A stretch of DNA of 44,498 nucleotides from Lachnospiraceae bacterium (GTDB taxonomy: Bacteria > Bacillota > Clostridia > Lachnospirales > Lachnospiraceae), in contig JAILLY010000049.1 of NCBI GenBank assembly GCA_024692905.1, positions 1 through 44,498 on the forward strand. The letters run 5' to 3'. Every line of letters begins with the position of its first letter. Positions within the stretch are counted from its first letter, which is position 1. A program made the translations under genes and the position numbers. This document shows positions 1 through 44,498 of this stretch, piece after piece. Below the pieces are notes generated by a model. The model did not search any database and was not told the DNA's origin. It saw only the letters and a program-made list of their open reading frames with translations.

Positions 1-1
1 T

Positions 2-3000
2 GGAAATACGGTACTGATAGAGATTCCATATACAGTCACAAATATTGACGGTCTGAAGTGCAATGGGATCATGAAAAAGACTTTCGATCAGGACGAGATA
101 GAGTCAAACGGCGGTAAGGAGTATCTTGGTCTTATTGTCTACGGCGGAACAGAGACGGAGTGGAACAGGCTTGTTAACACATATAACCTTACTCAGTCAT
201 ACCCTCAGGACTGGTCGAAGTTCCATATCCTGTTTAACGCCGGCTGGACGTTGGATGCATATGGCAATGTGAAATACGTACCGTATGATTTTTCCAAATT
301 CTATCCGGTATTCAATGCGCAGGAAGGCTATGATCCTGCTTCGGATGATGATTTACAGTTACCCGGATCCGGCGTCGTTTATATGGATGGCACATTCCGC
401 TGCTTTGATTCGGCCGGCCGAATGGTCAGAGATATGACTGTCCTTAATAACGGGAAGATATATGAGTGTTACAGGATCACCGATGTGAATGAGGATGGAT
501 ATGACCCGAATAAGATATACGGTAATTTCTATCCTTCCCTTTATGCTTCCGCGGGGTTGTATTACTTTAATGAAGACGGAAAAGGTACACTGATCTGTGA
601 CTTTGGAACTGCGGCAGATCCTGCCGCGTCGCAGCTTGATCCGTCGGTCATTACGGACGGCATATATTCTCATCCGGATGATGCATCTGTAAAGTTCATG
701 GTGAGGGATCATACTCTTGTAAAAGGAAGCGGGAGCGTTGTGACCGTTTCCGGGCTGATATTGAATGAAGGAAGCATTTATCATGCCGGAAGAAGCGGGA
801 AGCTGACGGTCGGATATACGGAAAGTAAGATCACGGAAAACGGTAAGGAGATAACATACGGCTGGTATTTTGATCCGGCCACCGGTAGACTCCTCTGGTA
901 TTCCAAAAACGCTGACGATGTGACTCTTTATTATAAGCCGCATGCGGGAGCTGCTGACGTAATAACCGCACTTTCAGGCAGCGATGCAGATCTGTTAAAC
1001 GGTGAGTATCCGGATGAAGAGGGACAGACAGTCATATTCACGGGCGGGAAAGCGGCCGGACTTGCCGCGATCCGTTTGTTTGGCGCCGCGACCATGGAAG
1101 CGGCCGGACTTATAGATGTTTCTTCCGCACTGGAGGCAAGTCGGGTCGATCTTGTGATTCCGGAAGGATCGACGGAAACCGGATACATACTCAAACTTAT
1201 TACAGAGCCGGCTTCTCCGCTTCCTGAACCCGGGATCGAGTGGTCTGTTGTTACAAATGCTCCAAAGGTATCGGGAAAACAGGTGCTTGCCCTTGAGCCG
1301 GATGCCGGCGACGAACACATCGCTAAGATCACGGCTTCCTGTACGGGACGGTCAAGGGTAAGAGTAACCGTAAAGTCAAAGGACAGCGCGGGAAATCTGA
1401 TTGAAACCTATACGGCGGAATGCCTCTTTGTCATAACGGATACAAATATTTATCCCGACGGACTGACCATAACTTCCGCATCGGGGAACGGATATGTAAA
1501 ACCCGGAGAGACGCTTACGTTGAATGCCGCCTTTACTCCGGCGGATGCAAACGCCAATACTTCAATTACATGGAAGAGTAGCAACTTAAGGATAGCTGCC
1601 GTTTCGCCGGATCCCGGGGATCCGGCAAAGGCGGTTGTCAAAGGTATGGCTCCGGGAAGCGCGGTCATACAGGCAAGATGCGGGAATAATATCAGGGCAA
1701 GTTTTGAAGTCACCTGTGATCCGGACGGACACGTTGATCCGCCCGCACCTGTCATCGTACCAAAGAAAGTCATCGTAAAGGCACCATACGGAACAGAGGT
1801 TTATACAGGTGAGACGCTTAGCCTGGCTGCGACCGTGTCTCCTGACGGAGCACCGCAGGATCTTACATGGTCATCATCAGCTCCTGCGGTTGCAACGGTA
1901 GACCTGTCCGGTGTTGTTACGGGATGTTCAAACGGTACAGTCACCATAACCGCAGCATCAAAAGATTACCCGAATGTAAAGGGCAGCATTAAGCTGACCG
2001 TACTGACTAAGGTGACCTCGGTCGATATAAACGGTCCTGCAGACGGTAAGGTCATGACCGGAAAAACAGTCATGCTCACGGCGGAATTTAACGAAGGAGC
2101 ATCGGATAAGGGGCTTGTCTGGCAGACGGACGATCCTGCCATAGCCGATGTCGATCAGAACGGAAAAGTCACGGGCAAGGCTGCGGGTACGGCGCTGATA
2201 ACCGCAGTGAGCACTGCAGATTCTTCGAAGTCGGATGATTATGAGATAAAGGTTTACGAACCGGTAAGCGGACTTAAGTTCAATACAGGTAAGATAAGCC
2301 TTGGAAAGGGCGAGAGCCGCAGTGATGTAAAAGTCATGATAACGCCGGCGACCGCAACGGACGCAGATATTAAATATGAAAGTTCTGATGAGACGGTCGT
2401 AATGATCAAAGAGGATGGATCGGGAAATCCTGTTTTGGATGAAAACGGCTGCATTACCCTCATTGCAGGAATGTTTACGGATAAAACAAGTAAGAACGCC
2501 AATATAACGGCTACGGCAATGGACGGGAGCGGCAGAAGCGCAAAGTGCACAGTCACTGTCGGCAACGCGGTTGATCTTCTTTCGCTAAGCGCACCCAAGG
2601 ATCAGGATACTCTGGCAGCAGGGAAGACCCTTAAGTTTACGCCGGTATTTAACGGCGGTGATAAGACGAAACAGCCTGCAAATAAGGACGTTACGTGGAG
2701 TATTGTATCGGTTGAGGATATGGACGGACATGCCATAGCGGATGAGGATGAATGGCCCTATTATGCAACGATAGATGAAAAGGGTACGCTTAAGGGCGTT
2801 GCTGCATGTACGGTTAAGATAAAGGCTGTGCATGATACGAGCGGTACAGAGTCTGCCGGGTATCCGGTAAGGATATTTGTTCCGATGAGTAAATTTGTTA
2901 TCAGTGACAGCAAGTTGACGATAAGTGAGAATAAGCCGGGTGGATACGAACTCGGAGCGGAGATAACGCCCGCGGATGCGACTTTTTATGATACGACAGA

Positions 3001-4594
3001 CGGTACGGCACTTGTACAGGATAAGCTTAAGTGGGAAGTTGTAAAGAGCGATAAAGCTGCTGGCGAAATCGCCGACATAGTAAGCGTTGATCCGGAAACC
3101 GGCCGGATAGCCGTCGGAACGCTTCCCGCAACAAAGACCAAGGCAACAGCCACCATAAAGGTCACGGCAAAAAGTGACGGAGATAACGGCAAGCAGATCG
3201 AGAAGTATGCTACCTGCACGGTAACTGTGGTAAAAGAAGTAAAAGTGACAAAGCTGACTCTCGATACTCCAAAGATAACTGCAGGCGTCGGAACCGAATA
3301 TGTTGTAAATGTAAAGGCGGAACCCGCAACGGCTGACGATAAAGAGATCACGTGGGAATGCAATGTATCTGATTCGGTTGTGGATGTCTCAGAGGAGGAC
3401 GGTAAGTATAAGATAAAGGTCCTGGGTGTGCCCGATAATAAGAATAAACAGGCGGAGATCGTCTTTAAGAACATTGCAGGCGGCAAGTCGGTCAAGTGTA
3501 ACGTGATCGTCGGAAATCCGGTTTCCGGGGTTGAGATACTGCCGTTGAAAGATGAGCAAAAGAAGCTTGCGGTAGGCAAGAGCCTTGGCCTTAAGGCAAA
3601 TGTTGTCTGTGCCGCATCGGCAACGGACAGCAAGGCTAAACCCGCAAACCGGACAGTCACATGGAAGATAACGGAAGCAATGGATGCAAACGGAGAGCCG
3701 TTGGCCGAAGATAAGTTCTCAAGGATCGCAACCGTAGACAGCAAGGGCAATGTCAAAGCATTGGGATGCGGGACCGTTAAGGTGACGGCGGTTTCAAACG
3801 AGACTCCCGCTTCCGGGTCAGCAGAGCAGGACAGCGTTTACATAGTAACCTGCATACCTGTAAAGGGACTCACCATAAGTGCCGCAAAGAGGAGCGTCGG
3901 AGAGGGTAATACGGGAGAACTGTGGATAAGCGCGGTAACGCCGGATGATGTTTTTGATCCTTCAGATGGCGGAAAGGTGATGATAGACTGGATGGTATCG
4001 GATCCGGAAAATCCCGATGATCCGGCAGTAAAGATCGCGGCTTTGGCGGACGGAGCGGAAGCCGGTTCATTAACCGATACTGATTTTTCGGCAACTGCGC
4101 AGACATCTGCGGCTGAAGGACAGAAGCTTATATTCAAAGCAACAGGTACGGGCAAAAAAGCGATAATGATAACCGGAACCGCCAAAGACGGAAGCGGGAA
4201 GAGCGTTAAGTGCAGCGTGACTGTGATCGGCAGGATGAAGGAAGAGGACGTAAAGATCAAGATAACCTTTAATTCAGCCAAGGCTCTTAAGGATATAATA
4301 ACCGTAACGGCTAAGGATTCGGATACGGATCCGGGTACTTCGCCCGGTTATGATATCGATGCAAAGCTGCTTGAAGTGACAGACCTTCCGGTTAAGAAAA
4401 CGATAACTCTGACGCCGGTGGTTACTGCAGCCGCTGCAAATAAGACAGTAACTTATGTGAGCAGTGATCCGCGTGTTGCGACCGTAAACAATAAGGGAGT
4501 CGTTACCGCGAAGGGTGCCGGCAGCGCCACGATAACGATGATGACAGCTGATGGCGGCTTCACTGCCACATGCACTGTATCAGTGACACCATAG
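2..4594 (+). CDS. Large secreted bacterial Ig-like (Big_2-type) repeat protein, 5' end outside window
   Basis: The frame is open without a stop from base 2, and the first Met (base 71) has no ribosome site or signal peptide behind it, so this is the C-terminal part of a longer protein. Counting from that Met, about 390 residues form an aromatic-rich N-terminal region (Tyr/Gly-rich stretches such as GWYFDPATGRLLWYS). About eleven Ig-like modules of 80-120 residues follow, starting near 395, 460, 564, 649, 731, 836, 938, 1057, 1152, 1261 and 1387. Each shows the Big_2 pattern: a GKTLxL-like strand, a W-x-S-S-D-P-x-V-A-T-V core and a G-x-A-x-I-T-A end (clearest in VTYVSSDPRVATVNNKG near the C-terminus). 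The protein ends in VSVTP with no LPxTG, SLH or transmembrane anchor. The family is usually extracellular, in adhesins or cell-surface scaffolds; the partner is unknown. Confidence 0.85.
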   Translation, partial: GNTVLIEIPYTVTNIDGLKCNGIMKKTFDQDEIESNGGKEYLGLIVYGGTETEWNRLVNTYNLTQSYPQDWSKFHILFNAGWTLDAYGNVKYVPYDFSKFYPVFNAQEGYDPASDDDLQLPGSGVVYMDGTFRCFDSAGRMVRDMTVLNNGKIYECYRITDVNEDGYDPNKIYGNFYPSLYASAGLYYFNEDGKGTLICDFGTAADPAASQLDPSVITDGIYSHPDDASVKFMVRDHTLVKGSGSVVTVSGLILNEGSIYHAGRSGKLTVGYTESKITENGKEITYGWYFDPATGRLLWYSKNADDVTLYYKPHAGAADVITALSGSDADLLNGEYPDEEGQTVIFTGGKAAGLAAIRLFGAATMEAAGLIDVSSALEASRVDLVIPEGSTETGYILKLITEPASPLPEPGIEWSVVTNAPKVSGKQVLALEPDAGDEHIAKITASCTGRSRVRVTVKSKDSAGNLIETYTAECLFVITDTNIYPDGLTITSASGNGYVKPGETLTLNAAFTPADANANTSITWKSSNLRIAAVSPDPGDPAKAVVKGMAPGSAVIQARCGNNIRASFEVTCDPDGHVDPPAPVIVPKKVIVKAPYGTEVYTGETLSLAATVSPDGAPQDLTWSSSAPAVATVDLSGVVTGCSNGTVTITAASKDYPNVKGSIKLTVLTKVTSVDINGPADGKVMTGKTVMLTAEFNEGASDKGLVWQTDDPAIADVDQNGKVTGKAAGTALITAVSTADSSKSDDYEIKVYEPVSGLKFNTGKISLGKGESRSDVKVMITPATATDADIKYESSDETVVMIKEDGSGNPVLDENGCITLIAGMFTDKTSKNANITATAMDGSGRSAKCTVTVGNAVDLLSLSAPKDQDTLAAGKTLKFTPVFNGGDKTKQPANKDVTWSIVSVEDMDGHAIADEDEWPYYATIDEKGTLKGVAACTVKIKAVHDTSGTESAGYPVRIFVPMSKFVISDSKLTISENKPGGYELGAEITPADATFYDTTDGTALVQDKLKWEVVKSDKAAGEIADIVSVDPETGRIAVGTLPATKTKATATIKVTAKSDGDNGKQIEKYATCTVTVVKEVKVTKLTLDTPKITAGVGTEYVVNVKAEPATADDKEITWECNVSDSVVDVSEEDGKYKIKVLGVPDNKNKQAEIVFKNIAGGKSVKCNVIVGNPVSGVEILPLKDEQKKLAVGKSLGLKANVVCAASATDSKAKPANRTVTWKITEAMDANGEPLAEDKFSRIATVDSKGNVKALGCGTVKVTAVSNETPASGSAEQDSVYIVTCIPVKGLTISAAKRSVGEGNTGELWISAVTPDDVFDPSDGGKVMIDWMVSDPENPDDPAVKIAALADGAEAGSLTDTDFSATAQTSAAEGQKLIFKATGTGKKAIMITGTAKDGSGKSVKCSVTVIGRMKEEDVKIKITFNSAKALKDIITVTAKDSDTDPGTSPGYDIDAKLLEVTDLPVKKTITLTPVVTAAAANKTVTYVSSDPRVATVNNKGVVTAKGAGSATITMMTADGGFTATCTVSVTP

Positions 4595-4607
4595 CATATA
4601 GAATCGA

Positions 4608-4701
4608 GGGACCGGGGGGACGGTTCTGTGGTCCCACTACAAAAAGGGACCACAGAACCGTCCCCCGGTCAAAAAGGTACCGCAGAACCGTCCCCTGGTC
4701 C
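4608..4701. repeat. Palindromic intergenic repeat with an extra partial arm
   Basis: The left arm at 4608-4635 (core GACGGTTCTGTGGTCCC) is matched by its reverse complement at 4646-4670. They pair over about 25 bases with one single-base difference in the G run and a loop of about 10 bases (actacaaaaa). A third, imperfect copy of the right arm follows at 4677-4700 (taccGCAGAACCGTCCCCTGGTC). The repeat lies between the Ig-like gene and the acpP promoter. It could act as a bidirectional terminator hairpin. Its G-rich 'ggacggttctgtggtccc' form resembles dispersed REP-like repeats of clostridial genomes; that resemblance is from memory. Confidence 0.8.
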
Positions 4702-4715
4702 CCTCCGAAAAGATA

Positions 4716-4744
4716 TTGACAAAAATGTTCTGCCATACTATGAT
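4716..4744 (+). promoter_or_regulatory. Sigma-A-type promoter of acpP and the fab cluster
   Basis: TTGACA (4716-4721), a 17-base spacer and TATGAT (4739-4744) make a near-consensus housekeeping promoter. The start would be near 4751, giving a leader of about 70 bases before acpP. No FapR- or FabT-like palindrome was recognised over it. Confidence 0.85.
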
Positions 4745-4821
4745 TTGAAAGTCGGTATAAATGCCGCGTATCTGGTTCGATGAGCCATAAGTTTAAAAGG
4801 TATATAATAAGGAGAGGAATC

Positions 4822-5052
4822 ATGTTAGAGAAATTAACGGAAATGATCAGGGAGCAGTTAAATACGGATGCAGCCATTTCAGAGGATACTTCCTTTAAGG
4901 ATGATCTTGGAGCTGATTCACTGGATCTTTTTGAACTCATCATGGGTCTTGAGGAAGAGTTCGGAGTTGAGATACCTACGGATGACCTTGAGAACATCGC
5001 TACTGTAGGAGATGTTATCAAGTATCTTAAGGAGCATGGTGCCGAAGAGTAA
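4822..5052 (+). CDS. acpP: Acyl carrier protein
   Basis: This 76-residue acidic helical protein carries growing acyl chains on a phosphopantetheine arm during type II fatty-acid synthesis in the cytoplasm. The attachment site is Ser33 in [11 protein letters not shown], followed by the usual acidic helix II (EEEFGVEIP). Length is normal for ACP. The start at 4822 is set by the ribosome site AAGGAGAGG (4809-4817) and by homology (MLEKLTEMI); an in-frame ATG at 4780 would add 14 unsupported basic residues. It is the first gene of the fab cluster, directly behind a near-consensus promoter, and is followed by a terminator-like hairpin that could let it be transcribed in excess over the enzymes. 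Confidence 0.97.
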
Positions 5053-5068
5053 ATTTCCGATAATATTC

Positions 5069-5138
5069 ACCGGCCAGACAGGAACAACGGCCGCTGAACC
5101 GGTGTGAACAGTCACCGGCCCGGCAGGATAAAGGCCGG
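5069..5138. repeat. CCGG-rich imperfect repeat in the acpP-fabK spacer
   Basis: Two 25-base imperfect direct repeats (5069-5093 and 5114-5138), each starting ACCGGCC and containing CAGGA, lie 45 bases apart. Between and across them is an inverted repeat CCGGTG (5099-5104) / CACCGG (5113-5118), and the second repeat itself is bounded by CCGGCC/GGCCGG. Several alternative hairpins are therefore possible in the 262-base acpP-fabK spacer, which holds no convincing ORF. Confidence 0.5.
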
Positions 5139-5257
5139 AGAAACAGGGATTAACCGCTCATATGTGTCCGACGGAGCCTGCAGCTAACGGCGAGTTTTCA
5201 GGTGACAGCGGAGCTTACAGGGAACACCGGAGCGGGCAAGAGTAAACGGTATGTAAC

Positions 5258-5292
5258 ATGCGTTCATCACTGACGATGGACGCATATATTTT
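5258..5292 (+). terminator. Terminator-like hairpin (possible attenuator) between acpP and fabK
   Basis: ATGCGTTCATC (5258-5268) pairs with GATGGACGCAT (5275-5285) as an 11-bp stem containing one G-U pair and a 6-base loop. It is followed by ATATTTT (5286-5292). The T run is interrupted, so partial rather than full termination is likely, and fabK has no obvious promoter of its own. Confidence 0.5.
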
Positions 5293-5314
5293 GAGTAAAC
5301 GAGAGGTATTTTTG

Positions 5315-6241
5315 ATGAAAACACGTATAACCGACCTTCTCGGCATAGAATATCCCATCATCCAGGGAGGCATGGCATGGGTTGCGACCCATGAGCTTGC
5401 AAGCGCCGTATCAAATGCCGGCGGCCTCGGAATAATCGGGGCGGGCGGAGCACCGGCCTCATGGGTAAGGGACCAGATCAGGGCATGCAAGAGTGAAACG
5501 GATAAGCCCTTTGGCGTTAACTTAATGCTCATGAACCCGGAAGCCGATGAGATAGCAAAAGTCATTGCCGAGGAAGGTGTTAAAGTCGTAACGACAGGTG
5601 CCGGTAATCCCGGTAAATATATAAGCATGTGGAAGGAAGCGGGAACAGTCATCATCCCCGTGGTAGCAAGCGTTGCACTTGCCAAGCTCATGGAGCGCAG
5701 CGGAGTGGATGCGGTGGTTGCCGAAGGAACCGAATCCGGCGGACATATCGGAGAGGCAACGACCATGACTCTGGTTCCGCAGGTGGTTGATGCGGTGAGC
5801 ATACCCGTTATCGCAGCCGGCGGTATCGCAGACGGACGCGGGATGGCAGCAGCGTTTATGCTCGGTGCAGAGGCGGTACAGATGGGGACCCGTTTCGTTG
5901 CCGCGACCGAATCCATTGCACACCGGAATTATAAGGACAGGATCGTAAAAGCAAAGGATATAGATTCAGAGGTCACGGGACGCAGCTTCGGGCATCCGGT
6001 AAGAGTCCTTCGTAATCAGATGACCAAGGAATACCTTGAGATGGAGAAAAAGGGAGTGCCCTTTGAAGAGATAGAGCAGCTGACTCTCGGCTCGCTTAAG
6101 AAGGCCGTGGTAGACGGCGATACGAAGATGGGCTCGATGATGGCGGGCCAGATAGCCGGACTCATCTCACGAAACGATATGTCATGCAAAGAGATAATCG
6201 AAGAGATAGTAAATGATGCGAGCAGGCTGCTTAAGGCCTGA
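5315..6241 (+). CDS. fabK: Enoyl-ACP reductase II (FMN-dependent, FabK)
   Basis: It catalyses the last step of each elongation cycle, reducing trans-2-enoyl-ACP with NAD(P)H through FMN. The 308-residue protein starts MKTRITDLLGIEYPIIQGGMAWV, the characteristic N-terminus of the FabK/nitronate monooxygenase-like TIM barrel. It contains VTTGAGNPG (about 90-98), the VVAEGTESGGHIG FMN-phosphate and catalytic region (about 140-152), and IPVIAAGGIADGRGMAAAFMLGA (about 174-196). The start at 5315 is chosen from GAGAGG at 5301-5306 and from homology; an upstream in-frame ATG at 5258 lies inside the terminator-like hairpin. The fab context favours FabK over nitronate monooxygenase. Use of FabK instead of FabI is typical of clostridia and streptococci and implies triclosan tolerance. 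Confidence 0.95.
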   Translation: MKTRITDLLGIEYPIIQGGMAWVATHELASAVSNAGGLGIIGAGGAPASWVRDQIRACKSETDKPFGVNLMLMNPEADEIAKVIAEEGVKVVTTGAGNPGKYISMWKEAGTVIIPVVASVALAKLMERSGVDAVVAEGTESGGHIGEATTMTLVPQVVDAVSIPVIAAGGIADGRGMAAAFMLGAEAVQMGTRFVAATESIAHRNYKDRIVKAKDIDSEVTGRSFGHPVRVLRNQMTKEYLEMEKKGVPFEEIEQLTLGSLKKAVVDGDTKMGSMMAGQIAGLISRNDMSCKEIIEEIVNDASRLLKA

Positions 6242-6289
6242 ACAGTATCATGATGACCCCTTAAATGCGGGACAAAGGAGAAATTATCA

Positions 6290-7261
6290 ATGGGTAAGAC
6301 AATGTTCATGTTTCCGGGGCAGGGAGCGCAGTACGTCGGAATGGGCAAGGCCATGTACGATGAATACGCAAAGGCGCGGGAGATATTCGATATCGCCGCA
6401 AAGGCAACGGGTCTTGACATAGCGGGCCTGTGCTTTAAGGAGGACAGGGATGAGTTCCTTGTACCCGGGAAAGACGGCAGCAGTACGGATAAGATAAATA
6501 TCACCGAATATACACAGATCGCGATGCTCACAGTCGAGGCGGCCGTATATGCCGTGATGGAGGAGCAGGGTCTTAAATGTGACTTTACGGCGGGCCTTTC
6601 GCTCGGTGAATACGGAGCACTTATAGCGGCCGGCGTGTTCGGGTTCGAGGATGCGTTCCGTGTCGTAAGGCAGAGGGGTATCTTCATGCAGGAGGCGGTT
6701 CCCGTCGGAGGAGCGATGGCAGCCGTACTCGGACTTGACGCGGAGGTTATCGACGGGGTTTGCGGCAAGACCGACGGATATGTTTCGATCGCGAACTATA
6801 ACTGCCCCGGACAGATAGTCATCACAGGTGAGGAAGCGGCAGTGGCAGCGGCATCTGAGGCCCTTAAGGAAGCAGGATCCAGGAGAGTCGTTCCCCTCAA
6901 TGTTAGCGGCCCCTTCCATTCGAAAATGCTCGTCCCCGCAGGTGAGCGTCTTGGCAAGGTTATAGATGAGACCACGATAAACAAAGTGAGCGTTCCTTAC
7001 GTTTCAAACGTGACCGCACAGCTCGTGACCGATTCGGTCAATGTAAAGGAACTCCTTGTAAAACAGATATCTTCATCAGTCCGTTGGCAGCAGACCATCG
7101 AACTTATGATAAATGAAGGCGTTGATACCTTCGTCGAGATCGGTCCCGGCAAGACCTTGTCCGGCTTCATGAAGAAGATCGTAAAGCCTGAGGATCAGGG
7201 CAGGATAAGCACATATCATATCGAAACACCGGAGGAACTTAAGGCATATGTTGAAAGATAA
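6290..7261 (+). CDS. fabD: Malonyl-CoA:ACP transacylase
   Basis: It transfers malonyl from CoA to ACP, supplying the extender unit. The 323-residue protein has the N-terminal MFPGQGAQ oxyanion loop, the nucleophile Ser104 in GLSLGEYG and the catalytic His210 in SGPFHSKML. The classical GHSLGE reads GLSLGE here, a variant I recall from Firmicutes, so activity is not in doubt. AGGAG at 6276-6280 precedes the ATG. Its last 14 bases overlap the start of fabG, which indicates translational coupling. Length is normal for FabD. Confidence 0.95.
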   Translation: MGKTMFMFPGQGAQYVGMGKAMYDEYAKAREIFDIAAKATGLDIAGLCFKEDRDEFLVPGKDGSSTDKINITEYTQIAMLTVEAAVYAVMEEQGLKCDFTAGLSLGEYGALIAAGVFGFEDAFRVVRQRGIFMQEAVPVGGAMAAVLGLDAEVIDGVCGKTDGYVSIANYNCPGQIVITGEEAAVAAASEALKEAGSRRVVPLNVSGPFHSKMLVPAGERLGKVIDETTINKVSVPYVSNVTAQLVTDSVNVKELLVKQISSSVRWQQTIELMINEGVDTFVEIGPGKTLSGFMKKIVKPEDQGRISTYHIETPEELKAYVER

Positions 7262-7988
7262 GACAGCCCTCGTAACAGGGGCATCAAGAGGTATAGGTGC
7301 ACAGGTGGCAAAGTCACTCGCAGCAAACGGAGCTTATGTTTATGTGAATTATAACGGCTCCAAGGAACGCGCCGACGAAGTCGTTGACGAGATAGTAAAG
7401 TCAGGCGGGCAGGCAGAGGCCATATGCTGCAACGTGGCTGACTTTGACGCATGTAAGGAGATGATCGAAAAGATCATCGCAGACCGCGGCAGGCTCGATA
7501 TCCTCATCAATAATGCCGGTATCACAAGGGATGACCTTCTTATGAAGATGAGCGAGGAAGCATTCGATGCGGTCATAAACACGAATTTAAAGGGCTGCTT
7601 TAATACGATAAGACATGCTTCGAGATATTTCCTTAAGCAGAGGAGCGGCAAGATAGTGAACCTGTCATCGGTTTCCGGCGTTATGGGAAATGCGGGCCAG
7701 GCAAATTATTCGGCTGCAAAGGCCGGAGTCATAGGCCTTACGAAGAGTGTCGCAAGGGAGCTTTCAAGCCGCGGGATCAACTGCAATGCGATAGCGCCCG
7801 GATTTATCGAGACGGAGATGACCGCCGCGATGACCGATAAGGCCAAGGAAGCCACGATCGCGACGATCCCTCTCGGACGCACCGGATCCACTGAGGATAT
7901 AGCAAAAGCCGTACTGTTCCTTGCATCGGATATGTCGGATTACATTACCGGGCAGGTTATCTCGGTTGACGGCGGCATGAGTATATAA
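7248..7988 (+). CDS. fabG: 3-oxoacyl-ACP reductase (short-chain dehydrogenase)
   Basis: It reduces 3-oxoacyl-ACP to 3-hydroxyacyl-ACP with NADPH. The 246-residue Rossmann protein shows the cofactor motif TGASRGIG near residues 10-17, NNAG near 88-91, the catalytic Ser141, Tyr154 and Lys158 (in NYSAAKAG), and the C-terminal ITGQVISVDGGMSI typical of FabG. The ribosome site GGAGGA (7231-7236) lies within the end of fabD. A 129-base gap separates it from fabF; it contains a weak 6-bp inverted repeat (TTCCCG/CGGGAA near 8052-8069) and no ORF. Confidence 0.96.
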   Translation: MLKDKTALVTGASRGIGAQVAKSLAANGAYVYVNYNGSKERADEVVDEIVKSGGQAEAICCNVADFDACKEMIEKIIADRGRLDILINNAGITRDDLLMKMSEEAFDAVINTNLKGCFNTIRHASRYFLKQRSGKIVNLSSVSGVMGNAGQANYSAAKAGVIGLTKSVARELSSRGINCNAIAPGFIETEMTAAMTDKAKEATIATIPLGRTGSTEDIAKAVLFLASDMSDYITGQVISVDGGMSI

Positions 7989-8117
7989 AATACCCACTGA
8001 ATTGAAAAAAAGGCGATTTAATAGGTAAAAATGAAAGAAGCTTAGATAATAATTCCCGCTGAATCGGGAAAATGGTTATTTGGCAGGTGAAAACATTTAC
8101 AGCAGGAAGGATGACCG

Positions 8118-9359
8118 ATGAGTAAGAAGAGAGTAGTTGTAACGGGCATGGGAGCGATAACTCCGATAGGCCTTAACGTAGAGGATTTCTGGAGCGGTAT
8201 AAAGGAAGGCAGGCTCGGATTCGGACCGATAACCGCATTTGACACGACCGAGTATAAATGCCATGTCGCGGCGGAAGTCAAGGACTTTGATGCCAAGGAA
8301 TACATGGATTTCAAATCGGCAAAGAGGATGGAGCGATTCTCACAGTTTGCCGTCGCTGCAACCGGTGAGGCATTTAAGGATGCGGGGATCGACATGGATA
8401 AGGAAGATCCTTTCCGCGTCGGTGTTGCGGTCGGCTCCGGTATAGGAAGCCTCCAGGCCATTGAGAGGGAGCATTCAAGGCTCCTTGAAAAGGGCCCGGG
8501 CAAGGTAAATCCGCTGTTCATCCCGATGCTCATAGGCAATATGGCAGCAGGCAATATTTCGATAGCCTTCGGCCTTAAAGGTAAGAGCATAGACGTGGTT
8601 ACCGCATGTACTACGGGTACCAATAATATAGGCGAAGCTTTCAGGACGATCCAGTACGGTGATGCCGATATCATGGTCGCCGGAGGATGCGAAGCGTCGG
8701 TAACACCCATGGGTGTCGCCGGCTTTACGGCACTTACCGCATTATCAACCGAGGAGGATCCCGCGAAATGCTCGCTTCCTTTTGATAAGAGAAGGAGCGG
8801 TTTCGTTATGGGAGAAGGTTCGGGAATAGTCATACTCGAGGAACTTGAGCATGCAAAGGCAAGGGGTGCGAAGATATATGCCGAACTCCTTGGTTACGGC
8901 TGCTCATCCGATGCATTCCACATAACCTCTCCCGCAGAGGACGGATCGGGTGCCGCAAAGGCAATGCTTAATGCGGTCGCCGATGCAGGACTGAAGCCCG
9001 CTGATATAAACTATATAAACGCGCACGGTACGGGGACGCATCATAACGACCTGTTTGAGACGCGTGCCGTCAAGCTCGCGTTCGGTGAGCACGCCGGGGA
9101 TATAAGGATAAATTCGACAAAGTCAATGATCGGCCATCTTCTCGGAGCTGCAGGTGCCATTGAATTCATAACCTGCGTAAAGGAACTTGAAGAAGGTTAT
9201 ATACATGCAACCGCAGGCTACAGCGAGCAGGATGAAGAAATGGATCTTGATTACTGCGCACAGTCATACAATGATCCGGATCTTAAATATGCACTGTCGA
9301 ATTCGCTCGGATTCGGAGGCCATAACGCCTCGCTCCTGGTCGGAAAGTACACGGCCTGA
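8118..9359 (+). CDS. fabF: 3-oxoacyl-ACP synthase II
   Basis: It condenses malonyl-ACP with acyl-ACP to elongate the chain. The 413-residue thiolase-fold protein has the Cys-His-His triad Cys164 ([10 protein letters not shown]), His303 ([11 protein letters not shown]) and His340 (GHLLGAAGA), almost the same numbering as the E. coli enzyme. The residues after the nucleophile read TTGTNN rather than the more usual SGTNA/SATHA. The C-terminus [16 protein letters not shown] is typical. GGAAGGA at 8106-8112 serves as ribosome site. It is followed by a tandem palindromic repeat instead of the accB gene found here in many related clusters. Confidence 0.96.
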
Positions 9360-9362
9360 GGC

Positions 9363-9469
9363 AAATACCGTCCAAACCGCAAAGCAGCGAATTCAGACGG
9401 TAAAAAATGATGCAAACCGCGGAGAAAATACCGTCCAAACCGCAAAGCAACGAATTCAGACGGTAAAAA
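9363..9469. repeat. Tandem pair of 44-bp palindrome-bounded repeats between fabF and fabZ
   Basis: Bases 9363-9406 and 9426-9469 are identical except for one position (caGcg versus caAcg) and lie exactly 63 bases apart. Each unit is bounded by TACCGTC and its complement GACGGTA, with an inner CGC/GCG pair, so each can fold into a hairpin. The 19-base spacer also repeats part of the unit (gcaaaccgc). The frame of fabZ stays open through both copies (period 21 codons), but there is no ribosome site to suggest translation. Confidence 0.85.
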
Positions 9470-9480
9470 GGAATAATAAG

Positions 9481-9924
9481 ATGTCAGAAAAAAAGGATCT
9501 GCTCACTGCAAAAGAAATAATGGAGATAATCCCGCACCGCCAGCCTTTTATGCTCATCGACGCGATCGAGCAGATGGAGGAAGGCAAGTCGGTAAGGGCA
9601 AGAAAATGCGTAAGCTATAACGAGCCCTTCTTCGCCGGTCATTTTCCGGGCGAACCGGTAATGCCCGGAGTCCTTATCGTTGAGGCGATGGCCCAGGCGG
9701 GAGCGGTCGCTGTGCTCTCACTGCCTGAAATGAAAGGCAGGACGGCATACTTTGCCGGTATCGACAAGGTGCGCTTCAAACGTAAAGTCGTTCCCGGCGA
9801 TGTTCTCACACTTGAAGTGGAGATCGTAAAGCTCAAGGGTCCCATAGGGATCGGGCAGGGCAGGGCCACCGTGGACGGCGAGCTCGCATGCTCGGCAGAG
9901 ATAATGTTCGCGATAGGTAAGTAG
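9481..9924 (+). CDS. fabZ: 3-hydroxyacyl-ACP dehydratase
   Basis: It dehydrates 3-hydroxyacyl-ACP to trans-2-enoyl-ACP. The 147-residue hot-dog-fold protein has catalytic His54 in [11 protein letters not shown] and Glu68 in [10 protein letters not shown], the same numbering as E. coli FabZ. The preceding substrate-tunnel motif [11 protein letters not shown] is also present. The start at 9481 is set by family length and the AAGGAAT upstream; the frame is open for another 98 codons upstream, through the repeat and the fabF coding region, but that part is a shadow. No FabA or FabM is seen here, so the route to unsaturated chains is not defined by this window. Confidence 0.96.
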
Positions 9925-9953
9925 GTACCATACCCGCTTGACCCGTCACGTTT

Positions 9954-9983
9954 TCATGGAAAGAATTATCATGGAAAGAATTA
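9954..9983. repeat. 15-bp perfect tandem duplication upstream of accDA
   Basis: The unit tcatggaaagaatta occurs twice head to tail (9954-9968, 9969-9983). It creates a 12-codon reading frame, ATG at 9956 to TGA at 9992-9994, encoding [12 protein letters not shown], which overlaps the accDA ribosome site AAGGAG (9986-9991). TTGACC (9938-9943), a 17-base spacer and AAGAAT (9961-9966) form a weak promoter-like pair, so an internal promoter is possible. No ribosome site precedes the mini-ORF. Confidence 0.7.
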
Positions 9984-9998
9984 TTAAGGAGTGATGAT

Positions 9999-11693
9999 AT
10001 GTGGCAGGGATTTAAAAATGCAAAGAATTACTTTACGCTCGGCAAGAACAAGCCGGCGGAGGATACAGTCACCTGTAAGCAGTGCGGTGCGATACTCCCC
10101 AAGCAGGAAGCCAAGGCAAACAGATATATCTGTACCAAGTGCGGCTACTATTTCAGGGTAAGGACACATAACAGGTTAAGAATGGTCGCGGACCCGGATT
10201 CGTTCACGGAATGGTTCACGGATATCGAGGAATCCAATCCGCTTGACTTTCCCGGATATGAAGAAAAGCTTAAGGAAGTACGCGAGAAGACAGGCCAGAA
10301 GGAAGGCGTTACAGTCGGAAGGGCCACGATACACGGTGAACCCGTCGTGCTCGGTGTATGTGATTCCAGGTTCTTAATGGGTTCAATGGGTCATGTTTAC
10401 GGTGAGAGGATCACGGCTGCCGTTGAGCGTGCGACTGAAGAGAAGCTTCCCGTGATACTGTTCTGCTGCTCGGGAGGCGCAAGGATGCAGGAGGGCATAA
10501 TGTCCCTAATGCAGATGGAGAAGACAAGTGCGGCCTTAAAGCGTCATTCGGACGCGGGGCTTTTGTATATACCGGTCCTCACGGATCCGACGACCGGAGG
10601 AGTTACCGCAAGTTTTGCGATGCTCGGTGATGTCATACTTGCCGAGCCCGGAGCACTCATTGGTTTTGCCGGTCCCAGAGTCATTGAGAAGACCATCGGC
10701 GAGAAGCTGCCGGCAGGTTTCCAGAGTTCGGAGTTCCAGCTTGAGCACGGCTTCGTCGATGCGATAGTTGAGCGAAGACAGTTAAGGAAGACGCTGAGCA
10801 GGCTCATAAAGCTTTACACCGGCACTAAGGGTATCGCGAATTTCGATCCGGATTCGGATGATGAAGCCCGTCCCGAGGAGGTGGCAAGGGAACAGGAGAT
10901 GAAGTCGGTCCCGCTGTCTGCCTGGGAGAAGGTTACTGCCGCCCGTTCGGTCGAACGCCCTTCGAGTACCGATTATATGGATATAATCTTTAAGGATTTC
11001 TTTGAACTCCACGGCGACAGGCTTTTCAGGGATGATCCCGCGGTCATAGGCGGAGTTGCGTATCTTGACGGCCAGCCGGTAACAGTCATAGGTATCCAGA
11101 AGGGCAAGGACTTCAAGGAGTGCGCTTACCGTAATTACGGAATGTGCTCACCTGAGGGATACCGTAAGGCCCTGCGCCTTATGAAGCTTGCCGAGAAGTT
11201 TAACATGCCTGTCATCACCTTCGTAAATACCTCGGGAGCTTATCCGGGTAAGGAAGCCGAAGAGAACGGACAGGGTGAGGCGATAGCAAGAAACCTCTAT
11301 GAGATGTCAGCCTTAAAGGTTCCCGTGATCTGTCTTATGATCGGAGAAGGCGGAAGCGGAGGAGCGCTCGGGCTTGCAGTAGGAAACGAAGTATGGATGA
11401 TGGAAAATGCGACTTATTCGATTCTCTCGCCCGAGGGATTCTCGTCGATACTCTGGAAATCAAGTGACAGGATAGAAGAGGCTGCGGGTGTCATGAAACT
11501 CACGGCTGAAGATCTTAAGGAACTTGGCATAATCGAGAAGATAATCCCCGAGTACGGCGGAGCAAATGAATGGACGACGCGCTCGATCGCAAGGTACATG
11601 AAGAAGAATATCAAGGATTTTCTTAAGGAAAATAAAGACAAGGCCCCGGATGACTGGGCTAAGGAACGCTACGCAAGGTTCCGCAAATTCTGA
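9999..11693 (+). CDS. accDA: Acetyl-CoA carboxylase carboxyltransferase, fused beta and alpha subunits
   Basis: It transfers CO2 from carboxybiotin to acetyl-CoA, giving malonyl-CoA. The 564-residue chain is AccD followed by AccA. Residues about 1-270 are the beta subunit, with a zinc ribbon (Cys26, Cys29, Cys45, Cys48) and the crotonase-fold motifs [11 protein letters not shown] and [17 protein letters not shown] charged linker (about 271-310) leads to the alpha subunit with [32 protein letters not shown] and [13 protein letters not shown]. The N-terminal helical part of AccA is shortened. There is no stop or frameshift between the halves. Ribosome site AAGGAG is 7 bases from ATG. accB and accC are missing from this cluster, so the carrier protein and biotin carboxylase must come from elsewhere. 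Confidence 0.95.
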
Positions 11694-11709
11694 TCGATAG
11701 GAGAATAAG

Positions 11710-12672
11710 ATGTTAGCAAGGATAATGGGTACGGGAATGGCACTTCCCGAGCTGGTGGTAACAAACGACGATCTGGCCAAGATCATGGATACGTCCGATG
11801 AGTGGATAACGGAGAGGACCGGAGTCAAGACGAGGCATCTTGCGGTGAAGGAGGGAACGAGTTCACTTGCGATAGAAGCTGCGAAAAAGGCTCTCGATAA
11901 CGCGGGCGTTGATGCCCATGAACTTGACCTTATAATAGCGGCAACAGTCACTCCGGACAGGCTTCTCCCGTTCTTGAGCGGTGAGATACAGGCGGGGATC
12001 GATGCGATGCAGGCCGCTGCATTTGATATGGTCGTAGGCTGCTCCGGTTATCTTTATGCGATAAGCGTGGCCAATGCCTATGTCCAGTCGGGAATGTATA
12101 AGAATATCCTGATCGTGGGTGCCGAGACCTTAAGCCGTATCATGAACTGGGAAGACAGAAAGTCATGTATCCTTTTCGGTGACGGCGCGGGAGCGACGGT
12201 CATAAAGGCAGATGAGGTCGGCGTTATCCGTTCGGTACTCGGAACGGACGGAAAGGCAGGTCCCGCACTCGGATGTGAGGCCCGTCCGCTTCAGAATCCC
12301 TATGTGCATAATGAGTGGGATTATCCCTATGTTGTCATGGCCGGACAGGAGGTTTATAAGTTTGCGGTACGAACGGTACCGAAATGCATAAACGAAGTGC
12401 TTGACGCAGCCGGGATAGCCGCGGATGACATCAAATACTTCGTGATCCACCAGGCTAACTTAAGGATGATCGAGGCAATAGCCAAGAGGCTTAACCAGTC
12501 CATGGACAAGTTCCCGGCATGCATCCAGGAAACAGGAAACGTTTCAGCTGCGAGCATACCTATGGTGCTTGATAAGATAAACCGTGCGGGAAAGCTTGAG
12601 CGCGGGGACAAGCTCGTATTTGCCGGTTTCGGTGCAGGCCTTACCTGGGGCGCGAGCGTACTTACCTGGTAG
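11710..12672 (+). CDS. fabH: 3-oxoacyl-ACP synthase III
   Basis: It starts the chain by condensing an acyl-CoA primer with malonyl-ACP. The 320-residue thiolase-fold protein has the triad Cys111 (VVGCSGYLYA), His247 (VIHQANLRMIEAI) and Asn277 (GNVSAASIP). The region before Cys (TPDRLLPFLSGEIQ) differs from the common 'TPDxxxPSTAC' form, which may affect primer choice. A ribosome site AGGAG precedes ATG by 6 bases, and the gene follows accDA by 16 bases. fabH is last here, whereas it often leads clostridial fab clusters. No convincing intrinsic terminator follows; a 7-bp hairpin (GAAGTTT 12705-12711 / AAACTTC 12718-12724) has no T run. Confidence 0.94.
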   Translation: MLARIMGTGMALPELVVTNDDLAKIMDTSDEWITERTGVKTRHLAVKEGTSSLAIEAAKKALDNAGVDAHELDLIIAATVTPDRLLPFLSGEIQAGIDAMQAAAFDMVVGCSGYLYAISVANAYVQSGMYKNILIVGAETLSRIMNWEDRKSCILFGDGAGATVIKADEVGVIRSVLGTDGKAGPALGCEARPLQNPYVHNEWDYPYVVMAGQEVYKFAVRTVPKCINEVLDAAGIAADDIKYFVIHQANLRMIEAIAKRLNQSMDKFPACIQETGNVSAASIPMVLDKINRAGKLERGDKLVFAGFGAGLTWGASVLTW

Positions 12673-12792
12673 GATTCCCGAAGCGTAAGCAAATTTACCC
12701 GGCAGAAGTTTAAGGAAAAACTTCGCGGAAATAAACCGGCGGAATTTTGCGGAAACCATAAAATAAAAGAATATCAATTGGGACGCAGTATG

Positions 12793-12801
12793 TGTTATAC
12801 T
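12793..12801 (+). promoter_or_regulatory. Extended -10 promoter of ygfK
   Basis: TG-t-TATACT (12793-12801) is an extended -10 element. The base composition around 12760-12795 gives no good -35. The start would be near 12808 with a leader of about 43 bases. The 178-base gap between fabH and ygfK otherwise shows only a short hairpin. Confidence 0.5.
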
Positions 12802-12850
12802 GAATATAAGCATCTTTAAATTTTCGGATCTTATATACAGGAGAGATTAA

Positions 12851-15800
12851 ATGATCGACACGCTGCGTCCTTTATCATTTGACCACTTAATGCGCTGGAT
12901 AATCAATGAGCAGAAAAGATCGGGCTCGATATTCGGTGTCAGGGACTTCTATCAGGCCAATCCTTTTAAAACACTGGAACTTATGGACGAGAAACTCGAG
13001 ACCCCTTTCGGTCCGGCCTCGGGTCCGCATACTCAGTTCGCGCAGAGCATCATAGCCGCGTATGTTGCGGGCTGCCGCTTTTTTGAGCTGCGCACTGTAT
13101 GTCCCCGTGATATAAAGCAGGATCCCGAGATAAATGTCGAGGGTGAAGGATATAATGTAGAAGGAGCGGGCAACCTTAGTTTTAAGGAATGCTTTGAAGA
13201 ATATGTAAAGGCCTGGATCGCACTCAAAGTCCTGTCCGTCGAATATGGTATGGGCGGCATGGACGGATTCATATTCAACGTATCCGCAGGCTATACCTAC
13301 GAAGATTTTACGACCCCCGAAATGCGGGAATTCCTTATAAGGATGCAGGATGCTTCGGAGACTGAGATATTCAGGAACTCGATCAATTACTTAAGGGAAC
13401 ATATAGATATGTTCCAGAACCTTACCCTTGAGGATATAGATGATATATCCCCGAGGATAAGTTCGGCCGTTTCGGTATGCACACCGATCGACTGTTCCGT
13501 AAAGGAAATTGAAAACATCTCCAAATACATAATGTGCGATCTGAAGATCAGCATGGCCATAAGGTTAAACGCTGCACTGCTGGGATATGATTACTGCCGC
13601 GCGGCGCTTGATTCCATGGGTTATTACGATATCGAGATAAGCCGCGAAACGGTTGATAAGAGCGTCAGATATTACGATATGGTACCGCTCATAAATAAGC
13701 TCATCGGCATCGCAAACAAGGAAGGAAAGCTGTTCGGAGTCAAGCTCACAGGCTCTTTCCCGGTCATAGATAAGGGCGACCGATCAAGGACCCTGAATCT
13801 TTCCGGAAGGGCTTTGTTCCCGCTGTCAGTGGCGCTTGCCGCGAAGCTTTCGGATGACTTTGACGAAAGGTTAAGGATCGCATTTTCGGGAGGCGCCGAC
13901 GCCAATAACGTCGAGGATATCTTTGAAGCCGGAATATGGCCCATCACGATGAACACGACCATATTAAAGCCCGGCGGCATCAACCGCTTCAAGCAGTTCT
14001 CCTATACCTTCAACGAATGGTCATACAGCGATTACGCGGGCACGCATACCGGACTCTTAAAGCGTATGTCCGAACGCGTCCGCATGAACAATCAGTATAC
14101 CAAGCCTTTAAGGTCCGATGTTCCGACGAAGAGGCCGGGGCGCATACCCAAGACCAACTGTTTTATCGCGCCCTGTGTCGAGGGCTGCCCGATCGGCCAG
14201 GACATAACCTCATACTTAAGCCTTATAGATGAGGAAAAGTACACCGAGGCGCTGCGTGTCATACTTGAAAAGAATCCTCTCCCGTTCACAACGGGCTCGA
14301 TCTGCACCCATGAGTGCATGACGAACTGCACGAGGGTTTATTACGAGAAGTCGGTCAAGATAAGGGAAGCCAAGCTCATCGCGGCACAGAACGGGTTTGA
14401 AGGCATAATAGAAGAACTCCATCCCAAGATCGCAGTCGGGAAGGTTCTCAATATAGCTATCGTGGGAGGAGGGCCTGCGGGAATGTCGGCCGCATTCTTC
14501 CTTGCAAGGGAAGGGCATAAGGTGACCATGTTCTGCCACAGGGACCAGTTAGGCGGCGTGGTAAGGCATTTGATACCCGATTACCGTATGCCTGCTGACA
14601 GGGCGGATAAGGATGCCGCACTTTTAAAGGCACTGAAGGTCGATATAAGGAAGGGCGTCCATATAAAGGATATAAAAGAGATAAAGGGTTATGACAAGAC
14701 GATACTCGCACTTGGAGCACCCATCCCCGTGGCTCTTGATATACCCGGTATCGACGTTATCTCAGCCATATCCTTCCTTGAGGAATATAAGGAGAACAAG
14801 GGAAGAGTCGAACTCCCCTCAAGCGTAGCCGTCATCGGCGGGAATGATACTGCCGTGGATGCGGCAAGGGCCGCCAAGAGAGTAAGGGGCGTTGAGAATG
14901 TCTATATCATATACAGGAGGAACCGCCGGTATATGAAGGCAAACGATACGGAAGTCCAGGCGGCTTTAAATGAGGGTATCGAACTCATGGAGCTCATGGA
15001 TCCGTTTGAATATAAGGACGGACATCTTAAGTGCCATATCACGGAACTTAAGGGCTCGGGATCCGATGGAAGGATGCTCCCGGGTGATACGGATGAAGTG
15101 ATGGCCGTACCCGTAGGTGCCGTTATAGCGGCGGTGGGCGTGAGAGTCGATTCCGATTTCTATCGCAGCAACGGAATAGAAGTTGCCGAAAACGGTCTGC
15201 CGGTCGTTGATCCCGATACTTATGAAAGCAGCGTTAAGGATGTATATATAATCGGTGACGGACGCGTCGGCTCGGCATCCGTTGTTGAAGCGATCGCGGA
15301 TGCCAAGAAGACAAGCGATGCGATCCTTGAGGAATTTGATAACATAGTCGCTGTTGAGAGCGAGGAGTTCGGCATGCCCGAAGGGTACGGGACCGACGGA
15401 TACGTGAACAATAAGCCCAGACAGGAGCGCCGCGTACTCCTTCACAGGAGAAGTTCCGATAATAAGCTAAGCGCCCTTTATGCCAAGAAAGGTATCTTAA
15501 GAGAGCCCCATTACCGCAATGACTGCGGACGCTGTCTTGACTGTTCGAGGCTGTGCGAGAATTGCATTGACGTATGCCCGAACCGCGCCAATGTCGAGAT
15601 AAAGGTCCCGGGGAATCCCGTTCCCCAGGTTCTGCATGTTGACAGGATGTGCAACGAATGCGGCAACTGTGAGACCTTCTGCCCTTATGAGGGTGCACCC
15701 TATAAGGAGAAGTTCACGCTGTATGATACGGTTGAGGATTTCGAAAAGGGTTCAAACGAAGGACTCGTGTTCACCCATGACGGGTCAGCGTTTACGATCC

Positions 15801-15952
15801 GTGTAAGAAAGAAGATGAGGAACAGTCAGGAAGAGGAGATATCGACATTCAGGGTCAGCAGGATAGAAGCGGCGGAGTTTAACGGCATAAGTACAGACCT
15901 GTGCAATCTCATCGCCACCGTATATCAGGAATACAGATATCTGATCATATAG
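12851..15952 (+). CDS. ygfK: YgfK-type flavo-iron-sulfur oxidoreductase ('putative selenate reductase')
   Basis: At 1033 residues it matches E. coli YgfK (about 1032) along its whole length. Residues about 1-420 form a dihydroorotate dehydrogenase-like TIM barrel (GPASGPHTQ, KLTGSFPV, SGGADANNVEDIF). About 430-495 is a GltD-like Fe-S domain (CFIAPCVEGCP, CTHECMTNC). About 535-860 binds FAD (IVGGGPAGMSAAFFLAREG) and NAD(P)H (VIGGNDTAVDAARAA), with VYIIGDGRVG closing the flavin site. About 891-945 is a two-cluster ferredoxin (CGRCLDCSRLCENCIDVCP, CNECGNCETFCP). It should pass electrons from NAD(P)H through flavin and Fe-S to an acceptor. The selenate name comes from an E. coli phenotype; in gut bacteria ygfK belongs to an anaerobic purine/urate catabolic gene set, none of which is present here. 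It has its own promoter and a ribosome site AGGAGAG (12839-12845). Confidence 0.9.
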   Translation: MIDTLRPLSFDHLMRWIINEQKRSGSIFGVRDFYQANPFKTLELMDEKLETPFGPASGPHTQFAQSIIAAYVAGCRFFELRTVCPRDIKQDPEINVEGEGYNVEGAGNLSFKECFEEYVKAWIALKVLSVEYGMGGMDGFIFNVSAGYTYEDFTTPEMREFLIRMQDASETEIFRNSINYLREHIDMFQNLTLEDIDDISPRISSAVSVCTPIDCSVKEIENISKYIMCDLKISMAIRLNAALLGYDYCRAALDSMGYYDIEISRETVDKSVRYYDMVPLINKLIGIANKEGKLFGVKLTGSFPVIDKGDRSRTLNLSGRALFPLSVALAAKLSDDFDERLRIAFSGGADANNVEDIFEAGIWPITMNTTILKPGGINRFKQFSYTFNEWSYSDYAGTHTGLLKRMSERVRMNNQYTKPLRSDVPTKRPGRIPKTNCFIAPCVEGCPIGQDITSYLSLIDEEKYTEALRVILEKNPLPFTTGSICTHECMTNCTRVYYEKSVKIREAKLIAAQNGFEGIIEELHPKIAVGKVLNIAIVGGGPAGMSAAFFLAREGHKVTMFCHRDQLGGVVRHLIPDYRMPADRADKDAALLKALKVDIRKGVHIKDIKEIKGYDKTILALGAPIPVALDIPGIDVISAISFLEEYKENKGRVELPSSVAVIGGNDTAVDAARAAKRVRGVENVYIIYRRNRRYMKANDTEVQAALNEGIELMELMDPFEYKDGHLKCHITELKGSGSDGRMLPGDTDEVMAVPVGAVIAAVGVRVDSDFYRSNGIEVAENGLPVVDPDTYESSVKDVYIIGDGRVGSASVVEAIADAKKTSDAILEEFDNIVAVESEEFGMPEGYGTDGYVNNKPRQERRVLLHRRSSDNKLSALYAKKGILREPHYRNDCGRCLDCSRLCENCIDVCPNRANVEIKVPGNPVPQVLHVDRMCNECGNCETFCPYEGAPYKEKFTLYDTVEDFEKGSNEGLVFTHDGSAFTIRVRKKMRNSQEEEISTFRVSRIEAAEFNGISTDLCNLIATVYQEYRYLII

Positions 15953-15953
15953 T

Positions 15954-16742
15954 TTAATAACTGAGGGTAAATCCCGTGATGAAATAATGTCCGGTCACAA
16001 ACCATGTGGCTCCGACCTGTTTGTAATCGGAATTTAAGAGGATGTTGCGGGCTTCCCTAATCTCCATAAGGCCTTCCATGACCGTTGCGGGGGTATAGGT
16101 CCCGTCATCGTAAGGAGGATTGTTATCGGTCCACATACCGGCCTGGGGATCCCATACCGGACGGATCGAATTCCTTGCGGGAATACAGAAATATTCATTT
16201 TTGACATAGCCCTGGGGGCTGACCGAAGCAAACGGCCGGCCGTCAGGCCTTTCTTTGTATACCGGATATATCGAGTATTCGCGTGCCCTTACGTCTGCGG
16301 CAACGCACAGGCTTGAATTCTTGGTAAGGGTGCTGACTCCGAATTTGGTCCGCTGCATGTTAAGCTGCTCGATCATCCGGTCGCACATATCATTGTCGCA
16401 GTATCCCATTACGGGTTCTATCGGATCTTCAACGTCAAAGAACTGGGGAGCGCCCTCGCCATCGGGAGCCGGTGTGGGCGTGGGAGCAACATATGCGGGA
16501 TCGGAAGGATCCTGCGCGGCCGGCTGTGCGGCAGAGGGATCTTCATATCCCGTGTGAACGAAGTTTATGACACGGCCGTCGCCTGCATTTCCGCTGACGG
16601 TGAGGTTTGCCGATGATACGGTCGGTTCCTGTCCGGTTTCCGCTTCAGGCGGCTGAGCCTGCCCTCCGTTCCTGTTGCAGCCTGCGATAGTCACGGCAGC
16701 CGCAGCCAGTATTATGATCATTCCCCTTATGTGCTTATTCAT
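15954..16742 (-). CDS. CAP/SCP-domain lipoprotein
   Basis: The 262-residue protein begins MNKHIRGMIIILAAAAVTIAGC, a lipoprotein signal with Cys22 as the acylated residue. A Gln/Glu/Pro-rich linker (about 23-110, including APTPTPAPDG) leads to a C-terminal CAP-like domain (about 115-262). Supporting features are MIEQLNMQRTKFGVSTLTKN, the alanine-rich VAADVRAREYS, KERPDGRPFASV and the final VGATWFVTGHYFITGFTLSY. CAP proteins are extracellular; bacterial members have no single known activity. It is the last gene of a minus-strand operon, its ATG 10 bases after the aldo/keto reductase stop and preceded by AAGGGGA. It runs head-on into ygfK with one base between stop codons and no terminator visible. 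Confidence 0.75.
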   Translation of the reverse strand: MNKHIRGMIIILAAAAVTIAGCNRNGGQAQPPEAETGQEPTVSSANLTVSGNAGDGRVINFVHTGYEDPSAAQPAAQDPSDPAYVAPTPTPAPDGEGAPQFFDVEDPIEPVMGYCDNDMCDRMIEQLNMQRTKFGVSTLTKNSSLCVAADVRAREYSIYPVYKERPDGRPFASVSPQGYVKNEYFCIPARNSIRPVWDPQAGMWTDNNPPYDDGTYTPATVMEGLMEIREARNILLNSDYKQVGATWFVTGHYFITGFTLSY

Positions 16743-16752
16743 TTCATTCCCC

Positions 16753-17916
16753 TTAATGCGTTTTGTTATAAATATTTACAACGAGGTTGTAAAGAGGATT
16801 CTCGAAGCGCTTCTTAACGCGTTTGAGTTCCTTTCGTATCTCTATATGCTGCGGACAGTGCTGCTCGCATCGCCCGCATTCTTTGCAAAGAGAAGCCCTG
16901 CTCGGGCTTGCCTTCAGCGAGGTACACATCGCATATTCCCTGATACCCGTGAAATAGCTGTCGGTATAGGAACGGTTAAGGCATGAGAAAGAACCGGGTA
17001 TATCGACCCCGAACGGACAGGGCATGCAGTAGGCACAGCCCGTGCAGGGGACCTTTATCTTCTCATTTATCGCTTTTTTGGCCTGCTCGATAACGTCATG
17101 ATCTTCCTTTGTGAACGATCCTGTTTCGACCTCGGAAGCTATCCTTATGTTTTCCTTTACCATATCCATTGAGTTCATACCCGAGAGTATGACGGATACG
17201 GCGGGCTGGTCCCACAGCCAGCGAAGTGCCCACTCGGCGGGAGAGTAATGCCTGTCTGATGAAGCAAATACTTCAAGGGCGCCGGAGGGCAGGTTGTTTG
17301 CGAGGCGTCCGCCCCTTAAGGGTTCCATGATCACGACGGGGATCCCCTTCTTATAAGCTTCCTCAACACCCCTTCTTCCGGCCTGTGAGGTTTCGTCAAG
17401 ATAATTATACTGGACCTGACAGAAGTCCCAGTCATAGGCTTCAAGGAGCTTCAGGAACTGATCGGTGTTTCCGTGGAAGGAAAAACCGATCTTTCTTATC
17501 TTTCCGTCTTTTTTAAGACCCTCAAGCCATGTGTGCGCACCGCGTGATACAAGCTCATTCCATGTATCGATGTCCGGAAGCATATGCATAAGGTAGTAGT
17601 CGACATGATCTGTCATGAGCATTGACAGCTGTTCGTCGAAATGCTTCTGCATCTCTTCGACATTCTTCATCATATAATGCGGGAGCTTGGTCGCGATATA
17701 TATCTTATCGCGGAAGCCGCATTTTTTCATGACACGTCCGAATACCTCCTCTATACCCGTATAGAGATAGGCCATGTCAAAATAATTGACACCGTTGTCT
17801 ATTGCATAGAGGAGTTCGCGCTCTATTTCTTCTTCATCAAAGGAATTCCCTTTTTTGGGAAAACGCATGCATCCAAAACCAAGTATGGATAGCTCGTCAT
17901 CTGTTCTGTATTTCAT
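16753..17916 (-). CDS. Aldo/keto reductase with C-terminal 4Fe-4S ferredoxin-like domain
   Basis: The 387-residue protein has an aldo/keto reductase barrel (about 1-285) with the tetrad Asp47, Tyr52, Lys77 and His111 (FDMAYLYTG, ATKLPH, YYLMHML). A ferredoxin-like tail carries CTGCAYCMPCP from residue 291 and CKECGRCEQHCP from residue 344, enough for two 4Fe-4S clusters. This architecture is common in clostridia as 'aldo/keto reductase, Fe-S oxidoreductase'; substrates are unknown, and the clusters suggest a ferredoxin-linked rather than purely NADPH-linked reaction. It starts one base after the upstream gene's stop, with CCGAGG as ribosome site, so the two are co-translated. A second Cys-containing segment (about 312-331) lies between the two cluster motifs. 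Confidence 0.9.
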   Translation of the reverse strand: MKYRTDDELSILGFGCMRFPKKGNSFDEEEIERELLYAIDNGVNYFDMAYLYTGIEEVFGRVMKKCGFRDKIYIATKLPHYMMKNVEEMQKHFDEQLSMLMTDHVDYYLMHMLPDIDTWNELVSRGAHTWLEGLKKDGKIRKIGFSFHGNTDQFLKLLEAYDWDFCQVQYNYLDETSQAGRRGVEEAYKKGIPVVIMEPLRGGRLANNLPSGALEVFASSDRHYSPAEWALRWLWDQPAVSVILSGMNSMDMVKENIRIASEVETGSFTKEDHDVIEQAKKAINEKIKVPCTGCAYCMPCPFGVDIPGSFSCLNRSYTDSYFTGIREYAMCTSLKASPSRASLCKECGRCEQHCPQHIEIRKELKRVKKRFENPLYNLVVNIYNKTH

Positions 17917-17917
17917 A

Positions 17918-18463
17918 TTACCTCGGATAAGGCGCCTGGCCGTGATAGTAGGCGTTGTATGCTATAACGTTTGCAAGATCCACGGCATATGCGCCGTTTG
18001 TGGCGAGCACCGCGTTATATGCAGCCTGGTTGACGAGAGCAGAATTATATATCGCCTGATTGTTAAGGGCGGTCGCGTATATCGATTTGTCCGCATATAC
18101 CGCAGCATATATAGGCTCGTTTATGAGCGTCGCCGTATAGGTTGCGGGCACCGGAAATGCTGCCGACTGCTTCATCTGATAGGTTATGAGCGCATTGAGC
18201 TGGGTAAGCTTTACGGATGCAGCGTTGACTGCGGTCTGCGCATCCTGTATGGCTCCCGATGATGCACCGCTGTTTATGAGCGACTGGAGGTAATTATACT
18301 TGTTTGCAAAGTCAGCCTCCGCCTCGGGTACCTTATACATAGCCCTTAACATCTCTGCCTGGGCCCCGGCTTCAAGTACGTTATAGGCAGCCTTGACTTC
18401 CCTTGCGGGTGTAAACACGGTTGCCGCGCATAATGCGATAACGGCAAATATAAGCTTCTTCAT
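17918..18463 (-). CDS. Secreted protein with tyrosine decapeptide repeats, function unknown
   Basis: The 181-residue protein has a signal peptide (MKKLIFAVIALCAATVFTPA...VKA). A helical region (about 28-105) follows, rich in Ala, Gln and Leu. Seven consecutive 10-residue units (108-177) fit the pattern [ITA]-Y-x-x-x-[LYV]-x-x-x-x, for example IYATALNNQA and IYNSALVNQA, and the chain ends PYPR. There are no cysteines or charged clusters in the repeats. I do not recognise the family. It leads a three-gene minus-strand operon with the aldo/keto reductase and the CAP lipoprotein, which suggests an envelope role for at least two of the three. GGAGA upstream of ATG serves as ribosome site. Confidence 0.8.
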   Translation of the reverse strand: MKKLIFAVIALCAATVFTPAREVKAAYNVLEAGAQAEMLRAMYKVPEAEADFANKYNYLQSLINSGASSGAIQDAQTAVNAASVKLTQLNALITYQMKQSAAFPVPATYTATLINEPIYAAVYADKSIYATALNNQAIYNSALVNQAAYNAVLATNGAYAVDLANVIAYNAYYHGQAPYPR

Positions 18464-18549
18464 GACTGATTCTCCTTTTCATTATTTATACTTATATCCG
18501 TTCAAAGGGCGCAGTGACCCCGTTGACGTTTACATAATTTATCGGCACA

Positions 18550-18555
18550 ATTATA
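18550..18555 (-). promoter_or_regulatory. Possible -10 element for the minus-strand three-gene operon
   Basis: The minus strand reads TATAAT here, giving a leader of about 80 bases before the ATG at 18463. The -35 position at 17 bases (minus strand ATGATT) is weak. Confidence 0.4.
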
Positions 18556-18597
18556 CCATGAGTTTAGCGCAAAATCATTAAATTATGGAAAAAACCG

Positions 18598-18628
18598 TTA
18601 TCAATACACCTTATCCTGCCGATATAAT
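18598..18628 (+). promoter_or_regulatory. Probable promoter of the DUF6033-like gene
   Basis: A perfect TATAAT (18623-18628) is preceded by a weak TTATCA (18598-18603) at a 19-base spacing. The 251-base gap 18464-18714 thus holds divergent promoters and no further ORF. Confidence 0.5.
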
Positions 18629-18714
18629 TAATAAGCCTTAATATCCGGCTTGGTAACTAATCACAGCCATGGTAGGAAAAGGATTTCTTATCAGGATTCA
18701 AAGGAGGAATGACT

Positions 18715-19554
18715 ATGGCGATCAACACATCAGCAGTACAGGAAATTGCTGCCGCCTATCAGACCGGTCCGACATCGGAAGTATCCGCGAAGAAAAACGA
18801 ATATGGCAGGACCATAGGTGAGCCCAAACTGTCCGAAGAGGGCAAAAAGTATTATGAGGGGCTCAAGAAGAAATTTCACGGGTATGACTTTATCCTTGTC
18901 AGCAAGGACCAGATCGCGAACGCAAAGGCACAGGCGGCAAGGTATGCCAATCCGAACAAACCCGTCGTACTGATCGACGAGGAGAAGATCGAGAAGATGG
19001 CAACCGACAGGGAATACCGCGAGAAATACGAATCTGTTATCGCGGGTGCTTCATCGCAGCTGTCAAAGATGAAGGACAAACTGATGGCTTCGGGAGCCGA
19101 CTTCAAGGGCTTCGGTATGCAGGTCAATGACGGAGGTACGGCAAGCTTCTTCGCGGTCGTGAAGAAATCCCAGGATGCACAGGCGGCGCGCATAAAAGAG
19201 AAGCGTGCAGAATCAAAAGCCGCCAACAAGGCAGCACAAAAGAAGCTTAAAGCCAAACAGGCCGAAAAGAAACGGGCCGAAAAGCAGAAGGCCGAAAAAC
19301 TGAAAGAAAAAGCAAAGGACGATGAGGTTAAGGGAGATGTCCGTGAAATGACCCGCGAAGAGATCGATGAACTTCCGCCCGACATTCAGGAAGGACTTGG
19401 CAGGATCTGGGAGGAGAACACGGTCACGATCTCCGCATCGAGTGTTGATGAACTCATCGTAAAGCTCGGTGACTATGTCCAGGATGAGAGGATGAACTCC
19501 ATACGGACTCCGCAGGAGGAAATGATAGGAGGTCATATAGATTTCAAAGGCTGA
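18715..19554 (+). CDS. DUF6033-like charged helical protein
   Basis: The 279-residue protein has no signal peptide. Residues about 20-160 form a globular part (YGRTIGEPKLSEEGKKYYEG, YDFILVSKDQI, NKPVVLIDEEKIEKMA) that I associate from memory with the Lachnospiraceae family DUF6033. Residues about 160-205 are an Ala/Lys/Glu-rich helix. The C-terminus has a regular acidic helix and ends IDFKG. The start is placed at 18715 because AAGGAGG (18701-18707) is 7 bases away; the in-frame ATG at 18709 is only one base from that site. The gene stands alone between promoters, and its function is unknown. Confidence 0.75.
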   Translation: MAINTSAVQEIAAAYQTGPTSEVSAKKNEYGRTIGEPKLSEEGKKYYEGLKKKFHGYDFILVSKDQIANAKAQAARYANPNKPVVLIDEEKIEKMATDREYREKYESVIAGASSQLSKMKDKLMASGADFKGFGMQVNDGGTASFFAVVKKSQDAQAARIKEKRAESKAANKAAQKKLKAKQAEKKRAEKQKAEKLKEKAKDDEVKGDVREMTREEIDELPPDIQEGLGRIWEENTVTISASSVDELIVKLGDYVQDERMNSIRTPQEEMIGGHIDFKG

Positions 19555-19577
19555 TATGTAACTCCGTCGGATCAGTA

Positions 19578-19605
19578 TTGACTAATGATGATTATGTGGT
19601 AAAAT
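19578..19605 (+). promoter_or_regulatory. Promoter of the adaptor-ABC exporter operon
   Basis: TTGACT (19578-19583), a 16-base spacer and TAAAAT (19600-19605). Confidence 0.7.
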
Positions 19606-19613
19606 CATATAAG

Positions 19614-19627
19614 TTAGCAATGGCTAA
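19614..19627. promoter_or_regulatory. Inverted repeat at the exporter transcription start, possible operator
   Basis: TTAGC-aatg-GCTAA begins 9 bases after the -10 element, at the expected transcription start, as a TetR- or MarR-type repressor site would be. No regulator gene is adjacent. A 5-bp arm can arise by chance. Confidence 0.35.
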
Positions 19628-19645
19628 TCATGAACGGAGGTCATT

Positions 19646-21133
19646 ATGAAAGGCGTAAAATTAATCATGGGTGCGGGCGTCGTGGCAGTGCTCGGCGGCA
19701 CCGGACTCCTTATGACGGCCTTCCTCGGTAAGGCAGCAGGTTACGAAACGGGGACAGCCGGATACGGAAACATATCACAGAGTGTGGAAGCAACGGGAGA
19801 TGTACATGGCGAGAGGAGTATGACTTATTACTCGCAGGTTACGGCTCCCGTTTCTTATTATGACTTGTCATCAGGTGACGAAGTAAAGAGCGGTGACAAA
19901 GTGGTCGGTTACGATCTTGACGACCTGATGAAAATCTATGAACAGGCCGAACTTACCGCCAAGTCCGCCGAGAATACGATGAACGGACAGGTTAAGGCAA
20001 GCGACAGCAATCAGGCGAAATATAACAAGGCAGCTTCGGATATCGAAGTATACAGGAATGCCTACGCCCTGTTCCGTATGGCAAATGACTATGTCAATCA
20101 GGGACAGTATCAGGAAAGCTGGGATGTCGGATGCATCGCTGACGGCATAAACAAGGATATCGCGGAAAAGAGCGGTCAGGTAAACGCACTCCAGGCAGAA
20201 CTTACGAAGCAGCAGATAAGGCTCAGCGAGCCGGACGTGATCGCAGACGCGGAGGAGTTCAAACGTACCGAGAAGGAAGTCAACAGGCTGGCGGATGAGA
20301 TAGCGGGACTCAGCCGCGACATAGGAAACCTCCAGTCGGATCTTGCGGGACTTCCGCCGACGAACCTTTCGCCCGAAGAATATGCGATGACTGTCATTAA
20401 CGGGAACTGGATGTCCGACATCATGCGCAACTGGACCGAGGCGTCCACTCTTAAGAACACATATGAGAATCAGATACTCAATTCCTACCAGAAGGAACAG
20501 CTTAAAAACTCCTACGATCTGTCGGCGTTAAGCGTTGAGACGGCTTCGGAGAACCTGACAAAGGCAACTGCGGGCGTGAGCATCGAATTTGACGGTGTCA
20601 TCACCGAAAGCATGATAGAGAGCGGGACGGTGGTCACGAAGGGAACGCCGTTATTCACCGTTGAGAGCAGTAAGGACATGAAGGTCGATGTCGGCATATC
20701 CAAGTACGATATCGGCAAGATCGCCGTCGGCCAGAAGGCAGAGATAACCATAGCCGGAAACATATATCCGGGAACCGTTTCACAGATCAAGCGCATAGCC
20801 GAAAAGGGAAGCTCTGATAAGGCCAAAGTCACCGTGTCCGTCAAGTTTGACGAGCCGGATGAGAGAGTGTATATCGGCCTTGAAGCGGACGTTAAGATAT
20901 TTACCGACGAAAGGCAGGGAGCGCTGACTATCCCCGCGGAAGCTTATTATGCGGATGACGGCGGCGACTACTGCTACATAATAAAGGACGGCGTCATTGC
21001 CAAGCAGTATATCACGACCGGGGTTGAATCCGATGACCTTATCGAGGTCACGATGGGACTCAAAGAGGGTGATGTTGTCATCACCGATGCGATAACGGAT
21101 GAAAAGATAGGGACGGCAGCAGAGAGTAAATAG
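19646..21133 (+). CDS. HlyD/MacA-like membrane-fusion (adaptor) protein of an ABC exporter
   Basis: The 495-residue protein has an N-terminal membrane anchor (about 7-30). A lipoyl/barrel-sandwich half follows (about 55-90: YYSQVTAPVSYYDLSSGDEVKSGDKV). A long helical hairpin with coiled-coil character spans about 95-305. The second lipoyl half (about 308-345: ISIEFDGVITESMIESGTVV) and a beta-barrel domain (ITIAGNIYPGTVSQIKRIAEKG) complete the adaptor fold. In Gram-positive bacteria such adaptors work with ABC exporters without an outer-membrane channel, moving peptides, lipids or drugs. The substrate is unknown. Ribosome site GGAGG; the ABC ATPase begins 22 bases downstream. Confidence 0.88.
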   Translation: MKGVKLIMGAGVVAVLGGTGLLMTAFLGKAAGYETGTAGYGNISQSVEATGDVHGERSMTYYSQVTAPVSYYDLSSGDEVKSGDKVVGYDLDDLMKIYEQAELTAKSAENTMNGQVKASDSNQAKYNKAASDIEVYRNAYALFRMANDYVNQGQYQESWDVGCIADGINKDIAEKSGQVNALQAELTKQQIRLSEPDVIADAEEFKRTEKEVNRLADEIAGLSRDIGNLQSDLAGLPPTNLSPEEYAMTVINGNWMSDIMRNWTEASTLKNTYENQILNSYQKEQLKNSYDLSALSVETASENLTKATAGVSIEFDGVITESMIESGTVVTKGTPLFTVESSKDMKVDVGISKYDIGKIAVGQKAEITIAGNIYPGTVSQIKRIAEKGSSDKAKVTVSVKFDEPDERVYIGLEADVKIFTDERQGALTIPAEAYYADDGGDYCYIIKDGVIAKQYITTGVESDDLIEVTMGLKEGDVVITDAITDEKIGTAAESK

Positions 21134-21155
21134 ATATTTAAGGAACGACGGCTTG

Positions 21156-21950
21156 ATGAGCAGGAAAAAAGACAGGCTCCCCAAGGTGGAGATAATAGAT
21201 ATAGAAAACGATGCTTCCCTTGATAAGGAAGAAGAAAAAGGCACGCCTTCCGTCCTTATCGAGTTTAAGGAAGTGAGCAAGAAATACGTCCAGGGTGACA
21301 ATGTGTTCTACGCCTTAAAGGATGCAAGCTTTTCCATAAACGAGGGTGAGATGGTGGTCATACTCGGCCCGTCGGGAGCGGGCAAGAGTACACTGCTTAA
21401 CCTCCTCGGAGGAATGGACAGCGCATCGGGCGGACATATATGGTTTGACGGTAAGGACCTTACCACATTCAATGACAACCAGCTTACGTCATACCGTGCG
21501 CAGAACGTGGGTGTCGTGTTCCAGTTCTATAACCTTATCCCGACGCTTACGGCATATGAAAACGTTGCACTGATGAAGGATATTAAGGACGGTACGACCG
21601 ATCCGAAGGAGGCGCTTGCCGCGGTGGGTCTTGCTGAGCATATGCACCAGTTCCCGTCGCAGTTATCGGGCGGTGAACAGCAGCGTACTTCGATCGCAAG
21701 AGCCATAGCCAAGAATCCGAGGCTCCTGCTCTGCGACGAACCTACCGGTGCGCTCGATACGGGCACGGGGCAGGAAGTTCTTAAGCTGCTCCAGGATATG
21801 AGCCGCGAAAAGAAACGCACGGTCGTCATGGTAACGCATAACAGCCTGTTCGCGGATATAGCCGACACGGTTATAAGGGTCCGCAACGGCGGGATAGAAA
21901 GCGTCGTGCATAACGATAACCCGAAAGATGCAAGTGAGGTAAAATGGTGA
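21156..21950 (+). CDS. ABC transporter ATPase (MacB/LolD type)
   Basis: The 264-residue nucleotide-binding protein has Walker A GPSGAGKST, a Q-loop (VVFQFYNLIPTLTAYENV), signature LSGGEQQR, Walker B LLLCDEP and the H-loop MVTHN. Sequence around these motifs (ALKDASFSINEGEMVVILGPSG) is that of MacB/LolD/FtsE exporters. About 30 charged residues precede the ATPase domain, an unusual extension. ATG 21156 is 11 bases from AAGGA; TTG 21153 is also possible. It sits between the adaptor and permease and should power them. Confidence 0.92.
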   Translation: MSRKKDRLPKVEIIDIENDASLDKEEEKGTPSVLIEFKEVSKKYVQGDNVFYALKDASFSINEGEMVVILGPSGAGKSTLLNLLGGMDSASGGHIWFDGKDLTTFNDNQLTSYRAQNVGVVFQFYNLIPTLTAYENVALMKDIKDGTTDPKEALAAVGLAEHMHQFPSQLSGGEQQRTSIARAIAKNPRLLLCDEPTGALDTGTGQEVLKLLQDMSREKKRTVVMVTHNSLFADIADTVIRVRNGGIESVVHNDNPKDASEVKW

Positions 21951-21956
21951 TCTGAG

Positions 21957-24266
21957 ATGCTTTTTCGAAAAATGTGGCGCGATCTGTTCAAGAACAAGAC
22001 GCAGTTCATTTCCATCTTCCTTATGTCGATGCTCGGCATGGTCATCTTCGTCGGAATAGATGCGGAGAGTGCCGGCGGAGCATACGCGGCGGAAAAATAT
22101 TATAAAGAGTACAATCTATCGGACATATGGATCCAGGGTGCGGGCTTTTCGGACGACGATGTGAGGACGGCCAAAAAAGTCACCGGCGTCAAGGGTGTCG
22201 AGAAACGGCTGGCACTGACCGGTACCGCGGACGTAAAGGCCGGCGGCGACGATGCCTATATGTACATAAACTTCATAAATGAAGGAGACATCAACAGACT
22301 CATGCTCCATGAAGGTGAACCCTACAGGGAGGATGAGCAGGGAGTATGGCTCGAAGAGTGGTTCGCACGTACCAATGATATACACGTTGGCGATAACTTC
22401 ACCGCAGAGTTAAACGGCATAAAGGTAGATGCCGTGGTGAAGGGTATCGTGGATGCTCCGGATTATGTTTATTTCGTTTCGGAAGCGGATATGATGTATC
22501 CGAATTATACCAAATGCGGTCTTGCCTTCATGTCTTCATGCATGTATCCCGACAGTTCGAACATGATCTATAACCAGCTCATCATTGATGTACGCGATGA
22601 TATGAGCGACGATGAGACCATAGACACGATAAAGGGTAAGCTTGAAAAGGTCTTTGACAGGGATGATATCGCCGTCACCGACAGAGACCAGAATCTGAGC
22701 TATGCGACATTTGATGCCGAGGTCAGGCAGCATCAGGCAATGGGCCTTCTGTTCGCAGTTATCTTCCTTGCCATAGCGCTGCTTGGGATAGTCACCACAA
22801 TGGCCAGGGTTACGGCGAGCCAGAGGACCGTGATCGGTACGATGAAGGCGCTCGGATTCTCTAAGTCACGGATCACTTTCCACTATGTTTCATACGGGCT
22901 TTTAATAAGTGCCGCCGGATCTGTCCTCGGAGCATGGGTCGGTTTCCTCACCATGCCGCCGTGGATCCTCGGAATGTTCACAGGAAGCTATCTTATCCCG
23001 GATCTTTACGGAAGGATAACAAAGCTTGATATCATCGCGATCGCGACGGCGATAGTCGTGTCCGGTATCGTAAGCTTCCTTTCATGTCGTAAGGAATTAA
23101 AGGACCCGCCGGCAGTGACTCTTAAGCCGCCCGCACCCAAAAAGATAAGGCATTCGGCCCTGGAAAAGAGCCGCCTGTGGCTTATGCTTGACTTTTCCAC
23201 CCAGTGGAACATAAGGGATGTGTTCAGGAACAAGTTAAGGAGCCTTATGGGCATACTCGGAGTCGTCGGATGTTCGATGCTCCTTGTATGCGGGTTCGGC
23301 TGCTTCGATTCCGTGAACGGCCTTGTCGATAAGATGTACGGTGAACTGATGACCGCCGGGAACAAGATCGTATTAAGCCGGGATGCGGATTACGGCTATG
23401 CCTATGACCTTGCCGTCAGATACAAGGGACAGATGGTACAGGAGATGAGCGTTGAGTTTGTTTCGGACACGGCCAAGAAGAGCGGATCCGCGACCATAGT
23501 GGATAAGGGCAATTACGTACATATCCAGGATAAGGACTTAAAGCCTGTAAAGCTTGATAAGAGCGGCATGGCCATGACCCAGAAGATGGCAGGGCTTCTC
23601 GGGCTTAAAAAGGGTGACTTTGTCAAATGGCATATCGTCGGGGACGATAAGTGGCAGTATATGAGGATAACGCAGATATACCGCGATCCTTCCGTTCAGG
23701 GCATAACGATGGCACGTAAGGTATATGAGGATCTTGAGTATGACTTTAAGCCTACGTCCATACTCACGAACAAAAGCGTGCCTTCCGGTCTTACCGATGA
23801 GGACGGGGTATCGTCTGTACTCAATATAGAGAGCATGAAGGCGGCATTTTCCGAGACCATGGAGATAATGAATTCCATGGTATATGTCATGGTGTTCGGT
23901 GCGGTACTGCTCGGAGTCGTCGTACTGTATAATCTCGGAGTACTCTCGTTCGTCGAAAAAACCCGTGAGGTCGCGACTCTCAAGGTGCTGGGCTTTAGGT
24001 CCGGGAAGATCAGGAACATCCTTCAGAAACAGAATATCTGGCTTACGGCCATCGGCATAATCTTCGGTCTTCAGGGAGGCTGGGGGCTTATGTATGTCAT
24101 ATGTACGACGGTGTCCGATACGCTTGATATGTTCCCTATCATCAAACCGCTCACATATCTGTTTTCGGTCGGCGGGACCTTCCTTGTTTCGGTACTCGTA
24201 AACTTCATGTTCTCGGGCAAGGTTAAGACGATCGACATGGTCGACGCCCTTAAAGGTGTCGAATAG
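21957..24266 (+). CDS. Two-module FtsX-like ABC permease
   Basis: The 769-residue membrane protein has about eight transmembrane helices. One lies near the N-terminus (about 17-36), followed by an extracellular domain of about 220 residues. A first FtsX-like set of three helices (about 262-284, 308-332, 352-372) follows. Then a helix (about 425-445), a second extracellular domain of about 190 residues and a second set of three (about 640-665, 690-712, 725-747) complete the protein. Motifs such as GTMKALGFSKSRI and VATLKVLGFRSGKI precede the middle helix of each set. This duplicated topology differs from classical four-helix MacB and resembles LolC/E-like or large lipid/peptide exporters. The ATG lies 6 bases after the ATPase stop, so translation is coupled. 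Confidence 0.9.
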   Translation: MLFRKMWRDLFKNKTQFISIFLMSMLGMVIFVGIDAESAGGAYAAEKYYKEYNLSDIWIQGAGFSDDDVRTAKKVTGVKGVEKRLALTGTADVKAGGDDAYMYINFINEGDINRLMLHEGEPYREDEQGVWLEEWFARTNDIHVGDNFTAELNGIKVDAVVKGIVDAPDYVYFVSEADMMYPNYTKCGLAFMSSCMYPDSSNMIYNQLIIDVRDDMSDDETIDTIKGKLEKVFDRDDIAVTDRDQNLSYATFDAEVRQHQAMGLLFAVIFLAIALLGIVTTMARVTASQRTVIGTMKALGFSKSRITFHYVSYGLLISAAGSVLGAWVGFLTMPPWILGMFTGSYLIPDLYGRITKLDIIAIATAIVVSGIVSFLSCRKELKDPPAVTLKPPAPKKIRHSALEKSRLWLMLDFSTQWNIRDVFRNKLRSLMGILGVVGCSMLLVCGFGCFDSVNGLVDKMYGELMTAGNKIVLSRDADYGYAYDLAVRYKGQMVQEMSVEFVSDTAKKSGSATIVDKGNYVHIQDKDLKPVKLDKSGMAMTQKMAGLLGLKKGDFVKWHIVGDDKWQYMRITQIYRDPSVQGITMARKVYEDLEYDFKPTSILTNKSVPSGLTDEDGVSSVLNIESMKAAFSETMEIMNSMVYVMVFGAVLLGVVVLYNLGVLSFVEKTREVATLKVLGFRSGKIRNILQKQNIWLTAIGIIFGLQGGWGLMYVICTTVSDTLDMFPIIKPLTYLFSVGGTFLVSVLVNFMFSGKVKTIDMVDALKGVE

Positions 24267-24312
24267 AACAGAGCAGACATCTGTTGTCATGACGGCCCCG
24301 GAATGGTATATT
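24267..24312 (+). promoter_or_regulatory. Promoter with overlapping inverted repeat before the stator-like pair
   Basis: TTGTCA (24284-24289), a 17-base spacer and TATATT (24307-24312) form a promoter. The inverted repeat AACAGA (24267-24272), 7 bases, TCTGTT (24280-24285) overlaps the first two bases of the -35 and could be an operator or the tail of an upstream terminator. Confidence 0.6.
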
Positions 24313-24350
24313 CATTGTATATGGATTCCATGTAAAGGAGATTCGGGACT

Positions 24351-25937
24351 ATGAGAAGAAGGCCGTATGAACTGTGGTTGCTCATAACATATATCGCATT
24401 GCTTGCAGTCTGCATATATCTTAATCTTTTTTCGGCGGGACAGGCAGGGGGACTTGCCAACCTGATCGTCAATATCGTCATGTTCGTGATCGTTGCGCTC
24501 ATCCTGTTTGACTGTTACTTCGGAAGTTTTCTCCCGACGGCAGGGGTCATAAAGGATCTAAGGCGCGTGAACGCAAAGATCGAGGACGATGCCAAGCATA
24601 CTCATGATTTTCTCTGGGAAAGATATAAGGAGGATAATGACGGACTCTTTAAAGTGCCTGTTTTAAGGGAGCAGTTTAAGGACTACAGGTATGAACAGGA
24701 GAGGATCCTCAATTCGGACAAGGCGTACTATAAGTGCGACATGGAAGATTATGTAAACTACGATCTCGTTGATTCGCTCATCCACCGCAACCGCATGAAC
24801 CAGGTTGCCGGCGTGATGACGGGACTGGGTATACTCGGTACCTTCATAGGTCTTTCGCTCGGACTTCAGAGCTTTAATACCGGATCGACCGCCGAGATCA
24901 CGGACAGCATAGAGCCGCTTATGGCCGGCATCAAGGTTGCTTTCCATACATCGATATACGGCATGGTCTTTTCGCTTGTCTTTAACTATGTCTACAAGAG
25001 GATACTCGATGATGCGGAACAGTCAGTCCGTGCGTTCCTTGCCACCTTCAAGAAATATGTGCTTCCCGATACTTCGGCAGACGGCATCAACCGTCTCATC
25101 GAACTTGAGAAGCAGCAGACCGGGACTATCAAGGAAATGGCCGATAAGGCTTCGTATCTTATGTCCGACGGGTTAAAGTCGATCCTTGAGCCGCAGTTTG
25201 ACAGGTTCAACGATACCATCACCGGATTTGCGAACATGGCTACCAAGAATCAGATGGACCAGCTTGCCATGGTCGTGAACGCTTTCATATCCGAGATGAA
25301 CGCATCGCTTTCCGATATGTTCACCAAGCTGTCCGGGACGGTTGACTCTATCCTTGCGATGCAGGGCGAGAATGAGAAGCAGATGAACAGGATCCTTGAA
25401 AGGAACGTTAATACTGCAGATAATATAAGTCTTATATCCGAGAGGACCGGCGAGATGTCAGACGCCCTTAAGATGTATGCCGACAAGCTGCAGGACCTTC
25501 AGGGCAGGATGAGCGCGACCGCGGAGCTTTTAAAGCAGCAGAGAGAGGAAGACCACAGGGTGCGAAGCAATATCGCCGATTATATATTCAAGCTTGAGGA
25601 TTACAGGAAGACGCTTGATTCTTCGATCAACATGGCCGATCTTAATATAAAGACGCAGACAAAGATGATGGGCGAGATCAAGGATGCCGCGCAGCGTGTT
25701 CCGGCGGAAGTCAGGGGCACGTTTGATGTGATAAACGGAAACTTCATGATGGTCGAGGAACACTTTAAGGAGATCATCGGGCAGATACAGCAGGTACTTG
25801 CGCAGATGAGCGATCAGATCGAGTATTCCTATAACGGAATCGAGCAGAGTTTTGTGAGGACTGCCAAGGCCATCGAGGAACTGGCGGGCTTCATGCAGAG
25901 GCTTGAAGAATATTACACGGGCGGTTTGCAGATATGA
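24351..25937 (+). CDS. MotA/TolQ/ExbB-family ion-channel protein with long tail (ZorA-like)
   Basis: The 528-residue protein has two N-terminal helices (about 7-27, 36-57) and a cytoplasmic segment of about 95 residues. Two helices then carry the MotA/ExbB core, GLGILGTFIGLSLGL (about 157-171) and GIKVAFHTSIYGMVFSLVFN (about 193-212). A cytoplasmic tail of about 310 residues is rich in heptad-like helices, far longer than in MotA or ExbB. This layout matches ZorA of the Zorya anti-phage systems. With its partner it should form a 5:2 peptidoglycan-anchored rotary stator driven by proton or sodium flow. The stop overlaps the partner's start (ATGA at 25934). AAGGAG lies 10 bases before the ATG, and the gene has its own promoter. 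Confidence 0.85.
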   Translation: MRRRPYELWLLITYIALLAVCIYLNLFSAGQAGGLANLIVNIVMFVIVALILFDCYFGSFLPTAGVIKDLRRVNAKIEDDAKHTHDFLWERYKEDNDGLFKVPVLREQFKDYRYEQERILNSDKAYYKCDMEDYVNYDLVDSLIHRNRMNQVAGVMTGLGILGTFIGLSLGLQSFNTGSTAEITDSIEPLMAGIKVAFHTSIYGMVFSLVFNYVYKRILDDAEQSVRAFLATFKKYVLPDTSADGINRLIELEKQQTGTIKEMADKASYLMSDGLKSILEPQFDRFNDTITGFANMATKNQMDQLAMVVNAFISEMNASLSDMFTKLSGTVDSILAMQGENEKQMNRILERNVNTADNISLISERTGEMSDALKMYADKLQDLQGRMSATAELLKQQREEDHRVRSNIADYIFKLEDYRKTLDSSINMADLNIKTQTKMMGEIKDAAQRVPAEVRGTFDVINGNFMMVEEHFKEIIGQIQQVLAQMSDQIEYSYNGIEQSFVRTAKAIEELAGFMQRLEEYYTGGLQI

Positions 25938-26830
25938 GACGTTTAAGACGTTTGGATGAGGAAACCACATACTGGCTGTCTTATTCGGATATGATGGCGG
26001 GGCTGCTCTTAACCTTTGTGCTCATCATCTCGTTTACCATGCTCCATTCCAAGATAAGGTTTGATGAAAAGGAAGCGGAACTGATGGTAAGGTCGGATGA
26101 GCTTGAGGAAGAGCGTGCGACGGTTCACGAGCAGAAGACAATACTCGATGAACAGGCCAAAATGCTGAATGCCCAGGAGGAGGCACTTTCCGAGCAGGGT
26201 GAGAAGATAGCCATCCAGGAAAAGACCCTGAGGGAACAGCATGAGCTGCTCAACAAGCTCGAGGCCCTTATGAGCGAACAGCAGCAGAAGCTGGATAATA
26301 TCATCGGTGTAAGGACGGAGCTCATCGAGGAACTGAAGAATGAGTTCGGGAGTTCGGATCTTAAGGTCGCGGTGGATGAGAAGACCGGAGCGATCACCTT
26401 CGATGCGAACATCCTGTTTGATTATAACAAGGCGACCCTTACGAAGTCCGGAAAGGAATTCTTATCCGAATTCCTGCCAAGGTACGTGGATGTGCTCCTA
26501 AGCCCCAAATACAGGGATTATATCTCCGAGATCCTCATAGAAGGACATACCGATACGGAGGGCAATTACCTGTTCAATATGGAGCTTTCGCAGAAAAGGG
26601 CTCTTTCGGTAGCCGAGTACTGCCTTGGGGATAACAGCAAGATACTCTCGGACAAACAGCTTGAAGACTTAAGGAGCGTTATATCTGCCACGGGCCGTTC
26701 CTACAGCAATCCGGTCTATGACGAGAACGGTGAGGTCGACATGGAAGCGTCAAGACGTGTTGAATTCCTCTTCAGGCTCAAGGATGAGGAAATGATACGC
26801 GAAATGATAGAAATACTCAGTGCGGATTGA
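25934..26830 (+). CDS. OmpA/MotB-family peptidoglycan-binding stator partner (ZorB-like)
   Basis: The 298-residue protein has one N-terminal helix (about 18-37) carrying Asp19 in SYSDMMAGLLLTF, the ion-binding aspartate position of MotB/ZorB. A coiled coil (about 40-125) rich in Glu, Gln and Leu follows. The C-terminal OmpA domain (about 150-290) has LFDYNKATL, IEGHTDTEGNYLFNMELSQKRA and SRRVEFLFRL. It anchors the channel complex to the wall. The length is close to ZorB (about 240) plus the coiled coil. It overlaps the MotA-like gene by 4 bases, so the two are co-translated. Confidence 0.88.
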   Translation: MRRLRRLDEETTYWLSYSDMMAGLLLTFVLIISFTMLHSKIRFDEKEAELMVRSDELEEERATVHEQKTILDEQAKMLNAQEEALSEQGEKIAIQEKTLREQHELLNKLEALMSEQQQKLDNIIGVRTELIEELKNEFGSSDLKVAVDEKTGAITFDANILFDYNKATLTKSGKEFLSEFLPRYVDVLLSPKYRDYISEILIEGHTDTEGNYLFNMELSQKRALSVAEYCLGDNSKILSDKQLEDLRSVISATGRSYSNPVYDENGEVDMEASRRVEFLFRLKDEEMIREMIEILSAD

Positions 26831-26855
26831 CCGCCGGAGGGAAAAAAGTTATACT
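26827..26855 (+). promoter_or_regulatory. Promoter overlapping the end of the stator gene, close to the next ATG
   Basis: TTGACC (26827-26832), a 17-base spacer and TATACT (26850-26855). The predicted start is about 26862, the ATG itself, so the transcript may be leaderless. A GGAGGG (26836-26841) would serve only read-through transcripts and is 20 bases from the ATG. Confidence 0.6.
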
Positions 26856-26861
26856 TTGCTT

Positions 26862-28235
26862 ATGAGAAAGAAAGTCATTGGTATCGCCCTTGCGTTTTCT
26901 CTCGTGGTCACGGGCCTGCATTTCAGCCCGCGTGCCGATGAGATAGACGTGATCGAGGACGATATGATCTACGAAGAACAGGATATTGAAGCCGAAGAGG
27001 AAACAAGCCTCGAAGAGGAAACAAGCCTCGAAGAGGAAACAAGCCTTGAGACGGATATGGATCTTGAATCGGAAGAGGATATAGTGATCCGTCCCGACGA
27101 CGATCTGCTTGATTATACGGCGGATGAGGAGGATGCGCTCGTTGATATCGACGTGGAAGAGGAGGAAGACATCTTCGACATAGTCCCCGACGAGCCCGAG
27201 AATGTCGTTGACAGTGCGGAAGATGACTATTATGAGATCGAAGAGGAATACGTTTACGATGACCGCCCGTTTGATGCATCCTACATCACCGGCAAGGGTG
27301 TCGAGCGTATCAGGAAGGTCATAGTAGCTTACGCAGAGTCACTCGGCGGCACCTTCATAAGCCCCTACTACAAGGGCGGCAAGGCCGTTAGCATACAGTG
27401 CTGCGCATATGTCAATCAGGTATGGAAGCATGTCTTCGGAAAGGATATCTACGATCCCGGCGTAATGACCACCACGAGCCACGAGGGAGAGACCATATAT
27501 AATTTCCTTGAAAGGACAGGCGCCAGGGCCGGAGATATACTTTATGTCCGTTACTGGAAGGTTAAGAAGAACGACTGGTCTACGCATTTCATGATCCTTC
27601 TTGATTATGACGAGACCGGTGTATATGTTACCGACGGATATGAGACCGATGACGGCAGGTTCGTTGTATGGCGTATCGACAAGAAGGCCATTTACGATCA
27701 GTCCAATTTCTTTAAGAAGACCGGAAGTGACCGTGACAAGCCCGGACATAAGCACTGGTCCGGCAAGGACGGAAGCTTCTTCAAGCTTTACCGCATGAGG
27801 CAGGAGGAATGGTGCAACGTGGCGAATTCGACCTACGAGGCATATGCCACGGATCCCATGGTCTGTTCAACGATAACAAGGACGAATCTGTTTGAAGGCA
27901 CCTATACGATCAAGGCAGTGGTCTATTCAAGCAACGGCCTTAACAGGGTCCAGTTCCCCGTATGGACCGCAGCGGACGGGCAGGATGATCTGTGCCCGAA
28001 TTATGAAACGGATGATCTTGTCACGGGCGAGATAGAGGATATCGGTGACGATCACTACTCAGTGACTCATACGGTCAATATTGCCGACCATAACTATGAA
28101 ATGGGCAACTATATGGGTGAAATGTATATGTACGACAAAGAAGGTGTGCTGATGACCTATACCCTTGATGCCGTAAATATGGACGGAGCCTCCGGGGGCA
28201 TACTTATAGACCACATGCCCTGGATGCTGGAGTAG
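26862..28235 (+). CDS. Secreted papain-fold (NlpC/P60-like) protein with acidic N-terminus and GBS_Bsp-like domain
   Basis: The 457-residue protein begins with a signal peptide (MRKKVIGIALAFSLVVTGLHF). An Asp/Glu-dominated segment (about 26-135) follows, including a threefold EEETSL repeat. A papain-like domain (about 140-310) has candidate nucleophile Cys180 in SIQCCAYVNQVW, GDILYVRYW and His242 in STHFMILLDYDETGVYVTDG; the normal NlpC 'DCSGFV' reads QCCAYV. The C-terminus (about 345-445) has INxVxFPVWT-like features: VYSSNGLNRVQFPVWTA, GQDDL and DHNYEMGNYMGEMYMYD, as in GBS_Bsp-like domains that accompany wall hydrolases. It probably cuts or binds peptidoglycan. The ATG is set from the signal peptide; TTG 26856 is an alternative. 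Confidence 0.75.
   Translation: MRKKVIGIALAFSLVVTGLHFSPRADEIDVIEDDMIYEEQDIEAEEETSLEEETSLEEETSLETDMDLESEEDIVIRPDDDLLDYTADEEDALVDIDVEEEEDIFDIVPDEPENVVDSAEDDYYEIEEEYVYDDRPFDASYITGKGVERIRKVIVAYAESLGGTFISPYYKGGKAVSIQCCAYVNQVWKHVFGKDIYDPGVMTTTSHEGETIYNFLERTGARAGDILYVRYWKVKKNDWSTHFMILLDYDETGVYVTDGYETDDGRFVVWRIDKKAIYDQSNFFKKTGSDRDKPGHKHWSGKDGSFFKLYRMRQEEWCNVANSTYEAYATDPMVCSTITRTNLFEGTYTIKAVVYSSNGLNRVQFPVWTAADGQDDLCPNYETDDLVTGEIEDIGDDHYSVTHTVNIADHNYEMGNYMGEMYMYDKEGVLMTYTLDAVNMDGASGGILIDHMPWMLE
26994..27047 (+). repeat. Three tandem 18-bp units in the acidic segment
   Basis: gaagaggaaacaagcctc occurs at 26994, 27012 and 27030; the third differs only in its last base. Each encodes EEETSL in frame. Confidence 0.9.
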
Positions 28236-28239
28236 CCGG

Positions 28240-28620
28240 ATGGAAGAGCGCGCACTTAAGTTTGCCGAAGCATTATGTGAATATAGCAATAAAGACAGGG
28301 AATTCCTTGAAGCCTTTAAGCGCAGGCTCGAAGCCTCGCCGGCTTTATATAAGGAATTCCTGTATTTTATTGACAACGGGGATTTTCTCTGCGAGATGAA
28401 CGTGCAGGGCATAACACTGCCGGACATCCTTGTATGGCAGGTTGACAAGTTCAAATCGGGGATCGACGAGGGAAGGTTTGAGCTTAAATATAACCCGGAT
28501 GCCATGCTTTTAATGGCATTTAACACGATGTATGACGTTGAAAAGGACCCCTCGGTATACCTTGAAAATTTCCGGAGCGTGACCGGCAGCGATTACGAGG
28601 ATAAGATCAAGGGATACTGA
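28240..28620 (+). CDS. Small helical protein of unknown function
   Basis: The 126-residue protein is soluble and probably all-helical (ALKFAEALCEYSNKDREFLE, AFKRRLEASPALYKEFLYF). It has one aromatic core stretch (LPDILVWQVDKF) and no signal, metal or nucleotide motif. I do not recognise a family. GGAG (28228-28231) inside the upstream gene and a 4-base gap show translational coupling to the papain-fold protein. It is the last gene before the Mrp promoter and could be a cytosolic partner of the envelope cluster, but nothing in the sequence proves this. Confidence 0.75.
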   Translation: MEERALKFAEALCEYSNKDREFLEAFKRRLEASPALYKEFLYFIDNGDFLCEMNVQGITLPDILVWQVDKFKSGIDEGRFELKYNPDAMLLMAFNTMYDVEKDPSVYLENFRSVTGSDYEDKIKGY

Positions 28621-28653
28621 GCCGAATATACACCATATATTGCCGCGTACATA

Positions 28654-28682
28654 TTGCATACCACCATATTTTGTGCTAACAT
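28654..28682 (+). promoter_or_regulatory. Promoter of the Mrp operon
   Basis: TTGCAT (28654-28659), 17 bases, TAACAT (28677-28682). The -10 is embedded in GCTAA-ca-TTAGC (28675-28686), a short inverted repeat that may be an operator. Confidence 0.55.
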
Positions 28683-28712
28683 TAGCATGTATTTATCGTC
28701 AAGGGTGTGGGC

Positions 28713-29189
28713 ATGTACGCGGCATTATTTATTCTATGGATAATCTTTAACGGAAGGTTTACGCCGGAGGTGGCCGTGATTGGCCTCATAGTATCGGCGT
28801 TGATCTTCCTATTTATTTGCAGGTTTATGGGTTACAGCATCAGGAAGGAAAAGATGCTGTATATTCTTGTGCCCTGGATGCTCAAGTATTTCATCATTTT
28901 GATAACCGAGATAGTGAAGGCCAACTTTGCGACCTCGGCACTTATACTGAATCCCAAGATAGAAGTCGAACCCGGGATAGTGACTTTCAAGCCTGACTTT
29001 CACTACGGTTTTTTTAAGGCCATACTCGCCAATTCCATCACGCTTACGCCGGGAACGGTAACGATAAATGTCGAAGACGGCGTATATACCGTACACTGTC
29101 TCGATCCCGACCTGGCGACGGATATAGGGAATTCCGTTTTCCTTCGTGAGATCATGAAGGCGCAGGAGAGGCTTGATAAGGTAAGATAA
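28713..29189 (+). CDS. mrpE: Mrp antiporter subunit E
   Basis: This 158-residue MnhE/MrpE (MbhA) protein has three to four helices (YAALFILWIIFNGRFTPEV, IGLIVSALIFLFI, VPWMLKYFIILITEIVKANF). The family motif NSITLTPGTVTINVEDGVYTV appears near residues 109-129, and an acidic cytoplasmic end follows. ATG 28713 is 7 bases from AAGGG; the GTG at 28707 is too close. It is needed for assembly of the antiporter complex. Confidence 0.93.
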   Translation: MYAALFILWIIFNGRFTPEVAVIGLIVSALIFLFICRFMGYSIRKEKMLYILVPWMLKYFIILITEIVKANFATSALILNPKIEVEPGIVTFKPDFHYGFFKAILANSITLTPGTVTINVEDGVYTVHCLDPDLATDIGNSVFLREIMKAQERLDKVR

Positions 29190-29206
29190 TTCATCGGAGG
29201 TATACA

Positions 29207-29587
29207 ATGGGTGCTGCAGCCCGGGCAACGGATATATTGCTGCTGATAATAATGCTCGCATATGCGCTTTTGGTCGTTTTGATCCTCATCCGGGCCGTAA
29301 AGGGTCCGAGGATAGCTGACAGGCTGATGGCGATAAACATGATAGGTACCGTGGTCATCCTGTTGATGTCGATCATCGCGTATGAACTCGGGGAGGACTA
29401 TCTTTTGGATATCGGTATCATATATGCCACGATAAGTTTCCTTGCGGTAGTGATCCTTACCAAGGTATATATGGGTGTCCATGAGGAGAACGTACTTAAG
29501 AAGCAGAAGCTTGAGCGCGAGAAGAGGGAGAATGCGGCGAAGTCCGAAGAGGACGCCGTCTGGGATGAACTGCTGAACGGTCTTTGA
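29207..29587 (+). CDS. mrpF: Mrp antiporter subunit F, with charged tail
   Basis: The 126-residue MrpF (MbhB) protein has three helices (about 8-28, 38-58, 64-86) with GPRIADRLMAINMIGT. A C-terminal extension of about 35 charged residues (KLEREKREN...) makes it longer than usual MrpF (about 90). Ribosome site CGGAGG, 17 bases after mrpE. Confidence 0.93.
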   Translation: MGAAARATDILLLIIMLAYALLVVLILIRAVKGPRIADRLMAINMIGTVVILLMSIIAYELGEDYLLDIGIIYATISFLAVVILTKVYMGVHEENVLKKQKLEREKRENAAKSEEDAVWDELLNGL

Positions 29588-29596
29588 GGAGAAGCC

Positions 29597-29935
29597 ATGG
29601 AGTGGGTCAGGTTTACGTGTGCCGCGATATGTCTCATATTTGCGGTTGTAATGGAAAATATAGCGGTTTACGGTGTGTTTAAGTTCAAATTCGTCATGAA
29701 CCGGATGCACGCCGCGGCGATCGGAGATACGTTGGGCCTGATGCTCGGAGCATTGGGACTGATCATCCTTAAGGGTGTATCATGGTTTTCCTTCAAGATG
29801 TGCCTTGTCGTGTTCCTGTTGTGGATAACGTCGGCGGTATCGTCTCATGTGATCATGCGTATGGAATACAGTATCGACGAGGAAGCGGTCGCCGAAGAGA
29901 CATCGGATATAGATATTCAGGGAGGCGGACAATGA
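29597..29935 (+). CDS. mrpG: Mrp antiporter subunit G
   Basis: The 112-residue MrpG (MbhC) protein has three helices and the family patch NRMHAAAIGDTLGLMLGALGL. The acidic C-terminus ends IDIQGGGQ. Its stop overlaps the next gene's ATG (29932) by 4 bases. Confidence 0.93.
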   Translation: MEWVRFTCAAICLIFAVVMENIAVYGVFKFKFVMNRMHAAAIGDTLGLMLGALGLIILKGVSWFSFKMCLVVFLLWITSAVSSHVIMRMEYSIDEEAVAEETSDIDIQGGGQ

Positions 29936-30186
29936 GGCTGTTCATATTGATCCTTGCGGTATTTCTGATAGTGTGCGCGATAGCAACCTGCGTCCATAAG
30001 ACGCTGCTTGCTTCGATAATCATATTTATGGCATACAGTACGATAATGAGCCTGATATGGGCAATGCTTGAGTCGCCGGATCTTGCGATCACGGAGGCTG
30101 CGGTAGGAGCCGGGGTGACATCGATACTGTTTTTCGTGACTTTAAAGAAGATAAGGGCAGTGGAAGATGAGCAGAAAACGGACTGA
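29932..30186 (+). CDS. MbhD/DUF4040-type antiporter subunit (MrpA C-terminal part)
   Basis: The 84-residue three-helix protein has LESPDLAITEAAVGAGVTSILFF, the signature of the DUF4040 segment that in Bacillus Mrp is fused to the end of MrpA and in Thermococcus is separate MbhD. The start at 29932 is inside the mrpG stop (ATGA). Its end overlaps the next gene by 20 bases. Confidence 0.9.
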   Translation: MRLFILILAVFLIVCAIATCVHKTLLASIIIFMAYSTIMSLIWAMLESPDLAITEAAVGAGVTSILFFVTLKKIRAVEDEQKTD

Positions 30187-31135
30187 TTACAGGTCTACCT
30201 TTTACAGCCGAATAGAGAACTTCGTAAACGGCAAGGAGGATTTTCTCCTTTATAAGCCCAAGGGAAACACGGAGGCCAAACAGCTTGAGTCGCTCGAGGA
30301 GGAGCTTGCCGAAGCAGCCGACCTTCTGGAACAGCGCGAAGCAAGACAGAAGCTTCAGGACAGGATGGCGCCCCTTGATTATCTTAAGAATTTCCACAAG
30401 CTCTACGGGGTGGTCGCGGCGCTTGTCTGTGCGACGATGATGATACTGCTCATCTCTACCGTTATATATCTGCCTCCGTTCGGAAGTCCGGACAATCCGA
30501 CAAACAACGAAGTGATAGAGCGCTATATTGAAAAGGGCGAAGAAGAAACAGGAGCGGTGAACATAGTTACGGGCCTTATCTTAAATTACAGGGGCTTTGA
30601 TACGATGGGCGAGACTCATGTGCTCTTCATCGCGGCAAGCTGCGTCATGATACTTCTGCTCATAGTTGAGGGAGAAGAGAAGAAGTCGGTATATGCCAAT
30701 GACCGCTATCTGGAACCGGGGAATGATATCATCATCCAGAGAGTCGCTTGTTTCCTCATTCCCGTGATCCTTCTCTTCGGTATATATGTGATATTAAACG
30801 GACACTTATCTCCGGGCGGCGGATTCTCCGGAGGAGCAGTTATCGGAGCGGGACTCATACTGCATGAAGCTGCCTTCGGTTTCAGGAAGACCGAACGGTT
30901 CTTTAACGAGCATGTATATAAGATCGCCAAGGTGAGTGCGCTGTGCTTTTATGTATGCTGCTTAAGCTATTATTTCTATATGGGAGCCCACGGATACGAT
31001 AACCATATCCCGCTCGGTACTCCGGGAAATATCATAAGCAGCGGACTCATATTGTTCATAAACATATTTGTCGGGACAGAGGTGGCATGCACCATGTACG
31101 CCTTCTATGCACTGTTCCGGAAGGGAGGCCTGTGA
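30167..31135 (+). CDS. mrpB: Fused MbhE-like and MrpB antiporter subunit
   Basis: The 322-residue protein starts with about 70 charged cytoplasmic residues with coiled-coil character (LEEELAEAADLLEQREARQ). An MbhE-like part follows (helices about 79-99 and 148-165 with IVTGLILNYRGFDTMGE). The MrpB domain (about 185-322) has NGHLSPGGGFSGGAVIGAG and four helices. In other organisms these parts are separate genes (MbhE and MbhF) or lie at the end of MrpA. The start is at the overlap with the previous gene. Confidence 0.88.
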   Translation: MSRKRTDYRSTFYSRIENFVNGKEDFLLYKPKGNTEAKQLESLEEELAEAADLLEQREARQKLQDRMAPLDYLKNFHKLYGVVAALVCATMMILLISTVIYLPPFGSPDNPTNNEVIERYIEKGEEETGAVNIVTGLILNYRGFDTMGETHVLFIAASCVMILLLIVEGEEKKSVYANDRYLEPGNDIIIQRVACFLIPVILLFGIYVILNGHLSPGGGFSGGAVIGAGLILHEAAFGFRKTERFFNEHVYKIAKVSALCFYVCCLSYYFYMGAHGYDNHIPLGTPGNIISSGLILFINIFVGTEVACTMYAFYALFRKGGL

Positions 31136-31563
31136 TGTTTTTAAGCGGCATATCTCCCAATGCATTTTCACTTATTTCGGTCATCCTGTTCTCGGTCGGG
31201 TTCACGACTCTTATGCTACACCGGAACATGATCAAGAAGATAATAGGTTTCAACATAATGGATACCGCGGTATACCTGTTCCTTGCAAGCAAGGGATATA
31301 TTGAAGGACGCAAGGCTCCGATCATCACAAACGGGGTCCATGATACGGCGGCATATATTAACCCCATACCCGCAGGCCTCGTGCTCACGGGTATTGTGGT
31401 ATCGGTATCCGTTACTGCGCTCATGCTCGCCATTACGATAAGGCTGTATGAACGCTATCATTCGCTTGATATCGATGAGATATCCCTGCGTTCGAAGAAG
31501 GATTCGCCCGGACGCAGCAAATACAGCAAACAGTTTAATGAACCGGAAGGGGAGGAGGATTGA
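31135..31563 (+). CDS. mrpC: Mrp antiporter subunit C (NuoK-like)
   Basis: The 142-residue protein has three helices with the NuoK-like patterns FSVGFTTLMLHRNMIKKIIGFNIMD and DPLPAGLVLTGIVVSVSVTAL-like text (actual INPIPAGLVLTGIVVSVS). A charged tail ends GEEED-like. ATG 31135 overlaps the mrpB stop by one base, with AAGGGAGG upstream. Confidence 0.92.
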   Translation: MFLSGISPNAFSLISVILFSVGFTTLMLHRNMIKKIIGFNIMDTAVYLFLASKGYIEGRKAPIITNGVHDTAAYINPIPAGLVLTGIVVSVSVTALMLAITIRLYERYHSLDIDEISLRSKKDSPGRSKYSKQFNEPEGEED

Positions 31564-33056
31564 TGGCTTTTATTGAAGATCTTGTTCCCTTGAGCATAGT
31601 GATATGTCTGTTCGGAGGCATCATCTGTTCCGCGATAAACGGCCGTATCGCAAGACGGCTTACGATAACCCTTCTCGGGTTCCAGATCGTGATGAACGCC
31701 CTCGTGCTCGGTTATACCTTATACCTTGGCCATGAGTTCGTTTATGTCATGGGAAGGTTTCCCGCACCGTGGGGCAATGAGCTCCGCGCCGGATGCCTTG
31801 AGGGGCTTATGGCGCTGTTCTTCTCGGTGATCATGCTTCTTTCGGTGACCGGAGGTATCAGGGGCCAGGATGATGATATAGATCCGGCGAAGATGAACCT
31901 TTACTTCATCATGATCAACCTGATGATGAGTTCGCTCTTAGCACTCGTTTATACAAACGACCTGTTCACGGCCTATGTGTTCGTCGAGATAAATACGATG
32001 GCGGCCGGTGCGCTTATCATGATAAGGAGGAACGGACATACGCTGGTGGCTGCGACCAAGTACATGATCATGAGCCTGTTAGGTTCGGGTCTTCTCCTGA
32101 TCGGTATAAGCATGCTCTATTCCATAACAGGGCAGCTTCTTATGCCGGATATTAAGGAAGCGGTCGCTAAGATAAATGCATCGGGTGAATATGCGATACC
32201 GCTTACTGTTGTGATAGGACTTATAAGCGTTGCCCTTGCCATAAAGAGTGCACTTTACCCGTTCCACAGCTGGCTGCCCGAGGCTTACGGCTATTCTACA
32301 GCTTCGTCCTCGGCCATACTTTCATCGCTTGTGAGCAAGGGATATATCTTCCTGCTCATCAAGATATTCTACCGGGTCATCGGACTCGGAGTAATGGTGG
32401 ATCATAAGATCACGAACATCCTGTTCATATTCGGGATAATCGCCATGATATCCGGATCGATTTCGGCTATAAGGCAGACCGATGTCAGGCATCTGATCGC
32501 TTATTCGTCCATCGCACAGATAGGTTACATCTATATGGGTATCGGGCTCGGGAGCATGGCCGGAATGGTCGCTGCCATCTTCCATATCATGAGCCATTCG
32601 GCGACCAAATCGATGCTGTTCATAGCGCAGAGGGGACTCGTTGAAGTGTCAGGCGGAAGCAAGGATTTCAGCGACCTTAAGGGTTCGGCATACCGCAATA
32701 CCCTGGCCGGGTTTGCCTTTGCCGTCGGAGCGTTTTCGATGGTAGGTATCCCGCTCCTTTCGGGCTTTACCTCCAAGGTTTATTTCGCGGAAGCGGCCAT
32801 CACCTCGGTGAAGGTCAAGATGTGGATAGCGATGATAACGCTCGCAGTCAGTACGATATTAAACGCGGTATATTTCATACGTGCCGTGATATCGGTATAT
32901 ACCCCGAGGAAAATGGAGTTTAAGGATCCCATGTATAAGCCTGCACGGACTTCGGCGGCGGCACTTGTATGCTTTGTACTGCTCAATTTCTTCCTCGGTA
33001 TCCTGTCGTATCCGATAGCATACACGATACAGACCGGGCTTGGAGCGTTCGGATGA
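31563..33056 (+). CDS. mrpD: Mrp antiporter subunit D (first of four NuoL/M/N-like subunits)
   Basis: The 497-residue, 14-helix proton channel protein has the key residues of the family: Glu in LFTAYVFVEINTMAAG (about 140) and Lys in ALAIKSALYPFHSWLPEAY (about 222). Its closest pattern is MrpD/MbhH. ATG 31563 overlaps the mrpC stop by one base (TTG 31560 also opens the frame). It probably exchanges cations against protons together with the next three paralogues. Confidence 0.92.
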   Translation: MAFIEDLVPLSIVICLFGGIICSAINGRIARRLTITLLGFQIVMNALVLGYTLYLGHEFVYVMGRFPAPWGNELRAGCLEGLMALFFSVIMLLSVTGGIRGQDDDIDPAKMNLYFIMINLMMSSLLALVYTNDLFTAYVFVEINTMAAGALIMIRRNGHTLVAATKYMIMSLLGSGLLLIGISMLYSITGQLLMPDIKEAVAKINASGEYAIPLTVVIGLISVALAIKSALYPFHSWLPEAYGYSTASSSAILSSLVSKGYIFLLIKIFYRVIGLGVMVDHKITNILFIFGIIAMISGSISAIRQTDVRHLIAYSSIAQIGYIYMGIGLGSMAGMVAAIFHIMSHSATKSMLFIAQRGLVEVSGGSKDFSDLKGSAYRNTLAGFAFAVGAFSMVGIPLLSGFTSKVYFAEAAITSVKVKMWIAMITLAVSTILNAVYFIRAVISVYTPRKMEFKDPMYKPARTSAAALVCFVLLNFFLGILSYPIAYTIQTGLGAFG

Positions 33057-33085
33057 TATCCGCCCCGGGCGGTTAAGAGGTGTAT

Positions 33086-34384
33086 ATGTACCTTACAAAA
33101 GACATACCGTTATCCTTTGGAGCGGATGCTCTCGGGCTTATGTTCCTTGTGCTGACCGTTTCGATGTGGGTAATGGATCTTATCTTTTCAATAGAATACT
33201 TAAAGCATGACCGCCGCAGGGTAAGGTTCTATGTTTTCTATGTGCTGACCCTTATCTCGATGACGGGCATATGCCTTTCGCGCAACCTGCTCACCATGTA
33301 TCTCTTCTATGAGATGATGGCGCTCATGTCGCTGCCTTTGGTGCTGCATGACCAGACGAAAGAAGCACTGAGTGCGGGCAGGAAGTATATATTTTACTCG
33401 ATGGGCGGAGCGTTTGCCGGACTTGCGGGATTCTTCTTCATATATATCTATGCGGATACGCTCACGTTCACGCCGGGCGGCGTGCTTGATATGGCAAGGC
33501 TTGCGGGACACGAGGATGCGATGCTTATCGTCACCATGCTCGTTATCATAGGATTCGGTTCCAAGGCCGGAATGTTCCCGCTGCACGCATGGCTCCCGAC
33601 CGCACACCCGGTCGCACCTTCTCCGGCATCCGCCTTTCTTTCGGGCAACATCACCAAGATGGGCGTGTTCGTGATCATAAGATATATTTACTATCTTGTC
33701 GGGCCGGAATTTATAAGAGGTACATGGGTACAGTACACATTCCTTGCGCTTACGATGCTAACCATTATGATGGGATCGATGATGGCATACAAGGAGCAGC
33801 TTATGAAGAAGCGCCTTGCATATTCCACGGTAAGCCAGGTGAGCTATGCCCTGTTTGGAATAGCGCTTTTAACGCCTGCCGGATTTACCGGCGCGATGAT
33901 GCATGTTATCTTCCATTCGCTCGTCAAGAACACACTGTTTGAGACGGCGGGTGCCGTAATGCATATGACGGGATTTAAGAAGGCTTCGGAATATAAGGAT
34001 CTTGCAAGAAAGATGCCGGTGACCATGTGGTGCTATGCGCTTGTATCGATAACTCTTGTCGGTGTGCCTCCCACGAGCGCATTTTTAAGCAAATGGTATA
34101 TCGCGCAGGGGGCATTAAGCTCGGGGACGGGAGTGATCACATGGCTCGGACCCGTGATCCTTATATTAAGCGCACTGCTTACCGCAGGATACCTTTTAAG
34201 CGTTATGCTTACAGCTTTCTTCCCCGGGGATGAATACGATTATCCCTGCCTTGAGAAAAAGGAACCCCGTATCACTATGCTTCTGCCGATGCTCTGCATG
34301 GCTGCGGCAGCAGTGATATTCGGTATTTTTCCCGGACCTGTTATGAAGATCATAACGGGTATCGCGGATGTATTGTTTGTTTAA
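33086..34384 (+). CDS. NuoM/NuoN-like antiporter subunit (second)
   Basis: The 432-residue protein has about 12 helices and keeps Glu in MYLFYEMMALMSLP and Lys in GFGSKAGMFPLHAWLPTAHP, with His in FHSLVKNTLFETAG. The N-terminus is shorter than in MrpD, lacking the first helices. ATG 33086 is 5 bases after AAGAGG. It lies 29 bases after mrpD. Confidence 0.9.
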   Translation: MYLTKDIPLSFGADALGLMFLVLTVSMWVMDLIFSIEYLKHDRRRVRFYVFYVLTLISMTGICLSRNLLTMYLFYEMMALMSLPLVLHDQTKEALSAGRKYIFYSMGGAFAGLAGFFFIYIYADTLTFTPGGVLDMARLAGHEDAMLIVTMLVIIGFGSKAGMFPLHAWLPTAHPVAPSPASAFLSGNITKMGVFVIIRYIYYLVGPEFIRGTWVQYTFLALTMLTIMMGSMMAYKEQLMKKRLAYSTVSQVSYALFGIALLTPAGFTGAMMHVIFHSLVKNTLFETAGAVMHMTGFKKASEYKDLARKMPVTMWCYALVSITLVGVPPTSAFLSKWYIAQGALSSGTGVITWLGPVILILSALLTAGYLLSVMLTAFFPGDEYDYPCLEKKEPRITMLLPMLCMAAAAVIFGIFPGPVMKIITGIADVLFV

Positions 34385-34393
34385 GGAGCAAAT

Positions 34394-35860
34394 ATGAACG
34401 GACCGTGGATATTACTTCCAATCTTATATCCGCTTGTAACGGGTGCGATCCTTCCGCTGTTTAAGTTTAAGAAACGGCGGAGCAGGAACATATACACCGA
34501 AATCGTGACTTTGTTAAATTCGGTGTTTGTATGGATGCTGCTCATAAATCCGCCGTCGGGTATGTTCCGTGCCCTGAACCTCGCCGGTGACCTTGAGATC
34601 ACCTTCCGGGTCGACGGACTCGGAACGGTGTTTGCGGCCCTTGTGTCGGTGCTGTGGCCGCTTGCGACTCTGTATGCTTTTGAATATATGGAGCACCTGG
34701 GAAAGGAGAATACCTTCTTTGCCTTTTACACGATGACTTACGGGATCACGATAGGTATCGCGTTTGCCGCCAACCTGATGACCCTTTACATGTTCTATGA
34801 GATGCTCACGCTCGTCACCCTGCCGCTTGTCATGGCCGGGATGAGCAGGGAAGCGATCATGGCCGGACGTAAATACATACTGTATTCGATGGGCGGGGCA
34901 GCGTTTGCGTTCATCGGGTTCATATTCATCTTCACCTACGGTACGACGATGAACTTTGTTCCGGGCGGTGTACTTTCGGGTGCGGATATAGAAGGAAAGG
35001 TAAGGCTGCTAAGGGCGGTATATGTGCTCGCGGTCATGGGCTTCGGAGTCAAGGCAGCGATATTTCCTTTTCACGGATGGCTTCCGTCCGCATCGATCGC
35101 GCCGACGCCGGTTACAGCACTCCTGCATGCCGTTGCGGTAGTCAAGGCAGGTGCGTTTGCGATAATAAGGATAACCTATTTCAGCTTCGGAGTTTCATTC
35201 TTAAAGGGCAGTTTTGCGCAGTCGATAGTGATGACTTTTGCTCTCGTTACCATTTTATACGGTTCTGCCAGGGCTCTTAAGGAACCGCATTTTAAGCGAA
35301 GGCTCGCATATTCGACCGTAAGCAATCTGTCATATATCATATTCGGAGCTTCTCTCATGAGCCGGGCGGGGCTGACAGCGTCTCTCAGCCATATGATATA
35401 TCATGCCGTGATCAAGATAGCTCTGTTCTTCTGTGCCGGTGCCGTGCTTCATAAGACGCACAGGGAATATGTTCGTGAACTCGACGGGCTCGGACATAAG
35501 ATGCCGGTCACCTTCGGCGTATTTGCGCTTGGCACGCTTGCGCTTACCGGCATACCGCCTCTTCCGGGTTTCATAAGCAAATGGAACCTCTGCACCGCGG
35601 CAGCCATGGAAGGCCGGCCGCTTGCATATGCCGGCATCGCGGTATTGCTGATCTCGGCGCTGCTGACTGCACTTTACATGCTGCCGGTCGTTCTTAGGGC
35701 ATATTTTCCGGGGGACGATCTTGACTATAAATCACTTAATGATATCAAGGATCCTACGTGGCGGATGTGCGTTCCGTGCGCGGTATTCTCGATCATGATG
35801 ATCGTGCTTTCATTTACCGCCCCAAGGCTTCTTGAATTTTTTGACGGGATATCGATCTGA
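34394..35860 (+). CDS. NuoM-like antiporter subunit (third)
   Basis: The 488-residue, 13-14 helix protein keeps Glu in LYMFYEMLTLVTLPL and Lys in GFGVKAAIFPFHGWLP. YPLVTGAILPLFKFKK marks the first helix. It lies 9 bases after the previous gene with AAGGAG upstream. It is a paralogue of its neighbours, consistent with repeated duplication inside the operon. Confidence 0.9.
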   Translation: MNGPWILLPILYPLVTGAILPLFKFKKRRSRNIYTEIVTLLNSVFVWMLLINPPSGMFRALNLAGDLEITFRVDGLGTVFAALVSVLWPLATLYAFEYMEHLGKENTFFAFYTMTYGITIGIAFAANLMTLYMFYEMLTLVTLPLVMAGMSREAIMAGRKYILYSMGGAAFAFIGFIFIFTYGTTMNFVPGGVLSGADIEGKVRLLRAVYVLAVMGFGVKAAIFPFHGWLPSASIAPTPVTALLHAVAVVKAGAFAIIRITYFSFGVSFLKGSFAQSIVMTFALVTILYGSARALKEPHFKRRLAYSTVSNLSYIIFGASLMSRAGLTASLSHMIYHAVIKIALFFCAGAVLHKTHREYVRELDGLGHKMPVTFGVFALGTLALTGIPPLPGFISKWNLCTAAAMEGRPLAYAGIAVLLISALLTALYMLPVVLRAYFPGDDLDYKSLNDIKDPTWRMCVPCAVFSIMMIVLSFTAPRLLEFFDGISI

Positions 35861-37998
35861 TGCTTATTGCTTTATGTGCAGGCCCCATGGCCGCAGGGAT
35901 AATCGCATACTGTATCGGACGGGTGAACAGGACCGCAAGGGATTATTTTGCGGATGCAGTTGCTGTCATTGAGACGGGGCTGTTCATCTGGCTGGCCCTT
36001 GCTTATCTTGGCGGCAGCGCGCCTTCATTTTCGGCACCTTATATCTGCGGCCTCGGGATAAGCTTGAAGTTTGACGGCTTCCGCATGTTATACGGGCTGA
36101 TCGCATCATTCATGTGGGCGATGACGACCGTGTTCTCAAGGGAGTATATGGCCCATTATCCGAGGACGAACAGGTATTATATGTTCTTTCTCATGACACT
36201 CGGCGCGACGGCCGGCGTATTCCTCTCGGCCGATCTGTTCACGACGTTTTTGTTCTTTGAGATAATGTCGTTTACGAGTTACGCGTGGGTTGCGCATGAT
36301 GAGACGAAAGAATCACTCCGGGCCGCACAGACATATCTCGCGGTGGCAGTGATCGGAGGAATGGTCCTGCTTATGGGACTGTTTATCCTTTATGACATTG
36401 TCGGGACCCTGCGCATGGATGAGATATATGATGCATTAAACCGCGCCGTTTTAAATGATCCGTCGGTTAAGGGAAGGATATATGCCGCAGGTGCCTGCAT
36501 GCTCACGGGATTCGGGGCGAAGGCAGGTATGTTCCCGCTGCATATATGGCTGCCCAAGGCTCATCCGGTCGCACCCGCACCCGCCTCTGCGCTGCTTTCG
36601 GGTATACTCACGAAGTCAGGTGTCTTCGGTGTGCTCATCATAAGCTGTGAGATGTTCAGGTTCGATCCCGGCTGGGGACTTATGATCCTTATATTCGGCG
36701 TTATCACGATGTTCGGGGGAGCACTGCTTGGAATATTCAGCATCAATATAAAGAGGACGCTCGCATGCTCGTCGATGTCCCAGATAGGATTTATACTTAC
36801 GGGCATCGGTATGCAGGGACTGCTTGGAAGCGCCAATGCACTTGCCGCGCGGGGCACCATGCTCCATATGATGAACCATTCGCTCATAAAGCTTGTGCTG
36901 TTCATGGCGGCAGGTGTCATTTACATGAACCTTCATGAACTCGATCTTAACAGGATAAGGGGATTCGGCAGGGGGAAATGGCTCCTTACGGCTGTATTTC
37001 TTGTCGGCGGCCTTTCGATAAGCGGTATTCCCGGATTTTCCGGATATGTGAGCAAGACGCTGCTGCATGAATCGATCGTAGAATACATGGAAGAAATTCC
37101 CGCAGCTTCATCCTACGGATATTTTAAGTTTATCGAGATCGTCTTCCTTGTTTCGGGAGGAATGACTCTTGCATATATGACCAAGCTTTTTACAGCCGTA
37201 TTCATCGAGAAGGGTGAAGAAGGAAGTAAAGAGCAGGAGGAGGCCGGAGCGATGGCAGTATCATATGATACGGAAACCGAAGGGCACCGCGGAACTTATG
37301 TAAACCTGCAGTCGGCAGCCGCGCTTGCGTTATCGGCGTTAGTCCTGTTTGTTTTCGGTATCTGTCCGTACAGGCTCATGGACAGGGCCGCATCCCTTGG
37401 TACCGTATTCATGCACGCGGGTGAGCACGGGGAAGCGGTTGATTATTTCACCTTCTCAAATCTTAAGGGAAGCCTTACCTCGATCGTTATCGGGATCGTC
37501 ATATACTTCCTTATCATAAGGAAGCTCCTTATGAAGAAGGATGAGGAAGGGAATACGGTTTATATAGATGCATGGCCTAAGTGGCTTGACATGGAGAACC
37601 TTATATACAGGCCGGTCCTTGAGAAGATACTTCCGTTTGTGCTGGCGTTTGTCTTAAGGATATTTGACAGGATGGCAGACCATATCATTTCCCTTCTGCA
37701 CCGTTCGCTGCTGCGTGAGGTTGAGCCGAAACGCCCGCTCATGTACGGAAATGCTTTCACGCATGTTCTGGGTGCCGTCATGGATAAGGTTGTGGAACTG
37801 TTAAACAGGACTGTACGCAGGAAGTCGCCCAAGGTCATTAACTATGAGCAGAAACTTGCCTTCGGAGTTGAAGGTATGATAAAGATGTCGAGGTATGCCT
37901 CAAGGAGTGTGTCTTTCGGGCTTATGATGTTCTCGATGGGATGTATATTCACCCTGGTATATCTGATAGTCATGCTGCTGATTCATATTTCGGGGTAA
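35860..37998 (+). CDS. NuoL/MrpA-like antiporter subunit with lateral-helix extension (fourth)
   Basis: The 712-residue protein has a 14-helix core with Glu in FLFFEIMSFTSYAW and Lys in GFGAKAGMFPLHIWLPKAHP. A charged loop follows (about 448-482). The C-terminal extension (about 560-690) has a long amphipathic, charged stretch and a last helix (about 687-710), the layout of the NuoL lateral helix. This makes it the likely distal subunit of the membrane arm. ATG 35860 overlaps the previous stop by one base. Confidence 0.9.
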   Translation: MLIALCAGPMAAGIIAYCIGRVNRTARDYFADAVAVIETGLFIWLALAYLGGSAPSFSAPYICGLGISLKFDGFRMLYGLIASFMWAMTTVFSREYMAHYPRTNRYYMFFLMTLGATAGVFLSADLFTTFLFFEIMSFTSYAWVAHDETKESLRAAQTYLAVAVIGGMVLLMGLFILYDIVGTLRMDEIYDALNRAVLNDPSVKGRIYAAGACMLTGFGAKAGMFPLHIWLPKAHPVAPAPASALLSGILTKSGVFGVLIISCEMFRFDPGWGLMILIFGVITMFGGALLGIFSINIKRTLACSSMSQIGFILTGIGMQGLLGSANALAARGTMLHMMNHSLIKLVLFMAAGVIYMNLHELDLNRIRGFGRGKWLLTAVFLVGGLSISGIPGFSGYVSKTLLHESIVEYMEEIPAASSYGYFKFIEIVFLVSGGMTLAYMTKLFTAVFIEKGEEGSKEQEEAGAMAVSYDTETEGHRGTYVNLQSAAALALSALVLFVFGICPYRLMDRAASLGTVFMHAGEHGEAVDYFTFSNLKGSLTSIVIGIVIYFLIIRKLLMKKDEEGNTVYIDAWPKWLDMENLIYRPVLEKILPFVLAFVLRIFDRMADHIISLLHRSLLREVEPKRPLMYGNAFTHVLGAVMDKVVELLNRTVRRKSPKVINYEQKLAFGVEGMIKMSRYASRSVSFGLMMFSMGCIFTLVYLIVMLLIHISG

Positions 37999-38004
37999 GG
38001 GATC

Positions 38005-39975
38005 ATGAACATAGATGAAGTATTAATGGAACTGGATGCTCTTCCCGGAGGAGAAGATACGGCTAAGACCGGGGAATTTCTTGAGGATAAGATAAGGCTC
38101 GCGCATGAAGAGGGCGATGCGGCATCGGAGCTTACCCTCTTAAACGAGATGATAGGGTATTGCCGGTATACGGGGAATTATGAAAGGGCTTATTCCTGCT
38201 CGCAGGAAGCTGCAAAGCTGTGCAGCCTTAAAGGGCTTAACGGAACGCTTCCCCATGCGACGACCCTCCTTAATGCGGCGACGGCAAAACGGGCCGGTGG
38301 AAGGCTTGAGGATTCGCTTGCGGATTACATGGAGGCGGAAAGCATTTACGATAAGCTGCTTGACAAGGGAGACCGTCTGTATGCAGCCCTGTATAATAAC
38401 ATGAGCCTTTTATATCAGGAAATGGGAGATAATGAGGCATCGGCAGACTGCCTTAAGAAGGCTCTTATAATAATATGTGCTTATGATGATGCCGTTACGG
38501 AGCAGGCGATAACCCGTACGAACCTCGCGCAGGCATATATAAGGCTCGGCCGCCTTGATGAAGCTGCGGATGAACTCGGCATTGCCGATAAGATCTTCAG
38601 GGATGCCGGCGGGAATGACTTTCACTATCCCGGCTGCCTTAACGCCATGGCAATGCTCGCCCGTCTTAAGAAGGATTATACGACGGCTGTGTCATATTAC
38701 AGGGAGGCGCTTAAGCTCCTTAAGGAAAGCGTCGGAGAGGACAATCCGTCCTATCTTTCGGTGAACGCCGCGCTTGATGAGGTGAATGATATCATCCTGA
38801 GGACTGATGAAGAAGTAGGATCGTTTGCCGATACTCCCGGGAGTTTTGTAAGAGCCACCGGTGAAGGAGCGGAAGATAAGTCCGGGGCAGGAATGTCAGA
38901 TACCTCCCGGAGCATGGCTGGGAGGGAACCTGACGGAGGAGAAGAAGATAAGTCCGGTGCAGGAACGATAGATACGTCCCGGAGCAGGGACGGGAAGGGG
39001 CCTGACGGAGGAGCGGAGGATAAGTCCGAAAACGGAACGGCCGAAAAGAAAAAAACCGCGATAAAAGGACTTGAACTGTCACGCAGGTTCTATGAGGAGT
39101 ACGGGAAGGCCATGATACATGATAACTTCCCGGAATATGAGGACCGGATCACCGTCGGCCTTGTCGGACGCGGATCCGAGTGTTACGGGTTTGATGATGA
39201 ACTGTCGCATGATCACGATCACGGTCCGGATTTCTGCATATGGGTCGATGACGATGTATATGATGAGGCCGGTACGGCCATTCAGGAGGCATATGATGCG
39301 CTGCCTTTGGAATACATGGGATTTGAGAGGAGCCGTATCATACCGCCCGACGGGAAAAGGACCGGGGTCTTAAGGACGAAGGAATTCTATTCGCGTATCC
39401 TCAACATCACTGAAGAGTGCCTGACGGGATATGTTGACGGCACTGACGGTGACGGCATATTTGCGATCGTAAGGGAAGAAGATCTTTCACAGTGCACCAA
39501 CGGCAGCATATTTGCCCGGGGCACGGGTGACTTTTTAAGGATCAGGGATAAACTGTCATATTATCCTGACAATATATGGCGCAGGCGGATCGCCGAAGAG
39601 CTTCACTACAGCGCACAGATGGGTCAGTATAATTATATAAGGATGTTAAAGCGCGGCGAAAAGGTAGCATCCGAGATCGCACTTGCGGGATATATGGAGC
39701 ATACGATGAAGCTTGTTTATCTGATAAACAGACGCTATGCACCGTATTACAAATGGCTTCACCGCGGGATGGCCGGTCTTGAGAAGGCTGCCGTGATCAT
39801 GGATATCTTCAATGCTGTCTACGATATGCCCAAGGGAGACGAGAGGATAAGGATGACCACGGAGATAGTCGCGGCGATCATCATAGAGGAACTGGAGAAG
39901 ATAGGTATGGCGGGAAACGTGCCCAAAGGAGAGACGTATCTGGATGTTTATTCACGTTTAATGGATACGCCTTAG
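38005..39975 (+). CDS. TPR and DUF4037-like nucleotidyltransferase-fold protein
   Basis: The 656-residue protein has TPR-type helical repeats (about 40-255, e.g. LYNNMSLLYQEMGDNEASADCLKKAL and AVSYYREALKLL). A hydrophilic linker (about 270-350) carries a 24-residue repeat. The C-terminal domain (about 355-655) has the pattern GRGSECYGFDDELSHDHDHG, followed by DFCIWVD, as in the DUF4037 nucleotidyltransferase-like family. The Gly-Ser and the acidic/His run would be the catalytic region. ATG is 6 bases after the antiporter stop. In other genomes DUF4037 and DUF4125 proteins go together, as here. Function is unknown; regulation of the antiporter or cyclic-nucleotide type signalling is only a guess. 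Confidence 0.75.
   Translation: MNIDEVLMELDALPGGEDTAKTGEFLEDKIRLAHEEGDAASELTLLNEMIGYCRYTGNYERAYSCSQEAAKLCSLKGLNGTLPHATTLLNAATAKRAGGRLEDSLADYMEAESIYDKLLDKGDRLYAALYNNMSLLYQEMGDNEASADCLKKALIIICAYDDAVTEQAITRTNLAQAYIRLGRLDEAADELGIADKIFRDAGGNDFHYPGCLNAMAMLARLKKDYTTAVSYYREALKLLKESVGEDNPSYLSVNAALDEVNDIILRTDEEVGSFADTPGSFVRATGEGAEDKSGAGMSDTSRSMAGREPDGGEEDKSGAGTIDTSRSRDGKGPDGGAEDKSENGTAEKKKTAIKGLELSRRFYEEYGKAMIHDNFPEYEDRITVGLVGRGSECYGFDDELSHDHDHGPDFCIWVDDDVYDEAGTAIQEAYDALPLEYMGFERSRIIPPDGKRTGVLRTKEFYSRILNITEECLTGYVDGTDGDGIFAIVREEDLSQCTNGSIFARGTGDFLRIRDKLSYYPDNIWRRRIAEELHYSAQMGQYNYIRMLKRGEKVASEIALAGYMEHTMKLVYLINRRYAPYYKWLHRGMAGLEKAAVIMDIFNAVYDMPKGDERIRMTTEIVAAIIIEELEKIGMAGNVPKGETYLDVYSRLMDTP
38866..39030 (+). 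repeat. 72-bp tandem repeats in the TPR-protein linker
   Basis: Units begin at 38866, 38938 and 39010 (GGAG..GGATAAGTCC-like starts), exactly 72 bases (24 codons) apart; the third is partial. They encode EDKSGAG...TSRS-type Gly/Ser/Asp-rich text. Confidence 0.8.
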
Positions 39976-40002
39976 GTGGAAGGAAGTCAGGGAGGTAACA
40001 TC

Positions 40003-40689
40003 ATGTCGGAAATTAACTTGAATAGTAACTTAAGTTCGTGTATCATTAGCAACGTCGGGGTTAACGGCGCATCGGCGGGTACGAGTGACCGTGACGGCGT
40101 CAATGAACTCGTCATGCTCGAGTGGCAGGCCTTTGATAAAGTCATAAATGAAGGCGGACGTGCATCCTGCCAGGATGATTTTGCCACGTTTTCGATAATG
40201 AGGAGGAGCCAGTACGATACCTGGACGGATGAGATGCTGGATTCCTTCATAGATGATTTTTACAGCGCGAATGAGAAGGGCTGGAACCTTATCACCGAAA
40301 AATACGCCCGCATGGAGGCAAGTACCGCTCCTGAGGAGTACGAAAAGATCAAGGATCAGCTCCCGCCCGTTTCCGAGACGCGCATGGCCATAGTTGACCA
40401 GATAGTGGAGATTCAGGTAGACTGGATGGAGAAGTTCGCCGCAGCCTATCCGAAGGCCGCTTCAAGGTCGAGGAGTATCCACACTTCCGAGGATACGGCA
40501 GATAACACTTCGTATGAGACATATTTAAGGGGAGAACTGCTTACCTATTCCGAACGCACCCTGGCTCTTTACGGCCAGTTCATAGTGAAGCTTGCGGGAA
40601 CGGGTAAGAACCTCGCGTTCATGATAATGGAAAATACGGCCCGTGCATACGGATATTCGGGCCTCGATGATATGGAATCAAAGATTTGA
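40003..40689 (+). CDS. DUF4125-like protein
   Basis: The 228-residue helical protein has MLEWQAFDKVINEGGRASCQ, DDFATFSIMRRSQYDTW and the C-terminal LRGELLTYSERTLALYGQF, which I associate with DUF4125. It has no signal or membrane segment. ATG 40003 is set by GGAGG (39991-39995) at 7 bases; a GTG at 39976 next to the upstream stop is less likely. It follows the DUF4037-like gene by 27 bases and is probably co-transcribed with it. Unknown function; the pairing suggests the two act together. Confidence 0.75.
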   Translation: MSEINLNSNLSSCIISNVGVNGASAGTSDRDGVNELVMLEWQAFDKVINEGGRASCQDDFATFSIMRRSQYDTWTDEMLDSFIDDFYSANEKGWNLITEKYARMEASTAPEEYEKIKDQLPPVSETRMAIVDQIVEIQVDWMEKFAAAYPKAASRSRSIHTSEDTADNTSYETYLRGELLTYSERTLALYGQFIVKLAGTGKNLAFMIMENTARAYGYSGLDDMESKI

Positions 40690-40702
40690 CCTAATTGGTC
40701 AA
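40686..40702. promoter_or_regulatory. Inverted repeat TTGACC-n5-GGTCAA at the end of the DUF4125-like gene
   Basis: The arms TTGACC (40686-40691) and GGTCAA (40697-40702) are a perfect 6-bp pair around taatt, overlapping the stop codon. They may be an operator for the downstream gene or chance. The gap 40690-40757 also has a GGGGACAGATTC-type fragment (40737-40747) that looks like an eroded intergenic repeat. Confidence 0.35.
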
Positions 40703-40757
40703 CGAGCCGGAAACGCAGTAAATACCGGAAAATGAGGGGACAGATTCAGGGGATCAG

Positions 40758-43184
40758 ATGAGCAGGGAATCGGCAGATAACGCAAAGAGATCAATAGTTA
40801 AAGAAAGAACGGTAAAGAAACGGGCAGCCAGGAGTATCGTGGCGCCGAGGATCGACGAAGAGTCATACAGCGTCACGTCCTCGAAAAAAGACACGATATT
40901 CATACCCGGATCACCGAAGCCGGTTAAGGAGAAGCCTTCAAAAGTGATCGCTTCTCCGGTTAATGTATTAAGACAGGCCGGAAAGGACAGGCTTACAAGG
41001 GAGATATCTGCGCCAAGGGGTGTGATCGGTGAAGATCCGGTAACCCCGACGGAACGTCAGGGATCGAGGGTAACCTTAAACGGAACTACCTTAAACAGTG
41101 CGGTCTTAAGCGGGACCGGATGGCCGGACAGGCCTCCTACACCCAGGCCGGTAAACAAACCCGAAAGCGACAGCGGTAAGGAAGCCGATAAGAAGCCTGA
41201 GCAAAAAAGTGCATCAATGCATGCGAACAACGTACTTCCCAGGATAGCCAACCCTCTGACACCCGAAAGCGTAAGGGCGGCTTCGGCTGCGGAACGCAGG
41301 GCTGATAGTACATCTGAACGTAAGGAAGCACCGGCATCAACCGCAGCATCTTCACAGACGCCGTCAAATGCATCTCAGACAGCGCCATCATCACAGCAGG
41401 CATCCGGTGCGGCCGGAAATGAAGTAAAGACGGCCGATCCCGGACACCCTCGTAAACTGCTCAAAACAGTCGTTACCACAACGACTACAACATATGAATC
41501 CGTAACGGATGAGGAATTTAACGAACTGGCCAGTGCCGTTAAGGGGGACGGAGTGCAGACGGCTGCCGTGCAGCCGCAGCCTCAGATACAGACACCACCC
41601 GAACCCGCTATACCGGCAAAGCATCCCGTGCAGGCATCGCCTACACTGATCTCGGTAAATCCCGGAAATCCCCATGCGCGTCCGGTAACCCCGGCAGCGC
41701 ATGATCAGCATTCGGCAGGATCACCCGTAAATACGGTATCTGCTACTCAGGCCGGACAGCCGGCCCAAAACGCAGTACCTCAGGCAAGGCCCGCCGCACA
41801 GAACGCACCGGCAGCTTCGGTACCCGGTCAGCAGCCCGCAAACGGACGTCCGCAGCAGCCGTCACGACCGGTAAATGTAAGGCCCGGACAGCCTTCTGTT
41901 AATAATGGCGCACAGGTCCCGGGACAGCCGGCAGCGGCACCCGCCGGACAGCCGGTCCAAAACGCAGCACCGCAGGCGCCTGCACCTCAAGCAAGACCTG
42001 CCGGACAGCCCGTACAAAATGCAGCGCAGCAGGGAGCACCCGCACCTCAGGCAAGACCTGCCGGACAGCCGGTCCAAAACGCAGTACCGCAGGGAGCGGT
42101 ACCCCAGGCAAGGCCCGCAGCGCAGCAGGGAGCGCCCGCACTTCAGGCAAGGCCTGCCGGACAGCCGGTCCAAAACGCAGTACCACAGGGAGCGCCCGTG
42201 CCTCAGACAAGACCTGCAGCGCCACAGGCAGCACCCGCAGCCCAGCAGGCTCCGGTCATACAGGTTGCAAGGCAGCAGGCAGCACAGAATGCAGCACCGC
42301 CTGCAGTGCCTCAGAATAATGAATCGATAAGTCAGACACAGCGTCAGCTCCACGAGATAGAAAAAGCGCTCGGACTTGCGGCAAATACTACGCAGATCCC
42401 TCTGGTAGGCCAGGGTCAGGCAGCGCCACAGGCAGCCCAGCAGGCTCCTCAAAGCGTACCGGCAGCACCTGCGCCGGCGGCACCTGTTGCGCCGACACCT
42501 GCGTTCGTTGATGAACAGACGAAAAAAGCCGCGGAATATCTTATGCTCGGGGTTGAATGTCTGGTATTTGTTATAGTATTATGTGTTTTGATAAGCATTG
42601 CCCAGAAGATAAAGAAGATGGGCTATGACGGCGGACGGACGGCTGAGGCATATTCGGAGGAATATACTCAGGAAGGCGGCGGTTATACAGACGATCCGGG
42701 CACGGAATCCTTTGATGTCGAGCAGGCCGGGATGAATGATGAGATACCTGTTGACGGTCAGGAGATAACCGACGCCCTCGGAGATCAGGGTGAAGTGACG
42801 GAAGCCCCTTCGGGTTCGGTCGATGTGGATAATGATAATTTCACTCTCCGGTGTACGAACGTTACGGTCAAGCTTGACAGTGAAGGAAATCCTGCGGCAC
42901 TTATATATTTCACCTTTACGAATAAGACCGGTTCGCAGCTGGCCATGTCGGATGTATTCCCTCCGAGCGTGACCCAGAACGGAGAACCGTGTGAAACATC
43001 GGCGTCACTTGATGAATATCCCGATGAATTCTATAATAAGGATATGCAGATATCGGACGGAGCGAGCATTGACTGCTGCTACGCCATATCTCTTAAGGAT
43101 GCCGTATCGCCGATAAGGCTTACCATATATGATAATTACGAGAGTTTTTCGGATGTCGGTTCAACCGAGATCGCTCTGCAATAG
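40758..43184 (+). CDS. Membrane-anchored Pro/Ala/Gln-rich protein with DUF5067-like external domain
   Basis: The 808-residue protein has a basic N-terminus without signal peptide (about 1-60). A low-complexity Pro/Ala/Gln/Val segment (about 60-585) contains repeated GQPVQNA..PQARPA text. One helix follows (about 595-615, LMLGVECLVFVIVLCVLISI), then an acidic stretch. The C-terminal beta domain (about 690-808: LIYFTFTNKTGSQLAMSDVFPPS, VTQNGEPC, CCYAI) resembles DUF5067. The N-terminal half is predicted cytoplasmic and the end external. The function of the long linker is unknown; strong Pro/Gln bias suggests a flexible spacer or binding scaffold. ATG is preceded by GGGG only. Confidence 0.75.
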   Translation: MSRESADNAKRSIVKERTVKKRAARSIVAPRIDEESYSVTSSKKDTIFIPGSPKPVKEKPSKVIASPVNVLRQAGKDRLTREISAPRGVIGEDPVTPTERQGSRVTLNGTTLNSAVLSGTGWPDRPPTPRPVNKPESDSGKEADKKPEQKSASMHANNVLPRIANPLTPESVRAASAAERRADSTSERKEAPASTAASSQTPSNASQTAPSSQQASGAAGNEVKTADPGHPRKLLKTVVTTTTTTYESVTDEEFNELASAVKGDGVQTAAVQPQPQIQTPPEPAIPAKHPVQASPTLISVNPGNPHARPVTPAAHDQHSAGSPVNTVSATQAGQPAQNAVPQARPAAQNAPAASVPGQQPANGRPQQPSRPVNVRPGQPSVNNGAQVPGQPAAAPAGQPVQNAAPQAPAPQARPAGQPVQNAAQQGAPAPQARPAGQPVQNAVPQGAVPQARPAAQQGAPALQARPAGQPVQNAVPQGAPVPQTRPAAPQAAPAAQQAPVIQVARQQAAQNAAPPAVPQNNESISQTQRQLHEIEKALGLAANTTQIPLVGQGQAAPQAAQQAPQSVPAAPAPAAPVAPTPAFVDEQTKKAAEYLMLGVECLVFVIVLCVLISIAQKIKKMGYDGGRTAEAYSEEYTQEGGGYTDDPGTESFDVEQAGMNDEIPVDGQEITDALGDQGEVTEAPSGSVDVDNDNFTLRCTNVTVKLDSEGNPAALIYFTFTNKTGSQLAMSDVFPPSVTQNGEPCETSASLDEYPDEFYNKDMQISDGASIDCCYAISLKDAVSPIRLTIYDNYESFSDVGSTEIALQ
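41751..42190 (+). repeat. Degenerate in-frame repeats encoding AGQPVQNA..PQ text
   Basis: Units starting GCCGGACAGCC occur at 41751, 41943, 42000, 42060 and 42156, mostly about 57-60 bases apart or near-multiples. They are followed by GTCCAAAACGCAGTACCGCAGG-like sequence and vary in the last third. This is typical of a segment that grows by slippage. Confidence 0.8.
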
Positions 43185-43226
43185 ACAGTTTTAACAGGTT
43201 TCATTAAAGAAAGGCGGGAGTAGAAA

Positions 43227-44321
43227 ATGAGTAGAAGAAGAATGGGTAAGAGAAGGGCAACGCAGATACTTGTCATTGCGGCAACCGTGTTTGTGCTTGT
43301 CTTGATAGTTGCGGCAGTTGTTGTACTGCTCAATAATATCAAGACGCTCAAGTCAATCAAGATCACACCCCAGTTTGCGGAAACGGAGCTTGACGTGAAC
43401 TCGGATTATGAGTTTAAGATCACCGGATCGCCTGCGAAGGCAAGCCTTAAGTCGATCGAATATCTGGTGGATGATGCGACCGCGACTTTTGGCAAGAAGG
43501 AGGATTCCTCATCGAATATCGCAGTCCTTCATACCGGAGCCGAGGGAACGATAACCGTTTACGTTAAGTGCGGAAAGGTAAAGAGTGATACCAAGACGTT
43601 CCAGGTAGTTGACTTTGCCAAGAAGGCTCAGGAAGAAGAAGCGGCAGCAAGGGCAAGGGAAGCAGAGGCGGCCGAGGCGGCAGCAGCAGCGGCTCAGGTT
43701 GAAGAAGAAGCAAATGCCGAAGTTTCAACCATTGTTATGGTCAACGGTGATAATGTAAGGATGAGGGCAGAGCCCAATACGGACTGCGAAGTCGTAAGGA
43801 CCTGTAAGAAGGGTGATACCTACACAAAGATCGAAACGGTTGAGGACTGGACCAAGATAGATTATGACGGCCGTGAGTGCTATATTAAGACCGAATTCTT
43901 AAAGGAAGTTACCGCGGAAGAGGCTGAACAGGCCAAGGCCGATGCCGAAAAGAAGGCAGAGGAAGATAAGAAGAAGGAAGAAGAAAAGAAGACGGAAGAG
44001 AAGAAAGAGGAAGAAAAGAAGCCCGATGCGGATGCGGATGCGGCAGCAAAGGCAGCAGCCGATGAAGCTGCAAAGAAGGCGGCTGAGGAAGCAGCCAAGA
44101 AGGCAGCCGAGGATGCGGCGGCAGCAGCAGCGGCGCAGGCAGCGGCGGCTCAGGCGGCAGCAGGGAGCGTGACCATCAACTGTAAGGACGGCCCGGCCCA
44201 GTTTACGAAGGCGGAATATGATTATTTCCTTGCTACCTGGAGCTATACGGGAATGGCAGAGGAGATGATGACCCACCATTCGGCATCGGAACTTCACACG
44301 CTGTATAACAATACTCATTGA
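43227..44321 (+). CDS. Membrane-anchored SH3-domain surface protein with Lys/Glu/Ala-rich stalk
   Basis: The 364-residue protein begins with a basic stretch and a signal anchor (about 13-36, LVIAATVFVLVLIVAAVVVLL). An Ig-like beta segment (about 42-130: ITPQFAETELDVNSDYEF) and a short Ala/Glu helix (about 135-165) follow. The SH3_3-type domain (about 172-230) has NGDNVRMRAEPNTDCEVV and VEDWTKIDYDGRECYIK. A stalk of Lys/Glu then Ala (about 232-312) leads to a 50-residue C-terminal part (ITCKDG-like, DYFLATWSYTGMAEEM). Bacterial SH3 domains bind peptidoglycan. GGCGGGAG upstream is the ribosome site. It is followed by an intrinsic terminator. Confidence 0.82.
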   Translation: MSRRRMGKRRATQILVIAATVFVLVLIVAAVVVLLNNIKTLKSIKITPQFAETELDVNSDYEFKITGSPAKASLKSIEYLVDDATATFGKKEDSSSNIAVLHTGAEGTITVYVKCGKVKSDTKTFQVVDFAKKAQEEEAAARAREAEAAEAAAAAAQVEEEANAEVSTIVMVNGDNVRMRAEPNTDCEVVRTCKKGDTYTKIETVEDWTKIDYDGRECYIKTEFLKEVTAEEAEQAKADAEKKAEEDKKKEEEKKTEEKKEEEKKPDADADAAAKAAADEAAKKAAEEAAKKAAEDAAAAAAAQAAAAQAAAGSVTINCKDGPAQFTKAEYDYFLATWSYTGMAEEMMTHHSASELHTLYNNTH

Positions 44322-44348
44322 TAATGCCTTGTATATATGACGATCTTA

Positions 44349-44376
44349 GGACCCGCGATCTTGCGGGTCCTTTTTT
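44349..44376 (+). terminator. Rho-independent terminator
   Basis: GGACCCGC (44349-44356), a 6-base loop and GCGGGTCC (44363-44370) form a perfect 8-bp stem followed by six T. It lies 27 bases after the SH3-protein stop. Confidence 0.93.
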
Positions 44377-44430
44377 AAACTTTCCTTAATGATAAATTAA
44401 TGCGATATAAAAGAAAATTTAAGGTATTGA

Positions 44431-44439
44431 TGATATAAT
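44431..44439 (+). promoter_or_regulatory. Extended -10 promoter for the next gene
   Basis: TG-a-TATAAT (44431-44439) is a perfect extended -10; no clear -35 precedes it in the A/T-rich sequence. Confidence 0.65.
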
Positions 44440-44494
44440 GATAAAAACAGAACGGAAGTATCCCGGCTTCATCCGGCCGGTATGGGAGATGACA

Positions 44495-44498
44495 ATGG
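44495..44498 (+). CDS. Probable start codon of a gene cut by the window end
   Basis: ATG at 44495 is preceded by GGGAG (44484-44488) at 6 bases and lies about 50 bases after the extended -10 promoter. Only one codon is in the window. Confidence 0.35.

Follow-up and report, generated by a model that had tools for sequence, protein, structure and literature searches.

A chromosomally kept ZorAB-type gene pair without adjoining Zorya effector genes in Lachnospiraceae

Introduction

The closest described relatives of the gene pair examined here are ZorA and ZorB, the motor subunits of the type I and type II Zorya anti-phage systems. ZorAB alone is described as insufficient for defence in excerpts of PMC8565338. 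The same excerpts define the "_other" classes of PADLOC by a relaxed rule, as any two co-located Zorya genes, and report no separate stand-alone clostridial ZorAB group.

We analyzed a stretch of 44,498 nucleotides from a Lachnospiraceae bacterium (contig JAILLY010000049.1; hereafter, the window), which contains a ZorA-like gene (A) followed by a ZorB-like gene (B). We favor, with a probability of about 0.55, the reading that A-B forms a ZorAB-type 5:2 motor, complete in itself and lacking Zorya effector genes, which serves the envelope of certain Clostridia.

Results

Gene pair and its parts

The open reading frames, coordinates, lengths and strand of the genes in the window agreed with the original prediction. 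The features of the pair are as follows.

24284..24312, + strand: promoter-like site TTGTCA-17-TATATT before A (10/12 matches)
24351..25937, + strand: A, ZorA-like motor subunit, 528 aa (ORF, profiles, PDB matches, trees)
24786..25061, + strand: A residues 146-237, two-helix channel core, TM3/TM4 (motifs TGLGILGTF, KVAFHTS)
25062..25934, + strand: A residues 238-528, predicted all-helical cytoplasmic tail (model, low confidence beyond about residue 240)
25934..26830, + strand: B, ZorB-like subunit, 298 aa (ORF, profiles, PDB matches, trees)
25961..26053, + strand: B residues 10-40, membrane helix with the ion-carrying Asp19
26054..26317, + strand: B residues 41-128, Q/E-rich linker, coiled-coil-looking
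26321..26788, + strand: B residues 130-285, OmpA-type peptidoglycan-binding domain (Pfam, motif)

The last 4 nt of A are also the first 4 nt of B. The MotA/ExbB core and long helical tail expected of A were recovered by Pfam (MotA_ExbB, 33.5 bits; cut-off, 22.9) and in the predicted model, and the MotB-type Asp19 and OmpA domain expected of B by alignment and Pfam (53.1 bits), respectively. The AF.TS motif of the channel core was present in all 84 A proteins checked. Further, WxSxSD[ML]M around Asp19 was found in 91 of 93 non-redundant relatives of B, and TD..G.Y..N..LS..R of the OmpA domain in 92 of 93. The tail of A ranged from approximately 68 to 384 aa among 84 relatives. A [GS]LF sequence occurred within the last 15 residues of 16/84 A proteins and was lineage-specific.

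A dedicated promoter had been proposed in front of the pair. The TTGTCA-17-TATATT site is present, yet such sites were no more common in this region than in shuffled sequences (6 found in 24200-28720, 5.8 expected). An Rfam search of the window gave no match reaching the gathering score.

Kinship with ZorA and ZorB

PADLOC ZorA models matched A with E-values down to 2.9e-25, and ZorB models matched B with E-values down to 3.5e-76 (253.7 bits; second-best PADLOC model, ZorB2, 143 bits). The flagellar MotA of the same genome matched no PADLOC family at 1e-5, and its flagellar MotB matched the ZorB model of B with 79.6 bits versus 253.7 for B. All alignment members behaved similarly (17/17 B matched ZorB models and 13/13 A matched ZorA models). 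Judged from these profiles, the resemblance is far beyond chance.

ZorA and ZorB were also the best matches for A and B in a search of PDB sequences. When the model of A was submitted to Foldseek, six matches were obtained at E <= 0.001, every one a ZorA chain, and ExbB came next (2.5e-3). In the A-core tree, the clostridial family and Zorya were separated from Mot, Tol and Exb proteins (split support 99/98), and A grouped with type I Zorya (99/99). The rows of E. coli Pal and Paracoccus were left out of the trees, and a gut Zorya I, being incomplete, had no A row.

The curated NCBIfam cut-offs were missed by A (37-76 bits with ZorA models, cut-offs 100-750) and by B (ZorB1, 85.6 bits; ZorB2, 72.1 bits; cut-off 400 for each). 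According to excerpts of PMC12505986, a beta-sheet in the cytoplasmic part is typical of Zorya A subunits; no strand was called in the model of A, which is weak (mean pLDDT 63, built from 13 sequences).

The proposal that the pair follows the plan of ZorA/ZorB, and not that of MotAB or ExbBD, was thus upheld by profiles, solved structures and tree neighbors, all nearest to ZorA/ZorB, and the A-core tree placed the pair outside the non-Zorya stator clades. On the basis of sequences and predicted models, we assign A-B to the ZorAB branch of 5:2 motors.

Distribution and descent

In the genus of the window, A was found in 30 of 37 genomes and in 12 of the 17 good ones; it was absent from the other five good genomes and is therefore not essential in that genus. 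In the genus of Blautia schinkii (that of genome G263), B was carried by 57/64 genomes, including 32/34 good ones. Distances in RecA were correlated with those in A (r = 0.82) and B (r = 0.88) across 22 genomes, and none of 2000 permutations gave a correlation as high. RecA rows were obtained from 30 of the 37 genus genomes; G309 is absent from the RecA tree because no RecA was found. At wider range, a strong match to B was detected in 15 of 299 family genomes, and B was matched at 1e-30 by 27 of 393 genomes in the class sample, with more than 300 bits in just four. The pair is patchy among genera. Within a genus, sequence comparison indicates a vertically kept chromosomal pair with descent parallel to that of RecA. 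This descent and the genus-wide retention favor the housekeeping stator that had been offered as an alternative to a new Zorya subtype.

Gene neighborhood and the question of defence

To count neighbors, 122 loci were entered, of which 118 had B, and 93 were left at 97% identity; L046-L049, which matched OmpA only, were left out. Genes were called as longest ORFs, and some were misplaced. A directly adjoined B in 89 of the 93 loci (83 called directly, and four full and two contig-cut A genes found by tblastn). In the others, A and B were separated by 366 nt and a called antisense ORF (L090), the contig started at B (L151 and L164), or A was represented by a 63-residue piece only (L156). The commonest neighbor family occurred in 11/93 loci. 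Judged by gene order, A-B stands alone as an obligatory pair with no common third gene.

The nearest relatives of A-B being Zorya subunits, the pair could be a Zorya-kind anti-phage defence that relies on an effector gene at another place in the genome or on a nuclease of the host, a reading we consider rather unlikely. Eight ZorC, ZorD and ZorE queries revealed no ZorC, ZorE or whole ZorD near the pair in 125 loci; the sole matches, in 17 loci, were to the Mrr-like end of one ZorD. This end is resembled by a membrane-tethered Mrr_cat protein encoded three genes upstream of A in one genus subclade, which speaks for defence. Genome-wide searches of the 37 genus genomes spoke against it: the ZorC model matched none (the positive control also gave no match), and the ZorE model matched three, over 66-91 positions of the HNH part only and with 30-37 bits, one of these matches containing stops. 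ZorF (DUF3348) and ZorG (DUF2894) were not among the Pfam matches of the four genes in the window. The insufficiency of ZorAB by itself, as described in the excerpts cited above, also argues against defence.

The genome position of A-B varied, even between close relatives. In L278/L279, which represent the same element, the genes around A-B look like those for serine recombinases, HicAB and a restriction-like subunit, a setting that reads as mobile and defence-like; like the patchiness among genera, this copy is in line with defence. Five mobile-element queries (three recombinase-like, one HicB-like and one restriction-like) matched none of the 93 flanks, and no fixed defence-island setting was seen in these loci. 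Further, A matched nothing in 72,556 plasmid records, and its retention across the genus and parallel descent with RecA contrast with the patchy spread regarded as typical of anti-phage systems in PMC11890865. An everyday job in the cell envelope is probably likelier than phage defence.

A phage origin was likewise rejected. A single-sequence scan of viral_contigs matched nothing. An alignment scan of viral contigs gave 11 relatives, among them L278/L279 (full-length, 41%) and L280, whose ORFs read as Zorya I. Two records emerged from the "phages" collection, and they read as a flagellar operon and as Zorya I, respectively.

Antiporter genes near the pair

We regard it as doubtful that A-B is a motor driven by sodium and linked to Na+/H+ antiport, with its neighbors supplying the ion gradient. 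An Mrp operon lies downstream of the pair in the window, but it adjoins the pair only there, by insertion. An NhaC-type antiporter (PF03553) is found on either side of the pair in different genus lineages, amounting to 11 of 93 loci; no such antiporter family was found near the pair in the other 82. Thr200 of A, within the invariant AF.TS, is shared with the Na+-bound ZorA of Shewanella and is Gly in E. coli ZorA (8QYD), but Thr is also found in type II ZorA proteins.

Flagellar genes in carriers of the pair

The genome of the window is flagellated (FlhA was found in 37/37 genus genomes) and has its own MotA/MotB beside flagellar genes (L051:8859-10462), and a second, auxiliary flagellar stator is conceivable in such a cell. 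Of 14 carriers in which the pair was verified, however, 10 lacked FlhA, which is evidence that the pair is not a flagellar stator, and the five placed genus genomes without A keep FlhA. In the tree, A lies away from MotA and with ZorA, and it has a long tail in place of the flagellar cytoplasmic domain. A flagellar stator, very improbable on these grounds, was ruled out by the tree and the distribution of FlhA.

Third and fourth genes

In the window, four genes run head to tail, and the third, which encodes a secreted protein of 471 aa, nearly touches A-B. Of its two start candidates, GTG 26820 and ATG 26862, the latter is likelier, as alignments with relatives begin no earlier than residue 13-15 of the GTG frame (69 in one). 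The papain fold suggested for this protein was not borne out: Pfam showed only a GBS_Bsp-like repeat at the C end, and the structure prediction (mean pLDDT 41.5) was too poor to give a fold. Cys180, Cys181 and His242 (numbered from ATG 26862) were invariant in eight aligned relatives, which is compatible with a papain fold and proves nothing.

The four genes had been proposed as one unit, and the secreted and 126-residue proteins as partners in a new Zorya-like subtype. In 9/9 relatives, however, an Mrp antiporter operon follows the third and fourth genes and A-B is missing from the stretch; in three of these, a gap of only about 170-220 nt separates the two genes from the one on their other side. 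Among the clustered loci, no relative of the 471-aa protein lay five or fewer genes from B, and a member of the 126-aa family adjoined A-B in one other locus. Further, G332 (82% complete) has both downstream genes, and no A was found in it. The downstream genes are thus not conserved beside homologues of the pair, and synteny indicates that the junction in the window is recent. A four-gene system, whether for wall remodelling or as a Zorya subtype, was ruled out by synteny and is scarcely credible.

Discussion

We return to A-B as a motor that serves the cell envelope. Five A would surround two B. The OmpA domain of B would grip peptidoglycan, and the long linker would suit the thick monoderm wall. 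Engagement with the wall, or a change in the wall, would open the path past Asp19 to Na+ or H+. Around wall-tethered B, the A ring would then turn, and the helical rod would turn or rearrange in the cytoplasm, where it may recruit or act on a client whose gene lies at another locus. In this way, the cell interior would be informed of the state of the wall or would act on it from within. We infer the envelope role, 5:2 assembly, wall grip, ion flow and rotation.

Several observations were counted against an envelope motor, namely the missed NCBIfam cut-offs, the lack of a beta-sheet in the weak model of A, the patchiness among genera, the variable genome position, the mobile-looking copy in L278/L279 and the absence from 5/17 good genus genomes.

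More tentatively, ZorAB motors may not have been born in defence. The clostridial stand-alone pair, as a genus-core envelope machine that is tethered to the wall and has an extended reach, may form a third branch of the family in addition to Zorya I and II. Zorya itself may have arisen when such a motor was recruited to nucleases, or the reverse. If so, monoderm gut bacteria that lack flagella would possess a rotary motor without a known output. If an envelope motor is the right reading, a phage-defence motor would have a second use as permanent machinery in common gut bacteria, those of the Blautia schinkii genus and related ones. A stand-alone pair lets one ask what ZorAB does without nuclease partners and whether defence borrowed it.

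Comparison with known systems

Zorya type I ZorA/ZorB (PDB 8VVN, 8QYD) share with A the two early helices, the TM3/TM4 core with TGLGI.GTF and the long helical tail, and with B the MotB-type Asp and the OmpA domain. Unlike type I systems, A-B had no ZorC or ZorD beside it, is by all indications vertically kept and chromosomal, and did not reach curated NCBIfam cut-offs. Further, the linker of B is about 60-150 residues longer than that of Zorya ZorB; the spacing between the Asp and the wall motif was 178-261 aa in 85 of 90 B proteins measured versus 111-117 in 11 Zorya-type proteins. Zorya type II ZorA/ZorB (8VVI; E. coli plasmid locus L108) are the same two subunits, but type II ZorA lacks an early cytoplasmic region that is aligned in A, and no ZorE was found beside A-B.

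Flagellar MotAB has in common with A-B the 5:2-type core, the Asp in B and the OmpA domain, and differs in its separate tree branch, in having no long tail and in that the MotA of the window's own genome matches no ZorA model. The kinship of ExbBD/TolQR with the core of A is distant (Foldseek 2.5e-3 and weaker). These have no long tail, and the partners of ExbB/TolQ are described in excerpts of PMC12505986 as being without an OmpA domain, unlike B; a transporter of this type was ruled out by the tree grouping and the OmpA domain of B.

Annotation with ZorA and ZorB models will label such pairs "Zorya" in genomes without a Zorya effector. As the relaxed "_other" rule is given in the excerpts of PMC8565338, a two-gene match to A-B would satisfy it.

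A ZorA/ZorB-like gene pair

The pair lies where the original prediction had placed its reading frames:

24351-25937, + strand: A, ZorA-like motor subunit, 528 aa; Pfam MotA_ExbB
25934-26830, + strand: B, ZorB-like subunit, 298 aa; Pfam OmpA; overlaps A by 4 nt

The dedicated promoter proposed in front of the pair carries no weight, because the stretch holds six promoter-like sites where 5.8 are expected.

When A and B were searched against PADLOC, ZorA models ranked first for A (best E 2.9e-25) and ZorB models for B (best E 3.5e-76), and all 17 rows of the B alignment and all 13 rows of the A alignment also matched ZorB or ZorA models. On one ZorB model, B scored 253.7 bits, E. coli ZorB2 188.5, E. 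coli ZorB1 120.6 and the genome's own MotB 79.6; the genome's own MotA matched no PADLOC family at 1e-5. These own MotA/MotB genes adjoin flagellar genes (L051:8859-10462). Because the ZorB1 model PDLC00609 is matched by flagellar MotB (79.6 bits) and E. coli ZorB2 (188.5 bits), a match to it is not by itself diagnostic of Zorya I. Among solved structures, the top sequence matches were ZorA and ZorB chains. A fold search with a weak AlphaFold2 model of A (mean pLDDT 63, from 13 sequences) returned six ZorA chains (E 2e-8 to 2e-5), followed by ExbB (2.5e-3), with large rmsd.

The A-core tree (44 rows) split the clostridial family and Zorya from Mot/Tol/Exb at 99/98 and united the clostridial rows with type I at 99/99; type I Zorya is possibly nested within the clostridial A family (weak forks, 81/29 and 83/82). 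In the B tree (43 rows), for which the program warned of long Mot branches, a branch with 87/94 support, under the program's strict mark, divided the clostridial rows from all others. Two results count against membership in Zorya: A and B fall far below the curated NCBIfam Zorya cut-offs, and the beta-sheet described as typical of Zorya A subunits in PMC12505986 is not in the model of A, itself weak.

The two downstream genes

Two genes follow B, one encoding 471 aa from a GTG at 26820 (457 aa from the likelier ATG at 26862) and one encoding 126 aa. The papain fold suggested for the first product was not confirmed. Nine further genus genomes have a full-length relative of the 471-aa protein (66-75% identical), and there are four short matches besides; wherever such a genome's A was found, it lay on a different contig. 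The 126-aa gene came after the 471-aa gene in all nine, and in the fetched stretches (9/9) the Mrp operon followed these two genes and nothing matched A or B. In the window, the secreted-looking 457-aa protein and the 126-aa protein (26862-28620) make up this unit, conserved before the Mrp operon in 9/9 relatives. The 126-aa protein has a relative in 33 of the 37 genus genomes, frequently with a second, more distant copy.

In three loci (L232, L233, L235), no more than about 170-220 nt separate the 471-aa gene from the counterpart of the window gene at 17918-18463. In the window these two genes are 8.4 kb apart, and the space is taken up by A-B as well as DUF6033, HlyD-type, ABC ATPase and FtsX-type genes. 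A-B is not missing from the three short-spacing genomes, where it lies on other contigs. About 8.2 kb of the window (18464-26861) is absent from this place in the three loci, and four others (L234, L236, L237, L238) carry a different sequence of about 4-8 kb there. The content of this site, which precedes the Mrp operon, is variable. Given the relatives' gene order and the short spacing without A-B, A-B is a later neighbour of the two downstream genes. The proposed four-gene unit, with these two as partners of the pair, therefore falls: all nine relatives keep the two genes and the Mrp operon without A-B.

Neighbourhoods of the pair

Species genomes were scanned with the B alignment; of at least 440 relatives the best 80 were kept, which with the earlier loci made 93 non-redundant ones. 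Record titles among these best 80 included Lachnospiraceae, Butyrivibrio, Oribacterium, Blautia, Oscillospiraceae and other Clostridia. The pair stands by itself: A immediately adjoins B in 89/93 loci, and no neighbouring family recurs widely. The commonest neighbour family within five genes of B was an NhaC-type antiporter (11/93), followed by single-lineage families, which we take to be pheS, pheT, rplS and similar; Pfam-named neighbours were FBPase_2, Na_H_antiporter, Mrr_cat and Epimerase.

Eight ZorC/ZorD/ZorE queries against 125 loci matched in just 17, all from a single subclade, and there only with the Mrr-like C-terminal end of one ZorD. Across the 37 genus genomes, the ZorC model had no match, but neither did it match any positive-control genome; the ZorE model had three weak matches over its HNH part.

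In one genus subclade, L097:5639-12609 and about a dozen related loci hold, in fixed order, an Mrr_cat membrane protein, a regulator-like gene, an NhaC antiporter, A, B and an epimerase. In six divergent loci (L176:9041-9535, L184, L187, L191, L193, L194), the gene after B encodes a membrane-anchored protein of 163-165 aa that belongs to no Pfam family.

Distribution and descent

A was found in 30/37 genomes of the genus (12 of the 17 good ones). Over 22 genomes, RecA distances correlated with those of A (0.82) and B (0.88), values equalled in 0/2000 permutations. Five of the seven genomes without A share one RecA-tree branch (support 85/73); G332 (82% complete) lies elsewhere on that tree and G309 was not placeable. 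In the genus of G263, probably that of Blautia schinkii, B was present in 57/64 genomes (32/34 good ones). Family-wide, B is patchy: 15/299 genomes had a strong match, and the other 30 matching genomes had OmpA-only or weak MotB-like matches. In the class sample, B was matched at 1e-30 in 27/393 genomes and above 300 bits in four. Many Clostridia families (G342, G485, G529, G559 and others) encode a protein of 310-330 aa that aligns with the B model over its full length (110-130 bits) and may represent a second B-like family.

FlhA occurs in 37/37 genus genomes. It was absent from 10 of the 14 carriers in which the pair was seen (G263, G019, G105, G152, G280, G048, G121, G069, G142, G204) and from 14/21 of all genomes searched, seven of the 21 having been picked on B alone.

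Two IMG/VR contigs carry the same divergent pair, whose B is 41% identical to the query and 65-73% to L036, L040 and L042:

L278:4848-6912: short-tailed A (383 aa) and B
L279:1655-3719: short-tailed A (383 aa) and B

The genes beside it are presumably serine recombinases, HicAB and a restriction-like subunit. Judging from this setting, at least one branch of the A-B family travels. Five queries from the element had no match in 93 other flanks. A phage-collection record with open ends (L113) holds a Zorya I-like locus with all four gene types readable, and L280 one with at least A, B and C.

Motor features and proposed function

The channel motif AF.TS is present in 84/84 A proteins; among the 93 B proteins of the non-redundant loci, 91 have the Asp motif and 92 the wall motif. 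The tail of A differs in length between relatives. In 16/84 it carries [GS]LF close to its tip, in a single set of lineages (L035, L038, L041, L165, L168, L174, L175 and others), a possible docking motif. Thr200 of A is common to the Na+-bound Shewanella ZorA and also to type II proteins. Between the Asp and the wall motif of B, 85 of the 90 relatives measured have 178-261 residues and the other five 129-136; 11 Zorya-type proteins have 111-117, and the genome's own MotB has 165. We read the longer linker as an adaptation to a thick monoderm wall.

The open literature searched did not turn up any account of a clostridial ZorAB standing alone, although Hu et al. 2025 (Nature) may mention one. 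The output of A-B probably concerns the envelope, because the pair is retained genus-wide and the defence partners searched for beside it (ZorC, ZorE and a whole ZorD) are missing; the travelling branch of L278 and L279 and the genomic site of A, which varies between the window and its relatives, count against this reading. According to PMC8565338, ZorAB by itself is insufficient for defence. Mariano et al. (PMC11890865) report 5:2 ZorAB structures and show that the tail, ion flow and binding to the wall are all needed; they propose that wall disturbance unlocks rotation and that the rod recruits nucleases. If the motor part of this scheme is transferred to A-B and the effector part left out, B would engage the wall, the A ring would turn and the rod would act on a client.
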